A stretch of 64,000 bases of DNA from Pararhizobium qamdonense (GTDB taxonomy: Bacteria > Pseudomonadota > Alphaproteobacteria > Rhizobiales > Rhizobiaceae), in NCBI RefSeq assembly GCF_029277445.1, contig NZ_CP119566.1, positions 2,916,001 to 2,980,000 on the forward strand. Reading direction: 5' to 3'. A program made the position numbers and the translations under genes. Under the pieces are notes generated by a model. The model saw nothing but the letters and a program-made list of their open reading frames with translations, ran no database searches and had not been told where the DNA came from. The stretch's first letter is position 1. Each line of letters starts with the position of its first letter. This document shows positions 1-64,000 of the stretch, piece by piece.

Positions 1-302
1 GGTGCCGAATTGCTTGTGCGGATCGCCTCAAGCTCGCGTTCGAAATCTGCGAGATTTGCACCCTGCCCGACAGCGCCGACAATCCGGTTGAAGGACGCCA
101 GCGCCGCCACGCGGTTAATCATCGCCTTGTCGTCGGCGGTACAACCGGGCTTCGGCATGCCGGCAATCTGCTTGGCCAATGCCTCGTTGCCCGCATTGGT
201 GGCCTTGGCAATCTGCGCCAGGGCATCGCAGGCGGCCGTTGCCGTCCCGGCACAGAAAAATATCAGCAGCGATGCCCCGGCAAGAACCCTCAATCGCATC
301 AT
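1..302 (-). CDS. Small secreted protein of unknown function (3' end outside window)
   Basis: Only the N-terminal ~100 residues are visible; the gene runs off the left edge. It begins MMRLRVLAGASLL, with a hydrophobic core and an Ala-x-Ala-like site before ACDAL, so a Sec signal peptide is likely. The visible mature part has two Cys 29 residues apart (ACDAL and PGCTAD), possibly a periplasmic disulfide. I chose the ATG at 302 because GGAAAGG lies just upstream; 299 and 314 are alternatives. It follows the four-haem cytochrome gene by 84 bp on the same strand and is probably the last visible gene of that transcript. I do not recognise the family. Confidence 0.6.
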   Translation of the reverse strand, partial: MMRLRVLAGASLLIFFCAGTATAACDALAQIAKATNAGNEALAKQIAGMPKPGCTADDKAMINRVAALASFNRIVGAVGQGANLADFERELEAIRTSNSA

Positions 303-386
303 GCGCCTTTCCATTTCATTTCCAGTCAAACCGCCATGTCCAGCCTGACCGAACAGGCCAACCGGCACTGCGCGGCCGACGCCCGC

Positions 387-3300
387 CTATTTTATGATCT
401 CGAAGGTCACCACTTGCAGGCCGCTGGCGCCCTTGTCGTCCTCGGCTTTCTTGGCAAGGTTGATCGCCAGTCCGCGCGTCGGCGGTAGATGCGACTGCGC
501 CACCAGCTGGCGCGCCCGCTCCACGGTCAGCTTTTGATCGCCCAGCCCACCCTCGCGGCAGTAGGCGATCATGGTTTCGGCCGGTGCCGGCGTGTCGAAG
601 GTCAGATCGCCGGTTCCGGGCTGCGGGATCAGGCGTTTCTCGCCCGGTTGCAGCGTGGTATTGCCGATCATCGCATCGGGAATGACTTCCACGTTGCCGG
701 TCTCTTCCACATACAGGATCTGCAATTCGCAGGCCCTGTTGGCACTCAGCTCGAAGGACAGCTGGTCGCCGACCTTCGCGGTGGTCGTGGCCACATGCAG
801 CGCCAGTTCAAGCTTGCCGCGATCGGCAGGCTGCTCCTGGCGATAGGCGGGCGTCGCGGCCGCGATTGTCTGCGGCTTGACATAATCCTGCTGCGCCGTT
901 TGACCGGCCACGTCCTCACCTCCACCGGCCGTGGCCACGTGGACGGTTGCCGTGTCGAGCGGCTTCAGCTGCATCAGGGGATGCAGAAGCAGCGGAAATT
1001 GCTGCTCGACCTCGGCGCGGGGGACCGTCGCGCCCGCCTCAAGCGTCGTCACCCAGTCGATGCCAAGCCGCAGCGTATCGACATCCTCCACCCGCTTGAT
1101 CGCCGAGGACAACTCTGTCGGCGTCATGTCGAACTCAGCCGCGAGCGCATCGAAATCGAGTTCATCCTCATATTTGTCGCCAAAATAGGTGACGAGTTCG
1201 GCATTGCCGGGCGCCTGCATGCTCTGAGCGCTGCCATCTGGCGTCGGCTCGGTCACACCGAGCTTGACCAGCGCCTCGACGAAACGCTGCCGGTCCTTGT
1301 TATAGGCGGCATCAAGCTCTTCCTGCGGCACGTACATATCCAAGAGAATGGCCTGCTGATCCCGGGTGAACAGCGTCGATGTCTGGATATGCTCGCGCAG
1401 CTGGTCGCGTTTCGACAGGATGCCGTTGGCATGGCAATCGAAACAGGAGCGGGCATTGATGATCTCGACCCCCTTGCCGATCGGCCGCTTGCGGAAGGAC
1501 ACGATCGAGGTTGGCCCGATATCCAGCTGCTTTCCCGCCGCTGTCGACAGGTAATAGCCCTGCAGCCCGTTCGGCAGCGAGAAGATCATCTCGCCGCCAT
1601 CGTGCTCAAACGGCGTCAGACCGCCATCGAACGGTTCCAGTTCCTTCGGCCCTTGCGGAAAACGCTTCAGCACCTGGCGGCCGACATCGCCGCCGAAATC
1701 ATAGGACTTCCAGTAGTAGCCGCCGAACGGCATATCGTGGCGTTCCAGCATGCGGTTATGATCTGAAACCCCTGACGATCCATCGGCAAAACCCGCGCGC
1801 AGCACCTGGCGGCGGCGGATATTGTCATCGACATTGATCTGGAACCGCTGTTCGAGTTCGCGGATATGGGTCGGCAGCTTCATCAGCCGGTTGTAGATCT
1901 TTGGTTTGGCGGCATTGGCCATGAACCAGTCGATGCGCATGATCGGCAGGACGGTGCCGGTTTCCTTGGTGAGCGCCAGAAGCGAGGCATCGCTGGCGGG
2001 ATCGACACCGTAGAAATATTGCGAAATCAGGAAATTATAGTCGTCGGCCGACCATTGCAGGTCGCGCAGGTCAACCCTCACCATCAGGCCGTTGGTGCCC
2101 TCGACCTCCTGCGGCAACACAAGCTTCGGGCCGTAGGACAGCGAATTCAACAGTTTCTTGAAGCCGCCGGCCAGAACGTCCATGCGCTTCATGAAGGTCT
2201 TGTCGTCCTCGCAGCTCATCATGCCATTATACTGGTTGCGATAGGAGAAGTAGCGCATATATTGCCGGTCGAGATCGTTGACCTTGGAAATATCCTTCAG
2301 CCCGGCCTCGACGAAATCCCGATAGGCCAGCATCGGCCGCGTGCGCGCCGGTCTGCTCGCCGCAGTCTGCGGCAGATCCGATTGCTTCAGCGAATTGATC
2401 CAGTCCTCCAGGCTTTTTACCTCCTCCGCGCTCGGGCGCTTGCCAAGCGGCATGCGGCCGCTGGTCACCGAAGTGAACAGACGGGATTTGGCGGCATCGC
2501 CGGGAACCACGAAAGCGGCGTCGGCTGCGATCGTGCTGAGGTCACCGGCCGGATAGGATCCTTGCGAGCTTTCGCCGGGCCCATGGCAATTGCGGCAATA
2601 TTTGCCGATAAAGGCATCGGCCTGGGTGGCAAGGCCGGCATTGCCGCCGCCAAGCGCGGAGGCCGGCGTACTTTCCGTGCAGACCGCCGTTGCCGATTGC
2701 GCCACCGGCTGCGGCGGCTTGACCTCGCGGTCGGACAGGAAGGCATAGATCGCGGTGCGGTCCTTCTCGTTGAGAACGGACAGTCCATGGGCTATCTCGC
2801 GCATGACGGGATCGGTCAGGGGAGCGCCCGAGAGCTTCTTGCCGTCGTCGATCAGGCCGGTGGTGAACACGTCGGGTGTGGCAAGGCCTGCCATCCGGGC
2901 CTTGGAAATATCGGGCGCCACCGCGCCGGTCAGGCCCTTTTCCCCGGTATAGGCGTTTTCCATGTCGAGACCGTAAGTGGTGGTTCGCGGCGTATGACAC
3001 TCGCCGCAGCCGCCGACATTTTCGACGAGATAGCGGCCGCGCTCCATCTGCGTTTCCTCGCGCGGCTGATAGTCCGCCACATTGAAGTGGCTGCGCTTCC
3101 ACAGCGTAATCGTCGTCTGGCGGCTATAGGGAAACGCGATCTCGTGTTCCTTCGATACGGCATCGGACGCAATCAGCGTGTCGATGTAAGCCTTGATATC
3201 CAGCACATCCTCCGGCTTCATGCCGCCATAGGCGGTATAGGGCATGACGGGATAGAGATTGTTGCCTTCGCGATCGATGCCCTGCATCACCGCATTGAGA

Positions 3301-3641
3301 AACTGCGCATTGGTCCAGCCGGCGATGCCGTTGGCATGGGGCGAAATGTTCGGGGCATAGAATTTGCCGATCGCCGTATCCATTTCCAGTCCGCCGGACA
3401 GGACGTCGCTGCTCCTGGCCGATCCATGGCAGGCACCGCAACCGGACGCATTGAACAGATATTTGCCATTGCCGGTATCGGCCTTATAGGTCGCATAGGC
3501 ATCGTCAGCGAAAGCATCACGCGCCGATGCAGCGCCCGGACACTGGGTTAGCGCCAGAACCAGTGCCGCCATCGCCGCCATCGTGCGCGGCAGGCCGAGC
3601 CTACGGATCAGGGTCCCGGACACTTGATCGAACATGCGCAT
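387..3641 (-). CDS. Large tetrahaem c-type cytochrome with DUF4384-like C-terminal domain
   Basis: 1084-residue exported cytochrome c. A signal peptide (hydrophobic stretch MAAMAALVLALTQ, then ASARDAF) is followed by four CxxCH haem sites: CGACH (~68), CGECH (~212), CRNCH (~349) and CFDCH (~733). The first two sit in a dihaem-cytochrome-like domain, the third in a small class I cytochrome domain with a possible Met ligand (RMPLGKRP). The fourth lies in a long region I do not recognise. The last ~150 residues (KVGDQLSFELSANRACEL, IAYCREGG) look like DUF4384. Start 3641 is preceded by AAGGAGAA at good spacing; the TTG at 3665 has none. It begins 42 bp after the flavo-haem reductase gene, so it is a likely periplasmic electron acceptor for it (inference). 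Confidence 0.8.
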   Translation of the reverse strand: MRMFDQVSGTLIRRLGLPRTMAAMAALVLALTQCPGAASARDAFADDAYATYKADTGNGKYLFNASGCGACHGSARSSDVLSGGLEMDTAIGKFYAPNISPHANGIAGWTNAQFLNAVMQGIDREGNNLYPVMPYTAYGGMKPEDVLDIKAYIDTLIASDAVSKEHEIAFPYSRQTTITLWKRSHFNVADYQPREETQMERGRYLVENVGGCGECHTPRTTTYGLDMENAYTGEKGLTGAVAPDISKARMAGLATPDVFTTGLIDDGKKLSGAPLTDPVMREIAHGLSVLNEKDRTAIYAFLSDREVKPPQPVAQSATAVCTESTPASALGGGNAGLATQADAFIGKYCRNCHGPGESSQGSYPAGDLSTIAADAAFVVPGDAAKSRLFTSVTSGRMPLGKRPSAEEVKSLEDWINSLKQSDLPQTAASRPARTRPMLAYRDFVEAGLKDISKVNDLDRQYMRYFSYRNQYNGMMSCEDDKTFMKRMDVLAGGFKKLLNSLSYGPKLVLPQEVEGTNGLMVRVDLRDLQWSADDYNFLISQYFYGVDPASDASLLALTKETGTVLPIMRIDWFMANAAKPKIYNRLMKLPTHIRELEQRFQINVDDNIRRRQVLRAGFADGSSGVSDHNRMLERHDMPFGGYYWKSYDFGGDVGRQVLKRFPQGPKELEPFDGGLTPFEHDGGEMIFSLPNGLQGYYLSTAAGKQLDIGPTSIVSFRKRPIGKGVEIINARSCFDCHANGILSKRDQLREHIQTSTLFTRDQQAILLDMYVPQEELDAAYNKDRQRFVEALVKLGVTEPTPDGSAQSMQAPGNAELVTYFGDKYEDELDFDALAAEFDMTPTELSSAIKRVEDVDTLRLGIDWVTTLEAGATVPRAEVEQQFPLLLHPLMQLKPLDTATVHVATAGGGEDVAGQTAQQDYVKPQTIAAATPAYRQEQPADRGKLELALHVATTTAKVGDQLSFELSANRACELQILYVEETGNVEVIPDAMIGNTTLQPGEKRLIPQPGTGDLTFDTPAPAETMIAYCREGGLGDQKLTVERARQLVAQSHLPPTRGLAINLAKKAEDDKGASGLQVVTFEIIK

Positions 3642-3683
3642 GGCCTGTTCTCCTTGCTTTCTCAAACAACAAATACGCTATAG

Positions 3684-4943
3684 CTACCGGAACTCGAACT
3701 GCTCGAACTCGACCCGTTTGGGTGTCTTGCCGAGGTCCTTCAGGCCCTTTTCAATGGATTTTCGCAGCAATGGCGGCCCGCAGAACCAGAGGTCCGCTCC
3801 CGCCGGATCGACGGCGCTCGATGCGGTAAGCTTTGCCGCGTCGAGCCTGCCGTCCGTTTTGGAATCATGCAAAGTGAAACTGAAATTCGAAAGCTTGTCC
3901 GCCTGCGTTTGAAACGTATCAAGGCCGATGGCCTCGCTCCGGTCGCGCACGCAATAGACCATGTGGATATCCTGGCCTTCGTCCCCCTTCAAGCGCCCCG
4001 CCATCGCCAGGAACGGCGTAACACCAATACCGCCAGCGAGCCATATCTGTTTCTTGCTGCCACGGCGGTGATTGAAATGCCCATAGCCCCCCTCCAGTTT
4101 CAGGCGGTCGCCGATGGCGATGCCGTCGCGCAGCGCTTTGGTATAATCACCCAGCGGCTTGATGGCGAACCGGACGGTGCCGTCGTCCTCCATGCCGGCG
4201 ATCGTGAACGGATGCGGCTCGCGCAAACCCGGTTTGTTGACCCGGAAAAATCCGAACTGGCCGGGCTTGGCACGCAGCGGACGCCGCACCGGCCGGGCGG
4301 AAATGATCGTTGCGCCCTCATGACGCGCCACATCGAAGACCTCGTAGGTGCGGGTCCGCAGCCAGGGAAAGAGCTGTGTGTAGATATAGCTCAGCGTGCC
4401 GATCATCGCGAAAATATTGAGATAGGTCGCCAGCATCGCCGTACCGTCATAGGGCCGCTTGATGAACGTCTGGTGGAAGGCGGCCATGATGAACAGCAGG
4501 CCGATGAAACGGTGTGTCAGGCGCCAGAAATGGTAAGGGATTTCCACCTTCGTCTTTGGCACGATCTTGACGATGCTGAGCAGCAAAAGGACGACGAGTG
4601 CGTAAAACGCGTACTCGCCGGCATCAGCCGCCAGCCTGTTCAGCCCGCCGGTCAGCGACAGGCCCTTGAAATCCGGCGTGATGAAATAGTGTACGAGGAT
4701 CAGCGCGAGGACCGTGATCCCTACCCGGCGATGCGTCTGGTAGATCCGGTCGAGCCCGCCGAAAAGGCGCTCGATGAAAGATGGGCGCGTGGCCATGAAC
4801 AGTGCCAGCGCCATGCCGGTAAAGGCCATCGAGGATGCCATCAGCGAAAACGTGGTGCCCGCATTGGTATGGCTGACCGCAGGGACAACCAGCAACCCCG
4901 CAAATCCGATCAGCGACCAGACAAGAACAGCACCCGCGCTCAC
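3684..4943 (-). CDS. Ferric-reductase-like membrane flavo-haem oxidoreductase
   Basis: 419-residue membrane protein of the ferric reductase/NOX-like superfamily. The N-terminal half has about six hydrophobic segments with two bis-His helices: THRR...LVHYF (His ~71 and ~85) and THRF...AAFHQ (His ~144 and ~157), the expected ligands of two b haems. The C-terminal half is an FNR-type module with the FAD motif HPFTIAG, the nucleotide motif AGGIGVTPFLAM and LWFCGPPLL. The family moves electrons from cytosolic NAD(P)H through FAD and haem b across the membrane. I chose the GTG at 4943, preceded by GGGGGA, over the TTG at 5003, which has no ribosome site. It is directly upstream of the tetrahaem cytochrome, a plausible electron acceptor. 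Confidence 0.8.
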   Translation of the reverse strand: MSAGAVLVWSLIGFAGLLVVPAVSHTNAGTTFSLMASSMAFTGMALALFMATRPSFIERLFGGLDRIYQTHRRVGITVLALILVHYFITPDFKGLSLTGGLNRLAADAGEYAFYALVVLLLLSIVKIVPKTKVEIPYHFWRLTHRFIGLLFIMAAFHQTFIKRPYDGTAMLATYLNIFAMIGTLSYIYTQLFPWLRTRTYEVFDVARHEGATIISARPVRRPLRAKPGQFGFFRVNKPGLREPHPFTIAGMEDDGTVRFAIKPLGDYTKALRDGIAIGDRLKLEGGYGHFNHRRGSKKQIWLAGGIGVTPFLAMAGRLKGDEGQDIHMVYCVRDRSEAIGLDTFQTQADKLSNFSFTLHDSKTDGRLDAAKLTASSAVDPAGADLWFCGPPLLRKSIEKGLKDLGKTPKRVEFEQFEFR

Positions 4944-5062
4944 GCCATATCCCCCATAATTCCGCGGTTGCGGAGCCCGAAGTGAGACTGGCAAGGCCCT
5001 CAAGCTTCGTCAACTGCTATTGTAGCAGAGACGATTTTACGCCGGGCTTTATTCGCCTGCCC

Positions 5063-5338
5063 TCATTTCAACGTGCCGGCGGCAAGTACCTCGCGTGCTT
5101 TTTGCGCCAGCGGATGGTCCGGATGGCGGCGGATGAAGCGCTCATAGGCTTCGCGCGTCCCTTTGCGGGTGGCGCCGTCATATTCGGACTGCACGGCAGC
5201 TTCCGCATCCGGCGCCGGCGTCATGATCCCACCGGTTCCCTTTGGCACTTGTGCCGCCAAAACCACACCGCTGAAAAACCCGGCTATTGCCCCCAAAAGG
5301 GCGAGGATCGGCCATTGCCTCCGAAATTCGACCAGCAT
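5063..5338 (-). CDS. Small membrane-anchored protein, unknown function
   Basis: 91 residues: a short basic N-terminus (MLVEFRRQW), one hydrophobic segment (ILALLGAIAGFFSGVVLAAQ), then a polar tail with a helical segment (EAYERFIRRHPDHPLAQKAR) that resembles one TPR-like helix pair. The start at 5338 has GAGGCG upstream. It is the first gene of the apparent minus-strand operon that continues with the flavo-haem reductase and the large cytochrome, although the gap of ~120 bp leaves room for a second promoter. The orientation is probably N-in with the tail in the periplasm. No family recognised. Confidence 0.6.
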   Translation of the reverse strand: MLVEFRRQWPILALLGAIAGFFSGVVLAAQVPKGTGGIMTPAPDAEAAVQSEYDGATRKGTREAYERFIRRHPDHPLAQKAREVLAAGTLK

Positions 5339-5475
5339 ATCAACGCCTCTTCAGGTTTGGGAAAGTTACGGGTGCGATGAGACTTACGGAGCAGTTTCAG
5401 CCGCTTTCCGAAAGTAGCAGCTTACAGACAATTTGATGATTTCCGGTGTACATTCTCCACCGAGAAGGTGAAACA

Positions 5476-6972
5476 ATGACGGGCACGAATAAAACGGTAA
5501 AGACCATTGCTGCTACAGGCAACCAGCTGGTCGATGGCATCATTTCCGGCACCGCCTGGGGCGGCGATAGCGTTACCTACGCTTTCCCAACGCTTGCCAG
5601 CCAGTATCATTACGGCAACCCGGCAGAGTTGAACAACAATTTCGGTGCGGTTTCGGCTGCGCAAAAGAACGCGGCGCTGTTCATCATGGAACAGTCTTCC
5701 GGAACTGCCGCCAATGACGGCTTTTCCGTCGAAGGGTTTACCAAGCTGGCCTTCTCCGCCGGCAGCGCAACCACCGCGACGCTGCGCTTTGCGCAATCCG
5801 ACGAGGCAAGCCCGACGGCCTATGCCTATTTTCCCGACACACACTATTCCGCCGGCGATACCTGGTTCAGCACGGACTATGAGGGCACGATCAACGATTA
5901 TCGCGCCCCGGTTGCCGGCAATTATGCCTGGCACACGCTGGTGCACGAACTGGGTCATGCGCTGGGCTTGAAGCATGGTCATGATACCGGCGTCTTCGGC
6001 GCGACACCCGATGCCTTCAACTCGGTCGAATATACGGTGATGACCTATAATGGCTTTGTCGGCGACAATGCCAATGGCTACGCCTATGAACAGTTCGGCG
6101 CGCCGCAGACCTTCATGATGGCCGATATCGCTGCCCTGCAGCACATGTATGGCGCCAATTACACCACCAACAGCGGCAACACGGTCTACAAGTGGACACC
6201 GGACAGCGGCAAGACCTATGTGGATGGCAAGGTGGCGATCGACCCCGGCGGCAACCGCATCTTCGCCACGATCTGGGATGGCGGCGGCAAGGACACGTTC
6301 GATCTCACCGCCTACAAGAGCAACCTCAATATCGACCTTCGCGCCGGTGGCTTCTCGATGTTCAGCGAAGACCAGCTGGCGGGACTGGGCGGTGGGCCGA
6401 ACGATGGCTATGCGCGCGGCAATATTTTCAATGCGCTGCTGCACAAGGGCAACCTTGCCTCGCTGATCGAGGACGTCAAGGCCGGGTCCGGAAACGACAG
6501 GGTCGTTGGCAACCAGGCCGCCAACGCGCTCTTCGGCAATGGCGGAAATGATTCGCTGTTCGGGAAAGACGGCAACGATTCTTTGTTTGGCGGCGCCGGA
6601 GGCGACAAACTGAACGGCGGCAAAGGACGCGACATGCTCACCGGCGGCGGCGGTGCAGACATGTTCATTTTCTCCGAGCTGTCCGACAGCACCCCGGCCG
6701 CATCCGGCCGCGACACGATCTTGGACTTTCGGGGCTCTGAAGGCGACCGGATCAACCTTGCAGGCATAGATGCCGACATCACGAAAGAGGGCAACCAAGG
6801 TTTCAAGTTCATCGGCACCAAGGGCTTCGGCGGCGATGAAGGCGAGTTGCGCTATGTCAAGAATGCGTCCGGCACCTATATCTATGGCGATGTAGACGGC
6901 GATCGAAAAGCCGACTTTTCCATCCATCTCGAAGACGCCGTCACCCTGCAGAAGGGCTATTTTTTCCTCTGA
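5476..6972 (+). CDS. Serralysin-like (M10B) RTX zinc metalloprotease
   Basis: 498-residue secreted protease. The zinc site HELGHALGLKH (residues ~157-167) matches HExxHxxGxxH and is followed by the Met-turn VEYTVMTYN, as in serralysins. Residues ~336-395 carry calcium-binding RTX nonapeptides (GNGGNDSLF, GKDGNDSLF, GGKGRDMLT), followed by a Peptidase_M10 C-terminal-type domain ending in hydrophobic FFL, which fits type I secretion. There is no Sec signal peptide, as expected. The start at 5476 has GAAGG upstream; an in-frame ATG at 5446 lacks a site. No ABC/MFP secretion genes or inhibitor gene lie nearby, so export must use a system encoded elsewhere. Confidence 0.9.
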   Translation: MTGTNKTVKTIAATGNQLVDGIISGTAWGGDSVTYAFPTLASQYHYGNPAELNNNFGAVSAAQKNAALFIMEQSSGTAANDGFSVEGFTKLAFSAGSATTATLRFAQSDEASPTAYAYFPDTHYSAGDTWFSTDYEGTINDYRAPVAGNYAWHTLVHELGHALGLKHGHDTGVFGATPDAFNSVEYTVMTYNGFVGDNANGYAYEQFGAPQTFMMADIAALQHMYGANYTTNSGNTVYKWTPDSGKTYVDGKVAIDPGGNRIFATIWDGGGKDTFDLTAYKSNLNIDLRAGGFSMFSEDQLAGLGGGPNDGYARGNIFNALLHKGNLASLIEDVKAGSGNDRVVGNQAANALFGNGGNDSLFGKDGNDSLFGGAGGDKLNGGKGRDMLTGGGGADMFIFSELSDSTPAASGRDTILDFRGSEGDRINLAGIDADITKEGNQGFKFIGTKGFGGDEGELRYVKNASGTYIYGDVDGDRKADFSIHLEDAVTLQKGYFFL

Positions 6973-7124
6973 CAGACGCGAATCTGTATGGAGAGGGCCG
7001 GATAAGTCATATTCTCGGTATTAGGCAGGCCATTTGAGGAATTCTGCGATTGCCAAACGCTCCGTCATCCCTGTGCTCGTCAGCGATTTAACCTGCTCAA
7101 GCCCATGATCTAAAAGAGTTCTGT

Positions 7125-7182
7125 GACCCGACGGACGTCGGGTCGCTGGATTCCCGCCACAAGGGCGAGAATGACGGAGAGT
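7125..7182. repeat. Intergenic hairpin with repeat-like flank
   Basis: Perfect 8-bp arms GACCCGAC/GTCGGGTC around GGAC, followed by a GC-rich segment with CGCCACAAGGGCG. The composition and the position between convergent genes suggest a dispersed palindromic element; no second copy is in this window, so repeat status is inferred. Confidence 0.4.
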
Positions 7183-7342
7183 GGGGTATGGCTCTTACCA
7201 GACAATCTTATTCCAGGTTTGTCAGCACTCTGGGCGGGATCAAAGTATCCTGCCTTGTCTTTTGAACGCCGATCCCAAAGGCAGACCTTCACGAATTATC
7301 TGGGCAAGGCGCCATACCGCCCTTCCCCGGCCGCATGCAGCC

Positions 7343-7371
7343 AAACAAAAAAGGCGGCCCGCAGGCCACCT
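7343..7371 (-). terminator. Rho-independent terminator of fpr
   Basis: On the minus strand, about 30 bp after the fpr stop, GGTGGCC-TGC-GGGCCGCC forms a hairpin followed by TTTTTTG. Confidence 0.7.
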
Positions 7372-7399
7372 TCCTCGTACTCATTCCTGAAATTCGGCC

Positions 7400-8212
7400 T
7401 TAGCCGACGAATGCGCGTTCGATCACGAATTCGCCCGGCTTGTTGTTGGAGCCTTCGTTCAAACCGGCGGCCTCCAGAATTTCCTTGGTTTCCTTCAGCA
7501 TCTCCGTCGAGCCGCAGATCATGCCGCGATCGACCAAGGGGTCGAAGGCCGGCAGGCCAAGGTCCGAGAACATCTTGCCGTCACGCATCAGGTTGGTGAT
7601 GCGGCCCTTGAACGGGTAATCCTCACGGGTCACCGTCGCATAATGGCGCAGCTTGTCGCCGACCAGTTCGGCCAGGAATTCGTGGTTGCGGATTTCTTCG
7701 AGCAGGTCGAAGCCGTATTTCAGTTCGGCCACATCGCGGGTCGTGTGGGTAAGGATGACTTCCTCGAACTTCTCAAACGTTTCGGGATCACGGATCAGGC
7801 TCGCAAACGGCGCGATGCCGGTTCCGGTCGAAAACATGTAGAGGCGCTTGCCAGGCGTCAGCGCGTCGAGTACCAGGGTGCCTGTCGGCTTCTTGCGCAT
7901 CAGCACCTGATCACCGGGCTTGATGCTCTGCAGATGCGAGGTCAGCGGACCGTCCGGCACCTTGATCGAGAAGAATTCCAGTTCCTCGTCCCAGGCGGGG
8001 CTCGCGATCGAATAGGCGCGGTAGACCGGCTTGCCCTTGACCATCAGGCCAATCATGGCGAATTCACCCGAGCGGAACCGGAATTCCGTCGGACGCGTCA
8101 TGCGGAAGCTGAACAGCCGGTCCGTATAATGCATGACCTTCGTCACCGTTTCAGCGAACACGCCGGCGGGCACGGTTGCAGCAAATTCTTCGATCTTGGC
8201 AGGAGCATTCAT
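7400..8212 (-). CDS. fpr: Ferredoxin/flavodoxin-NADP+ reductase
   Basis: 270-residue cytosolic FNR of the bacterial Fpr type. It exchanges electrons between NADP(H) and ferredoxin or flavodoxin through FAD. The FAD motif RAYSIASP lies at ~78, the pyrophosphate/nicotinamide motif STGTGIAPFASL at ~130, and MICGSTEM near the C-terminus; the protein ends ERAFVG. Length is typical. It sits downstream of the sulfite-reduction operon but behind a terminator hairpin (8269-8316), so it is probably transcribed from its own promoter. It could supply reduced ferredoxin to the ferredoxin-type CysI (inference). The motif GGATATTCC lies 48-56 bp upstream and recurs before cysG. Confidence 0.93.
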   Translation of the reverse strand: MNAPAKIEEFAATVPAGVFAETVTKVMHYTDRLFSFRMTRPTEFRFRSGEFAMIGLMVKGKPVYRAYSIASPAWDEELEFFSIKVPDGPLTSHLQSIKPGDQVLMRKKPTGTLVLDALTPGKRLYMFSTGTGIAPFASLIRDPETFEKFEEVILTHTTRDVAELKYGFDLLEEIRNHEFLAELVGDKLRHYATVTREDYPFKGRITNLMRDGKMFSDLGLPAFDPLVDRGMICGSTEMLKETKEILEAAGLNEGSNNKPGEFVIERAFVG

Positions 8213-8268
8213 TTCGGGGTCAGGTCCTGTAATGATGAGTAACGCTTTCAGGTATCAGCGGATATTCC

Positions 8269-8316
8269 AAAAGGCGCCGATTTGGAAGCAAATCCGTTCC
8301 AATTATAGCGCCTTTT
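8269..8316. terminator. Extended hairpin, likely terminator of the cysG-cysI operon
   Basis: AAAAGGCGC (8269-8277) pairs with GCGCCTTTT (8308-8316), with an inner stem TTGGAA/TTCCAA (8282-8287, 8297-8302). The A/T runs on both sides make it usable in both directions. It lies 35 bp past the DUF934 stop on the minus strand. Confidence 0.65.
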
Positions 8317-8350
8317 TCAGATTGATGCGTGTTTCAGTGTGTCGCAGCCG

Positions 8351-8848
8351 TCAGGAAACCCGCCGCCAGCTGTAGGATTTCGCATCGGCCGAAGGTCTGG
8401 CCGTCGGCTGGTAGTGATTGTCGATCCCCGGCAAACGCCCCTCCGACAGACGCTTGAGGGCCGTTTCGTTGCTGACGGCAAAGCTATCGATGCCACAGCG
8501 CAGCATCAGCGGCACCTGGTCGATCAGCACGTCGCCGACGGCGCGGATTTCCTTGCCGTAACCGAGACGCACGCGCAGCAGCGACGCGTGACTGAAGGCG
8601 CGGCCATCGTTGAACGCGGGAAAAGCCACCGCAATCAACGACACCTGCTCCAGAAACGGCTGCAGCCGCGTCACATCGTCGGCGGGGTTGACCAACACGC
8701 CAAGCCCGCTTTCGCCGGCCTGTGCCTTTTCCACGAAGGCATCGATCCCGAGAATAGCTTTCTCATTGGAGCCTGCCTTGGTTTCCTCGGTTTCGACGAC
8801 CCAGGGGTCATCCGTGACGAAACCGGTTTCTTTCCAGATCTGTGTCAT
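8351..8848 (-). CDS. DUF934 family protein of the sulfite-reduction operon
   Basis: 165 residues with the DUF934 signature: LGVLVNPADDV, FPAFNDGRAFS, LRVRLGYGKEIRAVGD and a C-terminal region with RCGIDSF. The family almost always lies next to cysI-type sulfite reductases; its biochemical role is not established to my knowledge, and an accessory role in sulfite reduction is usually inferred. The start at 8848 has GAGGAC upstream. The gene begins 10 bp after the cysI stop and is the last gene before the hairpin at 8269-8316. A longer in-frame extension to 9154 overlaps cysI and is rejected. Confidence 0.88.
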   Translation of the reverse strand: MTQIWKETGFVTDDPWVVETEETKAGSNEKAILGIDAFVEKAQAGESGLGVLVNPADDVTRLQPFLEQVSLIAVAFPAFNDGRAFSHASLLRVRLGYGKEIRAVGDVLIDQVPLMLRCGIDSFAVSNETALKRLSEGRLPGIDNHYQPTARPSADAKSYSWRRVS

Positions 8849-8858
8849 ATGCTTGTCC

Positions 8859-10532
8859 TCAGGCCGCTTCCTGCGCATTGCCGCCATAGAGCGCATCCTT
8901 GAACGGCTGCGGCCCGACCCGGCGATAGGCCGCAAGGAAGATTTCCGACGGATCCGTTCGCAAGGACAGATAAGTGTTGACGATCGTCTCGATCGCGTCG
9001 GTGACCTTTTCAGGCTCAAAGCCGCGGCCGATGATCTCGCCGATCGAGGTATTCTCGTCGCCTGAACCGCCAAGCGTGATCTGGTAGAGTTCGGCACCCT
9101 TCTTTTCCACGCCCAGCAGGCCGATATGGCCGACATGGTGATGGCCGCAGGCATTGATGCAGCCGGAGATCTTGATCTTCAGCTCGCCGATCTCGGCCTG
9201 CCGGTCCGGGTCACCGAAGCGGGTGGAGATTTCCTGCGACAGCGGGATCGAGCGCGCATTGGCAAGCGCGCAATAGTCCAAGCCGGGACAGGCAATGATA
9301 TCCGTGATCAGACCGGCATTGGCCGTCGCCAGACTAATCGAAACGAGACCACGATAGAGCGCCTCCAGATCGGCCAGCGCCACATGCGGCAGGATGATAT
9401 TCTGCTCATGACTGATGCGGATTTCATCAAAGGCGTATTCCTGCGCCAGATCGGCAATCGCATCCATCTGGCTATCGCTGGCATCGCCTGGAATGCCGCC
9501 GATCGGCTTCAGCGACACCGTCACCATGCCATAGTCGGGGTGCTTGTGCGGCTGCACATTCTGCTGCACCCAGCGGGCAAAGTCCGGATCGGCCTTCTTC
9601 CAGCCGGCCAGATTGGCCCAGCCTTCGGGACGGTCGGTCAGCGGCGGAGGTGCGAAATAGCTGGTGATTGCCTGGATATCGGCATCCGGCAATTTCAGCT
9701 CCGTGTTCTTCAGTTGCAGGAATTCCTGCTCGACCTGGCCTGTCAGGTTTTCCACGCCGGTTTCGTGCACGAGGATCTTGATGCGCGCCTTGTACTTGTT
9801 GTCGCGGCGGCCGTGCAGATTGTACACCCGCATGATCGCTGTCGTGTAGGACAACAGATCCTCTTCCGGCAGGAAATCGCGGATTTTCTTGGCGATCATC
9901 GGCGTGCGGCCCTGCCCGCCGCCGACATAGACGGCAAAGCCGATCTCGCCCTTGTCGTTCTTCTTCAGGTGCAGGCCGATATCGTGCACCTGAATGGCGG
10001 CGCGGTCGCGCTCGGCCCCGGTAACGGCGATCTTGAACTTGCGCGGCAGGAAGGAAAACTCCGGATGAACCGACGACCACTGGCGCAGGATTTCGGCGTA
10101 AGGGCGCGGGTCCGCGACTTCATCGGCAGCGGCACCGGCAAAATGATCGGCGGTGACGTTGCGGATACAGTTGCCCGATGTCTGGATCGCGTGCATCTCG
10201 ACCGAGGCAAGCTCTGCCAGGATGTCCGGCGTGTCCGAGAGTTTCGGCCAATTGTACTGGATGTTCTGGCGCGTGGTGAAATGGCCGTAACCGCGATCAT
10301 ATTTGCGGGCGATATGGGCCAGCATGCGCATCTGGTTGCTGTTCAGCGTGCCATAGGGAATGGCGACCCGCAGCATATAGGCGTGCAGCTGCAGGTAGAC
10401 GCCGTTCATCAGCCGGAGAGGCTTGAAGGCATCCTCGGCAAGCGCACCGGAAAGACGGCGCGTGACCTGATCGCGAAACTGGGCAACACGGTCAGCAACA
10501 AAGGCATGGTCGAATTCGTCGTAACGGTACAT
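8859..10532 (-). CDS. cysI: Sulfite reductase (ferredoxin-type haemoprotein), CysI
   Basis: 557-residue sirohaem/[4Fe-4S] enzyme reducing sulfite to sulfide in assimilation. It has the two-fold NiR/SiR repeat. The cluster/sirohaem cysteines are in CPGLDYCALA (C-x5-C) and CINACGHHH (C-x3-C), and the substrate-side motifs GHFTTRQNIQYNW and SGNCIRNVT are present. No CysJ flavoprotein gene is nearby, so electrons probably come from ferredoxin. Nitrite reductases share the fold, but the linkage to cysG, DUF2849 and DUF934 supports sulfite. It starts 14 bp after DUF2849 in the same transcript. Confidence 0.92.
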   Translation of the reverse strand: MYRYDEFDHAFVADRVAQFRDQVTRRLSGALAEDAFKPLRLMNGVYLQLHAYMLRVAIPYGTLNSNQMRMLAHIARKYDRGYGHFTTRQNIQYNWPKLSDTPDILAELASVEMHAIQTSGNCIRNVTADHFAGAAADEVADPRPYAEILRQWSSVHPEFSFLPRKFKIAVTGAERDRAAIQVHDIGLHLKKNDKGEIGFAVYVGGGQGRTPMIAKKIRDFLPEEDLLSYTTAIMRVYNLHGRRDNKYKARIKILVHETGVENLTGQVEQEFLQLKNTELKLPDADIQAITSYFAPPPLTDRPEGWANLAGWKKADPDFARWVQQNVQPHKHPDYGMVTVSLKPIGGIPGDASDSQMDAIADLAQEYAFDEIRISHEQNIILPHVALADLEALYRGLVSISLATANAGLITDIIACPGLDYCALANARSIPLSQEISTRFGDPDRQAEIGELKIKISGCINACGHHHVGHIGLLGVEKKGAELYQITLGGSGDENTSIGEIIGRGFEPEKVTDAIETIVNTYLSLRTDPSEIFLAAYRRVGPQPFKDALYGGNAQEAA

Positions 10533-10546
10533 CGGTCTTCTTTTCC

Positions 10547-10861
10547 TTAAGCCACCTGAACGGGGCCGGTCAGGCCCTTGTATCCCGGCGCATAGTCGAT
10601 CGTCGGGCCTTCGGCGCGAACGCGCTCGCGCATCCGCAAAGGCCTGAGCACGCCTGCTACTTCTTCAATATCAATGACATTCACGTCAACCACCTTGTTA
10701 TCGGCAAAGGCAGCCTTTCCAGTCGCTTCCAGAGCGGTGACCGCCTCAGCATGGCGGGCGATAAACGCATCCTGCAGCGATTCCACCCAGTTGCCGGAGG
10801 CATCGAGCCAGACGGAAATGCCGTCGGACAGGCGGTTTGCGGTCAATACCTTGTCGGCCAT
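10547..10861 (-). CDS. DUF2849 family protein
   Basis: 104-residue small cytosolic protein with the DUF2849 pattern: LTANRLSDGISVWLD near the N-terminus and IDYAPGYKGL near the C-terminus. In alphaproteobacteria it typically lies between cysG and cysI, as here; the function is unknown and an accessory role in sirohaem or sulfite metabolism is inferred from context only. It starts 1 bp from the cysG stop, so translational coupling is likely. Confidence 0.85.
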   Translation of the reverse strand: MADKVLTANRLSDGISVWLDASGNWVESLQDAFIARHAEAVTALEATGKAAFADNKVVDVNVIDIEEVAGVLRPLRMRERVRAEGPTIDYAPGYKGLTGPVQVA

Positions 10862-10862
10862 G

Positions 10863-12317
10863 TCAGTTCCTCACTTCATCAGTCTGTTTGTGCTGCACGT
10901 CTGAGGCCGAACCGTTCGTCTTGCCCGTGACCAGCGGCTGCGACCGTTCGAAATTCGCGCCGGCCACCGCATCGCCGATGATCACCATGACCGGGCCATC
11001 CAGCTCGTCGCGATATTGCAGGTCCGGCAGATCCTTCAGCGTGCCGTGCAGGAGCTTGCGCCCGGCGCGGCTGGCGTTTTCGATCACGGCGACCGTGGTT
11101 TCCGCCGGCAAACCGGCTTCGATCAGCCGCGCCGCAACGGAAGCTGCAACCGTGCGGCCCATATAGACGGCAATGGTCGCACCGGAAATGGCAAGACGGG
11201 CCCAGTCCGGCAGGACGTCACCGGTCAGATCATGGCCGGTGGTAAAGATCAGCGACGAGGCGACACCGCGCAGCGTCAGCGGCAATTCGAAATCGGCAGC
11301 GGCCGCAAAAGCCGAGGTAATGCCGGGAACGATCTCGTAGGTGATCCCGGCTTCGCGCAAAGCCGCCATCTCTTCGCCAGCGCGGCCATAGACCAGAGGA
11401 TCGCCTGACTTCAGCCGCACGACACGCTGGCCGTCCTGACCGAGGCGCACCAGCAGCTGATTGATCTCATCCTGCGATTTCGAATGGCAGCCCTTGCGCT
11501 TGCCAACCGGCAGGCGCTCGGCGTCGCGGCGGCCCATATCGACGATCGCCTGCGGCACCAGCGCATCGTAAACGATCACATCGGCTTCCATCATTACGCG
11601 CTGGGCCCGCAAGGTCAAAAGGTCCTCCGCTCCCGGACCCGCACCCACCAGCCAGACATGGCCCGGAACCCGATCGACCGACTGCAGCAGCCGGGATGCT
11701 TCCCGGCGCGCTTCGGCGATATTTCCTAGCGACACCTGATCTGCGACCGGGCCGGAAAAGAACCGGCGCCAGAACACCCGGCGGGAAACGCCGCGCGGCA
11801 GAACACGGTCGGCGGCATCGCGATAGGCCTGCGCCAGCGAAGCGAGCGCGCCAAGGGATGGGGAAAGCAGCTGATCGATCTGCGCGCGGATCATCTGGGC
11901 GAGCACCGGCCCTGCGCCCTCGGTGCCGATGGCAACGGCGACGGGCGCGCGATTGACCAATGCCGGCGTCAGGAAATCGCAGAATTCCGGCTGATCCACC
12001 GCATTGGCCGGAATTTTCTGCGCCCGCGCCGCAGCGACGATCAGGCGGTCTTGAGCCGCATCGCCGGTTGCGGCAAAGACCAGCGTTGCGCCGTCGACCT
12101 GGCCTGCCTCGAAAGGCGTTGCGACATGGTCGATCGCATTGGTGTACAGGAACGCGGCGAAATCGTCTTCCGGCTCGTCCGCATAGGCGATGATCCGGGC
12201 CTGCGTGTTGAGCAACAGCCGAACCTTGGCAAATGCCTCGTCACCATTGCCAAAAACCGCCACGCATTTCTGCGCAACGCGGAAGAAGGCCGGAAAGACG
12301 GTCAGTTGTTCGGTCAT
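10863..12317 (-). CDS. cysG: Sirohaem synthase (uroporphyrinogen-III methyltransferase/dehydrogenase/ferrochelatase)
   Basis: 484-residue bifunctional CysG. Residues 1 to ~205 form the precorrin-2 dehydrogenase/sirohydrochlorin ferrochelatase part (FRVAQKCVAVFGNGDEAFAK, a variant dinucleotide-binding loop; PANAVDQPEFCDF). Residues ~215-460 form the SAM-dependent uroporphyrinogen III methyltransferase (VWLVGAGPGAEDLLTLRA, VRLKSGDPLVYGRAGEE, VPGITSAFAAAA). It makes the sirohaem used by CysI, encoded just downstream. It is the first gene of the minus-strand operon cysG-DUF2849-cysI-DUF934. Confidence 0.94.
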   Translation of the reverse strand: MTEQLTVFPAFFRVAQKCVAVFGNGDEAFAKVRLLLNTQARIIAYADEPEDDFAAFLYTNAIDHVATPFEAGQVDGATLVFAATGDAAQDRLIVAAARAQKIPANAVDQPEFCDFLTPALVNRAPVAVAIGTEGAGPVLAQMIRAQIDQLLSPSLGALASLAQAYRDAADRVLPRGVSRRVFWRRFFSGPVADQVSLGNIAEARREASRLLQSVDRVPGHVWLVGAGPGAEDLLTLRAQRVMMEADVIVYDALVPQAIVDMGRRDAERLPVGKRKGCHSKSQDEINQLLVRLGQDGQRVVRLKSGDPLVYGRAGEEMAALREAGITYEIVPGITSAFAAAADFELPLTLRGVASSLIFTTGHDLTGDVLPDWARLAISGATIAVYMGRTVAASVAARLIEAGLPAETTVAVIENASRAGRKLLHGTLKDLPDLQYRDELDGPVMVIIGDAVAGANFERSQPLVTGKTNGSASDVQHKQTDEVRN

Positions 12318-12559
12318 CGTGTGGGAATCTGATCCTGTTACAGGTTATGGGGAATATCCCCTTTATACCTTGAAAATTGAAGAAACAGAAATTCCGATGC
12401 CTTTGCAGGCGGATATTCTTTTGCTCGACTCCAGCATAATTTGAGCAAATCTCTCCGAGGACAAGGCCTTCGGCAACGGCAGGATCGTGTTTCCGAGCAT
12501 TGCCTATACCACTTCAAATCCGCTAAATGCCAGTAATCCTATTGTATGGAGCCAATGGT
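12318..12559. promoter_or_regulatory. Divergent control region between cysG and the deaminase gene
   Basis: 242 bp between divergent genes. Two copies of an 8-bp inverted element, GAATATCC (12352-12359) and GGATATTC (12411-12418), are 51 bp apart. The 9-bp form GGATATTCC also occurs upstream of fpr (8260-8268), the other sulfur-linked transcription unit. Regulatory function is a guess from position; no clear -35/-10 pair was identified. Confidence 0.35.
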
Positions 12560-13150
12560 TTGACGAACAATTCCAAACTTGCAGAACGCCTGCTGAGCGT
12601 CATCGAGACAGACGTCCTGCCCCTCACGGAAAAGGGTGTCGCTGCCGGCAACAAGGTTTTCGGTGCGGCGATCCTGCGCAAATCGGACCTGTCCCTCGTC
12701 ATCGCGGAAACCAACAACGAGACGGAAAACCCGCTCTGGCATGGCGAAGTGCATACGCTGAAGCGCTTTTACGAGCGCGCCGAAAAGCCTGACACCAAGG
12801 ACCTCATCTTCCTCTCCACCCACGAACCCTGCTCGATGTGCCTCTCGGCGATCACCTGGGCGGGCTTTGACAATTTCTACTACCTGTTCAGCCACGAGGA
12901 TTCGCGCGACGCGTTTTCGATCCCGCACGACCTGAAAATCCTGAAAGAGGTTTTCCGGCTCGATCCCGGCGGCTACGCCAAGACCAACGCCTTCTGGCGC
13001 TCCTCCTCGATCGCCGATCTCGTGGCGACATCGGACGAGGCCGGCAAGGCCGCGCTACGGGAGCAGGACCGGCGCATTCGCGCCAAGTACCAGTCGCTGT
13101 CGGATTCTTATCAGTCCGGCAAGGACGCCAACGCCATTCCATTGAATTGA
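12560..13150 (+). CDS. Nucleoside/cytidine deaminase-like zinc hydrolase
   Basis: 196-residue protein of the CMP/dCMP-guanine deaminase superfamily. The zinc motif HGEVHTLKRF (His ligand and catalytic Glu) and PCSMCLSAITW (two Cys ligands) are both present. The C-terminal half (FRLDPGGYAKTNAFWRSSSI) is longer than in tRNA deaminase TadA, so a free base or nucleoside substrate is more likely. I chose the TTG at 12560, with GGAG about 9 nt upstream; the ATG at 12527 has no site. It lies 5 bp before mazG and both deal with nucleotides. The substrate is unknown. Confidence 0.8.
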   Translation: MTNNSKLAERLLSVIETDVLPLTEKGVAAGNKVFGAAILRKSDLSLVIAETNNETENPLWHGEVHTLKRFYERAEKPDTKDLIFLSTHEPCSMCLSAITWAGFDNFYYLFSHEDSRDAFSIPHDLKILKEVFRLDPGGYAKTNAFWRSSSIADLVATSDEAGKAALREQDRRIRAKYQSLSDSYQSGKDANAIPLN

Positions 13151-13155
13151 GCCCC

Positions 13156-13989
13156 ATGCACCCCTCCAAGGATATCGCCCGCCTGCTGGAAATCATGGAA
13201 GCCCTGCGCCAGCCCGAAACCGGCTGCCCATGGGATATCGTCCAGACCTTCGAGACCATCAAGCCGTACACGCTGGAAGAAGCCTACGAGGTTGCCGACG
13301 CGATCGAGCGCGCCGATATGGACGATCTTTGCGACGAGCTCGGCGACCTGCTGCTGCAGGTGGTTTTTCATGCGCGCATGGCTGAGGAAGCAGGTGATTT
13401 CGCCTTTGGCGATGTGGTCGAAGCGATCACCCGAAAAATGATCCGGCGCCACCCACATGTGTTTGCGCGGTCTGACGCGGATACGCCGCAGGCCGTGAAA
13501 CTGCAATGGGACGAGATCAAGCAGGCGGAAAAGGCCGAACGCCGCAAGCGGCGGGCAAAGCGCGGCCTGCCTGAGGATGTCAACACCGGTCATCTTGGCT
13601 CCGTCCAGCGCAGTTTCCCGGCGCTGGTCGAGGCTTTGAAACTGCAGGAACGGGCGGCCAAGGTCGGTTTCGACTGGTCCTCACCTGAGCCGATCCTCGA
13701 CAAGATCGAGGAGGAGATTGCCGAACTGCGCGAGGCGCTCGCTTTGAACGACAAGGCAAAGGTGGCAGACGAACTCGGCGATCTGATCTTCGCCGTCGTC
13801 AACATCGGCCGCCATGTCGGCGCTGACCCTGAAATGGCGCTGCGCGGCACCAACACAAAGTTCCGCCGCCGTTTCGCGCATATCGAGACGGAACTGGAAG
13901 CTCATGGGGAAACGCTGGAGGCGGCAACGCTGGAGCGGATGGAGGAACTGTGGCAGGCAGCCAAGGCGATAGAGCGGCAGTTGAGGTAA
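13156..13989 (+). CDS. mazG: Nucleoside triphosphate pyrophosphohydrolase MazG
   Basis: 277-residue two-domain MazG. The first MazG domain begins GCPWDIVQTFETIKPYTLEE and has the Mg-binding EELGD-type motif CDELGDLLLQVVFHARMAEE. The second repeats it (EEEIAELREAL, ADELGDLIFAVVNIGRH). The family hydrolyses NTPs to NMP and pyrophosphate, clearing abnormal nucleotides or lowering ppGpp levels. Start ATG 13156 gives MHPSKDIARLLEIME; a TTG at 13147 overlaps the previous stop. It is co-directional with the deaminase and convergent with hflX, separated by a palindromic repeat. Confidence 0.93.
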   Translation: MHPSKDIARLLEIMEALRQPETGCPWDIVQTFETIKPYTLEEAYEVADAIERADMDDLCDELGDLLLQVVFHARMAEEAGDFAFGDVVEAITRKMIRRHPHVFARSDADTPQAVKLQWDEIKQAEKAERRKRRAKRGLPEDVNTGHLGSVQRSFPALVEALKLQERAAKVGFDWSSPEPILDKIEEEIAELREALALNDKAKVADELGDLIFAVVNIGRHVGADPEMALRGTNTKFRRRFAHIETELEAHGETLEAATLERMEELWQAAKAIERQLR

Positions 13990-14029
13990 CTGGCCTGCAT
14001 GAGCCAGCCGTCGAGTTCTGAGACCGGGG

Positions 14030-14192
14030 AGGCTTCACCCCCCTCTGTCACTGCGTGACATCTCCCCCTCAAGGGGGGAGATCAGTCTTTTCCCTCGCTG
14101 CCTTGATATTGGAGAGGCACAGTCGATGCGGCCAATCTCCTCCCTTGAGGGGGAGATGTCGGCGTCGCCGACAGAGGGGGGTGTTAGCCCCG
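14030..14192. repeat. Large intergenic inverted repeat (rhizobial palindromic element)
   Basis: About 160 bp between convergent mazG and hflX. Left arm (~14030-14082) contains CACCCCCCTCTGTC and CATCTCCCCCTCAAGGGG. Right arm (~14135-14192) contains CTCCCTTGAGGGGGAGATG and GACAGAGGGGGGTG, the near-complement of the left arm. The centre has no gene. The arms read like the dispersed GC-rich palindromes common in Rhizobiales. The structure may also end both transcripts. Confidence 0.7.
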
Positions 14193-14224
14193 ATTCCGGT
14201 AATAGCCACCAGTCCGGTAATACG

Positions 14225-15550
14225 CTACCAGTCCTGCGCCGCAGCCTTCGGGCCATTGCCGAGCCGCCGGTCAAGCTCTTCCGCTTCGCTCGGCGTCATG
14301 CGCAGATCGAGGCTGACGGAGCCGTCTTCCATGTCCTCGCGGCCATCGACCATCGTGTGTTCGTAGACCCAGGAGAGCAGCTGCAGCTTGCTGGCCGGCA
14401 GCACGACGTTGCATTCCATCAGCACGCCGGACAGGCGCTTGTTGATCTCGTCCAGCAGGTGATCGACACCTTCGCCCGTCACGGCCGAAACAGCGACGGT
14501 GTTTTCGCTGTGTTCGGCTTTCTGGACGAGGCTTTCATGCGCGTCGGCATCCAGCAGATCGACCTTGTTCCAGACTTCGATGATGCGCTCGGAGCGCGCC
14601 TTCTCGTCAATGCCGAGATCGGTGAGGATGCGCAGCACGTCCTGCGATTGAACCTGGTTGTCGGGGTCGGCGAGATCGCGCACGTGCAGGATCAGGTCGG
14701 CTTCCAGCACCTCTTCCAGCGTCGCGCGGAAGGCGGCGACCAGATGGGTCGGCAGGTCAGAGATGAAACCGACGGTATCGGACAGCATGACCATGCGGCC
14801 ATGCGGCAGCTTCATCCGGCGCAGCGTCGGGTCAAGCGTTGCAAACAGCATGTCTTCGGCGAGAACGCCCGCGCCGGTGATGCGGTTGAACAAGGTCGAT
14901 TTGCCGGCATTGGTATAGCCGACGAGGGCGACGATCGGATGCGGCACCTTCTTGCGCTTGGCGCGATGAAGCTGGCGGGTGCGGCGCACCTGCTCCAGCT
15001 CCTTCTCGAGCTTGACGATCTTTTCCTGCAAAAGCCGGCGGTCGGCCTCGATCTGGGTTTCACCCGGACCACCCATGAAGCCCGCGCCACCGCGCTGGCG
15101 CTCCAAGTGGGTCCAGCTGCGAACCAGGCGGCCCTTCTGGTAGTTCAGATGCGCAAGCTCGACCTGCAGCGTGCCTTCCTTGGTGGACGCGCGGCGGCCG
15201 AAGATTTCCAGGATGAGACCGGTCCGGTCGATGACCTTGCAGTTCCATTCTTTTTCGAGATTGCGCTGCTGAACCGGCGTCAACGGATGATCGATGATGA
15301 CGAGACCGGCATTGTGCTCGCTCAAGAGATGGCCGATTTCCTCGATCTTGCCGCTGCCGAGCAACGTTCCGGGCTTGGGCTGGGCAACGGGCACGATGGC
15401 GCCGTGCACGACCTCCAGATCGATGGCAAGCGCCAGACCGATCGTTTCCTCAAGCCGGCTTTCGTCGCTGCGTGTCGAGGTCGCGGCAATGATCTCAGCG
15501 TTCTGTCTGCCCGTCTTTTTCAGGACTGGGACGATGACAACGGCGCGCAT
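14225..15550 (-). CDS. hflX: Ribosome-associated GTPase HflX
   Basis: 441-residue HflX. The N-terminal HflX domain (GTLLGSGKIEEIGHLL, IIDHPLTPVQQRNLE) is followed by the Gly-rich linker RGGAGFMGGPGETQIEADRR, a coiled coil, and an Obg-like G domain with G1 GYTNAGKSTL, G3 DTVGFI and G4 NKVD. It splits or rescues stalled ribosomes in other bacteria. The listed start is the first ATG; the frame stays open back to the hfq stop (15629), reading ITKRDTKSASIIPELEK, and contains no ATG, GTG or TTG, so a rare ATT start at 15616 is possible. Cotranscribed with hfq. Confidence 0.93.
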   Translation of the reverse strand: MRAVVIVPVLKKTGRQNAEIIAATSTRSDESRLEETIGLALAIDLEVVHGAIVPVAQPKPGTLLGSGKIEEIGHLLSEHNAGLVIIDHPLTPVQQRNLEKEWNCKVIDRTGLILEIFGRRASTKEGTLQVELAHLNYQKGRLVRSWTHLERQRGGAGFMGGPGETQIEADRRLLQEKIVKLEKELEQVRRTRQLHRAKRKKVPHPIVALVGYTNAGKSTLFNRITGAGVLAEDMLFATLDPTLRRMKLPHGRMVMLSDTVGFISDLPTHLVAAFRATLEEVLEADLILHVRDLADPDNQVQSQDVLRILTDLGIDEKARSERIIEVWNKVDLLDADAHESLVQKAEHSENTVAVSAVTGEGVDHLLDEINKRLSGVLMECNVVLPASKLQLLSWVYEHTMVDGREDMEDGSVSLDLRMTPSEAEELDRRLGNGPKAAAQDW

Positions 15551-15628
15551 GTCATCACGAAGCTTTTCAAGCTCCGGGATGATCGACGCCGATTTGGTAT
15601 CACGTTTGGTAATGTGTTTTATATCCCG

Positions 15629-15871
15629 TCAGGATGCGGATTCTTCGCTCTCGAACATCTGCATCGGCTGGCCCGGCATGATTGTCGAGATGGCGTGCTT
15701 GTATACGAGCTGGGAATGCCCGTCACGCCGCAAAAGCACACAAAAATTGTCAAAAGACGTAACAACGCCCGTCAGTTTCACACCATTGATAAGAAAAATT
15801 GTCAGAGATATCTTCTGCTTGCGGACTGTGTTGAGAAACAGATCCTGCAAGTTCTGAGAACGTTCCGCCAT
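15629..15871 (-). CDS. hfq: RNA chaperone Hfq
   Basis: 80-residue Sm-like protein. Sm1 spans ~9-45 ([34 protein letters not shown]) and Sm2 contains [10 protein letters not shown]. The proximal-face residues QNLQDLFLN are typical, and the C-terminal tail (ESEESAS) is short and acidic, as in alphaproteobacterial Hfq. It forms a hexamer pairing small RNAs with mRNAs. A plausible promoter (-10 TATAAT, 15915-15920) lies directly upstream, so hfq-hflX can be transcribed independently of dat. The neighbourhood ntrX-dat-hfq-hflX is a recognised alphaproteobacterial arrangement. Confidence 0.97.
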
Positions 15872-15893
15872 AGCGCCGCTTCTTTCTTATTTT

Positions 15894-15945
15894 CCGGTTC
15901 GATTTAACCGGTTGATTATACAATCTGAATAGCCCCGAACGCTGG
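15894..15945 (-). promoter_or_regulatory. Putative hfq promoter with 5'-end hairpin
   Basis: On the minus strand a TATAAT hexamer occupies 15920-15915, 44 bp before the hfq start; the -35 (AGCGTT/CAGCGT near 15940) is weak. CCGGTT/AACCGG arms (15894-15899, 15906-15911) would form a small hairpin at the 5' end of the transcript. Prediction by eye only. Confidence 0.45.
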
Positions 15946-15983
15946 AAAAAACCTGTCTTTAAAGCGTCCCCCCGGATTTGGTA

Positions 15984-16847
15984 TCAAATCGCGGTCTTTT
16001 CCGCAATGTCGAAAAAGGCTTCACGAATTTTCTGTGACACGCTGCCGGGATGCCCGTTGGCGATGGTTTTACCGTTAACCGCAACGACCGGAAAACAGAT
16101 ACTTGTGGCGGCAGTGATGAAAACCTCGCGTGCTTCCAGCATCTCCTCCAGCGAAAAAGCCTGCTCGACGATCTCAAGGCCAAGCGCCCCGGTAACGTCC
16201 TTCAGGGTCGTGCGGGTGATACCGCGCAGGATGCCGTGATCGGCGTGGCGGGTCCGCAGCCGGCCGGCCTTATCAACGATCCAGACATTGGTTGCCGCGC
16301 CCTCTTTCACCGTGCCGTCGGCATCGACAAAAATAGCCTCCTGGGCGCCCTCCTCCTTGGCGGCCTGCCTTGCCAGCACATTCGGCAGCAATCCCACCGA
16401 CTTGATATCGACGCGGTCCCAGCGGTTTTCAAGAACCGTAATCGTGCTGATTCCGGCCGCGTTCTTCTTGGCAATTACCGAAGCATCAGTCCGCTTGGCC
16501 GTCACCACAATGGTCGATGGCGTATCGGCAGCGGGAAAGACATGATCGCGGCGCGCGGCACCGCGCGTCACCTGCAGATAGAACAGGCCGTTCTTCACCC
16601 GGTTGCGTCGGGCCACCTCGCGAATGACGTGAATGAGCGCTGCCCGCGTCATCGGCCAGGCCATGCGCAACTCGCTCAGCGAGCGGTCCAGCCGGTCGAG
16701 ATGCCGTGTCAGGTCGATAATGAAGCCATGGCGGATCTCGCAGACCTCATAGACGCCGTCGGCGAACTGGAAGCCGCGATCCTCGATATGAACGGCGGCT
16801 TCGGAGTGGCGCTGATAGGCGCCGTTGACATAGGCAATGCGCGACAT
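15984..16847 (-). CDS. dat: D-amino acid aminotransferase (class IV PLP)
   Basis: 287-residue fold-type IV aminotransferase. N-terminal MSRIAYVNGAY and EDRGFQFADGVYEV are characteristic. The PLP lysine is in DIKSVGLLPNVLARQ, and EGAATNVWIV plus HGILRGITR provide cofactor-phosphate contacts. The family interconverts D-alanine, D-glutamate and other D-amino acids with 2-oxoacids for peptidoglycan precursors; branched-chain aminotransferases are a less likely alternative given the length and the DRGFQFADG motif. It starts 35 bp after ntrX, so it probably belongs to the ntrYX transcript. Confidence 0.88.
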   Translation of the reverse strand: MSRIAYVNGAYQRHSEAAVHIEDRGFQFADGVYEVCEIRHGFIIDLTRHLDRLDRSLSELRMAWPMTRAALIHVIREVARRNRVKNGLFYLQVTRGAARRDHVFPAADTPSTIVVTAKRTDASVIAKKNAAGISTITVLENRWDRVDIKSVGLLPNVLARQAAKEEGAQEAIFVDADGTVKEGAATNVWIVDKAGRLRTRHADHGILRGITRTTLKDVTGALGLEIVEQAFSLEEMLEAREVFITAATSICFPVVAVNGKTIANGHPGSVSQKIREAFFDIAEKTAI

Positions 16848-16882
16848 GGATGACCTGTCCTGGAACGATGGAACCCTGAATT

Positions 16883-18247
16883 TCAGACGCCGAGCGACTT
16901 CAGCTTTCGGTGCAGCGCCGAGCGCTCCATGCCGACAAACTCTGCCGTGCGCGAAATATTGCCGCCGAAACGGTTGATCTGCGCAATCAGATAATCTCGC
17001 TCGAACATTTCGCGCGCTTCGCGCAGCGGCAGCGTCATGATGTGGTGATCGCCCTGGGCGGAAATCTTCGGAAGGCTGTCGCCCACTTCGCTTGGCAGCA
17101 TATCGGCTGATATCGCGGTATCTGGACCATCGCTGCGGGCCAGGATCATCAAGCGTTCGATATTGTTGCGCAACTGCCGGATATTGCCCGGCCAGTCATG
17201 CGATTGCAGCACGGCGAGCGCGTCATCACCGATCTTGCGGGTGCGGATACCTGCCTGCTCGCTGATCTGGCGCATGAACATATCGACCAGAAACGGAATG
17301 TCCTCGCGCCGTTCCGCCAAGGGCGGGACACGCACGGGGATGACGGCCAGCCGGTGATAGAGGTCCTCGCGAAACGCGCCTTCGGCGATCTGGCTTTCGA
17401 GATTATAGGCGGTCGAGGAGATGATACGGACATCGACCTTGACGCGCTTGGAGCCGCCGACCCGCTCGAACTGCTGATCGACCAGCACGCGCAGGATCTT
17501 GTTCTGCGTTTCGCGCGGCATTTCGCCGACCTCATCCAGATAGAGAATGCCGCCATGGGCTTCCTCAAGCGCGCCGGTCTTGCGCGGCTGGCCGGGCGTG
17601 CCTTCCGTGCCGAACAGCGCCATCTCCATGCGGTCGGGCGTGATCGCCGCCGCATTCAGCGCCACGAAGGGACCGCCTGCCCGCGAGGACTTCCGGTGGA
17701 TCATCCGGGCAACCAGTTCCTTGCCGGAGCCGGACGGGCCATGGATCATGATGCGGCTGTTGGTCGGTGCGACTTTTTCGATGGTCTGGCGCAATTGCGA
17801 CACGGCAACCGAGGTTCCGATCAGCTCGACGGGATCGCCGGAGCGCTTCTTCAGCTCGGAGACTTCCTTCTTCAGCTTGGAGTTTTCCAGCGCCCGTTCC
17901 GCAATCAGGATCAAACGGTCTGCCTTGAACGGCTTTTCGATAAAGTCGTAGGCGCCGCGGCGAATCGCCGAAACGGCGGTCTCGATATTGCCATGGCCCG
18001 AAATCATCACGACAGGCAGGTCCGGAAAGCGGCTCTTGATCTCGTCGAGCAATGCCAGGCCATCGAGCCTACTGCCCTGCATCCAGATGTCCAGAAAGAC
18101 CAGACGCGGAACGCGGTCGCTGATGGCGGCAAGCGCGCTGTCGCTGTCGAACGCGGTGCGGGTCTCGTGCCCCTCGTCGGACAGGATGCCGGAGACGATT
18201 TCGCGAATGTCTTCTTCGTCGTCCACAACCAGAATGTCAGCCGCCAT
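16883..18247 (-). CDS. ntrX: Nitrogen/redox response regulator NtrX
   Basis: 454-residue NtrC-family regulator. The receiver domain has the phosphoacceptor in VFLDIWMQGS (Asp ~53) and Lys in FIEKPFKAD. The AAA+ domain has Walker A GPSGSGKELVAR and LYLDEVGEM. The sigma54-contact GAFTGA loop is missing: the sequence reads FGTEGTPGQPRKTGALEEA, as is usual for alphaproteobacterial NtrX, so it should act without sigma54 activation. A Fis-type HTH (ISRTAEFVGMERSALHRKL) ends the protein. It overlaps ntrY by 11 bp. Known roles include nitrogen control, envelope and cell-cycle regulation. Confidence 0.95.
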   Translation of the reverse strand: MAADILVVDDEEDIREIVSGILSDEGHETRTAFDSDSALAAISDRVPRLVFLDIWMQGSRLDGLALLDEIKSRFPDLPVVMISGHGNIETAVSAIRRGAYDFIEKPFKADRLILIAERALENSKLKKEVSELKKRSGDPVELIGTSVAVSQLRQTIEKVAPTNSRIMIHGPSGSGKELVARMIHRKSSRAGGPFVALNAAAITPDRMEMALFGTEGTPGQPRKTGALEEAHGGILYLDEVGEMPRETQNKILRVLVDQQFERVGGSKRVKVDVRIISSTAYNLESQIAEGAFREDLYHRLAVIPVRVPPLAERREDIPFLVDMFMRQISEQAGIRTRKIGDDALAVLQSHDWPGNIRQLRNNIERLMILARSDGPDTAISADMLPSEVGDSLPKISAQGDHHIMTLPLREAREMFERDYLIAQINRFGGNISRTAEFVGMERSALHRKLKSLGV

Positions 18248-20510
18248 AGGAAGTATCCTTGTCTTGTCTGTCTTCAGTGCCGCTGCCGTGTCCGGCGGGC
18301 GGCAAGATAATGCGAATCATGGCCCCGTGACCCCGGTCGAAATCGGCGGGAGCATCATGCAGTTCCAATTGTCCGCCATGGTCCTCGATGATCTTCTTGA
18401 CGATCGCGAGGCCAAGGCCGGTGCCTTTTTCGCGCATTGTCATATAGGGCTCGAGAATGCGATGGCGATTTTCGGTCGGAAGTCCGCGGCCGTTGTCGAT
18501 GATATCGATGACAAACTGGCCACTGGTTTCATTCAACCGCGACCGCACCATGACCTTGCGGTCCCCGCGCACGGCGTCCGCCGGCAGCGCTTCGATCGCC
18601 TCGACGGCATTCTTGATGATATTGCCGAAGGCTTGGCCCAGCATGCGGCTGTCGAAGGTGCCGTCGAGCGGCTCCTCGCCGAGATCGCGGATGAAGGTCA
18701 CATGGGTATTGCCCATTTCGCGCAGGAAGATCGCATCCTTGAGGATATTGCGCAGATCGGCCTTTTCCTTGGTCGGCTTGGGCATGCGGGCAAAGCCGGA
18801 GAATTCATCGACCATGCGGCCGATATCTTCGACCTGACGCACGATCGTATCGGTGCACTGGTCGAACACCGCGCGGTCGTCCTGATTGATCTGCTTGCCA
18901 TAGCGCCGCTTCAGCCGCTCGGCCGACAGCTGGATCGGCGTCAGCGGGTTCTTGATTTCATGAGCGATGCGGCGCGCCACATCGGCCCAGGCCGTCGAGC
19001 GTTGCGCGATGACGAGGTCGGTAATGTCATCGACGGTGATGACGTAGGAATCCTTGGCGTCGTGCGATTCCTCGCGCGTCACCTGAACATTCAGCGTCCG
19101 CTCGGTGCCGCCGCGCATGATGTTGATCTGCTTGCGGTAGTCGTTGCGATGGCGGCTGGCGGCCTCATTGAGCACCTGTTCGATTTCCGGCGCCACGTCT
19201 TCCAGCTTTTCGCCGACCAGTTCCAGCGTAGTGCGCGACAGGAAATGCTCGGACGAGGGATTGGCGATGGTGATGCGCCGGTCGTCCTCGACGCCGATCA
19301 CGGCCGCCGTCACACCCGAGAGCACCGCCTCGATGAACCGGCGCCGGTCGTCCATCTCATCCTTCGCCTCGATGATCTGGTCGCGCTGCGTGCGGATTTC
19401 GGCAATCATCTTGTTGAAGGTACGCGACAGGCTGCCGACATCGCCATCCACCGCATGCACGGGCACGATGACATTCAGATTGCCGCTCGCCACGCTGTCG
19501 GCCGCGCCGATCAACAGGCGGATCGGCCGCACGATCCGGTCGGCGACCGCGATCGCAGTCCAGATCGCCGCCAGGAGCACGATCAGCGCGAAACCGAGAT
19601 AAAGCACCCCGAACGCGACCTGCAACGATGTACGGCCCGCCTCCAGGTTCTTGTATTCGGCGGTATTTTCCTCCATCAGCCGCATTGAGCGCATGACCTT
19701 CGGATCAACGCTGCGCACCGTGTAGAGATAGGCACCCTCGATATTGTCGATCGGGATGATTACGCCGACGAGATTGGTCACGCCAGGGGGAATGAGTGTG
19801 GGCTGGCCGGAGACGGTGCTGAGCAACGCGTCTCTCGGAATGGCCGGCAGCGGCCGCTCGGTCGGGATATTCGCCTGCAGGATCGGCGTTCCGTCCGCGC
19901 GCACCATAAACGCGCCGAGCATGCCGCGTCCCCGCGCTTGGCGTGTCATCAACTCTACGAAGCCGGTCCGGTCGAGGCTGTAGAGCTGGCGGTTGCGCTC
20001 GAGGTCATTGGCCATCGAGACCGTCTGGCCCTGCAGATAGCTCGCGTTTTCCAGCACATAGGCCTGTGCCACTTCGAGCGATGAGCTGACGATCGATTGC
20101 GTGCGCAGCGAAAACCAGCGATCGAGGCCAACATCCAGCGTGATGCTAGCAAAAATCGCCACCAGGATGGCAGGCGTGATCGCAACGATCGAAAACAGCG
20201 CCACGATGCGCACATGCAGCCGGGCAGCCGCCCTGCCGCGGCTTCGCGCCTTTAACAGGCGCAGGATCTCGCGGCCGATCAGAAACAACAGGCCGAGCAC
20301 GAACAGCGCGTTGATCGAGGCGGAACCGATGATGATGTTCGTCTCAGGCTTGATCGGCGTAAGACCAAGCAGAACAAGCAGTGATACGATCGCGCAGATC
20401 AGCGCACCGGTCGCCAGCAACAGGCCCGGCAGCGCGAAGGAAGCGCGCCGGTCATGACCGATTACGGCAACGTCGTCTTTCGCCAGTGGCAGAACAAGCC
20501 CTTCGGCCAT
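18237..20510 (-). CDS. ntrY: Sensor histidine kinase NtrY
   Basis: 757-residue membrane kinase. About four N-terminal hydrophobic segments with a periplasmic sensor region are followed by a HAMP domain (~320-370), a PAS domain (~385-490), a HisKA domain with the phospho-His in [16 protein letters not shown], and a HATPase domain (NIIKNAVEA, DNGRGLP, GTGLGLAIVKK). Partner of NtrX, whose gene it overlaps. I chose ATG 20510 over the TTG at 20516. It is separated from ntrC by 220 bp with no gene, which should hold the ntrYX promoter. Confidence 0.95.
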   Translation of the reverse strand: MAEGLVLPLAKDDVAVIGHDRRASFALPGLLLATGALICAIVSLLVLLGLTPIKPETNIIIGSASINALFVLGLLFLIGREILRLLKARSRGRAAARLHVRIVALFSIVAITPAILVAIFASITLDVGLDRWFSLRTQSIVSSSLEVAQAYVLENASYLQGQTVSMANDLERNRQLYSLDRTGFVELMTRQARGRGMLGAFMVRADGTPILQANIPTERPLPAIPRDALLSTVSGQPTLIPPGVTNLVGVIIPIDNIEGAYLYTVRSVDPKVMRSMRLMEENTAEYKNLEAGRTSLQVAFGVLYLGFALIVLLAAIWTAIAVADRIVRPIRLLIGAADSVASGNLNVIVPVHAVDGDVGSLSRTFNKMIAEIRTQRDQIIEAKDEMDDRRRFIEAVLSGVTAAVIGVEDDRRITIANPSSEHFLSRTTLELVGEKLEDVAPEIEQVLNEAASRHRNDYRKQINIMRGGTERTLNVQVTREESHDAKDSYVITVDDITDLVIAQRSTAWADVARRIAHEIKNPLTPIQLSAERLKRRYGKQINQDDRAVFDQCTDTIVRQVEDIGRMVDEFSGFARMPKPTKEKADLRNILKDAIFLREMGNTHVTFIRDLGEEPLDGTFDSRMLGQAFGNIIKNAVEAIEALPADAVRGDRKVMVRSRLNETSGQFVIDIIDNGRGLPTENRHRILEPYMTMREKGTGLGLAIVKKIIEDHGGQLELHDAPADFDRGHGAMIRIILPPAGHGSGTEDRQDKDTSYGG

Positions 20511-20730
20511 CAGCAATGCATCCCCGGCCCGGCGTCACCGGGCAAAGTGCACGGCGGCGGGCATTGACATGGTCGGTGGCCAAGACGATGACCGCACAGG
20601 ATCGGATCGACCGGCACTGTGCCGAACCGCAGTCCGATCCAACGGATGAGTGCTCCAGAGAATCGATCCCCACCCGTGTGCTTTCTAAGCAACATATTGT
20701 GGCGAAAATGCAACGGTTATTTCTGTCGGA

Positions 20731-22185
20731 TCAGGCGCTGCGCGAGCTACGGTAAACGGAAACACCCAGTTCGCGGATCTTCTTGCGCAGAGTGTTGCGG
20801 TTCAGGCCAAGCAGGTCGGCCGCCTTGATCTGGTTGCCCCGTGTTGCCGTCAGGGCAGCCAGGATGAGTGGATATTCCATTTCGGCCAGAACCCGGTCGT
20901 AAAGGCCGGCGGGCGGCAGACCCTCGCCGAAACCGGCGAAATATTGCCGCATGTTCTCTTCCACGGCCTGCGAAATCGACATCGAGCCCGAACGGCTCGA
21001 CGTCTTTTCGATCGGGCTGTCGGGAATGTCGGAGCGCAGCTCGGTTTCAATGATCTCGCGGGTGATGACGTCCTGCGGGTAGAGAGCTGTCAGGCGGCGC
21101 ACGACATTTTCGAGTTCGCGGACATTGCCGGGCCACGGATGCGCCTTCATCAGTTCCAGCGCCTCCTGGTCAAAGCGCTTGACGTCGAGCCCTTCCTTTT
21201 CGGCCTGCTGGACGAAATGGCGCACGAGATCGGGAATATCCTCGGCGCGGTCGCGCAGCGGCGGCAACCGCAGCGGCACGACGTTCAGGCGGTAATAGAG
21301 ATCCTCGCGGAACAGGCCCTGGTTGATCGACTGCTTGAGGTCCTTGTTGGTCGCGGCAACGATGCGGACGTCCGAGCGGATCGGCGTGCGGCCGCCGACG
21401 GTGGTATATTCGCCCTGCTGCAGAACGCGCAGCAGGCGCGTCTGCGCATCCATCGGCATATCGCCGATCTCATCGAGAAACAGCGTGCCCCCCTCGGCCT
21501 GCTCGAAGCGGCCGGTCGAGCGGTTCTGTGCACCGGTAAAGGCGCCCTTCTCGTGGCCGAACAGCTCGGATTCGATCAGGTCGCGCGGGATCGCCGCCAT
21601 GTTGATCGCGACGAAGGGGCCGTTGCGGCGCTTGCCGTAATCGTGCAGCGCCTTGGCGACCAGTTCCTTGCCGGTGCCGGATTCGCCGGTGATCATCAGC
21701 GTCAGGTCGGTCTGCATCAGGCGCGCCAACACCCGGTAGATTTCCTGCATGGCGGCCGAGCGGCCGACCAGCGGCATGCCGTCCTGCGGATCGTCCTCCA
21801 GTTTTTGGGGCTTGCGCTTGGGCTCCGCCAGGGCGCGGCCGATGATGGCAATCAGTTCCGTCAGATCGAAGGGTTTCGGCAGATAGTCGTAAGCGCCCTT
21901 TTCCGAGGCCTTGATCGCCGTCATGAAGGTGTTCTGGGCGCTCATCACCAGAACCGGCAGGTCCGGCCGTGCCTTCTTGATGCGCGGCAGAAGATCGAAG
22001 GCGTTTTCGTCGGGCATGACGACGTCGGTGACGACGAGATCGCCATCGCCTGCCGAAATCCACCGCCACAGCGTCGCTGCGTTCGAAGTGATGCGAACGT
22101 CGTAACCGGCGCGGCTGAGCGCCTGGTTGAGAACGGTACGGATGGCTGCGTCGTCGTCAGCAACGAGGATGGTGGCGCCAGTCAT
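20731..22185 (-). CDS. ntrC: Nitrogen regulation response regulator NtrC
   Basis: 484-residue sigma54 activator. Receiver with phosphoacceptor in [11 protein letters not shown] and Lys in [11 protein letters not shown]+ domain with Walker [13 protein letters not shown], intact GAFTGA loop ([11 protein letters not shown]), LFLDEIGDM and NPWRR-type C-terminal features; Fis [23 protein letters not shown]. It activates nitrogen-assimilation genes when phosphorylated by NtrB. Start ATG 22185 overlaps the ntrB stop by 4 bp (ATGA), giving [19 protein letters not shown]; longer extensions run into ntrB. Confidence 0.96.
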
Positions 22186-23339
22186 CGGGATTGTCCTTTT
22201 ATGATGGTCAGAGGCTCGCTGTCTTCGGCCGTCGGGCCCTTTGAAGCGGGCATTAGAACGCGAAATGTCGTGCGGCTCGACTGGCTGTCGCACTCGACGA
22301 TGCCCCCATGGCCGCCAATGATCTTGGCGACAAGGGCAAGGCCGAGGCCGGAGCCGTTGGTCTTGGTGGTGATGAACGGATCGAACAGATGCGGCACCAG
22401 ATCGGAAGGTACGCCCGGACCGTTGTCATGGACGCAGAATTCCAGCGGCAGCGAAATCTTTTCCCGCGTTCCGGCAACAGACAGGCGGATACCCGGCCGG
22501 TAGGCCGTCGTCAACATGATCTCGCCGTCCGGCTTGTCGGCAACCGCTTCCGCCGCGTTCTTGATCAGGTTGAGGAAGACCTGGATCAACTGGTCGCGGT
22601 TGGCATAGACGGGCGGCAGCGACGGATCGTAATTCTCGGTGATGCGGATCTTGCGGGCAAAGCCGGCCTTGGCGATGGCCTTCACATGATCGAGCACCGA
22701 ATGGATGTTGACCGGATGACGGTCGACAGGCCGCTCGTCGGAGAACACTTCCATGCGATCGACCAGCGATACGATCCGGTCTGTCTCGTCGCAGATCAGC
22801 CTTGTCAGCGCCCGGTCTTCGTCGTTGACGGAGGTTTCGAGCAGCTGGGCTGCACCACGGATACCCGATAGCGGGTTCTTGATCTCATGCGCGAGCATCG
22901 ACGCCAGTCCCGTCACCGAGCGGGCCGCAGCCCGGTGGGTCAGCTGCCGGTCGATCTTGTCGGCCATCGACCGTTCCTGGAAGACGATCACGACCGAGCC
23001 CGGCTCCGACAGGACGGGCGCCACATAGAGATCGACAAGCTTGTCGGCGCCGAGCCGCGGCGAGCTCAGATCGACCCGGTATTCGTTGACGGCCGCACGC
23101 CGTTCGCGGACCTGCTCGATCAGCGTCAGGAGCGGACTGCCGAACGGAATGAAGGCGCTGATGTCGTGGCGGGCGAGATAATTGGCGCTGGCCCCGAAAA
23201 ACGCCTCCGCTTCCCAGTTGGCAAAGGCAACCAGACCCTTTTCATCAACGAGAATCACCGGGTTCTGGATGGCGTTGAGAACGGCCATCGGCAGCGAATT
23301 GACCGCCCTGCGTTCCTCGTCGCCTATTTTCTCGGTCAT
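22182..23339 (-). CDS. ntrB: Nitrogen regulation sensor kinase NtrB
   Basis: 385-residue cytosolic histidine kinase. PAS domain at ~20-120 ([19 protein letters not shown]), DHp with phospho-His in [20 protein letters not shown], and HATPase with [17 protein letters not shown] and GSGLGLALV. In the family its activity is set by GlnB (PII) and it phosphorylates or dephosphorylates NtrC. It lies in a tight dusB-ntrB-ntrC operon, with 4-bp overlaps at both ends. Confidence 0.95.
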
Positions 23340-24361
23340 GCCGCATCCTTCTGTTCGCCAAGGCCAGTCCCGGCCGCAATGGCGGCCACAGCACCCGACA
23401 GGGCGGTGGCGGGCTCCGTGGAGGTCATGATCGCCGCTTTGTCCTGCGCTGCAAGTTGCGGCGCAAACCGGCTGAGATACCAGCCGAGATGTTTTCGCGC
23501 ATGGCGCAGGCCGATATCGGCTCCGTAGAATTCAAGCATCATGCCGTAGTGCTCGGCGACGATATCGGCGATCCCCGCCGCATCGGGATGGTCAGCCCTA
23601 CCTGCCAGCACGCCGGCATGCCAGGGCCGCCCCTGGCTCGAGCGCCCGATCATGACCGCGTCCGCGCCAGAGCGACGCAGGATTTCGTTGGCATCTTCGC
23701 GCGTTGCGACATCGCCATTGGCAACCAGCGGCACGGAGATCACGTCACGAACGGCGCGGATCGCATCCCAATCGGCGGTGCCGTTGTAGAACTGCATGCG
23801 GGTGCGGCCGTGGATGGTGATCATCTGCACGCCGGCCTCCTGTGCCCGCCTGGCGATCAGGGGCGCATTGATGGAGTTTTCGTCCCAGCCAAGCCGCATT
23901 TTCAGCGTTACCGGCACGTCAACCGCCTTCACGGTCGCCTCGATCAGCGACAGGGCGTGATCGGGATCGCGCATCAGCGCCGAGCCGGAATAGCCGCCCG
24001 TCACCTTCTTGGCCGGGCAGCCCATATTGATATCGATGATATCGGCACCGTTATCTGCAGCAATCCTTGCCGCCTCACCCATCCAATAGGCTTCGCGTCC
24101 GGCCAGCTGGACCATATGCGGATCGATGCCGGAACTCTTCAGCCGCGACCAGCTCTCGGAGGCATTGCCGACCAGTTCGCGGCTTGCTACCATTTCGGTC
24201 ACGACGAGGCCGGCGCCAAACCGCCAGGCCAATTGCCGGAAGGGCAAATCCGTCACGCCCGACATCGGCGCGAGCACGACGCGGTTCCTAAAGGAGAGCC
24301 GGCCAACCCGGAACGGGGATGACAAATCCGGTATCTGCAAGTGATTATCTTTCGGGCACAT
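23336..24361 (-). CDS. dusB: tRNA-dihydrouridine synthase DusB (NifR3)
   Basis: 341-residue FMN enzyme reducing uridines in tRNA D-loops. Motifs: [16 protein letters not shown] (FMN site), [19 protein letters not shown] with the catalytic Cys, [18 protein letters not shown] and [11 protein letters not shown]. It is the first gene of dusB(nifR3)-ntrB-ntrC, the classical rhizobial order. The start is uncertain: ATG 24361 has no clear Shine-Dalgarno sequence and the first ~15 residues are not conserved in my recollection. Confidence 0.94.
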
Positions 24362-24486
24362 ATGTATTCTGCACTATTTTTAGACATACTTGACGGGCTT
24401 GCCAAGCGATTTCAGAGCGCGCCGACAAAATTCCCGGGACAACTGGTAAAGCCGACCCCTTCGCGGTAAATCACGGCGATGATTTG

Positions 24487-24523
24487 AAACACCGCATGCC
24501 GGACCGGCATGCGCCTGGTGTTT
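24487..24523. repeat. Perfect palindrome upstream of ispDF
   Basis: CGCATGCCGG (24493-24502) and CCGGCATGCG (24504-24513) are exact complements around a single A. Outer arms AAACACC (24487-24493) and GGTGTTT (24517-24523) extend it with a small bulge. It lies in the 244-bp divergent region between dusB and ispDF, with no T-run, so a terminator is unlikely; operator or dispersed palindrome are both possible. Nothing else was recognised in that region. Confidence 0.6.
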
Positions 24524-24605
24524 GACGAAAACTGGAACGGGAGACCTGTCCGTATAGCGTTAGCGGGCCGGAGCGACGACCTATTTGCAGGAACCCATAT
24601 AGAAG

Positions 24606-25820
24606 ATGCGCGCAAAAGAACAGTTTTCCTGTGGTGTCGTCATTGTCGCTGCCGGGCGGGGTGAGCGCGCAGGCGCACTGCAGGATGGCCCCAAGCAATA
24701 TCGCGCCATCGGCGGACGGCCGGTTATCACCCATACGCTTGACGTCTTTGCGACATGGCCGATGGAAAAGACCATCGTCGTGGTCATCCATCCCGATGAC
24801 GAAGCTCTGTTTGCGCATGCCAAAGGTCTGATTTCCAGCGATGGGCCTGATATCACGTTCGTGCATGGCGGACCGACACGGCAGCTTTCGGTGCTGGCCG
24901 GGCTGAAAGCCCTGGAAGGGTCGGGCATCACCAATGTGATGATCCATGATGCCGTGCGGCCGTTTATCGACCACGCCCTGCTTGACCGTTGCGCCGCAGC
25001 GTTGAAAGACGGCGCCGATGCGCTGCTGCCCGCCATTGCCGTCGCCGACACGTTGAAGCGTGGATCTGCTGATGGCAAGGTGCTGGAGACGGTCCCACGG
25101 GCAGGTCTCTACGGCGCCCAGACGCCGCAATGCTTTCGCTTCGCACCGATCCTTGACGCCCACGCGAATGCCGCAGCCTCCGGCCGCGCCGATTTTACCG
25201 ACGATGCCTCGATCGCCGAATGGGCCGGAATGCCCGTGACGCTGATCGAAGGTTTGGTTGATAATGTGAAACTGACGATCAAACGGGATATTGCCATGGC
25301 CGACGAAAAACTGACCCGGAACGCGCTTCCGGATGTGCGCACCGGCAATGGCTACGACGTGCATCAGCTGATCGATGGCGACGGCGTAACGCTCTGCGGC
25401 ATTTTCATGCCGCACGACCAGACGCTGCTTGGACATTCCGACGCCGACGTCGCCCTGCATGCCCTGACCGACGCCCTGCTTGCCACCTGCGGCGCCGGCG
25501 ATATCGGCGATCATTTTTCGCCATCCGATCCGCAGTGGAAGGGTGCAGCCTCGCGCATCTTTCTCGAGCATGCAGCGAAGATCGTCCGCGATAACGGCGG
25601 CACCATCATGAATGCCGATGTGTCGCTGATTGCCGAAGCCCCGAAGATCGGCCCGCACCGGCAGGCCATGCGCGAAAATCTTGCCAATATGCTCGGCATT
25701 TCGCTGGATCGCTGCTCGGTCAAGGCAACGACCAATGAAAAGATCGGCTTCATCGGCCGCCGGGAGGGCATTGCCGCCATCGCCACGGCTACGGTCGTCT
25801 ATTCAGGAGAGATCAAATGA
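24606..25820 (+). CDS. ispDF: Bifunctional IspD/IspF (MEP isoprenoid pathway)
   Basis: 404-residue fusion. Residues ~8-225 are the IspD cytidylyltransferase ([48 protein letters not shown]), making CDP-methylerythritol. Residues ~245-404 are IspF ([43 protein letters not shown]), cyclising the 2-phosphate to MEcPP. The IspE step is encoded elsewhere. The fusion is common in alphaproteobacteria. It overlaps cinA by 4 bp (ATGA). Confidence 0.95.
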
Positions 25821-26317
25821 GCGCATGGCCAGACGGCATCGAAGCCAGGGCAGGCCTGTTGATTTCAGCCTTTTCTAAACGCGGCCTGATGGTCGCCACC
25901 GCCGAATCCTGCACCGGCGGTCTAATCGCCGGCGTGCTCACGGAAATTCCGGGATCCTCGTCCGTGGTCGATCGCGGCTTCGTCACCTATTCCAACGACG
26001 CCAAGATCCAGATGCTTGGCGTCGCGAATGCAACGCTTGAAACGCATGGCGCCGTCTCGCGCCAGACGGCGATTGAAATGGTGCGCGGCGCGCTCAGTCA
26101 TTCGAAAGCGGATCTGGCGGTTGCGGTGACCGGCGTTGCCGGTCCGGGCGGTGGCTCAGCCGAAAAGCCGGTCGGGCTGGTGCATCTGGCCGCAGCCAGC
26201 CGGGGGGGCAACATTCTTCACCGCGAAATGCGCTATGGCGATATCGGCCGCGATGCGGTCAGGATGGCAACCGTGCGCACCGCGCTCGACATGCTCGACG
26301 AGGCGGCTGAGCGCTGA
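25817..26317 (+). CDS. cinA: CinA C-terminal-type nicotinamide-nucleotide amidohydrolase
   Basis: 166 residues covering only the CinA C-terminal domain (PncC activity in characterised members: NMN to nicotinate mononucleotide and ammonia). Signature [20 protein letters not shown] near the N-terminus, FVTYSNDAK, and [20 protein letters not shown]. The molybdopterin-like N-terminal CinA domain is absent, as usual for stand-alone members. Translation is probably coupled to ispDF. Confidence 0.9.
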
Positions 26318-26324
26318 TCTCTGC

Positions 26325-26777
26325 CTAAGCCGCCGCGTAGATCGCGTCGGCGCGCTTTTCGAAGGCTTCTGAAAACATCCGGAATGCCCGGTCGAACATC
26401 GAGCCCATGACGGCTCCGAGAATGCGGCTCTTGAATTCGTAGTCGATGAAGAAATTGACGGAGCAGCCGCCCTCGCCCAACGCTTCGAAACTCCAGCGAT
26501 TGTCGAGATATTTGAACGGTCCGTCGATATATTTGACGTCGATCACCCGGTCCGCCTTGTTGAGCAGGACCTGCGTCGTAAACGTCTCGCGGATCGCCTT
26601 GTAACCCACGGTCATATCGGCGACGAGCAGTTCCTTGCCATCACGCTCCTTGCGCGAACGCACGGTCAGCGCCTCGCACAGCGGCAGGAATTGCGGATAT
26701 TTTTCAACATCGGCGATCAGGTCGAACATCTGGTCGGGGGAATGCTTGACGGGCCGGCGGGTCTCAAATTGTGGCAT
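26325..26777 (-). CDS. RatA/COQ10-like START-domain protein
   Basis: 150-residue polyketide-cyclase/START-family protein: MPQFETRRPVKHSPDQMFDLI, VEKYPQFLPLCEAL, YIDGPFKYLDNRWSFE, FFIDYEFKSRILGAVMG. The family includes yeast Coq10 (ubiquinone binding) and E. coli RatA; in Rhizobiales it usually follows lipA, as it does here with one gene intervening. I used ATG 26777 because the extension to 26840 has no family similarity. It is convergent with cinA, 7 bp apart. Confidence 0.85.
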   Translation of the reverse strand: MPQFETRRPVKHSPDQMFDLIADVEKYPQFLPLCEALTVRSRKERDGKELLVADMTVGYKAIRETFTTQVLLNKADRVIDVKYIDGPFKYLDNRWSFEALGEGGCSVNFFIDYEFKSRILGAVMGSMFDRAFRMFSEAFEKRADAIYAAA

Positions 26778-26961
26778 GGCGTTCAGATATTCAATGATGC
26801 CGGGAAAAACAAGATGTCTCGCCGCCGCAGCCAGAAGCATAACGTGACGTCAGGCAAAGCCGATGGTGTGACTGACGTTACGACAGGTGCGTATGACGCC
26901 CCGTGCGGCGATGTTCGCCTCGACTGCCCCCATCCGAGAACGGATCGAGGCGGCTGCGGCG

Positions 26962-27528
26962 TCAGGGGCGGCGAAGGTGGGACAGCAGGTCGCGCGTATG
27001 GCTGTGCGAGCGGAGGATGTGCACCGGCACGCCGGGACCGTAATCCGCCAGTTTCTGCTCGATCTCCGGGCTTTCGGTTTTTTCGAAACCCCAGACATAG
27101 GACAGGAATTCGAATGTCAGCCGCTCGGGGCAATCCCTCGCCATCTCCGGACGCGTCCGGCCTCGAAACCGTAGCCAGCGGCTGATGACGCCATAAAGTG
27201 AAACATGGCGGCGCGGCCGCATCCACAGGACAAGATCGGTGCGCGGCAGGCGCAGCGGCAAGGTTCCGGGGCTCGTCCCGTCCATGATCCATCGCGGCTG
27301 GGCAACCCTCTGCTCGACGATGGCCAGCGCTTCTGCCCTTGGCCGCTGCGTCCAGCCCGGCATCCAGAACACGTCGCGGTCCATCGACACATAAGGCAAC
27401 CCAAACATGGCCGAAAGGGTTTGCGCCAACGTGCTCTTGCCGCTGCCGGAGCAGCCGATCACGAGAATACGATCGGCACGTTTCAGCACCTGCGCCGTCT
27501 CCTCGATATTCAACAGCCTGTTCGACAT
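26962..27528 (-). CDS. P-loop NTPase, adenylate-kinase-like (topology modulation type)
   Basis: 188 residues. Walker A VIGCSGSGKSTLAQTL at ~24; YVSMDRDVFWMPGW, RWIMDGTSPGTLPLRLPRTD and LVLWMRPRR match the FlaR/topology-modulation or shikimate/adenylate-kinase-like group of small P-loop proteins. Substrate unknown. It lies between lipA and ratA on the same strand, gaps of ~165-185 bp. The gap to ratA (26778-26961) has an imperfect inverted repeat CGTGACGTCAG/CTGACGTTACG (26843-26882), possibly a weak terminator or protein site. Confidence 0.8.
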   Translation of the reverse strand: MSNRLLNIEETAQVLKRADRILVIGCSGSGKSTLAQTLSAMFGLPYVSMDRDVFWMPGWTQRPRAEALAIVEQRVAQPRWIMDGTSPGTLPLRLPRTDLVLWMRPRRHVSLYGVISRWLRFRGRTRPEMARDCPERLTFEFLSYVWGFEKTESPEIEQKLADYGPGVPVHILRSHSHTRDLLSHLRRP

Positions 27529-27694
27529 GGATGGTTTCCTGCACGCATTCGATCAACGCGCCGATCTCGCAGCAGCGCTTCAGCGTCAGGACCGGCATGG
27601 CAGGCCGGTCGATCGTAACGGGGCGGCATGACGGCTCCAGACGTGTGAGCCGCGCACCATAGAGGTCAAATGCAGATTGGCAACCGCCGGATGA

Positions 27695-28672
27695 TTATCC
27701 GGCCACTGCCGCCAGCTTCTTTTCGCGGTTGGCTTTCAGCCGCGCGAAATCGTCGCCGGCATGGTGCGACGAGCGGGTGAGCGGGCTGGAGGCGACCATC
27801 AGGAAGCCCTTGGTATAGGCCACGGTCTCGTAGGACTTGAACTCCTCCGGCGTCACGAAGCTCATCACCTGATGATGCTTGCGGGTCGGCTGCAGGTACT
27901 GGCCGATGGTGAGGAAATCGACATCGGCGGTGCGCAGATCGTCCATCAGCTGCAGCACTTCGTTTCGCTCTTCGCCCAGGCCGACCATGATACCGGACTT
28001 GGTGAACATCGTCGGATCGAGTTCCTTGACGCGCTGTAAAAGCCGGATCGAGTGGAAGTAGCGCGCACCGGGGCGCACGGTCAGATAATTGCCCGGAACC
28101 GTTTCCATATTGTGATTGAAGACGTCGGGCTTGGCGGCAACGACGCGTTCCAGCGCGCCGGGCTTCTTCAGGAAGTCCGGCGTCAGGATTTCGATGGTCG
28201 TCAGTGGCGATGCGGCGCGGATGGCCCAGATCACCTTTTCGAAATGTTCGGCGCCGCCATCGGCCAGATCGTCGCGGTCAACCGAGGTGATGACGACGTG
28301 GCTGAGGCCCATCTGCTTGACGGCCTTGGCGACGTTTTCCGGTTCGGCCATATCCAGCGCGTTCGGCTTGCCTGTCGAGACATTGCAGAAGGCACAGGCG
28401 CGGGTACAGATCTCGCCCATGATCATGAAGGTCGCGTGCTTCTTGTCCCAGCATTCGCCGATATTCGGGCAGCCCGCCTCTTCGCAGACCGTGACGAGCT
28501 TGTGCTCCTTCACGATCGACTTGGTTTCGGCATAGCCCTTCGACGTCGGTGCGCGAACCCTGATCCATTCCGGCTTGCGCAGCATCTCGGTGTCGGGCTT
28601 GTGGGCCTTTTCCGGGTGGCGGATGCGCCGGGCATCGGGATCAAGAGTGGTGCGGTCGAGGATCGTGACCAT
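27695..28672 (-). CDS. lipA: Lipoyl synthase LipA
   Basis: 325-residue radical SAM enzyme inserting two sulfurs into octanoyl groups on lipoyl domains. The auxiliary cluster cysteines are in [12 protein letters not shown], the radical SAM cluster in [10 protein letters not shown], and the C-terminal [10 protein letters not shown] has the conserved Ser ligand motif RSS. It lies 92 bp after lpdA and close to pdhABC, whose E2 and E1-beta proteins carry its lipoyl substrates. Start taken at the second Met (28672); 28675 is equally possible. Confidence 0.96.
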
Positions 28673-28764
28673 CATGCTTCCAATTTTGCTTCAAGCGCGA
28701 CGCGCGCCCGTCGGGGCCGGATAGATCGGCCCGCCTCTTCAGATGGAGGCGAGCCCTAACACAA

Positions 28765-30210
28765 TCAAGCGTTCAGCGCACGCCCATAGGCATCGAGTAC
28801 GCTTTCCTTCAGCGTTTCGGAAATCGTCGGATGCGGGAAGATCGTGTGCATCAGGTCTTCCTCGGTGGTTTCGAGGTTCATGGCGACAACGAAACCCTGA
28901 ATCAGTTCGGTGACTTCGGCGCCGACCAGATGCGCGCCGAGCAGTTCGCCGGTCTTCTTGTCGAAGATGGTCTTGACCAGGCCCTGGTCTTCGCCGAGCG
29001 CAATCGCCTTGCCGTTGGCCACGAAGGGAAAGCGGCCGACGCGGATATCGCGGCCTTCGGCCTTGGCCTTGGCTTCCGTCAAGCCGACGGAGGCAACCTG
29101 CGGGTTGCAATAGGTGCAGCCCGGGATCTTCAGCTTGTCCATCGGATGCACATTGGGCAGGCCGGCGATCTTTTCGACGCAGATGACAGCCTCATGCTCG
29201 GCCTTGTGGGCCAGCATGGGCGGGCCGGCAACGTCGCCGATCGCGTAGACGCCCGGCACGTTGGTCTTGCCGTAGCCATCGATGACGATGCAGCCGCGGT
29301 CGGTCTTGACGCCGAGCGCCTCCAGGCCGAGATTTTCGATATTGCCCTGAACGCCGACAGCCGAAATCATCCGGTCGGCGGTGATCTTCTCGACCGAGCC
29401 GTCCTTCTTCTCGACATGGGCGGTCACGGAGTTGGCAGCCTTTTCAACCTTCGTCACCTTGGCGTCGAGGATGATCTTCATGCCCTGTTTGTCGAACTGC
29501 TTCTTGGCGAAGGCGGAGATCTCCGCGTCTTCGACCGGCATGACCTGGCTCATCAGCTCGACGACGGTCACATCGACGCCCATGGTGCGGTAGAACGAGG
29601 CGAACTCGATGCCGATGGCGCCGGAGCCCATGACCAGCAGCGATTTCGGCATTTCTTCCGGCTTCATCGCCTCGAAATAGGTCCAGATCAGCTTGCCATC
29701 CGGCTCGATGCCCGGCAGCGCGCGCGGACGGGCGCCGGTGGCGACGATGATGTGCTTGGCGGTATAGGTGCCCTCGCCCAGCGTGTTCTTCGGGATCGGC
29801 CCCTGCGGCTGGACGATCGCCTTGGTGGTCTTGGCAACGACGATCTCGTTGGGCTTGGTCAGCTTGGCCTCGCCCCAGATGATATCGACCTTGTTCTTCT
29901 TCATCAGGAAGGCGACGCCGCCATTCATGCGCTCGGCGATGCCACGCGACCGCTTGACGATCGCTGCCAAGTCCGGCGAAATCTTGCCTTCGAGCGTCAG
30001 TCCGTAATTCTTCGCATGCTCGGCGAGATGCAGCACTTCGGCGGAGCGCAGCAGCGCCTTGGTCGGGATGCAGCCCCAGTTGGAGCAGATGCCGGCCAGA
30101 TGCTCGCGCTCGACCACAGCAACCTTCAGCCCCAGCTGTGCCGCGCGGATGGCCGCGATATAGCCGCCGGGGCCGGAACCGATCACGATGACGTCGTAGG
30201 AATTTGCCAT
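28765..30210 (-). CDS. lpdA: Dihydrolipoyl dehydrogenase (E3)
   Basis: 481-residue FAD disulfide oxidoreductase. FAD motif VIVIGSGPGGYIAAIRAAQL, redox disulfide ICSNWGCIPTKALLR (Cys-x4-Cys), NAD motif LLVMGSGAIGIEFASFY, and the dimer-interface catalytic pair in HTIFPHPTISE. It reoxidises dihydrolipoamide. The position downstream of pdhC (through three small genes) and before lipA indicates a role as E3 of pyruvate dehydrogenase. Confidence 0.96.
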   Translation of the reverse strand: MANSYDVIVIGSGPGGYIAAIRAAQLGLKVAVVEREHLAGICSNWGCIPTKALLRSAEVLHLAEHAKNYGLTLEGKISPDLAAIVKRSRGIAERMNGGVAFLMKKNKVDIIWGEAKLTKPNEIVVAKTTKAIVQPQGPIPKNTLGEGTYTAKHIIVATGARPRALPGIEPDGKLIWTYFEAMKPEEMPKSLLVMGSGAIGIEFASFYRTMGVDVTVVELMSQVMPVEDAEISAFAKKQFDKQGMKIILDAKVTKVEKAANSVTAHVEKKDGSVEKITADRMISAVGVQGNIENLGLEALGVKTDRGCIVIDGYGKTNVPGVYAIGDVAGPPMLAHKAEHEAVICVEKIAGLPNVHPMDKLKIPGCTYCNPQVASVGLTEAKAKAEGRDIRVGRFPFVANGKAIALGEDQGLVKTIFDKKTGELLGAHLVGAEVTELIQGFVVAMNLETTEEDLMHTIFPHPTISETLKESVLDAYGRALNA

Positions 30211-30229
30211 TCTGTTTCCTGCCTCTTCC

Positions 30230-30811
30230 TTAGGTCATGTTCCGGGCCAAGAGGACCCATTCATGCCTTTTGCTATCTTCAAAGAGCGGCACGGCCTCAA
30301 GCCGCGCCTTCTCCGCAAATCCGTTGGCCGCATAGAGCGCCAGCGCCGTATCATTGTGGCTTTCGGTGATCAGGCTGACCTGCCGCCCTTGAGCCCTGTC
30401 GATTTCATGGGCAAGCAATGCCCGCCCGATACCCTTGCCACGATGGTGCCGGTAGACACCGAGACTGTCGATGAACCGGCTGCCGATCACCTCGACCTGC
30501 AGGTCGAGCAGCGGCCTGATCGCCGGATGAGGTGCTGCGATATCGCGCACGCTTCTGTCCAGTTCGTAGCCGATCGACACACCGGCAATCTCGCCGTCCC
30601 ATTCTGCCAGCGTCGCATCTTTCCAGGCGCCGGGCTCGCCGTCCATCCGCATCCGCGACCGCCCCTGCTCCATGGCGGTATCCTTCAATCCCCGCATGAC
30701 CGCCCCATGCCAGAGCCAGGTGGCAAAACCATGGGAGGCGATATCGACCAGAATGGCCAGATCCGCTGCATCCCGCCGCTCCGCTGCCCGCAGATAGACA
30801 GACGCCGTCAT
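30230..30811 (-). CDS. GNAT-family N-acetyltransferase
   Basis: 193 residues with a GNAT fold: ERRDAADLAILVDIASHGF at the N-terminus, acetyl-CoA loop HRGKGIGRALLAHEI, and ESHNDTALALYAANGF (motif B). Substrate unknown. Its ATG abuts the stop of the SGNH hydrolase gene (TGA-ATG), indicating coupled translation inside the pdh/lpd cluster. A similar SGNH-GNAT pair next to pdh genes is known from related rhizobia (recollection). Confidence 0.82.
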   Translation of the reverse strand: MTASVYLRAAERRDAADLAILVDIASHGFATWLWHGAVMRGLKDTAMEQGRSRMRMDGEPGAWKDATLAEWDGEIAGVSIGYELDRSVRDIAAPHPAIRPLLDLQVEVIGSRFIDSLGVYRHHRGKGIGRALLAHEIDRAQGRQVSLITESHNDTALALYAANGFAEKARLEAVPLFEDSKRHEWVLLARNMT

Positions 30812-31453
30812 TCAGAGCCCGAGCATCATCCGGACCATCGGCTCGAGGCCGCGTCCGATGGCGCGCGTATTGTCCGTATCCAGATGCACGCCGTCGAGCG
30901 GCGTCGTGCGTGCCACCGAACCCGCATCGAAGAAACCGCAGCCGAGTTCATCGGCAAGATCGGCATAAAGCGATGCCATCATCGACGACTGCTCGACAGC
31001 GCCGGCAAACATGGCCGCAAAATTCGCATTCGCGGTTTCGCTGATGGCCGGCGGTGCCACGATCAGGATTTCCGGCGCTTCGGCCTGCACGCCCGGCCAG
31101 CTGTGATGCCAGACGAGCTTGACCAGCCTCTCGATGCCCTTCGTGGCGCCAAAGGCGGTTCCGTGCACCACCGGCTTCATATCGTTGGAGCCGAGCAGGA
31201 AGATCACCAGATCGACCGGCGCATGTGTCTGCAGGACGGTTGGCAGGATGCGCACGCCATTGCGGTCGCAGTCGGCCAGATGATCGTCATAGGCGGTGGT
31301 GCGGCCGTTCAGACCTTCGGCGATCACCTGAACGCCATTGCCCAGCGCCTTCTGCAGCACACTTGGCCACCGGTCGTCCAACGCATGCCGGCCGCCTGTT
31401 TCCGCGTCATATCCCCAGGTCAGACTGTCACCGTAGCAGAGGACTGTTTTCAT
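30812..31453 (-). CDS. SGNH/GDSL hydrolase (arylesterase-like)
   Basis: 213 residues. Block I LCYGDSLTWGYDAETGGRH with the nucleophile Ser, block II Gly in EGLNGRTT, block III LGSNDMK, and block V DGVHLDTD with catalytic Asp and His. This matches rhizobial arylesterase/lysophospholipase-L1-like proteins. No signal peptide, so it is cytosolic; the substrate is not known. ATG 31453 is used; a TTG at 31465 overlaps the DUF559 stop. Confidence 0.85.
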   Translation of the reverse strand: MKTVLCYGDSLTWGYDAETGGRHALDDRWPSVLQKALGNGVQVIAEGLNGRTTAYDDHLADCDRNGVRILPTVLQTHAPVDLVIFLLGSNDMKPVVHGTAFGATKGIERLVKLVWHHSWPGVQAEAPEILIVAPPAISETANANFAAMFAGAVEQSSMMASLYADLADELGCGFFDAGSVARTTPLDGVHLDTDNTRAIGRGLEPMVRMMLGL

Positions 31454-31461
31454 ATGCGCAC

Positions 31462-31881
31462 TCAAAGTTCCCCTCCCCCTTGTGGGGAGGGGTTAGGGGT
31501 GGGGGTGGCAAGGGCCATGGCAATTCGTCGCAACACAGATGGCATATCGAGCATTACATCCTTGTTCGTAACCCGCAGAACCCGAGAATTCTCGCCACGG
31601 AGATCAGCGTCGCGCTCCGCATCACGTTGCCGTTGATCCAAATCGTCATGAACGGCTCCGTCCACTTCGATGATCAGGCGCGCTCCCAGACAGACAAAAT
31701 CCACAACGTAGCGGCCTATCGCCATTTGCCTGCGAAAATGCGTTCCCTGCGTTTCCGGCAATTCCCTGCGCAGAGCCTGCCAAAGGCGGCGCTCTGCTTG
31801 CGTCATTGCCTTGCGCAGCCGGGGCGCATGAAGTGCTGCGGCCGGGCTGGGTGGTGCCGGATTTTCACGGTTCCATGCCAT
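31462..31881 (-). CDS. DUF559 (Vsr-like endonuclease fold) protein
   Basis: 139 residues with the DUF559 pattern LRKAMTQAERRLWQALR, HFRRQMAIGRYVVDFVC, LIIEVDGAVHDD and VLRVTNKDVM: a PD-(D/E)xK-like core (Asp, then Glu-x-Asp). Function unproven; the fold suggests nuclease activity. Start 31881 has GAAAGG upstream. The C-terminal TPTPNPSPQGGGEL is encoded by a GC-rich palindrome (31470-31492), and a second palindrome (31917-31954) lies upstream, so the gene sits between two dispersed repeats within an otherwise conserved pdh cluster and may be an insertion. Confidence 0.8.
   Translation of the reverse strand: MAWNRENPAPPSPAAALHAPRLRKAMTQAERRLWQALRRELPETQGTHFRRQMAIGRYVVDFVCLGARLIIEVDGAVHDDLDQRQRDAERDADLRGENSRVLRVTNKDVMLDMPSVLRRIAMALATPTPNPSPQGGGEL
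31470..31492. repeat. GC-rich palindrome inside the 3' end of the DUF559 gene
   Basis: CCCCTCCCC (31470-31478) and GGGGAGGGG (31484-31492) with a 5-nt loop, continuing into GGTTAGGGGTGGGGGTGG. It encodes the terminal PSPQGGG peptide and overlaps the translation start area of the SGNH gene. Confidence 0.6.
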
Positions 31882-31916
31882 TTCAGACCTTTCACCTATC
31901 CGACCAACCCCCACCC

Positions 31917-31954
31917 GTCCGCTAACGCGGACACCCTCCCCGCAAGGGGGAGGG
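31917..31954. repeat. Double-hairpin palindromic element between pdhC and DUF559
   Basis: GTCCGC-TAAC-GCGGAC (31917-31932) is followed by CCCTCCCC (31934-31941) and GGGGAGGG (31947-31954). The second hairpin resembles the palindrome at 31470-31492. It lies 10 bp past the pdhC stop and may attenuate transcription into downstream genes. Confidence 0.55.
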
Positions 31955-31964
31955 ATAAGTTTTT

Positions 31965-33323
31965 TTAAACCAGCATGCCCATCGGGCTTTCGATGTAGCG
32001 CTTGAAGGCGCCGAGCAGTTCGGCTCCGAGCGCGCCATCGACGGCGCGGTGGTCGGTCGAGAGCGTCACGGTCATGACATTGGCAATGACCATCTGGCCC
32101 TTCTTGACGACGACGCGTTCCTCGCCGGCACCGATCGCAAGGATCGTCGCATGCGGGGGATTGACGACGGCGGCGAAGTTCTTGACGCCCATCATGCCCA
32201 TGTTCGATACGGCCGTGGTGCCGCCCTGGAACTCCTCGGGCTTCAGCTTGCGGCTCTTGGCGCGGGCGCCGAGATCCTTCATCTCGTTGGAGATGGCCGA
32301 CAGGCTCTTCAACTCGGCGCTGCGCACGATCGGCGTGATCAGGCCGCCGGGGATCGACACGGCAACGCCGACATCGGCGTGCTTGTGCTTGACCATGTTG
32401 GTCTCGGTCCAGGACACGTTGGCATCCGGAACATCGCGCAGGGCCAAGGCCAGCGCCTTGATGACCATGTCGTTGACCGAGAGCTTATAGGCAGGCTTGC
32501 CGTCCCGTTCCGGGGCTGCCGAATTGAGCTGGGCGCGCAGCGCAAGCAGCGCATCCAGTTCGCAATCGACGGACACGTAGAAATGCGGAATGGTCTGCTT
32601 GGATTCCTGCAGGCGCTTGGCAATGACCTTGCGCATGCCGTCATGCGGCACGAGCTCGTAGGAGCCTTCAGCGAAGTTCTTCAACACAGCTTCGTCGGAT
32701 GCGCCCTTGGCCAGCGGCGCCGGAGCCGCAGCGGTTGTGGGTGCTGCAGCGGCGGCCGGAGCAGCCTTTGCGCCACCACCGGGAACGGCGGTTTCCACGT
32801 CCTTCTTGATCACGCGGCCATGCGGGCCGGTGCCGGCGACAGCGGAAATATCGATCCCGGCATCCTTGGCCAGACGGCGGGCAAGCGGCGAAGAAAATGT
32901 GCGCGTGCCCGGCGCTGCAGGCGCAGATGCCTGTGCGGCGGCCGGAGCCGGAGCAGCGGCAGCCGGTGCGGCCTCCGACTTTGCGGGTGCGGCTTCCGTC
33001 TTGGCCGCCTCGGCCTTCCCGGCTTCGGGCTTTGCAGCCGGAGCCGCACCGCCACCGGACGCAGCGGCTGCGACGTCTTCACCGTCGGCCGCGAGGATCG
33101 CGATCAAGGCATTGACCTTGACGCCTTCGGTGCCGGCGGCAACGACGAGCTTGGCAACCGTGCCTTCATCGACCGATTCCACTTCCATCGTCGCCTTGTC
33201 GGTCTCGATCTCGCAGAGAACGTCGCCGGACGAAACCTTGTCGCCTTCTTTGACCAGCCACTTGGCGAGGTTGCCCTCTTCCATGGTTGGCGAAAGGGCT
33301 GGCATGGTGATGTTGATAGGCAT
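31965..33323 (-). CDS. pdhC: Pyruvate dehydrogenase E2, dihydrolipoamide acetyltransferase
   Basis: 452 residues. One lipoyl domain (1-80; lipoylated Lys in [10 protein letters not shown]), an Ala/Pro-rich flexible linker (~82-130), a peripheral-subunit-binding domain ([29 protein letters not shown]), a second Ala/Pro linker, and the catalytic domain with HxxxDG in [12 protein letters not shown]. It transfers acetyl groups to CoA and forms the complex core. It follows pdhB by 14 bp. Confidence 0.96.
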
Positions 33324-33337
33324 CTCTTCACCCTCCC

Positions 33338-34729
33338 TTATTTGTAGCAGACGGTCTTTACCGCCTGGACGACTTCGCCGACATTCGGCAGGGCCAGCTT
33401 TTCAAGGTTGGCGGCGTAAGGCATGGGCACGTCCTTGCCGGCGATCGTCAGGATCGGCGCGTCGAGATAATCGAAGGCCTGCTGCATGACGCGGGTAGCA
33501 ATTTCGGTACCGACGGAGGACTGCGGGAAGCCTTCCTCGACGGTGACCAGCCGGCCAGTCTTCTTCACCGATTCGATCACGGCCGGCAGATCCATCGGAC
33601 GGATCGTGCGCAGGTCGATGATTTCGACGTCGATGCCTTCCTTTTCCAGTTCCGCCGCAGCCTTGACCGCATAGGTCATGCCGATGCCGAAGGACACGAT
33701 GGTCGCGTCCTTGCCCACGCGATGAATCCGTGCCTTGCCGATCGGCAGCACGAAATCGTCGATCTTCGGCACGTCGAACGAATGACCGTAGAGGATTTCG
33801 TTTTCGAGGAAGATCACCGGGTTCGGATCGCGGATTGCCGCCTTCAACAGGCCTTTGGCATCGGCTGCCGTATAGGGCATGATGACCTTAAGGCCCGGAA
33901 TGTGGCTGTACCAGGCGGCATAGCATTGCGAATGCTGGGCGCCGACGCGGGCGGCGGCACCGGACGGGCCACGGAACACCATCGGGGCACCCATCTGCCC
34001 ACCGGACATGTAAAGGGTCTTTGCCGCCGAGTTGATGATATGGTCGATCGCCTGCATGGCGAAGTTGAAGGTCATGAATTCGACGATCGGACGCAGGCCC
34101 GTCATCGCAGCACCGACGCCGATACCGGCAAAACCATGCTCGGTGATCGGTGTATCGACAACGCGGCGCGGACCGAATTCCTGCAGAAGCCCCTGCGTGA
34201 TCTTGTAGGCGCCCTGATATTCGGCGACTTCCTCGCCCATGACGAAGACATCTTCGCTGCGGCGCATTTCTTCGGCCATCGCATCGCGAAGCGCTTCGCG
34301 CACCGTGGTGGAGACCATTTCGGTACCGGCCGGGATATCCGGATCGGCGGGAATGTCCGCCTTCGGCTGCGCCGGAACAGGGGCAGAAGCGTCGGACTTT
34401 GCCGGCGCTTCGGACTGTGCCGGAGCCTCGGTCTTGGCAGGCTCTGCAGCTGCGGCCTTGGGGGCTGCGACATCGCTGGCGCTTTCGCCGTCCTGCAGCA
34501 GAACGGCAATCGCCGTGTTGACCTTGACGCCTTCGGTGCCGGCGGCGATCAGGATCTTGCCGATAACGCCTTCATCGACGGCTTCCACTTCCATGGTCGC
34601 CTTGTCGGTCTCGATTTCGGCGATCACGTCACCGGAGGTGACCTTGTCACCCTCGTTTTTCAGCCATTTGCTGAGCGTGCCTTCTTCCATCGTCGGGGAC
34701 AGAGCGGGCATCAGAATTTCGATAGGCAT
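33338..34729 (-). CDS. pdhB: Pyruvate dehydrogenase E1 beta with N-terminal lipoyl domain
   Basis: 463 residues. Residues 1-80 are a lipoyl domain ([27 protein letters not shown]), followed by a Pro/Ala/Lys linker (~90-135) and the transketolase-like E1-beta domain ([45 protein letters not shown]). Fusion of a lipoyl domain to E1-beta is a known alphaproteobacterial feature; it adds lipoyl groups outside E2. It sits between pdhA and pdhC. Confidence 0.95.
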
Positions 34730-34750
34730 GATGTTTTCCTCGTCCCGGTC

Positions 34751-35797
34751 TTAAAGCAGAATATCGGTGTAGAGCTCGGATACATCCGGCTCCGGATCGG
34801 CCTGGGCAAAATCGGCGCTGTCGGCGACGACGTCGCGAACATCCTTGTCGATCGCCTTCAGCTCGTCCTCGCTCGCCCAGCCGTTGTCCAGCAGGCGCAC
34901 CCTGACTTTTTCGATCGGGTCGTTCTCGGAGCGCATTTTCTGCACTTCGTCCTTGGAACGGTACTTGGCCGGGTCGGACATCGAATGACCGCGATAGCGA
35001 TAGGTCTGCATCTCGAGGATCATCGGGCCCTTGCCCGCCCGGCAATATTCGACAGCTTCGTCGCCCGCAGCCTTCACCGCACGCACGTCCATGCCGTCAA
35101 CCTGGAAGCCGGGAATACCTAGCGCAATGCCGCGCTGCGAGAAATCGTGACCGGCAGAGGCACGCGACACCGAGGTGCCCATGGCGTAGCGGTTGTTCTC
35201 GACGATGTAGATCACCGGCAGGTTCCACAGAGCCGCCATGTTGAAGCTCTCGTAGACCTGGCCCTGGTTGGCAGCGCCGTCGCCGAAATAGGCGAGCGAG
35301 ACATTGTCATTGCCGCGGTAGCGGTTGGCGAATGCCAGACCGGTGCCGAGCGAGACCTGCGCGCCGACAATGCCGTGGCCGCCGTAAAAATTCTTTTCCT
35401 TGGAGAACATGTGCATCGAGCCACCCTTGCCGCGGGAAAGCCCGCTGCGGCGGCCTGTAAGCTCGGCCATGACGCCGCGCGCACTCATGCCGCAGGCCAG
35501 CATATGGCCGTGGTCACGGTAGGCGGTGATGACCTGATCGCCATCCTTCAGCGCCATCTGCATGCCGACAACGACTGCTTCCTGGCCGATATAAAGATGA
35601 CAGAAACCGCCGATAAAGCCCATGCCATAGAGCTGGCCGGCCTTTTCCTCAAAACGGCGGATGAGGAGCATTTCGCGGTAGGCCTTCAGGTCGGTATCGC
35701 GATCGAACTCGGCGATCGTCCCGTTTGTGAAGTCCTTTTTTGCTGGCTTTGCAGCTGCCTTGCGACTGGAAACGGACGCGGATTTTCGCGGTGCCAT
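34751..35797 (-). CDS. pdhA: Pyruvate dehydrogenase E1 alpha
   Basis: 348-residue TPP-dependent subunit. The TPP motif is GDGAANQGQVYESFNMAALW ... ENNRYAMGT; HGHMLACGMS and GHSMSDPAKYRSKDE are further E1-alpha signatures. With E1-beta it decarboxylates pyruvate. First gene of the pdhABC operon. The 147-bp upstream gap contains two AATGCCAT copies and the palindrome GCCAT-N6-ATGGC (35858-35873), a possible operator. Confidence 0.96.
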   Translation of the reverse strand: MAPRKSASVSSRKAAAKPAKKDFTNGTIAEFDRDTDLKAYREMLLIRRFEEKAGQLYGMGFIGGFCHLYIGQEAVVVGMQMALKDGDQVITAYRDHGHMLACGMSARGVMAELTGRRSGLSRGKGGSMHMFSKEKNFYGGHGIVGAQVSLGTGLAFANRYRGNDNVSLAYFGDGAANQGQVYESFNMAALWNLPVIYIVENNRYAMGTSVSRASAGHDFSQRGIALGIPGFQVDGMDVRAVKAAGDEAVEYCRAGKGPMILEMQTYRYRGHSMSDPAKYRSKDEVQKMRSENDPIEKVRVRLLDNGWASEDELKAIDKDVRDVVADSADFAQADPEPDVSELYTDILL

Positions 35798-35944
35798 TCA
35801 ATCCTCCCTATGGTTGGCTTTTGCAGTACCATAGGGAAAGAATGCCATCACAGCAATGCCATATTTGCATGGCTTATATTCCTATCAAGTTATTGATATG
35901 AATACACTATTTCAAATTAACCTGTTTTCAGTTAATGTGACAAA

Positions 35945-36253
35945 TCAGTGAAAGATAACGATTTCGTCGCTGCGGGACATGTTCAGGCCGAAACGGGCCT
36001 TTTCGTCCAGCATGTCGCGTTCGAGCGAACCGTCGCTGAGAAGTGCGACTTCCTTTTCCAGCACCTGGCGCTTGGCAGTCAGCTCGTCCAGCCGCGCCTG
36101 ACGCTCCAGCCGCTGCCGGTCGAATGTCTCGGTCGCCTTCAGACCAAAATCCCCGTGTATGGAATGATAGCCGAAATAGGAAAGAAAGGCGACCGTGATG
36201 AGCGGCATCACAAACCGCCCGAGCTGCCGTTTTTTATGGTGTTTGGTCCACAT
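35945..36253 (-). CDS. Septum formation initiator (FtsB/DivIC-like)
   Basis: 102-residue bitopic membrane protein: basic N-terminus MWTKHHKKRQLGRF, one membrane helix (VMPLITVAFLSYFGYHSI), then a periplasmic coiled coil (DRQRLERQARLDELTAKRQV) and a short conserved end (DEKARFGLNMSRSDEIV). This is the FtsB/DivIC pattern of the divisome FtsQLB subcomplex. Its place between eno and pdhA matches other alphaproteobacteria, and in E. coli ftsB is also next to eno. Same strand as both neighbours. Confidence 0.85.
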   Translation of the reverse strand: MWTKHHKKRQLGRFVMPLITVAFLSYFGYHSIHGDFGLKATETFDRQRLERQARLDELTAKRQVLEKEVALLSDGSLERDMLDEKARFGLNMSRSDEIVIFH

Positions 36254-36330
36254 AGATCATTCCCTGATACGCAATACCAGTGCAGGCTAGCAGCCATTGA
36301 TTAACCGACCGTTGACCATAACGCAGCCAA

Positions 36331-36363
36331 TGAAAAACCCGCGTCCGTTTCCAGACGCGGGTC
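36331..36363 (-). terminator. Rho-independent terminator of eno
   Basis: On the minus strand ACCCGCGTC and GACGCGGGT form a perfect 9-bp stem with an 8-nt loop, followed by TTTTC, 25 bp past the eno stop. Confidence 0.85.
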
Positions 36364-36387
36364 TCATCATTTCAAAGCTTGCGCTGA

Positions 36388-37677
<1,290 letters not shown>

Positions 37678-37733
37678 TCAAACATGGTGGTGGAGGATGG
37701 CCCTGTCATAATTCATGGACCGGAAATTACAAT

Positions 37734-37769
37734 GGCGGGGCCAGCGCAATTGCGGCCTGGCACCCCGCC
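37734..37769. terminator. GC-rich hairpin between kdsA and eno
   Basis: GGCGGGG (37734-37740) pairs with CCCCGCC (37763-37769), with inner CCAG/CTGG pairing. It starts 12 bp past the kdsA stop on the minus strand but lacks a U-run, so termination is only possible. Confidence 0.45.
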
Positions 37770-37781
37770 GTCAAGAAAAAT

Positions 37782-38636
37782 TCACACAGCTGGCGCTGAG
37801 CGTTTGGTGACCGCGTCGAAGGCCAGCAGCGTCTCCAGCAAGCGCGGCATGTCCTTCAGATAGACCATGTTCGGACCGTCGGACGGCGAGTTGTCGGGAT
37901 CCTCATGGGTCTCGATGAAGACGCCGGCAACGCCGACAGCAACCGCTGCCCGCGCGAGCGTCTCAACGAATTCGCGCTGTCCTCCCGACGATCCGCCCTG
38001 CCCGCCCGGCTGCTGCACGGAATGGGTCGCGTCAAAGATCACCGGCGCACCAAGGCTCGCCATGATCGGCAACGACCGCATATCGGAAACCAGCGTATTG
38101 TAGCCGAAGGAGGCGCCGCGCTCGCACAACAGCACGTTCGGATTGCCGCTTTCGGTGAATTTGGCGAGCACGTTCTTCATGTCCCAGGGGGCGAGGAACT
38201 GGCCCTTCTTGACGTTGATCACGCGGCCGGTCTTGGCGGCTGCGACCAGAAGATCGGTCTGGCGCGACAGGAAGGCCGGGATCTGCAGGATATCGACAGT
38301 CGGGGCGACCAGCGCGCACTGCTCTTCCGTATGGATGTCGGTGATAACCGGAAAGCCATATTCCTTTTTCAGGTCGGCAAAGATTTCCATCGCCTTTTCC
38401 AGGCCAATGCCGCGCTTGCCGGAGATCGATGTGCGGTTGGCCTTGTCGAAGGATGATTTGTAGACATAGCCAAGGCCGAGCGACTTGCAGAGTTCAACCA
38501 TCGTACCGGCAATCATGAAGGCGTGGTCGCGGCTCTCCATCTGGCAGGGACCAGCGATCAGCGACAGTTTTTGCGTGTTGGAAAACACCACCTGATTGGC
38601 GCCGCTACCGGCAACGACATTTGCATTGGTCTGCAT
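37782..38636 (-). CDS. kdsA: 3-deoxy-D-manno-octulosonate 8-phosphate synthase
   Basis: 284-residue KDO8P synthase condensing arabinose 5-phosphate with PEP for lipopolysaccharide core. Motifs: [67 protein letters not shown], and [12 protein letters not shown]. The Cys and His positions suggest the metal-dependent class. It begins just after a VOC gene (2-bp gap), so the two are probably cotranscribed. Confidence 0.96.
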
Positions 38637-38638
38637 GA

Positions 38639-39532
38639 TTATTCTCCGAATGCGAAAATGACACCCTGCCCCGGCGCTTCCGGGACGATCAGGCGATTAT
38701 CTTTTTTGATGAAGGTGACGGCGTTGGCTGCGAAAAGCCGCTCGGTTACCGCCAGATCGGCAACCTTGAAGACGATGGCGCGGCCGCGCAGGCCGCGCGA
38801 ATGGCCAGTCGTCTTCTTGTCGAAAAAGCCCGTCATGCCCGCCGGGTTGAGGACGGAAATCTTGATGCCGTTGCGCGTTTCGATATCCATGCCGAAGGAA
38901 TGCGCCGCGACTTCGCGCTCATCGCTCACTTCCTGCAGGATATACTGGAAATCGGTCGGGTTTGGTTCCGACAGGACGACCTCCGCCATGCCGGTTACAC
39001 CATTTCCATGGGTTTCCAGAGCGGAACGGTCAGACGGCAGCGGTTGAACGCGCTGACAGCTGAAAAAGAAGAAATCCGGTGCGCGCAGGTCAGCGGCAAA
39101 GGCGAGGCGAAAACTGCCGACGGCCTCAGAGCCGTCCGGAAGCGTCATCGGCCGGGAAAATTCCAGCATGCCGCCGGCAGAAATGCCGTTTTCCTGGAAA
39201 CGGGCCTGGTCGGCGATCGCGTCGCCGGTGGAGACCACGATTGCGGAGAACCCATCCTGGCCACGGCGAAACCGGTAGGCCTGATCCCGGGCGATGAAGA
39301 TATTGCCGGCAAGCGCTGCTGCCTCGCATTCTTCGCGCTGGGCGATGCCGAGCGGCTCGAGATAGGTCTTGTCGGCGAAGAAGACGCAGGCATTCTCGGT
39401 GCCGAAGGGATGAAGCGCATCGGCAGCCACGGTAAAGCCCAGTTGCTCATAGCGATTCCTCGCCGTTGCCAGATCGATGACCGGCAGGACCAGATGGTCG
39501 AGCAGACGGGGTGTACGGGAGGCAGCGCTCAT
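38639..39532 (-). CDS. VOC/glyoxalase-like domain protein
   Basis: 297 residues with two weak VOC (glyoxalase/dioxygenase) halves: [24 protein letters not shown] at the N-terminus as in PF13468-type proteins, [19 protein letters not shown], and [19 protein letters not shown] in the second half. Probably a metal-dependent lyase or dioxygenase-fold protein; substrate unknown. Start ATG 39532 has AGGGAC upstream. It is immediately upstream of kdsA, but no LPS role is evident. Confidence 0.75.
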
Positions 39533-39670
39533 GAATGTCCCTGAAACTGGTCGTTGGCTGGTGCTTTGCCCGTTTTGACCGCCAATTTCAAGGAAATGTT
39601 GAATCGTCAACCTTGTGTTGAACGCAAACCCATGGCCCGATGCAAATCATCGGGCCATGGGTGGCGCATA

Positions 39671-40411
39671 TCAAAGATTGCTCATGCCACCGTCGATGAT
39701 CAATTCGCTGCCGACGGTATAGGCCGATTCGTCGGAGGCGAGGAAAACCACGGCCCTGGCAATCTCGCCCGGCGTACCAAATCGGCCGGCCGGGATTTTG
39801 GCCGCAGCCATGGCGTCGGTATCGGCGGCCGACATGCCGAGCTTGCCGTAGAGCGGGGTGGCGACCGGACCGGGGCTGACGGCATTGACGCGGATGCCAC
39901 GGCCGATCAATTCCCCCGACAGCGTCTTGGCAAAGGACAGCAAGGCGGCCTTGGTGAGCGCATAGACGCTGGTATTGGGCATGCCGATATGGGCATTGAT
40001 CGATGTGTTGAGCACGATCGAGGCCGGATTGGAAAGAACCGGCAACAGCGCCTGGATCAGGAAGAACGGGCCTTTGACGTTGATCGCGACAGAGCGGTCG
40101 AAAGCCTCCTCGTCGAACGCTTCGATCGGCCGGAAATCGGCAGCACCGGCATTGACGAACAGGATGTCGAGATGGCCGAAGGCGGATTTGACGGCCTCGA
40201 CGACGGCTTTTTGCCCGGCAACATCGCCGGCATTGGCCTGTATGAACAGCGCCGTGTCGCCGAGCACGGCACGGGCCGTCTCTATGGTCGCCGGATTGGT
40301 GCCGGTGACCGCGACGCGGGCGCCCTCGGCGATGAACTGGCGGGCCGTTTCAAGGCCGATACCGCTGGTGCCGCCGGTGATCAGGGCTGTCTTGTTGAGC
40401 AAGCGTGACAT
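39671..40411 (-). CDS. SDR-family oxidoreductase
   Basis: 246-residue classical short-chain dehydrogenase/reductase. Cofactor motif LITGGTSGIGLETARQF, NAG motif FVNAGAADFRP, catalytic Ser in LNTSINAH, YALTKAALL (YxxxK) and PGPVATPL. Thr14/Gly pattern without a preceding basic residue leaves NAD versus NADP open. Second gene of a pair with the SDR upstream (26-bp gap); both are divergent from a LysR regulator. Substrate unknown. Confidence 0.85.
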   Translation of the reverse strand: MSRLLNKTALITGGTSGIGLETARQFIAEGARVAVTGTNPATIETARAVLGDTALFIQANAGDVAGQKAVVEAVKSAFGHLDILFVNAGAADFRPIEAFDEEAFDRSVAINVKGPFFLIQALLPVLSNPASIVLNTSINAHIGMPNTSVYALTKAALLSFAKTLSGELIGRGIRVNAVSPGPVATPLYGKLGMSAADTDAMAAAKIPAGRFGTPGEIARAVVFLASDESAYTVGSELIIDGGMSNL

Positions 40412-40437
40412 GGTGAAAGTCCTTATCGAGACAGGGT

Positions 40438-41202
40438 TCAGGAGCGGGTGATCGAGGCGCCGCCATCGACAAGCGAGGCCGTGCCGGTGACGAAGGCGGA
40501 ATCGTCCGAGGCGAGATAAAGCACGGACCGGGCCAATTCTTCCGGCGAGGCAACGCGCTTCAGCGCATGCAGATTGGTGATGAACGACTGCGATTCCGGC
40601 GTGTTGTTCATCTCGCGATACATGTCGGTATCGACGGCACCGGGCAGGATCGCATTGACGCGCACGCCCTGCGGACCGAACTCGGCGGCCAAAGCCTGCG
40701 TCAGGCCAATCAGGCCGGCCTTCGAGGCAGCATAGGCGGCAACGCCCGGAAAGGCGAAACTGTAGCCGACGAAAGTCGAGGTGAAGATCACCGAGCCCGC
40801 GCCATGCTTGACCATCTCTGCGATCTGATGTTTGGCACCGAGAAACGACCCGGTGAGGTTGATGGCGAGCGCATCGTTCCAGCCCTGCTCGGACACGCCG
40901 GTGGAAGGACCGGCTTCGCCGAGCGTTCCGGCATTGTTGAAGGCGACGTCGAGGCGGCCGTATGTTTCGACGGCAAGGGCGACGATCGCCTTGGCATAAT
41001 CTTCCGAGCGGACGTCACCGGCAAGGGCGACAGCATCGCCGCCCGCAGCCTTGATCTCGGCCACAAGCGCGTCAAGCTCGCTCTGGCGGCGGGCGCCGAC
41101 GACGAGTTTTGCGCCTTCGGCGGCAAACAGCTTTGCCGTGGCGCGGCCAATGCCGGCGCTGGCACCGGTGATGATTGCGACTTTGTTGGACAGGCGTTCC
41201 AT
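40438..41202 (-). CDS. SDR-family oxidoreductase
   Basis: 254-residue classical SDR. Motifs: AIITGASAGIGRATAKLF, VVGARRQ (Arg after the second strand suggests NADP), FNNAGTLGEAG, Ser in VIFTSTFVGYSF, YAASKAGLI (YxxxK) and AILPGAVDTDMYRE. Start 41202 has GAGGAAAAG upstream; the extension to 41343 overlaps the divergent promoter. First gene of a two-SDR operon controlled, by position, by the LysR regulator at 41343. Confidence 0.86.
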   Translation of the reverse strand: MERLSNKVAIITGASAGIGRATAKLFAAEGAKLVVGARRQSELDALVAEIKAAGGDAVALAGDVRSEDYAKAIVALAVETYGRLDVAFNNAGTLGEAGPSTGVSEQGWNDALAINLTGSFLGAKHQIAEMVKHGAGSVIFTSTFVGYSFAFPGVAAYAASKAGLIGLTQALAAEFGPQGVRVNAILPGAVDTDMYREMNNTPESQSFITNLHALKRVASPEELARSVLYLASDDSAFVTGTASLVDGGASITRS

Positions 41203-41287
41203 GATCTTTTCCTCGTGTGGCAGAGCGGGTGAGACGCCGGATGGCCGTCTCTTCATGCCGTTTGCTTGAGGGGAATATGGCTTTATT

Positions 41288-41303
41288 CTAACGTTCGGAT
41301 TAG
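41288..41303. promoter_or_regulatory. Putative LysR operator
   Basis: CTAA-N8-TTAG dyad (CTAACGTTCGGATTAG) in the 140-bp divergent region, 40 bp upstream of the lysR start and 86 bp upstream of the SDR start. It resembles a LysR-type T-N11-A interrupted palindrome. Confidence 0.5.
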
Positions 41304-41342
41304 TCTGCAAATCAAGGAACTCGTATCCGGAAAAACCGAACA

Positions 41343-42254
41343 ATGATGAAGCTCGACGGGATTGCCAGTTTTGTCGCCGTTGCCGAAAGCGGCTCGATCA
41401 GCGAGGCGGCGCGACGGCTGAGATTGTCGAAGTCCGTGGTCAGCGAGCGGCTTGCCGAACTGGAGCGCAGCTTGGGTGCCGGGCTGTTGCACCGGACCAC
41501 CCGCAAGCTGACGCTGACAGAGGACGGAACCGCCTTTCTCGAACGCGCCAACCGCATCGTCCAGGAGATCGAAGCGGCGACGTCGGACATGGCGGAACGG
41601 CGCGGCACCATTTCCGGCCCCTTGCGCATCTCAGCCCCCGTCACATTCGGCCGGATGCATCTGGGCCCAGCGCTCTATCCTTTTCTGGCTGACCATCCCG
41701 ATCTGCAACTGACGCTCGATCTCGACGACCGGCGCGTCGATGCGGCCGCCGACGGGTATGATGCGGTGCTGCGCAACGGCCCGATCGCCGATTCAAGGCT
41801 GATGGCCTGGCGGCTGGCGCCGAGCCGGCGCGTGCTGGTCGCCTCGCCCGCCTATCTCAAAGACCATGGCAAGCCGGCATCGATCGAGGACCTCGAACAG
41901 CATCGCGGCATCTTTTATACCAATCGCGGCGTTGCCGACTGGCGCTTTCCCAGCATCGGCGGCACGGTCATCGTGCGCGGCAAGATGGGGCTTGGCCTCA
42001 ACAATGGCGACATGCTGCGCGACGCGGCCATTGCCGGCCTTGGCATCGCACTCATTCCGATGTTCGCGGTCGGTGCGCAGGTTGCAGCGGGTGAGCTTGA
42101 GACGATCGATATCGGCGTTCAGCCGGAGCTCGAATATATCCACATCGCCCATCCGGACGGACGCCGTCCGTCCGTCAAGCTGCGGGCGCTGGCCGATCAC
42201 CTGCGGGCGGCATTTGGCAGCCCACCCTATTGGGATCCGGCATTTACACAGTGA
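41343..42254 (+). CDS. LysR-family transcriptional regulator
   Basis: 303 residues. N-terminal winged HTH (MKLDGIASFVAVAESGSISE, AARRLRLSKSVVSERLAELE) and a LysR effector domain (ISAPVTFGRMHLGPALYPFL). The effector half resembles the DhcR/YafC group that often controls adjacent oxidoreductases. Divergent from the two SDR genes, which are the likely targets; autoregulation through the dyad at 41288-41303 is plausible. Confidence 0.9.
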   Translation: MMKLDGIASFVAVAESGSISEAARRLRLSKSVVSERLAELERSLGAGLLHRTTRKLTLTEDGTAFLERANRIVQEIEAATSDMAERRGTISGPLRISAPVTFGRMHLGPALYPFLADHPDLQLTLDLDDRRVDAAADGYDAVLRNGPIADSRLMAWRLAPSRRVLVASPAYLKDHGKPASIEDLEQHRGIFYTNRGVADWRFPSIGGTVIVRGKMGLGLNNGDMLRDAAIAGLGIALIPMFAVGAQVAAGELETIDIGVQPELEYIHIAHPDGRRPSVKLRALADHLRAAFGSPPYWDPAFTQ

Positions 42255-42264
42255 GGACTTAAGA

Positions 42265-42837
42265 TCAGTCGCAGGAGCGCAGCTGCTTGGCATAGGCATT
42301 GGCGATATTGGCCGAACGCTGGGCGGCCTTCTGCAATTGCGCATTGCCGCGCCAGGCGCCTTTTCGATAGCCAGCATCGCCGAGATAATAGGCCAGATAG
42401 AGATTGTAGGCATCGTTGCGGGCGATGCCGTTCTTCCTGCTGTTCTTGTTGTGGTACCAGGCGACGAAATGGATGGCGTCGGAGAATTTCGTGCGCCTTG
42501 CCATCACATTGCCGGTCGAGCTCTTGTATTCCGACCAGGTGCCGTTTAGGGCCTGTGAGAAGCCATAGGCGGTGGATTGCCGTTTCCAGGGAATGAAACC
42601 CAGCAGCTTTGTGCGGGGCGGACGGGCATTCGGGCGGAAGCCGGATTCAGTGTAGATCGTCGCCATCAGGATCGGCACGGGCACGCCATATTGGCGCTCG
42701 GCGTGGTTTGCGGCGCGCTGCCAGTTGTCCAGCCAGCCATCGCGCTGATCAAAAATCGCGCAGGCATTGCGGGTATCCCGGGGTGCACTCGCACAGCCGG
42801 CCAGCAGCAGAAGGGCGACGATAAACGCAATACGCAT
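42265..42837 (-). CDS. Lytic transglycosylase (SLT) lipoprotein
   Basis: 190-residue predicted outer- or inner-membrane lipoprotein: signal sequence MRIAFIVALLLLAGC with lipobox LAGC (Cys15). An SLT-type domain follows, with candidate catalytic Glu in ATIYTESGFRP (~64), the AYGFSQALNGTW motif and YHNKNS...YLAYYLGDAGYR. It would cleave peptidoglycan glycan strands. A small hairpin ATCTCTC/GAGAGAT (42846-42866) directly precedes the start and includes the GAGAGA ribosome-site region, which could reduce translation. Confidence 0.85.
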   Translation of the reverse strand: MRIAFIVALLLLAGCASAPRDTRNACAIFDQRDGWLDNWQRAANHAERQYGVPVPILMATIYTESGFRPNARPPRTKLLGFIPWKRQSTAYGFSQALNGTWSEYKSSTGNVMARRTKFSDAIHFVAWYHNKNSRKNGIARNDAYNLYLAYYLGDAGYRKGAWRGNAQLQKAAQRSANIANAYAKQLRSCD

Positions 42838-42967
42838 CGCTTCAGATCTCTCACTTTCAGAGAGATTACTAACCGGTAAACGTTAAAGAGACGTTTTTAG
42901 GCAAATGGGAACCAACCATTCACCTCCATTTCCGGACGATGCCGCGCGAAAAACTCTGCAATTAACT

Positions 42968-44689
42968 CTAGAGTTTCAGGGCAAAGATGCGGCCTGACGT
43001 TACGTAACCCTCGGCCGCTTCCAGCCGCACGGAGCGCACCGGCTCAAAGCCTTCGATCCGCTTGGTCCCCGCCCAGCGGCCGTGATCGGCAAAGACCTCG
43101 ATCGAACCTGCATCGAGGAAAATCCGCAAATGCACGGGACGGGCGCCGCGTGCGATATAGCGCGGTTCGGTCACCCCGTCCGGCTGCGCATGCTGGCCCG
43201 GCAACGCGTAGAGAATGGACAATCCCTCCGCATCGAGTTGCAGCGCCAGATCGGCATCCGGATGATCGAAATGCAGGACGAAGGAGGCGCCGGGCCAGGA
43301 GAGATCCAACAGGATCTCCACCGCCCCGGTTTCGAGCTGCACGGTTTTTCCGGCGGCAAGCCCGGTATCGTCGATGATGCCGCTGCGCAGGCTCTCGACG
43401 GCTTCGACCGGTGGCGTCAGGATGGCGCCGTCCTCAAGCCGAAGGTTTCGCGGCAGGGTCATGGCGGTCGGAAAATCGATCGTGTGGGACACATCCGCCC
43501 AGTTGGCAAGCCAGCCTATGCCGACGGGCACGCCTGCATCGACAAAGGCCTGGAAAGCATAATTGTCCGTGCCGAAATCGAGTTCCTGCTCGAAATCCGT
43601 CATGAAGCGGACGCCGTCAAAATGCCCGACCGCAATCAGCGTCAGGTTCTTGCGCCCGGTATCGGCATGGGTGCTGTTCATCAGGCCGTAGACCAGCGCC
43701 CAATGGGTATCTGGATCGTCGGCGGGGCCATCGAGCGGCAGCAGGCACGGGCATTCGATGACGGCGGTGCCGAACCGTTCCTCCAATAGCAGCGTGCCGG
43801 CAAAGCGCCAGCCGGCGGCGGCTGTTGGATCGTCGGTCTCGTAGAGAAGGATGACGCCGCCCTGCTGGCTGAGGCTGCCGAGCACCATTTTCCACAGGCC
43901 GTCCGGCCCCTTGACCACGTAGGGATCGCGAAAATCGAGCGTCAGGCCGAGACCCACCGGGCGGTTTGCAAGGATGACCTCGGCCTGGCTGGCGGTGATG
44001 ATATTGTGCGAGGTGGCGGTCAACTGCACTTGAGTCTCCGGCGTCCGGTCGATCACCTGTTCGGTGAAGAAGACGCGGATGCCGCCTTCATCACCCATCG
44101 GGATGGCCGACCCGGAAAAGGCTCCGCCCCGCCGGTCCGGACGGGCCGTCAGGTCTTCGGAGGGAAACAGGAAGATCGGCATGTGATGCCAGTGAATATA
44201 ATCCTCCGACACCGCATGTCCCCAATGCATGGTGTTCCAACGAAGGCCGTGGGAATAATGCTGGTAGAAGAGATGCGGACGGCCGGCAAAACGGCCAAAG
44301 CCATTGGGGTCATTCATCCAGCCGAAGGGCGGGCGGAAATGATAGCCGTGCGGCACGGGGGCCGGCGCGTTGGCGGCGCTGGTGTGCATCACGGTAATGC
44401 CCTTTTCCACCACTTCCGCCGCATTGAAGAAATAGGCAACGGAGACGGCTGTCGTCTTTGTGTCGTAGACGCAGGAGAGCGCGCCGCCGCTGCTGGCAAC
44501 GAAGGTACGGAAGACATATTCCTCGGCATTGCTGACGGATACCTCGCCGATCTTGTCGCCACCGAGCATGAAGGCCATTGTGCCCGGCGCGTCCGGCGTC
44601 ACGGCTTTGAGCCAGACATGCAGCGTCGCGCTGAGCGGGACGTCGGCCTGCAGGACCTTCAGGGTTTCCGTGGTGATTGCATCCGCCAT
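42968..44689 (-). CDS. Glycoside hydrolase family 32 (beta-fructosidase)
   Basis: 573 residues. The GH32 catalytic triad is complete: WMNDPNG (nucleophile Asp127), FRDPYV (Asp255) and IECP (acid/base Glu312). An N-terminal ~110-residue segment precedes the five-bladed propeller, and a C-terminal beta-sandwich follows (~430-573). It hydrolyses sucrose, levan or inulin-type fructosides; no signal peptide is visible, so uptake of oligosaccharide is expected, yet no transporter or fructokinase is adjacent. The extra N-terminal segment is reminiscent of a carbohydrate-binding domain. Confidence 0.9.
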   Translation of the reverse strand: MADAITTETLKVLQADVPLSATLHVWLKAVTPDAPGTMAFMLGGDKIGEVSVSNAEEYVFRTFVASSGGALSCVYDTKTTAVSVAYFFNAAEVVEKGITVMHTSAANAPAPVPHGYHFRPPFGWMNDPNGFGRFAGRPHLFYQHYSHGLRWNTMHWGHAVSEDYIHWHHMPIFLFPSEDLTARPDRRGGAFSGSAIPMGDEGGIRVFFTEQVIDRTPETQVQLTATSHNIITASQAEVILANRPVGLGLTLDFRDPYVVKGPDGLWKMVLGSLSQQGGVILLYETDDPTAAAGWRFAGTLLLEERFGTAVIECPCLLPLDGPADDPDTHWALVYGLMNSTHADTGRKNLTLIAVGHFDGVRFMTDFEQELDFGTDNYAFQAFVDAGVPVGIGWLANWADVSHTIDFPTAMTLPRNLRLEDGAILTPPVEAVESLRSGIIDDTGLAAGKTVQLETGAVEILLDLSWPGASFVLHFDHPDADLALQLDAEGLSILYALPGQHAQPDGVTEPRYIARGARPVHLRIFLDAGSIEVFADHGRWAGTKRIEGFEPVRSVRLEAAEGYVTSGRIFALKL

Positions 44690-44820
44690 GTCCGATTTTC
44701 CTTCCTTCAGCGCGCAGCAGCCTTCCGATCGAAGAGCCGGGGCACGCCTTTCTCAAAGCCATGTCTGCGACCTAGTGCCGAAGTGCCGGATGTAAAGAAG
44801 AATATCTGAAGCGGAGCCGT

Positions 44821-45414
44821 CTATGCCGGCCGCACCAGAAGCCCCGTGGCCAGCGACTGGAATGCTTCGACAGCCTTGGGCAGAACATCCTGCGGATCGT
44901 CACTGGCGGCGATCCAGAGGGCTGCATTGAGGGCTGCGCCACTGAGAAGGCGGGCGGCGGCTTCGGCATCGACCGGTTTCAGAACTTCTTGTGAAATCAA
45001 ACGCTCGACCGTTCGCAGGGTCGCCTGAAGACAACTGCTTTGACTTGGCCATTGCGATGGATCGCCCAGGACCGCCGGTCCGTCGCGCAAGACGATACGT
45101 TGCACCTCAGGGTCCAGCGCCATCTCGATATAGGCCACACCTTCGGCCATCAAGCACTGCCAATCGTCCCCTGCTCCCGCCCCGATCTCTTGCGCGCGCA
45201 ACGCCATTTCCGAATCGATCTGATCGACAACCGCCGCCAGAAGCCCGCGTTTATCCCCGAAATTATGATAGAGAGCGCCCCGCGTCAGGCCGACGTCTGC
45301 GGTCAAATCGTCCATCGAAGCGGCTGAATACCCCTTGTCCGCAAACGCCTTGCGCGCGGCTGCAATCAGCTTGACGCGATTTTCTTCCATCATCTCAAGG
45401 CGCCGGTTGGCCAT
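44821..45414 (-). CDS. TetR-family transcriptional regulator
   Basis: 197 residues. HTH: RKAFADKGYSAASMDDLTAD and VGLTRGALYHNFGDKRGLL; the C-terminal half (ERLISQEVLKPVDAEAAARL) is a ligand-binding helical domain. Start 45414 has GGGGATGAG upstream; extension to 45468 would run over the operator. It is divergent from the Rid gene, and two copies of the dyad TATACG-N3-CGTATA lie between them, so repression of both genes is likely. Confidence 0.9.
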   Translation of the reverse strand: MANRRLEMMEENRVKLIAAARKAFADKGYSAASMDDLTADVGLTRGALYHNFGDKRGLLAAVVDQIDSEMALRAQEIGAGAGDDWQCLMAEGVAYIEMALDPEVQRIVLRDGPAVLGDPSQWPSQSSCLQATLRTVERLISQEVLKPVDAEAAARLLSGAALNAALWIAASDDPQDVLPKAVEAFQSLATGLLVRPA

Positions 45415-45430
45415 CTCATCCCCGAATTCG

Positions 45431-45445
45431 TATACGGTTCGTATA
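45431..45445. promoter_or_regulatory. TetR operator copy 1
   Basis: Perfect dyad TATACG-GTT-CGTATA, 17 bp upstream of the tetR start. It probably overlaps the tetR promoter and mediates autorepression. Confidence 0.75.
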
Positions 45446-45480
45446 TTAAATTGACATGCGCCATGCATGCTGCTACTTCA

Positions 45481-45495
45481 TATACGCACCGTATA
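45481..45495. promoter_or_regulatory. TetR operator copy 2
   Basis: Perfect dyad TATACG-CAC-CGTATA with the same arms as copy 1, centre-to-centre 50 bp. It lies just downstream of a possible promoter for the Rid gene (TTGACA at 45451, weak -10 TACTTC at 45474). Confidence 0.75.
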
Positions 45496-45563
45496 CGAAA
45501 TAGCCTGAGCTGTGAAGCAGAAAACTCTGCTCATGAAATACGGCCCCACACCCATTATGAGAG

Positions 45564-45968
45564 ATGAAAATGACTGAACGCCAAGCAATCTTCCCGCCGG
45601 ACAAACATGCACTCTATGAGGCGCATGGCTATTCGGCGGCCATTCGATCCGGCGACCTGCTGTTTGTGTCCGGCCAGGTCGGCAGCCGCACGGACGGCAC
45701 GCCTGAGCCTGACTTTGAACAACAGGTCCGGCTGGCCTTTAAAAATCTTGAGGCCACTCTCAGTGCTGCCGGCTGCACATTCGACGATCTCGTCGATGTG
45801 ACGTCGTTCCACACGGACCCCGAAAACCAGTTCCCAACCATCATGGCCGTCAAGCAAGAGGTTTTCAGCAAACAACCTTACCCGAACTGGACGGCCATCG
45901 GCGTCACCTGGCTCTCGGGCTTCGACTTCGAGATCAAGGTTATCGCGCGCATCCCTGCCGGCGCGTGA
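45564..45968 (+). CDS. Rid (YjgF/YER057c/UK114) family protein
   Basis: 134 residues with the Rid fold signature: GDLLFVSGQVG, QVRLAFKNLEATLSAAGCTFDD and VDVTSFHTD. Canonical RidA imine deaminases have an essential Arg in the segment before the last strand; here that region reads PYPNWTAIGVTWL without it, so classical 2-aminoacrylate deaminase activity is doubtful and it belongs to a divergent Rid subgroup. The start could also be the ATG at 45570, which has GAGAG at better spacing. Divergent from tetR with twin operators. Confidence 0.85.
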   Translation: MKMTERQAIFPPDKHALYEAHGYSAAIRSGDLLFVSGQVGSRTDGTPEPDFEQQVRLAFKNLEATLSAAGCTFDDLVDVTSFHTDPENQFPTIMAVKQEVFSKQPYPNWTAIGVTWLSGFDFEIKVIARIPAGA

Positions 45969-46032
45969 ATTTCACGTCGGCGAAACTCTTTCCTACGCGA
46001 AAAGAGCGGGAAGCCGTTCGCCCTTCTATCCT

Positions 46033-46048
46033 CGCCACGCTTGTGGCG
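46033..46048. terminator. Hairpin between the Rid gene and a convergent GNAT gene
   Basis: CGCCAC-GCTT-GTGGCG, followed by GGGGG rather than T-rich sequence; 64 bp after the Rid stop. Weak terminator candidate. Confidence 0.35.
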
Positions 46049-46090
46049 GGGGTGGCCCAGAAGTCAGGTCGCGTCCACCATTGCCAGCTG

Positions 46091-46561
46091 TCATGATAAA
46101 CGCAGCTTGTAGCCGATATGGCTGGGTTCGAAACCCAGACGGTCATAGAAACGATGTGCATCGGGCCGCAGCTTATCAGTCGTCAACTGCATCAGGGCGC
46201 ATCCGTGCGAACGGCTATAATCGATCGCCCATTTGAACATCGCCTCACCGATCTTTTCGCTGCGTCTCGACCGGGAAACGCGAACAGCTTCGATTTGAGC
46301 CCGCTTGCTTCCGCCGCGAGACAATCCGGGGATGAAGGTCAGCTGAAACGTGCCAACGGCCTCACGTCCGTCCTCCACGATGCAAAGGAATTGATTGGGA
46401 TCCGCGTCTACCTGCGAAAAAGCTTCGCGATACCGGTCCGCATCCTCTGGCCGGATCGTTTCCCGCGACGCGCCCAAAACGTCATCGGCAAGCAGGCCGA
46501 CGATCGCTGGCAGATCGGCCTCGGCTGCCTTGCGAAAGGTGAGCTGCTGCAAGTCCCACAT
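46091..46561 (-). CDS. GNAT-family N-acetyltransferase
   Basis: About 156 residues: FRKAAEADLPAIVGLLADD, TFQLTFIPGLSRGGSKRAQ, an acetyl-CoA loop RRSEKIGEAMFKWAI, and DAHRFYDRLGFEPS. This resembles small GNAT proteins of unknown substrate common in proteobacteria. Start uncertain: GGAGG immediately precedes the ATG at 46561 and is better spaced for a TTG at 46552; a GTG at 46600 is longer. Confidence 0.8.
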   Translation of the reverse strand: MWDLQQLTFRKAAEADLPAIVGLLADDVLGASRETIRPEDADRYREAFSQVDADPNQFLCIVEDGREAVGTFQLTFIPGLSRGGSKRAQIEAVRVSRSRRSEKIGEAMFKWAIDYSRSHGCALMQLTTDKLRPDAHRFYDRLGFEPSHIGYKLRLS

Positions 46562-46711
46562 CCTCCAGTTCAGCGCGTGCGGATAAGATCGAATCAGCAC
46601 GCAAGAGACCGGAAACAGACCACAAAAAACCCGCCAGCAACAATCTGCTGCAAGCGGTCCTAAAATGCGTCAATATCAATCAGCGGCCCGTGCGATGACC
46701 GGCCTCCGCGA

Positions 46712-48409
<1,698 letters not shown>

Positions 48410-48436
48410 TCAAAAGGTTCGGATGGCAAAATTCAC

Positions 48437-48472
48437 ACAAAAGAAAACCGGCGGAAGACTGGCTTCCGCCGG
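48437..48472 (-). terminator. Rho-independent terminator of secG
   Basis: On the minus strand CCGGCGGAAG and CTTCCGCCGG form a perfect 10-bp stem with a 5-nt loop, followed by TTTTCTTTTG, 21 bp after the secG stop. Confidence 0.9.
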
Positions 48473-48493
48473 CGATTATATCTGTTTTGAGCC

Positions 48494-49003
48494 TTACTGG
48501 CCGCTTGGGACGTCCGAACCGGATGTGGCCGGCTTTGTCTCGGTCGCTGCAGGCGTCTGCGTTGCAGGCGTCTGGGTGGTCGCGGGTGTGTCAGCCGTTG
48601 CAGGCGTCTGCGTGGTGGTCGCAGGCGTCTGAGTGTTCGCGCCAGACTGTGCTGGTGTCTGCGTCTGGTTCTGCGCAGGCGTCCCGCCAGCCGGCGGCGT
48701 CGTGCCGCCGCCGAGCGAATCAAGCACGCCATTGCCGTTGTTGGTCGTGCCCGGGATGCGATCGAGGACGTCGGTGGCGTTCGGCTGGTAACGGGCGAGG
48801 ATGCCCATGCCGAGTGCCAGCACGAAGAACAGGGCGGCAAGGATCGCAGTGGTGCGGGTCAGCGCATTGGCCGTGCCGCGTGCGGACATGAAGCCCGAGC
48901 CGCCGCCGATGCCCAGGCCGCCGCCTTCGGAGCGCTGAATGAGCACGACGCCGATCAGCGCCAGCACAACCATGAGATAGATGACAAGCAATACGGTCTG
49001 CAT
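48494..49003 (-). CDS. secG: Protein translocase subunit SecG with extended low-complexity tail
   Basis: 169 residues. The first ~75 are SecG: hydrophobic segment TVLLVIYLMVVLALIGVVLI, RSEGGGLGIGGGSGFMSARG and a second segment (RTTAILAALFFVLALGMGIL). The rest is a Thr/Pro/Gln/Ala-rich tail built from repeats of TPAT and QTPA, encoded by an imperfect tandem GCAGGCGTCTG-type repeat (about 48540-48670). Extended tails are known in alphaproteobacterial SecG, but this one is long and repetitive. SecG assists SecYEG in protein export. Confidence 0.9.
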   Translation of the reverse strand: MQTVLLVIYLMVVLALIGVVLIQRSEGGGLGIGGGSGFMSARGTANALTRTTAILAALFFVLALGMGILARYQPNATDVLDRIPGTTNNGNGVLDSLGGGTTPPAGGTPAQNQTQTPAQSGANTQTPATTTQTPATADTPATTQTPATQTPAATETKPATSGSDVPSGQ

Positions 49004-49261
49004 TTTGTCCAGTCCTGCCTTAGATCACGGTCCGTCCGGCTGATGGCAGCCAAGGGATGGAGACGCGATCGGGTGATCGTCCGGCGTGGGAGACGCAGCG
49101 AATTTGCCAAGGCAAGTTTCGACGTCCGCTCCAAGCGGCAAAGATTAGTGTTGGCGGCTGCATATACCAAGCCACCGCGCATTAAAAGCCCCTGCCCGTC
49201 TTAATACCAAGGATCGGCGGACAGAAGCGTAGAGGACGGCATGGTGCCGGTCCGCCAGCAA

Positions 49262-50032
49262 TCAGGCCGTCAGTTCTTCATACGCCCGGTAGATGGCGAG
49301 GAAGTCGTCGGCTTTCAAGCTTGCGCCGCCAATCAGGGCGCCATCGACATTGGCAACACCCATCAATTCCTTCGCATTGCCCGGCTTGACCGAACCGCCA
49401 TAGAGAATGCGCATCTTCGCGCCGGCCGGGCCGAAGCGTGCGACGAGCTCTGAGCGCTGGAAAGCGTGGGCTTCCTCGACATCGGCAGCGGTCGGCGTCA
49501 GGCCTGTGCCGATCGCCCAGACGGGTTCATAGGCGATGACAGTATTTTCAGCGGTTGCGGTCTCCGGGATGGAGCCTGCAAGCTGGCGCTTGAGCACATC
49601 CAGCGTCTGGCCGGCCTTGCGCTCGTCGCCGGTCTCGCCGATACAGATGATGGCAATGAGCTCGGCGGCATAGGCAGCCTCAGCCTTCGCGCGGACCACG
49701 GCGTCGGTTTCCTTGTGATCGGTGCGGCGCTCGGAATGACCGACGATCACGTGGGTGCCGAAGCAATCGGCGATCATTTCGGCGGAGACATCGCCGGTAT
49801 GGGCGCCGGAGACCTTTTCATGGCAATCCTGTGCGCCGATCAGAAGCGGGCTGTCGTCGCAGAGTGCGGTTGCCACATAAAGCAAGGTTGCGGGCGGGCA
49901 TATGAGGGTTTCGACCTTATCGGACAAGTCTCCCTTGACGCCTTCCGCCATCGCCTTGATCTGATCGAGCGACGCGCGCAGACCATTCATCTTCCAGTTT
50001 CCGGCAACCAGCGGTTTCACGTCGGGCGTCAT
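49262..50032 (-). CDS. tpiA: Triose-phosphate isomerase
   Basis: 256-residue TIM barrel. N-terminal VAGNWKMNG with catalytic Lys, VIVGHSERR with the electrophilic His, [11 protein letters not shown] with the catalytic Glu, and [11 protein letters not shown] phosphate loop. Interconverts DHAP and glyceraldehyde 3-phosphate. Start 50032 has AGGAGACGAT upstream; the frame extension to 50140 is not conserved. Separated from secG by 258 bp in which nothing was recognised. Confidence 0.96.
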
Positions 50033-50205
50033 ATCGTCTCCTTCAAGGCTAAGTCCTTTTCCCGGCAAAGGCCCTAGCAAATAAGCCGGGCAAAGAAAAG
50101 CACGGTGACGAAGAGGACGCGCGGATTGCCCGCTTGTCATGCGGGGTTCTTCGGGAGGCAGCTTCCCCGCTCAGATCGGTACGGACCTCGTGGAATCAAC
50201 AAGGA

Positions 50206-50226
50206 CACGGCGCATGCGGCGCCGTG
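50206..50226. terminator. Hairpin downstream of the aminotransferase operon
   Basis: CACGGCGC (50206-50213) and GCGCCGTG (50219-50226) with a 5-nt loop. It lies 36 bp after the aminotransferase stop (minus strand); the T-run (CTCTTTTC) is on the plus-strand side, so minus-strand termination is not certain. Confidence 0.5.
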
Positions 50227-50261
50227 CCCTCTTTTCATTCTGCCGGATTTTCCAGTGGCAA

Positions 50262-51734
50262 TCAGCCGATCTGGCTGCCGACGAAATCCTTGACGATGCG
50301 GATGATGCCGCGGCCCAAAAGGTCATCGAGCGCATCGCAGAGATGATCGACATGCTGGCGCTCGCAGATCAGCGGTGGCAGCAGGCGGATGACGTTGCGG
50401 TTATATTCGGTGAAGGCCACCAGCGTATCGTAGTCACGCAGCAGAAGCGCACCGATGAAACCTGACAACGATCCCTTCAGCTTGTCATCCAGCACCGCAA
50501 CCACCGGCCGCAGAACCATCGGGAGCGTCTGGCTGAAATCCTGGAATTCGAGACCGACCATCAGGCCCTGCCCGCGCACATCCTTGATGATCTTCGGATA
50601 CTTGTCCTTCAGCGCGGTCAGGCGCTCAAGCAGGTACTCGCCCTGCACAGCGGCATTCTCGATCAGATCCTCGTCGTAAAGTACATTCAAGGTCTCGATA
50701 GCCGTGATGCAGGCCTCGCCGATACCGCCGAACGTGGCATGGGCGTGGATCATCGCCGTCTTCGGCGTCCCATAGGCTTTCATATAGATTTCGCGGCGGG
50801 CGATCATGGCAGCCATGGCCGTCTTGCCGCCTCCGAGCGACTTGGCGACCGCCGTGATATCAGGCACGACGTTGGCATATTCGAAGGCGAAGAAGCGGCC
50901 CGAGCGGCCGACGCCGCACTGCACCTCATCGGCCACCCAGATGACGCCATGCTTGTTGCAGAGCGCGCGAACCTCCTGCCAGAACTCCGGCGGTGCGATG
51001 TTGATGCCGCCACCACCCTGAATGGTTTCCAGCACCAGAACGCCGATCGTCGGATCGCTCTCGAAAGCGTGGCGGATCGCGTCGATCTCCCCGAACGGAA
51101 TCTTGACGTTGTTGTCGAGCAACTTGAAATCGCCGCGATACAGCGGACCGTCGGTGATCGACAGCACGCCGCGCGTCTTGCCGTGGAAGGAGTTCTCGGC
51201 ATAAACGACACGCGGCCGCTTCGGGCCGGCGACGCGTTCGGCCAGCTTGATGGCAGCTTCCATGGCCTCCGAGCCGGAGGAGCCGAGGAACACCATGTCA
51301 AGGTCGCCAGGGGCAATCGCAGCGAGGTTCTTGGCGAGAGCCGCCGCATATTGCGACATGAAGGCGATGGCGATCTCGTGGCGGTTTTCGTCCTGGAACT
51401 GCTTTCGCGCGGATATCAGGCGCTGATGGTTATGGCCGAGCGCCAGCGAACCGAAACCGCCGAAAAAGTCGAGAATCTTCCGGCCATTCTGATCGACATA
51501 ATACATGCCCTCGGCCGTTTCGATCTTGATCTTGTTGAAACCAAGCAGTTTCATGAAATGCAGCTGACCCGGGTTCAGGTGATCCTTGAACAGAGCAGTC
51601 ATATCGGCGACGCTCATATCCTTGGCCTGTGCAACTGTCAGCAGGTCGGGCTTGTTGATACCGCCGGAAAGAGCGGGTGCGTCGATGGCGACACGTTGCG
51701 TTTTGTCGAGCATTGTCGTGATCCCCTGGTTCAT
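50262..51734 (-). CDS. Class III PLP-dependent aminotransferase
   Basis: 490 residues. Fold-type I class III signatures: GFGSLALGHNH, VFLGSSGSEAMEAAIKLAER, FHGKTRGVLSIT, VLETIQGGGGINIAPPEF, WVADEVQCGVGRSGRFFAFE and PLP Lys in AVAKSLGGGKTAMAAM. The family includes acetylornithine, GABA and sugar or hopanoid-side-chain aminotransferases; the substrate cannot be named. It overlaps the SDR gene by 4 bp and is last in the polyprenyl-sugar-like operon, so a keto- or aldehyde-sugar lipid substrate is an attractive guess. An internal ATG at 51713 is an alternative start. Confidence 0.88.
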   Translation of the reverse strand: MNQGITTMLDKTQRVAIDAPALSGGINKPDLLTVAQAKDMSVADMTALFKDHLNPGQLHFMKLLGFNKIKIETAEGMYYVDQNGRKILDFFGGFGSLALGHNHQRLISARKQFQDENRHEIAIAFMSQYAAALAKNLAAIAPGDLDMVFLGSSGSEAMEAAIKLAERVAGPKRPRVVYAENSFHGKTRGVLSITDGPLYRGDFKLLDNNVKIPFGEIDAIRHAFESDPTIGVLVLETIQGGGGINIAPPEFWQEVRALCNKHGVIWVADEVQCGVGRSGRFFAFEYANVVPDITAVAKSLGGGKTAMAAMIARREIYMKAYGTPKTAMIHAHATFGGIGEACITAIETLNVLYDEDLIENAAVQGEYLLERLTALKDKYPKIIKDVRGQGLMVGLEFQDFSQTLPMVLRPVVAVLDDKLKGSLSGFIGALLLRDYDTLVAFTEYNRNVIRLLPPLICERQHVDHLCDALDDLLGRGIIRIVKDFVGSQIG

Positions 51735-52741
51735 TCGGCCGGTACGGCGGATGTGTGTGCGAAAGCCTTGCCGGCCTTCTTGGCGCGATATTCGTCGTAG
51801 GCCGCGATCAGCATGTCGCCGTCATTGTACTCGGCCTTCCAGCCCAGCTCCTTCTTGAGCTTGCCGGTTTCGCGGATGCACATTTCGTCGGCGATCAGAT
51901 ACTGTTCCGGGTCCATGATCGGCAGGTTGACGAAATCGAAGGCGGCGAGCGTCGCCTTGACCGCAAAGGCGGGCGTCGGCAGCAGGAACGATTTCGATCC
52001 GGCATGGACGATCAGGTCGCCCAGCAGCTTCTTCACCGACGGCGGATTGTCGGAGCCGAGATTGTAAGCCTCGTTCGGCACGCCGCCCTTCCAGGCAAGA
52101 CGCGCAGCCTCGGCGCAATCGAAAACCGAGATGAACTGGTAGGGGTTCTTGCCCGAGCCGATCATCGGCACCGGCAGATTGGCGTCGATCAGCTTGAACA
52201 GTTTTTCCAGAATACCGAGACGGCCGGGGCCGATAATGAGGCGCGGGCGGAAAATCGAGATATTCATGCCCTGCTTGCGCCATTCGGCGGCGAGCTGCTC
52301 GGTTGCCCATTTCGACTTGCCGTATTCGCCCAGCGGTTTTGCCGGATGCGCCTCGGTCTGCGGCGACATGATCGTGTGGCCGTAGATCATGTCGGTGGTG
52401 AACTGCACCATCCGGTTGGCGCCGGACTTTGCCGTCGCCTTCATGATGTTTTCAGCGCCGTAATAATTGACCGGCCAGAAGAACTGCCAGCGCTTGGAGC
52501 GCACCTGCAACGGCGACAGCATCTTGGCCGCCATGTTGTAAACCATGTCGTCCGGGCCGATCTCGACCTTCATCACGTCGTCCGCATTGGTCACGTCGCA
52601 ATGGACGAAACGGGCACGGGCGTAATGCGGCAGGTCGGACTTGGCGATATCGGCGACGAGGACCTCTTCACCGTCCTGGACCAGACGTTCTGCGAGATGG
52701 CGGCCGACGAAGCCGTCACCGCCGAAAATGATATGTTTCAT
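51731..52741 (-). CDS. Extended SDR (NAD-dependent sugar epimerase/dehydratase family)
   Basis: 336 residues. Rossmann motif IIFGGDGFVGRHLAERL, NMAAK, YGKSKWATEQ (YxxxK), FRPRLIIGPGRLGILEKLF and NPYQFISVFDCAEAARLA. It resembles sugar-nucleotide or lipid-linked-sugar epimerases. ATGA overlaps join it to the transporter gene upstream and the aminotransferase downstream. In the mycobacterial analogue a short SDR (DprE2) reduces the 2'-keto sugar; this extended SDR could play that part or another, which the sequence does not decide. Confidence 0.85.
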   Translation of the reverse strand: MKHIIFGGDGFVGRHLAERLVQDGEEVLVADIAKSDLPHYARARFVHCDVTNADDVMKVEIGPDDMVYNMAAKMLSPLQVRSKRWQFFWPVNYYGAENIMKATAKSGANRMVQFTTDMIYGHTIMSPQTEAHPAKPLGEYGKSKWATEQLAAEWRKQGMNISIFRPRLIIGPGRLGILEKLFKLIDANLPVPMIGSGKNPYQFISVFDCAEAARLAWKGGVPNEAYNLGSDNPPSVKKLLGDLIVHAGSKSFLLPTPAFAVKATLAAFDFVNLPIMDPEQYLIADEMCIRETGKLKKELGWKAEYNDGDMLIAAYDEYRAKKAGKAFAHTSAVPAE

Positions 52742-53193
52742 GATGCGCTCCCGATTTTTGCTGTTTTGGCGCCCGCAGCTTCAAGCGATGACTGGTCTTC
52801 ATGCGAAGACATACCTGCCCCTGACAGGCCGGATTGGGCAATGAGAATGGTTCCGACGCAGATGAAGCCGATGCCGGCGATGCGCCAGGCGTTCAGATCC
52901 TCGTGGAAGACGAAATAGGCAAAGACGGCCACCGCCACATAGGCAAGGCTGAGAAATGGATAGGCGAAGGAAAGTTCCACCTTCGACAGGACGTAAAGAT
53001 GCGACACCATCGAAATGACGAATGTGGCAAGTCCGGCGAAGACCCAGGGGTTGAACACCACCTGGAAAATACGGGCAATGAAAGTATCAGCCGTGAAGCT
53101 CAACGGTCCCAGCGACAGCATGCCCTGTTTCAGCAGGACTTGTGCGGCAGCGTTGGTCAGTACGGTGAAGAGAATGAATACGATATACTTCAT
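52738..53193 (-). CDS. Small DMT/EamA-type membrane transporter
   Basis: 151 residues with four hydrophobic segments (IVFILFTVLTNAAAQVLL; VFAGLATFVISMVSHLYVLS; FAYPFLSLAYVAVAVFAYFV; WRIAGIGFICVGTILIA) and a polar tail. The VELSFAYPFLSL and GIGFICVGTILI motifs match the four-helix SMR/EamA group that includes ArnE/ArnF, undecaprenyl-phosphate-aminoarabinose flippases. In this operon a flippase for a polyprenyl-phosphate sugar is a sensible guess; drug efflux is the alternative. Confidence 0.8.
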   Translation of the reverse strand: MKYIVFILFTVLTNAAAQVLLKQGMLSLGPLSFTADTFIARIFQVVFNPWVFAGLATFVISMVSHLYVLSKVELSFAYPFLSLAYVAVAVFAYFVFHEDLNAWRIAGIGFICVGTILIAQSGLSGAGMSSHEDQSSLEAAGAKTAKIGSAS

Positions 53194-53308
53194 GTCGATG
53201 TCCCCTGTTCCCGTCCGGATACTTACAGCTAAGAGCCGTATATTCCGTGAAATTCGGGCGTTTATTTAATTCAAATTGTTCCTATTCCCATTTCGGCAAA
53301 GCCTGTTT

Positions 53309-54631
53309 TCAACCCGGCAAGGAAAGAGCCGTGCGCTTCCAGAAGTTGGAAACCATGGCCGGATCGCGCAATTCTTCCAGTTCGCGCCAGCGCGGGAACG
53401 AGAAATCAAAGGTTTGCGGGCTCATCCGCGCATCCTTGTAGGGATTGATGGCGCCGCCGGCCTCTACAACCATGGCATCAAGGCGGTTGAGAAGCTTAAG
53501 GGTCTCTTCACCCTGATTGGCGAAATCCAAAGTCAGCGTAAAACCGGGCCTCGGGAAGGATAAAAGTCCGCCCGATGTCTCACCGCCGAACTTCTTCAAG
53601 ACGGTCAAAAAAGAAGCGTGACCCGCCTTGCGGGCGGTCTCCAGCAGGCGTGGCGTCAGATACGGGGCGTCCGCCGACGGATAGACGCTCTGGTGCTGGT
53701 AAAGACCCTTCGGTCCATAGAGCCGGTTCCAGTTGCCGATCGCATCCAGCGGATGGAAGTAGCCGGGCCATTTGACGGTCTTGACCGTTTCGCCGCGTTT
53801 TTCCTTGCGGAAATAGAGCTCGTTGAACGCCTTTAGCGTCACCGTGTTCAGAAGATTGAACGGCGGCGCGATCGGCACCGACAATCGCCGTGCACGCGGC
53901 ATGTCCGGAAATTCGCAGGATGCATCGGCGTGATCGCCGGCCAGAAGCACGCCCCTGCCCGCCCGCTCGCCGGCCGCCAGCTGATCGATCCAGGCCACGG
54001 AATATTCATGTTCGGCATCGACGGTTTCGACCATGCCGAAATAGTCGGCGAGGGTGTCGAAGCGGATGGCGTGCTGCTGGATATGGGCGGATGGCACCTT
54101 CATCAGCTGCAGATCGACCGACAGGATCAGCCCCGTCAGACCCATGCCGGCGATGGTGGCATAAAACAGCTCGCGGTTTTCCGCCGGCGAGCATGCGAGC
54201 ATTTCCCCGTTCGATCGCAGCAATGTCAGGCCGCGCACATGCCGGCCGAACGTGCCGCGTGCGTGGTGATTCTTGCCGTGGACGTCGTTGGCGACGGCAC
54301 CGGCAACGGTGACCGACGCGGTTCCCGGCGTGACCGGCAGGAAGAACCGGTGCGGGATCGCCGTCTCAAGGATGGAATGGAGGGTAACGCCGGCGTCGCA
54401 GGAGATGATTCCGGTTCCCGGGTCAAATCCAAGGATGCGGGTGCGCACCCGGCTCTCGATCAGTTTGCCCTGGTCGTTATGGCAGCTATCGCCATAGGAC
54501 CGGCCGTTGCCGAACGGCAGGAATGCGCCGGGGGCCGCACTTTCCCTGAGGTTCTCATAGGCATCGGGCGATACGGACTGCCGGGCGCGGCGATCGATCC
54601 GGCCCCAGCTGTCAAATCCTGTCGATGTCAT
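53309..54631 (-). CDS. DprE1-like FAD-dependent sugar oxidase
   Basis: 440 residues of the VAO/PCMH flavoprotein family, close to decaprenylphosphoryl-ribose 2'-oxidase DprE1. Matching segments: PFGNGRSYGDS (FAD), PVTPGTASVTVAGAVANDVH, HGKNHHARGTFGRHV (~118-132), TIAGMGLTGLIL, SFPRPGFTLTLDF and NPYKDARMS with the equivalent of catalytic Lys418 (~399). The position of the DprE1 Cys387, the benzothiazinone target, is Thr (~367). Overlaps the HAD-UbiA gene by 4 bp. It would oxidise C2' of a polyprenyl-phosphate pentose. Confidence 0.85.
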   Translation of the reverse strand: MTSTGFDSWGRIDRRARQSVSPDAYENLRESAAPGAFLPFGNGRSYGDSCHNDQGKLIESRVRTRILGFDPGTGIISCDAGVTLHSILETAIPHRFFLPVTPGTASVTVAGAVANDVHGKNHHARGTFGRHVRGLTLLRSNGEMLACSPAENRELFYATIAGMGLTGLILSVDLQLMKVPSAHIQQHAIRFDTLADYFGMVETVDAEHEYSVAWIDQLAAGERAGRGVLLAGDHADASCEFPDMPRARRLSVPIAPPFNLLNTVTLKAFNELYFRKEKRGETVKTVKWPGYFHPLDAIGNWNRLYGPKGLYQHQSVYPSADAPYLTPRLLETARKAGHASFLTVLKKFGGETSGGLLSFPRPGFTLTLDFANQGEETLKLLNRLDAMVVEAGGAINPYKDARMSPQTFDFSFPRWRELEELRDPAMVSNFWKRTALSLPG

Positions 54632-56070
54632 GGCGTTCCCATTGCACCGGCGAGCACGAAGCCGGCGCCGATGGTCATGGTCACGAGGCTGCGCCAGTCG
54701 CGCATGATGAACACCACCGGATCCTCATGCAGCATGCCGCGGCGGGCCAGCATCCAGATGCGCAGGAGCATGTAGAGGACGAGCGGGCAAAGCGGCCAGA
54801 GCGCCCAGTCCAGCGTGTACATCTCCTGCATTTCCTTGCTGTGAATATAGAGCGCCAGAACCAGCGCCGAGGCGAAAGCCGAGGAGACGCCGGCCTGCCC
54901 GACCATTTCGAAATCGACGGCCAGATAGCCGCGTCCAGGCACCTGGTTTCCATCACGCCCGTCATATTCGTCGAGCTCGACATAGCGCTTGACCAGCGCC
55001 AGGCTGAGGAAAAAGAAGATGGAAAACGACAGAAGCCAGAAAGACAGCTCGGTGCCGGTGGCAGCCGAGCCCGCGATAATGCGGACCGTGTATAGCCCGG
55101 CCAGCGTGAAGACATCGACCAGCAGCTTGCGCTTGAGCACGAATGTATAGGCCGTCGTCGCCAGGGCGTAAAACCCGAGCACAAGAGCGAAATCATAGGG
55201 CAGCACAGCCGTCAGCGACAGCGAGGCAAACAGAAGGCAGAGCGCAATCACCATGCCCATCGGCACCGACATCTGGCCGCTGGCCAACGGCCGGTTGCGC
55301 TTCTTGGGATGGCGCCGGTCATTGGTGAGATCGGAGAGATCGTTGACCACGTAGACGGCGGAGGCCAGGAAACTGAAGGCGAAGAAGGCCAGGATGACAT
55401 TGACCACCGCATCCATCTGCAGGATGTCGTGGTTGAGGACCATCGGCACGCCGATCAAAACGTTCTTGGCCCATTGATGCACGCGGATCGATTTGAGCGC
55501 GGCAAAACGGGATGTCTTGCCAAGATCGAGCCGTTCGGCATCATGGGCCCGGCGCCACTTTTCAGCGGCTGCATCCGGCGCAACCACAATCGCCTTGCGC
55601 GCGGCATCAAAGACCGGAACGTCATCGCGGCTGTTGCCCATATAGTCGAAACCGCCCTCGCCGAACTTTTCGATCAGCGTCTCGCGCTTGCGGCGGCTGG
55701 TAAGGTTGATATCCGTTGTGCTGTGGAGGACCGAGGAAAACGCGCCGGTATGGGCGGCAATCCCAAGTGCCACGCTTTCGGCGGCCCCGGTGACGAGGAT
55801 GATCTGGCGGCCGGTTTCGCGCTCGCGCGTCAGGCGCTTCAGCACGGCCTCGCGGTAAGGCCAATCGGCAGCCTTGCGTCCGGAGCGCGCCGCGACCTCG
55901 TATTTCAGGCGCGCCTTGCCCTTCGACATCCAGAAAAGAACGGCAAACAACATCAACGGATTGCGCAGGAGAATGATGGCCACGCCCTCCCAGAGCGTGT
56001 CTGCAGCAAGCAACGTTCCATCAAGATCGACGCACAGCGGAATATGCTGCGTTTCAGTTCGAGCATCCAT
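54628..56070 (-). CDS. HAD phosphatase-UbiA prenyltransferase fusion (polyprenyl-phosphate phosphoribosyltransferase-like)
   Basis: 480 residues. Residues ~10-200 are a HAD domain (CVDLDGTLLAADTLWEG nucleophile loop, IILVTGA, YMGNSRDDVPVFDAA). Residues ~205-480 are a UbiA-type polytopic domain with the Asp-rich motif YVVNDLSDLTNDRRHPKK and NRPLASGQ. The UbiA half resembles decaprenyl-phosphate phosphoribosyltransferase (Rv3806c); the HAD half would remove the 5-phosphate, a step done by a separate protein in mycobacteria. It starts the operon and overlaps the DprE1-like gene by 4 bp. Confidence 0.85.
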   Translation of the reverse strand: MDARTETQHIPLCVDLDGTLLAADTLWEGVAIILLRNPLMLFAVLFWMSKGKARLKYEVAARSGRKAADWPYREAVLKRLTRERETGRQIILVTGAAESVALGIAAHTGAFSSVLHSTTDINLTSRRKRETLIEKFGEGGFDYMGNSRDDVPVFDAARKAIVVAPDAAAEKWRRAHDAERLDLGKTSRFAALKSIRVHQWAKNVLIGVPMVLNHDILQMDAVVNVILAFFAFSFLASAVYVVNDLSDLTNDRRHPKKRNRPLASGQMSVPMGMVIALCLLFASLSLTAVLPYDFALVLGFYALATTAYTFVLKRKLLVDVFTLAGLYTVRIIAGSAATGTELSFWLLSFSIFFFLSLALVKRYVELDEYDGRDGNQVPGRGYLAVDFEMVGQAGVSSAFASALVLALYIHSKEMQEMYTLDWALWPLCPLVLYMLLRIWMLARRGMLHEDPVVFIMRDWRSLVTMTIGAGFVLAGAMGTP

Positions 56071-56197
56071 AAGATCAAACCCCGAGAATATATGCCCGGA
56101 ACAGTCCCACGATCAGCTTTCCAAATAGCAAACAGCGCTTGAGGCAGCGTTTCAAATTGCTGCGTTGGTTAATGAATCCCGGATATATTTCCCATCC

Positions 56198-57082
56198 TCA
56201 ATCCAGCCCGATCCAGTTTAGCGCATCGCGCCAGTCCGTCATGCGCACCGGCGTTCCATGCGAGCCGGTTTGAAACAGAACCATGCGGCTCGGATATTTC
56301 GCCGCTTTCAACGACCGGTAAAGCGCGATCTGATCGGCTGACGGATAGACGCTGTCGGCACTGCCATGGCTGAAGAAGACCGGCAGTTTTCTCTTGTAAG
56401 CCGCACTCTTCATAAAGGCGGGATCCGCCGGACCGCCCATGATCATCATGCCTTTCAGGGATGCAACCGCCTGCCTGTCGCGCGTGATGCCCCAGCAGAT
56501 GAAGCTGCCCATCGAGGCGCAGGCAAGGACCACCGGGCGGCCCGGCGATTGCTGGCGCGCATAGGCAATCAGCCCGGCAATATCGGCCACGCCGGCATCG
56601 TCGAAAGAGCGGACGCTCGGGGCGTAATAGACACCGCCATTATCGACGGCGAGGTTCTTCAGGCGGTTGAAATTGCCACCGAACGACCAGTCATTGGCAC
56701 CGAGCCGCCGGTCTCCGCCCCGGCCGTGGATGAAGATGACGGTGAATGCGGCGCCGCTGGCAGAACCGGCGCGCGTGACATCGAGCGGCCTTGATCCGAC
56801 GGCCAGCGTCTCGTTCGCCTGTGCGCTCTTGACACTAAGCGAGACGTAGGCGCGCTTTGCCCGCCGTTCCGGATCCTGGTCGCGGCCATTGATATCGCGC
56901 ATTTCCTGATAATCGACGACGCGGTAATCGCCACCATCGGCTGTTTCAAGCACGGTGCCATAGGAAAACAGCGCGTCCTTATAGGGTTTCAGCGGTGCTG
57001 CCCTAGCCGGGACCGCAAGCGCGATGGCGGCTATGCAGGTGAAAAAGACGCGATGGATCAAATGAGCTGTGGACAGGTGCAT
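56198..57082 (-). CDS. Secreted alpha/beta hydrolase
   Basis: 294 residues. Signal peptide (HRVFFTCIAAIALAVPARAAP with an AxA site). Alpha/beta-hydrolase features: FIHGRGGDRRLG (oxyanion), nucleophile Ser in LACASMGSFICWG, acid in HGSADSVYPS and His in TGSHGTPVRMTDW. Likely a periplasmic esterase or peptidase-like enzyme; substrate unknown. Start 57082 has GAGGA upstream. It lies 127 bp upstream of the HAD-UbiA gene on the same strand but is probably a separate unit; the 242 bp to parE holds divergent promoters that I could not resolve. Confidence 0.82.
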   Translation of the reverse strand: MHLSTAHLIHRVFFTCIAAIALAVPARAAPLKPYKDALFSYGTVLETADGGDYRVVDYQEMRDINGRDQDPERRAKRAYVSLSVKSAQANETLAVGSRPLDVTRAGSASGAAFTVIFIHGRGGDRRLGANDWSFGGNFNRLKNLAVDNGGVYYAPSVRSFDDAGVADIAGLIAYARQQSPGRPVVLACASMGSFICWGITRDRQAVASLKGMMIMGGPADPAFMKSAAYKRKLPVFFSHGSADSVYPSADQIALYRSLKAAKYPSRMVLFQTGSHGTPVRMTDWRDALNWIGLD

Positions 57083-57324
57083 CCGGAATGTTCCTCTTTT
57101 GATCCAAGCCTTGCCATCGGAGCTTCCGCAAAGCAACAGTTGCGGCTATTGAAGGCGTGATCGGCGATGGAGCGCTTGCGGCCCGCGCCACAGGGCTGGC
57201 AAGGTCGCTTTCGCGCCAGGAATTTGGCAGAATTCCGGCGATTCGTGCAGACATTCATGACGGCTCAGTCCGCAGCCCTTCCCAGGCCTGAAGCCGCCAC
57301 CACGGAAAGACATCAAAACAGACT

Positions 57325-59403
57325 ATGACCGACAGCAACGATCTCTTTTCAGCATTGCCCCTGGTGCCCAAGCCCGCGACGGATCCCGTCGTGCCGAAGC
57401 CGGTTGCCGCCAAACCTGCAGCAGCTCCCGTTGCAGAGCAGCGCGGTGGCGCTTCGACGGCGCTGAAGGCCGATACCGGCGATTATAACGCATCCGCCAT
57501 CGAAGTGCTCGAGGGGCTGGAGCCGGTGCGCCGGCGTCCGGGCATGTATATTGGCGGCACCGACGAAAAGGCGCTGCACCATCTGTTTGCCGAAGTCATC
57601 GACAACTCGATGGACGAGGCGGTGGCGGGCCATGCCAATTTCATCGACGTGCATCTCGATGCCGAAGGCTGCCTGTCCGTCACCGATAACGGCCGCGGCA
57701 TCCCGGTCGAGAACCATCCGAAATTTCCGGGCAAATCGACGCTCGAAGTGATCATGACCATTCTGCATGCGGGCGGCAAGTTTGACAGCAAGGTCTACGA
57801 GACCTCAGGCGGTCTGCACGGCGTCGGCGTCTCGGTCGTCAACGCGCTCTCCGACATTCTCGAAGTCGAGGTCGCCCGCAACCGCAAGCTCTACCGCCAG
57901 CGCTTCTCACGCGGCATTCCGCAGGGCGGGCTGGAGGAGCTGGGCGACGTCCAGAACCGGCGCGGCACCAAGGTCAAATTTCATCCCGATCCGGAAATCT
58001 TCGGATCGCATGCCAAATTCGACCCGGCCCGGCTTTTCCGCATGGCGCGCTCCAAGGCCTATCTGTTCGGCGGCGTCGAAATCCGCTGGTCCTGCGATCC
58101 GGCGCTGATCGAGGGCACGGAAACGCCGGAAAAGGCTGTGTTCCACTTCCCCGGCGGCCTGAAGGATTATCTTCAGGCGACCATGGGCAAGGAATTCACC
58201 GTCACCCGCGAAATCTTTGCCGGCAAGACGGAAAAGACCGGCGGCCACGGTGCGCTCGAATGGGCGGTCACCTGGTACGGTGGCGACAGCATCGTGCACT
58301 CCTATTGCAACACCATTCCCACGCCCGAAGGCGGCACGCATGAGGCGGGCTTCCGCATCGCGCTCACCAAGGGCCTGAAGGCCTATGCCGAGCTGACGCA
58401 GAACAAGCGCGCGGCGATCGTCACCACCGAAGACGTGATGATTTCGGCGGCCGGCATGCTGTCTGTCTTCATCCGCGAACCGGAATTCGTCGGCCAGACC
58501 AAGGACAAGCTGGCGACCGTCGAAGCGCAGCGTATCGTCGAGAACGCCCTGCGCGACCCGTTCGACCACTTTCTGGCCGACAATCCGCAGGAAGCCCACA
58601 AGCTTCTCGAATGGGTGATCGAGCGCGCCGACGAACGAGTGCGCCGCCGCAAGGAAAAAGAGGTCACCCGCAAATCGGCGGTGCGCAAGCTGCGCCTGCC
58701 GGGCAAGCTTGCCGACTGCTCGCAGAATTCGGCAGAAGGCGCCGAACTGTTCATCGTCGAAGGCGATTCGGCTGGAGGTTCGGCCAAGCAGGCGCGCAAC
58801 CGCTCCAACCAGGCGATCCTGCCGCTGCGCGGCAAGATCCTCAACGTCGCCAGCGCCGGCCGCGAAAAACTCGGCGCCAACCAGCAGATCAGCGATCTCG
58901 TGCAGGCGCTCGGCTGCGGCACGCGCAGCAAATACCGCGAGGAAGACCTGCGCTACGAGCGCGTCATCGTCATGACCGATGCCGATGTCGACGGCGCCCA
59001 TATCGCCTCGCTGCTGATCACCTTCTTCTATCAGGAAATGCCCGAACTCGTCCGGGGCGGCCATCTCTATCTCGCCGTTCCGCCGCTTTACCGCATTACC
59101 CAAGGGGCAAAGACGCTTTATGCCCGCGACGACGCGCACCGGGTGGAACTGGTCGAGACGGAATTCAACGGCCGCGGCAAGATCGAAATCGGCCGCTTCA
59201 AGGGTCTGGGCGAAATGATGCCGGCGCAGTTGAAGGAAACCACGATGGATCCTTCCAAGCGCACGCTGCTGAAGGTCGCCATCGACGAGGTGGATTTCGA
59301 AGGCACGCGCGAAGCCGTCGATAACCTGATGGGCACCAAGGCCGACGCCCGCTTTCGCTTCATTCAGGAACGCGCGGTGTTTGCGGATAATCTGGACATC
59401 TGA
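57325..59403 (+). CDS. parE: DNA topoisomerase IV subunit B
   Basis: 692-residue GHKL ATPase subunit. After a Pro/Ala/Lys-rich N-terminal extension (~1-45) come EVLEGLEPVRRRPGMYIGG, ATP-site Asn/Asp in VIDNSMDEA and VTDNGRGIP, and TSGGLHGVGVSVVNALS. The TOPRIM domain has FIVEGDSAGGSAKQARNR and IVMTDADVDGAHI, and the C-terminal GYKGLGEM-like RFKGLGEMMPAQL is present. ParE rather than GyrB: no long GyrB-specific insert, and the length suits alphaproteobacterial ParE. Decatenates chromosomes with ParC. Followed by a strong terminator. Confidence 0.95.
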   Translation: MTDSNDLFSALPLVPKPATDPVVPKPVAAKPAAAPVAEQRGGASTALKADTGDYNASAIEVLEGLEPVRRRPGMYIGGTDEKALHHLFAEVIDNSMDEAVAGHANFIDVHLDAEGCLSVTDNGRGIPVENHPKFPGKSTLEVIMTILHAGGKFDSKVYETSGGLHGVGVSVVNALSDILEVEVARNRKLYRQRFSRGIPQGGLEELGDVQNRRGTKVKFHPDPEIFGSHAKFDPARLFRMARSKAYLFGGVEIRWSCDPALIEGTETPEKAVFHFPGGLKDYLQATMGKEFTVTREIFAGKTEKTGGHGALEWAVTWYGGDSIVHSYCNTIPTPEGGTHEAGFRIALTKGLKAYAELTQNKRAAIVTTEDVMISAAGMLSVFIREPEFVGQTKDKLATVEAQRIVENALRDPFDHFLADNPQEAHKLLEWVIERADERVRRRKEKEVTRKSAVRKLRLPGKLADCSQNSAEGAELFIVEGDSAGGSAKQARNRSNQAILPLRGKILNVASAGREKLGANQQISDLVQALGCGTRSKYREEDLRYERVIVMTDADVDGAHIASLLITFFYQEMPELVRGGHLYLAVPPLYRITQGAKTLYARDDAHRVELVETEFNGRGKIEIGRFKGLGEMMPAQLKETTMDPSKRTLLKVAIDEVDFEGTREAVDNLMGTKADARFRFIQERAVFADNLDI

Positions 59404-59449
59404 TCAAAGCGCTCGCGAAACGATTCAACACGCTGTCGAATTGAGTCAT

Positions 59450-59485
59450 GTTTCCGCTCCAAGCCATGGAGCGGAAACGGTTTTC
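59450..59485 (+). terminator. Rho-independent terminator of parE
   Basis: GTTTCCGCTCC and GGAGCGGAAAC form a perfect 11-bp stem with a 7-nt loop, followed by GGTTTTC, 46 bp after the parE stop. Confidence 0.85.
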
Positions 59486-59502
59486 ACGCTCTCAAATGCG
59501 CG

Positions 59503-59991
59503 TCAAACGATTGTCTTTTCCATGAAAATGCTCAGCGGATCCAGCTGGTAGGAACCGAACGGGCCGGTCTCAACATAGCCTGCCGACTTATAGAGGCCGA
59601 TGGCTTCCGGCTGATAGATGCCGGTTTCGAGCCGGATCGCCGACAGCCCGGTTTCACGGCCATGACGTTCCAGATGCTCCAGCAGTTTGCGGCCGATCTT
59701 CAGGCCACGGGCCTTTGGATCGACGAACATGCGCTTGATCTCGGCGCTGCCATCGCCGGCATCCACCAGCGCGCAACAGCCGACAATATCGCCCTCATGA
59801 CGGGCGACGAAGAAGGAGACTGAGGGCTTTTCCAGCGTCGAGACATCGACCAGGTGATTGCTTTCGGGCGGATAGAGTGACTGCGCGTAAACGTCGGATT
59901 GGTGGAGCAGGTCGAGAACGCCCGGCTGGCGTGGCGATTCTTTTTCAATGGTTGGAGTCACTTGGCGTTGTTCCTTCACAGGTCGAGTCAT
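59503..59991 (-). CDS. GNAT-family N-acetyltransferase
   Basis: 162 residues: ARHEGDIVGCCALVDAGDGS, EIKRMFVDPKARGLKIGRKL (acetyl-CoA loop) and YQPEAIGLYKSAGY. It resembles small GNAT proteins acting on small amines or amino acids; substrate unknown. Start 59991 gives MTRPVKEQ with AAGGG just upstream. Convergent with parE across the terminator. Confidence 0.84.
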   Translation of the reverse strand: MTRPVKEQRQVTPTIEKESPRQPGVLDLLHQSDVYAQSLYPPESNHLVDVSTLEKPSVSFFVARHEGDIVGCCALVDAGDGSAEIKRMFVDPKARGLKIGRKLLEHLERHGRETGLSAIRLETGIYQPEAIGLYKSAGYVETGPFGSYQLDPLSIFMEKTIV

Positions 59992-60210
59992 ACCCTTGCC
60001 AGTTGACACTAAGAGCAGGCTTGAGAAAACGACAGACGCCAAATTTCGCCCCTTCCTGCCATCGCGCCGCCAAGGCGCGTGGAAACAAATTGTTTCCAAC
60101 TTTTCCGGCTTCGCCTTACTTCCGGAGCAAACGGGCTTTTAAGATCTGCGGACCGAGAATCGCTTCATGCAAGGAGCGGTACCTCCCCCGTTTTTGGAGA
60201 CATATTCGCG

Positions 60211-60657
60211 ATGGTTCCTGCCTTGATCGTCATGACAATTCTCGGCTGCGACGACAGTGTCAGCCAATGCCACTACGTTTCGACGGTCAGCGGCACCTGG
60301 CAGACGATTGCGACATGCGATGCGGAATCGCAGAAGCAATTGCCGAAATTCTCCAACGCCAACTATCCGGTCATCGTCGCCGTCTGCGAAACATCAGGCG
60401 ACACGATGGCCACGGCCAAGGACCCGGCCCCTGGCACGGCCACACCGTCGGCGCTCGATCAGGCACACACGGTCACCGCCCATCCGGTGCCCACGCCGCC
60501 CGGAGCCGAGCAGCAAAGGCCAAGCCTGCCGCGCCGGACGCTGGCCATGGTGACGGGCGCCCTTCCCGATGGATCGACGCTGCGCAACGCCGTGACGAAA
60601 CCCGTCCATTATATCGAGGACGGCTATTCCTGGGTGGCGCGCAAATTTAGCCGGTAG
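60211..60657 (+). CDS. Small exported protein of unknown function
   Basis: 148 residues. N-terminus MVPALIVMTILGCDDSVSQC is short and hydrophobic, with four Cys in the first ~70 residues (GCDD, QCHY, TCDA, VCET), then a Pro/Ala/Thr-rich linker and a basic C-terminus ending ARKFSR. The start at 60211 has GGAGA about 10 nt upstream. The two Cys pairs suggest disulfides outside the cytosol, but the signal is weak. Family not recognised; similar short proteins occur in Rhizobium annotations as hypotheticals (recollection). Confidence 0.6.
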   Translation: MVPALIVMTILGCDDSVSQCHYVSTVSGTWQTIATCDAESQKQLPKFSNANYPVIVAVCETSGDTMATAKDPAPGTATPSALDQAHTVTAHPVPTPPGAEQQRPSLPRRTLAMVTGALPDGSTLRNAVTKPVHYIEDGYSWVARKFSR

Positions 60658-60670
60658 GTGAAGGACTGGC

Positions 60671-61693
60671 CTATACCAGCCCGGCTGCGATCAGGCTTTC
60701 GGCGCTGGCGCGCACGGCCTCAGCCTCCGGCCGGGGTTTCCATCCGAGCACGCGTTTGGCCTTTTCGTTCGATATGCGCGCGTCGCGGCCGAGCTCGCCG
60801 GCGATCAGTTTCAGACCGGGATCGAAATACGCTGCAAGTCCGGCAAGCCAGTTCGGCAGCACGAACCTTGGCAGTTTCTTGCCATAGGCCGGAAAATCCC
60901 GCTTCAGCACCGTAACGATATCCTCGATCGACAATGCCTCGCCGGCAATGATGAACCGCTCGCCGGCAGCCTGCGGGACGGTCAAGGCCAGCACATGCGC
61001 TTCTGCCGCATCGCGAACGTCAACAACAGGCACGCGGAAGTCCGGCATGGCGGGGTAGCGGCCCTTCATCAGGTTCTGCACGAGGCCCACCGACGTGCCG
61101 GTTTCCGTGCCCAGGATGGGCCCGAGGATCATTCCGGGGTTGACGACGGCAAGCTCAAGGCTGTTTTCGAGGGCAAAATCCCAGGCGGCGCGCTCGGCCA
61201 GCGTCTTCGACTTGTAATAGGGCGTCGCCAGAGGGCCATCCGGATCGGTCCAATCCTTTTCCGAAAAGGGCGCCCTGCCCGGCCCGTAGCTGATGGCGGC
61301 GATCGACGATGTCAAAACCACGCGGCGAACGCTGGCTGCCTTTGCCGCCCGCAGCACCCGCAATGTTCCCTCTCGGGCTGGACGGATCAGGTCATCCTCG
61401 TTCTTCGGCACATGCGATGGAAAGGGAGATGCGGTATGGACGACGTAAGCGGCGCCCGTGAAGGCGGCGTCCCATCCGGCATCGGCGGTGAGATCGGCGG
61501 TGACGAAGGAGAGCTTGCCTTGAGCCGCACCATCGGCCGAGCGGATCGCTGCCTCAATGGCATCGGCCTTTTTCATCGACCGCAGGGTTCCGCGCACCTC
61601 GTAGCCCGCCTTCAACAGTTGCGCGGCGACATGACGGCCGAGAAAGCCGCCTATGCCGGTCACGGCGACCAGTCCTGCCCTATCATTATTCAT
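60671..61693 (-). CDS. Extended SDR, dihydroflavonol/cinnamoyl-CoA reductase-like
   Basis: 340 residues. NADP motif VAVTGIGGFLGRHVAAQLL, YEVRGTLRS, VVHTASPFP, Ser in LTSSIAAISYG, YYKSKTLAERAAW (YxxxK) and VVNPGMILGP. This is the dihydroflavonol-4-reductase-like group that reduces carbonyls such as methylglyoxal or aromatic aldehydes. ATG 61693 is preferred to 61699 because AAGGGG is then well spaced. Single gene, convergent with the small exported protein (13 bp apart). Confidence 0.85.
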   Translation of the reverse strand: MNNDRAGLVAVTGIGGFLGRHVAAQLLKAGYEVRGTLRSMKKADAIEAAIRSADGAAQGKLSFVTADLTADAGWDAAFTGAAYVVHTASPFPSHVPKNEDDLIRPAREGTLRVLRAAKAASVRRVVLTSSIAAISYGPGRAPFSEKDWTDPDGPLATPYYKSKTLAERAAWDFALENSLELAVVNPGMILGPILGTETGTSVGLVQNLMKGRYPAMPDFRVPVVDVRDAAEAHVLALTVPQAAGERFIIAGEALSIEDIVTVLKRDFPAYGKKLPRFVLPNWLAGLAAYFDPGLKLIAGELGRDARISNEKAKRVLGWKPRPEAEAVRASAESLIAAGLV

Positions 61694-61798
61694 CGCCATA
61701 CCCCTTATCCGCCGCTGCCACAGGTTACATGGTGCGTTTCATCAACCGTGTCAAAGGCACAGCGTTCGGAAAGGTTGGGGATGGAGCGCGCGTGGTGT

Positions 61799-62938
61799 TC
61801 AGGCCGCTTGCCGCGCCGCCAATTGCGCATAGTCGCGCGCCGTCTGGCGCTGCTCGGCGATGGTCAGCTTTTCGATGAGATCGGCAAGGCTGCCGGATGC
61901 CTCCGAAATATGGCTTCTGCCGCGCAATTTCGCCAACAGGGCCGCCGAGATCGTTGCCGTCACCGCCGGCGAACCAGCCCGGTTTTCCTTGCGCCAGATC
62001 AGCACCGCCTCGGCAAACAGCGCGCTGACATCGCGGCCAAGGCCGGCGCTTTCGAACAGAGCGCGAATAGCGTGTATGCGGCCATCCGACAGGATCGAGC
62101 GCACCCGCTTGTTGGACACGGCGGTCAGGTTGACGATAGCACTTGCGAAGAAATCGACCTTGCCGGAACACAGGGCGTTGAGCAGAAAGGCCGGGGTCAG
62201 ACGTCCCGTGACCCGGAGATGCTCGACGAGATTGGGGATCTGATCGGGACCGGCAGCGCCAGCCATGCCAACGGCGGCTTTATCGCAGGCTTCGCGGGTG
62301 ATCCGCTCGACCCGGCGTTCGCCGATCGCAGCCTGCACGAGACCAAAGCCGGACAATGCCGCTCCAACCTTCTCCACCAGCGCGTGGCGCGCATCGGCTG
62401 GCAGATCGTCACGGTCGAGCAGCCGGTTGCGAACCGACCAGAGATGGCCGAGACGGTCGCTCAGGCGCTTCAACGTCCGGCAGGAGAAGCTCGCCTGGTT
62501 GTTTTCGAGCAGGATCAGGACTTCCTCTTCGCCGCCGATTTCGGCGATCGCCGCAGCAACCGGCCGCGACATGGCCTGGCGGGCGGCAATCACCGCACGG
62601 GTTTCCGGCGTTCCCTTGGCAGCGAGATCGACAAGGTCCATATCGTTGAGCACGGGAGAGCGGGAAATGACGGCATAGGCTGTTTCGGGCTGGTCTTCGG
62701 CCAGAGACAGGATGATCGAACGGGGAATGCGGCCGCAATCTGCAACGGCTTCGGCCAGCGCCAGGCGGACTTTTGGCGAGGGATCGTCCAGCAGAAAGGT
62801 CATCGCCATTTCGGCGGCATGCTCGTCAAGCGTATTCATGTCCGCCGCAACGTAAGCGCGGCCCAACGCCTGGGCTGCCCGGACCCGATCGCCGGTTTTT
62901 GCGGTCTCGACCCAACGAAGAAATGCTTGAATGATCAC
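61799..62938 (-). CDS. DUF2336 helical-repeat protein
   Basis: 379 residues of the alphaproteobacterial DUF2336 family: almost entirely helical, with HEAT-like repeats (MTFLLDDPSPKVRLALAEAV, GTPETRAVIAARQAMSRPV) and a conserved core (ENNQASFSCRTLKRLSDR). Function unknown; cytosolic, a protein-interaction scaffold by fold. I chose the GTG at 62938, with GAGG upstream, over the TTG at 62959. Divergent from the CitE-like gene. Confidence 0.82.
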   Translation of the reverse strand: MIIQAFLRWVETAKTGDRVRAAQALGRAYVAADMNTLDEHAAEMAMTFLLDDPSPKVRLALAEAVADCGRIPRSIILSLAEDQPETAYAVISRSPVLNDMDLVDLAAKGTPETRAVIAARQAMSRPVAAAIAEIGGEEEVLILLENNQASFSCRTLKRLSDRLGHLWSVRNRLLDRDDLPADARHALVEKVGAALSGFGLVQAAIGERRVERITREACDKAAVGMAGAAGPDQIPNLVEHLRVTGRLTPAFLLNALCSGKVDFFASAIVNLTAVSNKRVRSILSDGRIHAIRALFESAGLGRDVSALFAEAVLIWRKENRAGSPAVTATISAALLAKLRGRSHISEASGSLADLIEKLTIAEQRQTARDYAQLAARQAA

Positions 62939-63017
62939 CGACGCCTCACTACACACCAACCAGCCACAATCACGGTGCTTCCTACGTTAGCGATCAAAGG
63001 TTTAAGATTGGTTCACC

Positions 63018-63746
63018 ATGTCCGTTAACCGCTTTGAAATGACGCTGCCGATCCTCTGCGCGGCACCGGATGTGCTGTCGCCGATGATCGATGCCTGCGC
63101 GGCGGCGACGGTGATCATCGATATCCGGAAGGATTGGCTTACGGGACGACTAGGCGCAGCGCAGGCTGCATCGGACGCAGCGCAGGCGATCCTTGCGCAG
63201 AGGCAGCCGCAAGCGGGCGCAACGCTGTTTCGCGTCGGCAGGCCGGATGACGAGGCGGGACAAGCTGCAATCGAGCGGCTGGTGGCGCTGCGGCCGCAGG
63301 GTTTTGTGCTTTCCGGCTGCAACGGGGCCGCCGATATCCAGAAATTCGACGTCATGCTGCGGGTCGCCGAGGCCAGCCACGGGATAGAGGCAGGCGCGGT
63401 GGCACTGGTAGCCGAGCTTGGCGAGGATACCGCGTTCATTCTCTCGGCAACGTCCTTCAAGGACGTCTCGCAGCGGCTGAAAGCGATCATTTTCGATGGG
63501 CAAGGCATGACACGGGCTACGGCAAGCCAAGCATACAATGGGGCGGCATCACGGGCCGGTGCACCGCTGCTTCTTGCGCGGGCAACGGCCGTCATCAAGG
63601 CGGCGCAGGCGGGCATTGCCTGTTACGAATTGCTTGAAGAGCAGGCGGATGATCCGCAGACGATGCGCGAGATTGCGCTTGCCGATGGTTTTTCCGGGGT
63701 CGTCGCGCGCAACGCCGCGCAGCTTGAAGCGCTTGCCGGAGCGTAA
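63018..63746 (+). CDS. CitE/HpcH-HpaI aldolase-like protein (divergent)
   Basis: 242 residues. A TIM-barrel lyase pattern is visible: TLFRVGRPDDEAGQAAIERL, GFVLSGCNGAADIQKFDVML, ALVAELGEDTAFIL and a C-terminal ADGFSGVVARNAAQLEAL that mirrors the GFxGkxxIHPxQ ending of CitE proteins. The expected His of that motif is replaced and the metal-binding Glu/Asp pair is not obvious, so catalytic activity is uncertain. Possibly a citryl- or malyl-CoA lyase relative. It ends 10 bp from the convergent flavin reductase gene. Confidence 0.65.
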   Translation: MSVNRFEMTLPILCAAPDVLSPMIDACAAATVIIDIRKDWLTGRLGAAQAASDAAQAILAQRQPQAGATLFRVGRPDDEAGQAAIERLVALRPQGFVLSGCNGAADIQKFDVMLRVAEASHGIEAGAVALVAELGEDTAFILSATSFKDVSQRLKAIIFDGQGMTRATASQAYNGAASRAGAPLLLARATAVIKAAQAGIACYELLEEQADDPQTMREIALADGFSGVVARNAAQLEALAGA

Positions 63747-63756
63747 GGCACCTGCC

Positions 63757-64000
63757 CTAGCGTCTCGGCCGCAACAATTCGAAGACATCCCCGGCGTCGC
63801 AATAATCCATATATCCCATACGCCCGACCGGCCGTACCTTGGCCATATCGAAACGGCCGTCACGAACAGCCTCGTCGCGGATATGGATGCCTACGACCTG
63901 GCCGATGACCACGTGGTTTTCGGACAGGGTTCCATCAAGCGTCTTCGGCTGGAATATGTCCGTCACCTTGCATTCCAGCGCCGCATAGGCCTCGGCAACG
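63757..64000 (-). CDS. Flavin reductase family protein (5' end outside window)
   Basis: The C-terminal ~80 residues are visible: VAEAYAALECKVTDIFQPKT, HVVIGQVVGIHIRDEAV and RMGYMDYCDAGDVFEL. LECKV followed by the HVVIGQVV strand is the signature of the flavin reductase-like/DUF447 FMN-binding split-barrel family. The frame is open to the right edge, so the start is missing. It would bind FMN; the substrate is unknown. Confidence 0.8.
   Translation of the reverse strand, partial: VAEAYAALECKVTDIFQPKTLDGTLSENHVVIGQVVGIHIRDEAVRDGRFDMAKVRPVGRMGYMDYCDAGDVFELLRPRR

Follow-up and report, generated by a model that had tools for sequence, protein, structure and literature searches.

In the window, i.e. 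the whole 64,000-nucleotide stretch of Pararhizobium qamdonense DNA analysed here, the listing of open reading frames reveals an operon of five minus-strand genes (50262-56070), which in order of transcription contains the following features:

54628-56070, minus strand: HAD phosphatase-UbiA fusion, 480 aa
53309-54631, minus strand: DprE1-like FAD oxidase, 440 aa
53194..53308, minus strand: 115-bp gap ahead of the EamA gene (computed spacing)
52738-53193, minus strand: EamA/SMR-type small membrane protein, 151 aa
51731-52741, minus strand: extended SDR of the GalE type, 336 aa
50262-51734, minus strand: class III PLP aminotransferase (AT), 490 aa

The computed intergenic spacings in transcription order (-4, +115, -4, -4) and the open reading frames agree with an earlier note on this DNA, which had described five minus-strand genes with ATGA overlaps and a 115-bp gap. 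A promoter scan of the minus strand from 49900 to 56400 found no sigma-70-like site; in the same promoter and terminator scan 11 terminator-like sites were counted, the shuffle mean being 6.4. The earlier note had also suggested surveying the gene order across relatives. With the AT as query, we found the five genes in conserved order in 70 of 80 named genome loci, these being the best 80 of 443 matches and thus a sample skewed to close kin. Since this order recurs in 70 of these loci and is also present in the plasmid locus L072, the five-gene cluster goes beyond chance, and the rare co-occurrence that the earlier note had named as evidence against its reading is not what we observed. Nine of the named loci have no DprE1 within the locus; five of the nine were examined genome-wide, the examination leaving out L076, L108, L112 and L114, of which L076 and L108 are truncated at contig ends.

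The product of the first gene contains a UbiA domain (PF01040, 81.7 bits in the profile search) and a HAD domain scoring 22.6 bits, under the cut-off of 27 (PF12710). It matches model NF006088 with 578 bits versus a cut-off of 351, and the DPPR synthase model NF008977 with 149.6 bits, under the cut-off of 234. Residues 191-377 align with the solved DPPR synthase of M. tuberculosis (8j8j, E 7e-27), NDxxDxxxDxxHP being common to both proteins; the motif DLDGTL starts at residue 15 and NDLSDLTND at residue 243. The first Asp of the HAD motif is conserved in every survey locus where it aligned. The second is replaced by His and Asn in the AT loci L016 and L019, respectively, and the fused phosphatase may therefore be non-working in these two. 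The protein is predicted to act as a polyprenyl-phosphate phosphoribosyltransferase and 5'-phosphatase. The earlier note regarded such a fusion as a compact variant; as a novel architecture it is ruled out by ORF15 of Citrobacter youngae, a HAD-UbiA fusion with demonstrated activity according to the accessible text of PMC11127046.

The second protein scores 59 bits for FAD_binding_4 in the profile search and 344.3 bits for the DprE1 model NF053785 (cut-off 500), being a clear homologue below the equivalog score. In alignments with DprE1 chains of solved structure (E about 3e-69) the active-site segments GRSYGD and HGKNHH are retained, as is the lysine of KD(A/S)R. The predicted reaction is oxidation of polyprenyl-phospho-ribose at C2, yielding the 2'-ketone. 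The earlier note had named homologues outside the DPPR-synthase and DprE1 clades as evidence against its reading; the homologies we found stay within both families, in line with the polyprenyl-phosphate pentose pathway that it had proposed, the phosphoribosyltransferase-phosphatase fusion and the DprE1-like oxidase both being recognised by homology.

The last gene encodes a class III enzyme (Aminotran_3, PF00202, 287 bits versus a cut-off of 30.5), in which D269 and K298, the latter taken to be the PLP lysine, are invariant in all 11 aligned sequences. Its start may lie seven codons downstream, since some homologues start with ML there. We predict this AT to aminate the 2'-ketone generated by the DprE1-like oxidase. 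A class III enzyme acting on a ring ketone would be unusual, because sugar-ketone aminotransferases mostly belong to the DegT family.

Comparison of DprE1 loci from other genomes suggests a swap in the partner enzyme of DprE1. Gene presence being scored by bit thresholds chosen in this analysis, 49 of 60 loci contain DprE2 without AT (including L040 with a 56-bit DprE2 match) and 10 contain AT without DprE2; one contains neither and none contains both. The 65 non-window DprE1 matches included five that were left out of this table (G270, G288, G339, G386 and G480; E 1e-27 to 2e-37, 24-28% identity), which therefore does not hold the weakest matches. A whole-genome search (E <= 1e-25) gave no DprE2 match in any of 11 AT genomes, the source genome included. 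The sole AT-less relative, G043, encodes DprE2 elsewhere in its genome and also retains the EamA protein and the SDR, showing that these two are not strictly tied to amination. A DprE1 tree of the survey loci, 11 of the best-80 named loci, one DprE1 from Hoeflea (L156) and five loci of the plasmid collection, with L069 and L070 excluded as long branches and AT labels assigned by hand, requires three exchanges between AT and DprE2, or four with G043. Fisher's test takes no account of kinship among loci; in a phylogenetic sign test on independent pairs all four agree (p 0.125), and with only four pairs the partner swap falls short of statistical significance. AT and DprE2 as alternative partners of DprE1 are a new result, below significance. 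Because the two are mutually exclusive, transamination of the 2'-keto sugar, raised in the earlier note as an alternative to reduction, is now favoured.

The transporter scores above the Pfam cut-off for EamA (33.7 bits in the profile search), its best named models being ArnF (56.6 bits versus a cut-off of 99) and ArnE (40 versus 92), which indicates resemblance only. Its gene is present in nine of the 10 AT loci, in none of the 49 DprE2 loci and also in the AT-less locus L011 of the 60-locus table, making the protein a candidate flippase for the lipid-linked sugar. A GT-C gene is absent among the five operon genes. The source genome encodes a GT-C-like family member about 199 kb away (G000:C1:2765942-2767597), the GT-C model being closest to ArnT, and in some relatives such a gene adjoins the AT; no match to this family was detected in seven of 13 AT genomes searched.

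We consider it likely that the operon makes a lipid-linked amino-pentose. In the proposed pathway, the DprE1-like oxidase would convert C2 to a ketone, as its homology suggests, and the AT, using PLP and probably glutamate, would aminate this ketone where DprE2 would reduce it. The mutual exclusion of AT and DprE2 points to polyprenyl-phospho-2-amino-2-deoxy-pentofuranose as the most likely product. The extended SDR might adjust the stereochemistry in SDR-bearing lineages, the EamA protein may flip the lipid to the periplasm, and transfer of the sugar to an envelope glycan could fall to an ArnT/AftA-like GT-C enzyme, whose gene lies outside the operon in the source genome but next to it in some relatives. 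The envelope sugar of the five-gene operon is probably a previously undescribed lipid-carried amino-pentose of some rhizobia and relatives. For a broader model, according to which in operon-bearing Hyphomicrobiales, including rhizobia, an envelope glycan receives a 2-amino-2-deoxy-pentofuranose that a class III AT has aminated while lipid-linked, as a convergent counterpart of Arn assembled from DPA-pathway parts, AT and DprE2 being interchangeable endings for a common keto intermediate, we see slightly better than an even chance.

An alternative, which we judge unlikely, is that the extended SDR is a reductase replacing DprE2. The product would then be ordinary polyprenyl-phospho-arabinofuranose, or some other neutral pentofuranose, with a different molecule as the substrate of the AT. 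The SDR (Epimerase PF01370, 119.5 bits in the profile search) lies between the EamA and AT genes in the 70 five-gene loci (of the best 80 of 443), its motifs are retained in the window's copy, and in Citrobacter youngae O2 a GalE-type SDR decides xylose over ribose, as described in the accessible text of PMC11127046. However, no SDR was detected genome-wide (E <= 1e-15) in the AT genomes G161, G183 and G488, the DprE2 search having covered the first two of these and found both to be without DprE2, and G043 carries the SDR plus DprE2. The earlier note's view of the SDR as the DprE2 counterpart is not upheld, since it was not detected in three AT genomes and its class differs, the GalE-type extended SDR being distinct from the classical SDR type of DprE2, which rules out its being DprE2. 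No special kinship with the type-B extended SDR emerged, the two sharing 23% across 198 residues (E 9e-4). Its fold comparison is GalE-like only, so that the reaction cannot be named from the fold; the SDR may be an accessory enzyme for stereochemical tailoring in the lineages carrying it.

Still less probable is the AT being a linked but independent metabolic enzyme, i.e. a putrescine, ornithine or hopanoid HpnO-like transaminase, with a neutral pentose as the operon product. The closest named families are indeed PigE and putrescine/acetylornithine-type transaminases, and HpnO, a class III enzyme, uses a ribose-derived aldehyde. Against this, the AT subfamily (E <= 1e-140) is confined to DprE1-carrying genomes in both samples, even when unlinked, the best-scoring paralogue in the same genome shares just 35% identity, and AT and DprE2 exclude each other. 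GalE-type SDRs catalyse via oxidation of a ring hydroxyl, and on this basis the SDR might oxidise C3 and together with DprE1 prepare a different keto-pentose for amination at C3; we regard this as very improbable, because genomes with UbiHAD, DprE1 and AT without detectable SDR exist and the core set thus needs a C2 ketone only. In favour of C3 is the Citrobacter ORF13 enzyme, which inverts C3 according to the accessible text of PMC11127046.

The proposed amination at C2 of the lipid-linked sugar would set the operon apart from related systems. The mycobacterial decaprenyl-phospho-arabinose pathway (Rv3806c, a phosphatase, DprE1, DprE2 and Rv3789) shares the UbiA phosphoribosyltransferase with NDxxDxxxD and the DprE1 oxidase homologue; here, in contrast, AT stands in the place of DprE2 (not found in the 11 AT genomes), a fused HAD domain provides the phosphatase, and the transporter is an EamA protein closest to ArnF. 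The Arn pathway (4-amino-4-deoxy-L-arabinose, lipid A) resembles the proposed one in an amino-pentose on undecaprenyl phosphate, a transporter closest to ArnF/ArnE and a GT-C model closest to ArnT. In Arn the amine is added at C4 of a UDP-sugar by a DegT-type enzyme, whereas here a class III enzyme would add it at C2 of the lipid-linked sugar. ORF12-15 of Citrobacter youngae O1/O2 form three-component pentofuranose systems (Kelly 2024; PMC11127046), which, in the accessible text, share with the operon the HAD-UbiA fusion for polyprenyl-phospho-ribose, in O2 the GalE-type SDR as an auxiliary epimerase, and a GT-C transferase, the candidate here being located outside the operon. Their flippase is of the MATE instead of the EamA type, and in that text, unlike for the operon here, neither DprE1 nor an aminotransferase is described, the word 'aminotransferase' occurring 0 times in the main text of PMC11127046. 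Azorhizobium noeCHOP has a role in Nod-factor arabinosylation, noeC, noeH and noeO being said to resemble mycobacterial arabinosylation proteins; the accessible text (PMC2443382) names no aminotransferase, and the likeness is by description, not by sequence.

Among the papers listed in our literature search, judged mainly by titles and abstract openings, none reported an aminotransferase as partner of DprE1, and none a 2-amino-pentofuranose lipid or glycan. A Brucella flavoproteome paper (PMC9045290) has DprE1 only in its reference list, and an Und-P review (PMC12826051) only in a reference. If the proposed pathway is true, a lipid-linked amino-pentofuranose would be a new donor sugar and the amination of a lipid-linked sugar a new reaction, none having been found described in what were mostly titles and abstract openings. 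DprE1 would represent a branch point at which the partner enzyme sets arabinose versus amino-pentose. A positively charged surface sugar would then be predicted on several soil and symbiotic rhizobia, where it could influence contact with the host and how well cationic peptides are tolerated.

The operon is a conserved polyprenyl-phospho-pentose pathway variant with an aminotransferase ending. The ORF listing of the window shows the HAD-UbiA fusion, the DprE1-like oxidase, the small membrane protein EamA, the extended SDR and the class III aminotransferase (AT) all being intact, and together with the computed gaps it bears out the gene order and arrangement described in the earlier note. Translations show the operon flanked by alpha/beta hydrolase and parE-like genes at one end and by tpiA, secG-like and pyrG-like genes at the opposite end, named after the annotation of a Sinorhizobium relative. 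The hydrolase gene beside parE (56198-57136), adjoining the operon and annotated as a phospholipase in S. meliloti, keeps its position; judged by eye, a hydrolase-like gene occupies the same place in Hoeflea loci L098 and L128.

Residues 191-377 of the fusion align (E 7e-27) with the structure of decaprenyl-phosphate phosphoribosyltransferase from M. tuberculosis and share its NDxxDxxxDxxHP motif, of which the N, D, D and D are invariant in all survey loci whose alignment covers them. At the N-terminus lies the HAD motif DLDGTL; its first Asp is conserved in all alignable survey loci, and its second is substituted in five, including the AT loci L016 and L019. Because of these substitutions we slightly lowered our confidence that the operon makes a lipid-linked amino-pentose, a reading we still consider fairly probable. 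Citrobacter youngae ORF15 has an identical domain order, and its activity on farnesyl phosphate with PRPP has been demonstrated (PMC11127046).

Solved DprE1 structures from mycobacteria align with the oxidase (E about 3e-69), which retains GRSYGD, HGKNHH and the Lys of KD(A/S)R but carries Thr (PGFTLTLDF) in place of the Cys in PGWNVCVDF, which we take to be the residue attacked by benzothiazinones. In Sinorhizobium meliloti Ak57 a DprE1-like gene (L071 9001-10326, 64% identical) is alone left at the syntenic spot between parE-phospholipase and tpiA; its branch in the DprE1 tree measures 0.39 versus 0.11 in its Ensifer sister, and the record is not among the AT matches listed in the plasmid collection (E limit 1e-100).

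We fetched 60 of 65 other DprE1 loci and scored gene content by tblastn: 49 carry DprE2 without AT, ten AT without DprE2, one (L011) neither, and none both. One DprE2 query (E <= 1e-25) gave no match genome-wide in 11/11 AT genomes and hit all six controls that lack AT, among them the genome from which the query was taken. In the five DprE2 members checked, the DprE2 model NF053786 ranks second (166-197 bits, below its cut-off of 250), outscored by the general SDR model PRK07102. The genome of L011, G043, encodes DprE1, EamA and SDR, gave no AT match in a genome search, and has a DprE2 located away from L011, 60% identical to that of a DprE2-type locus.

On a careful DprE1 tree of 76 rows, the mapped AT and DprE2 labels require three changes (bootstrap 5-95% range 3-3): the main AT clade; L020 (AT) adjoining L031 (DprE2; support 100/96); and L042 (AT) within a 12-row clade otherwise of DprE2 loci (100/100). 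Including G043 brings the number to four. The UbiA match in L042 moreover lacks the HAD part, so that here a different DprE1 lineage seems to have acquired the AT set. All four independent pairs agree in direction (sign test p 0.125). L020 has the smallest set, fusion-DprE1-AT, beside which lie two similar-looking membrane proteins; the product of 9189-10196 matches LPG_synthase_TM (PF03706), and that of 12072-13133 resembles it at the start, by eye.

A third architecture, comprising fusion, DprE1, DprE2, extended SDR, amine-oxidase-like flavoprotein and GtrA, is carried by a conjugative plasmid of Agrobacterium and also occurs in Burkholderia stagnalis, Rhizobium tumorigenes and others, its SDR and flavoprotein suggesting further sugar changes; GtrA was not detected in L021.

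Loci with the third architecture
L073, 6517-12699
L074, 6586-12825
L075, 6517-12707
Also L021, L023-L026 and L032

Assignment to the polyprenyl-phospho-arabinofuranose pathway is excluded, since DprE2 was searched for without a match; as far as the keto intermediate the operon would work alike, and in its later half it is similar to the L-Ara4N (Arn) pathway. Nor can the SDR generally replace DprE2, being not found genome-wide (E <= 1e-15) in three AT genomes (G161, G183, G488) and accompanied by a retained DprE2 in G043. In the mycobacterial pathway DprE1 yields a 2'-ketone which DprE2 reduces; with AT, a PLP enzyme, standing in for DprE2, it would most simply aminate this ketone. Its R450, invariant in the (I/V)RLxPP segment of the alignment, suggests glutamate as the amino donor by the usual rule for such an arginine. 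In AT and PigE the stretch from the large domain to the LVAFTEYN segment is longer than in putrescine aminotransferase; PigE acting on a lipophilic substrate, a lipid substrate would fit AT. The amino-pentose product, SDR step, flippase and acceptor are what we infer. A 591-aa ArnT-like-family protein beside a glmU-like gene (L174 8847-10622, on contig C1 of the window's genome), without Pfam or NCBIfam match, is a candidate for transferring the product.

Of 199 genomes sampled evenly across the order, 30 encode DprE1-like proteins, ten the AT subfamily (E <= 1e-140), all DprE1-positive, and nine the SDR (E <= 1e-90). The class sample holds DprE1 in 37/289 and AT in two genomes, the window's own and G401, each with DprE1; the AT type is therefore scattered rather than universal. 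Scanning named genomes (E <= 1e-3) returned 443 stretches encoding AT relatives. The five-gene order is identical in 70 of the 80 best; eight, all Hoeflea by title, have EamA-SDR-AT only, L076 is truncated at a contig end and L115 has no SDR; near relatives there include Pararhizobium, and the nearest among the named genomes listed is Rhizobium sp. Root483D2 (AT 100% identical in the best segment). A plasmid locus, L072, contains all five genes, and DprE1 (59-61% identity) is present in all six genomes tested, five of the eight Hoeflea and that of L115.
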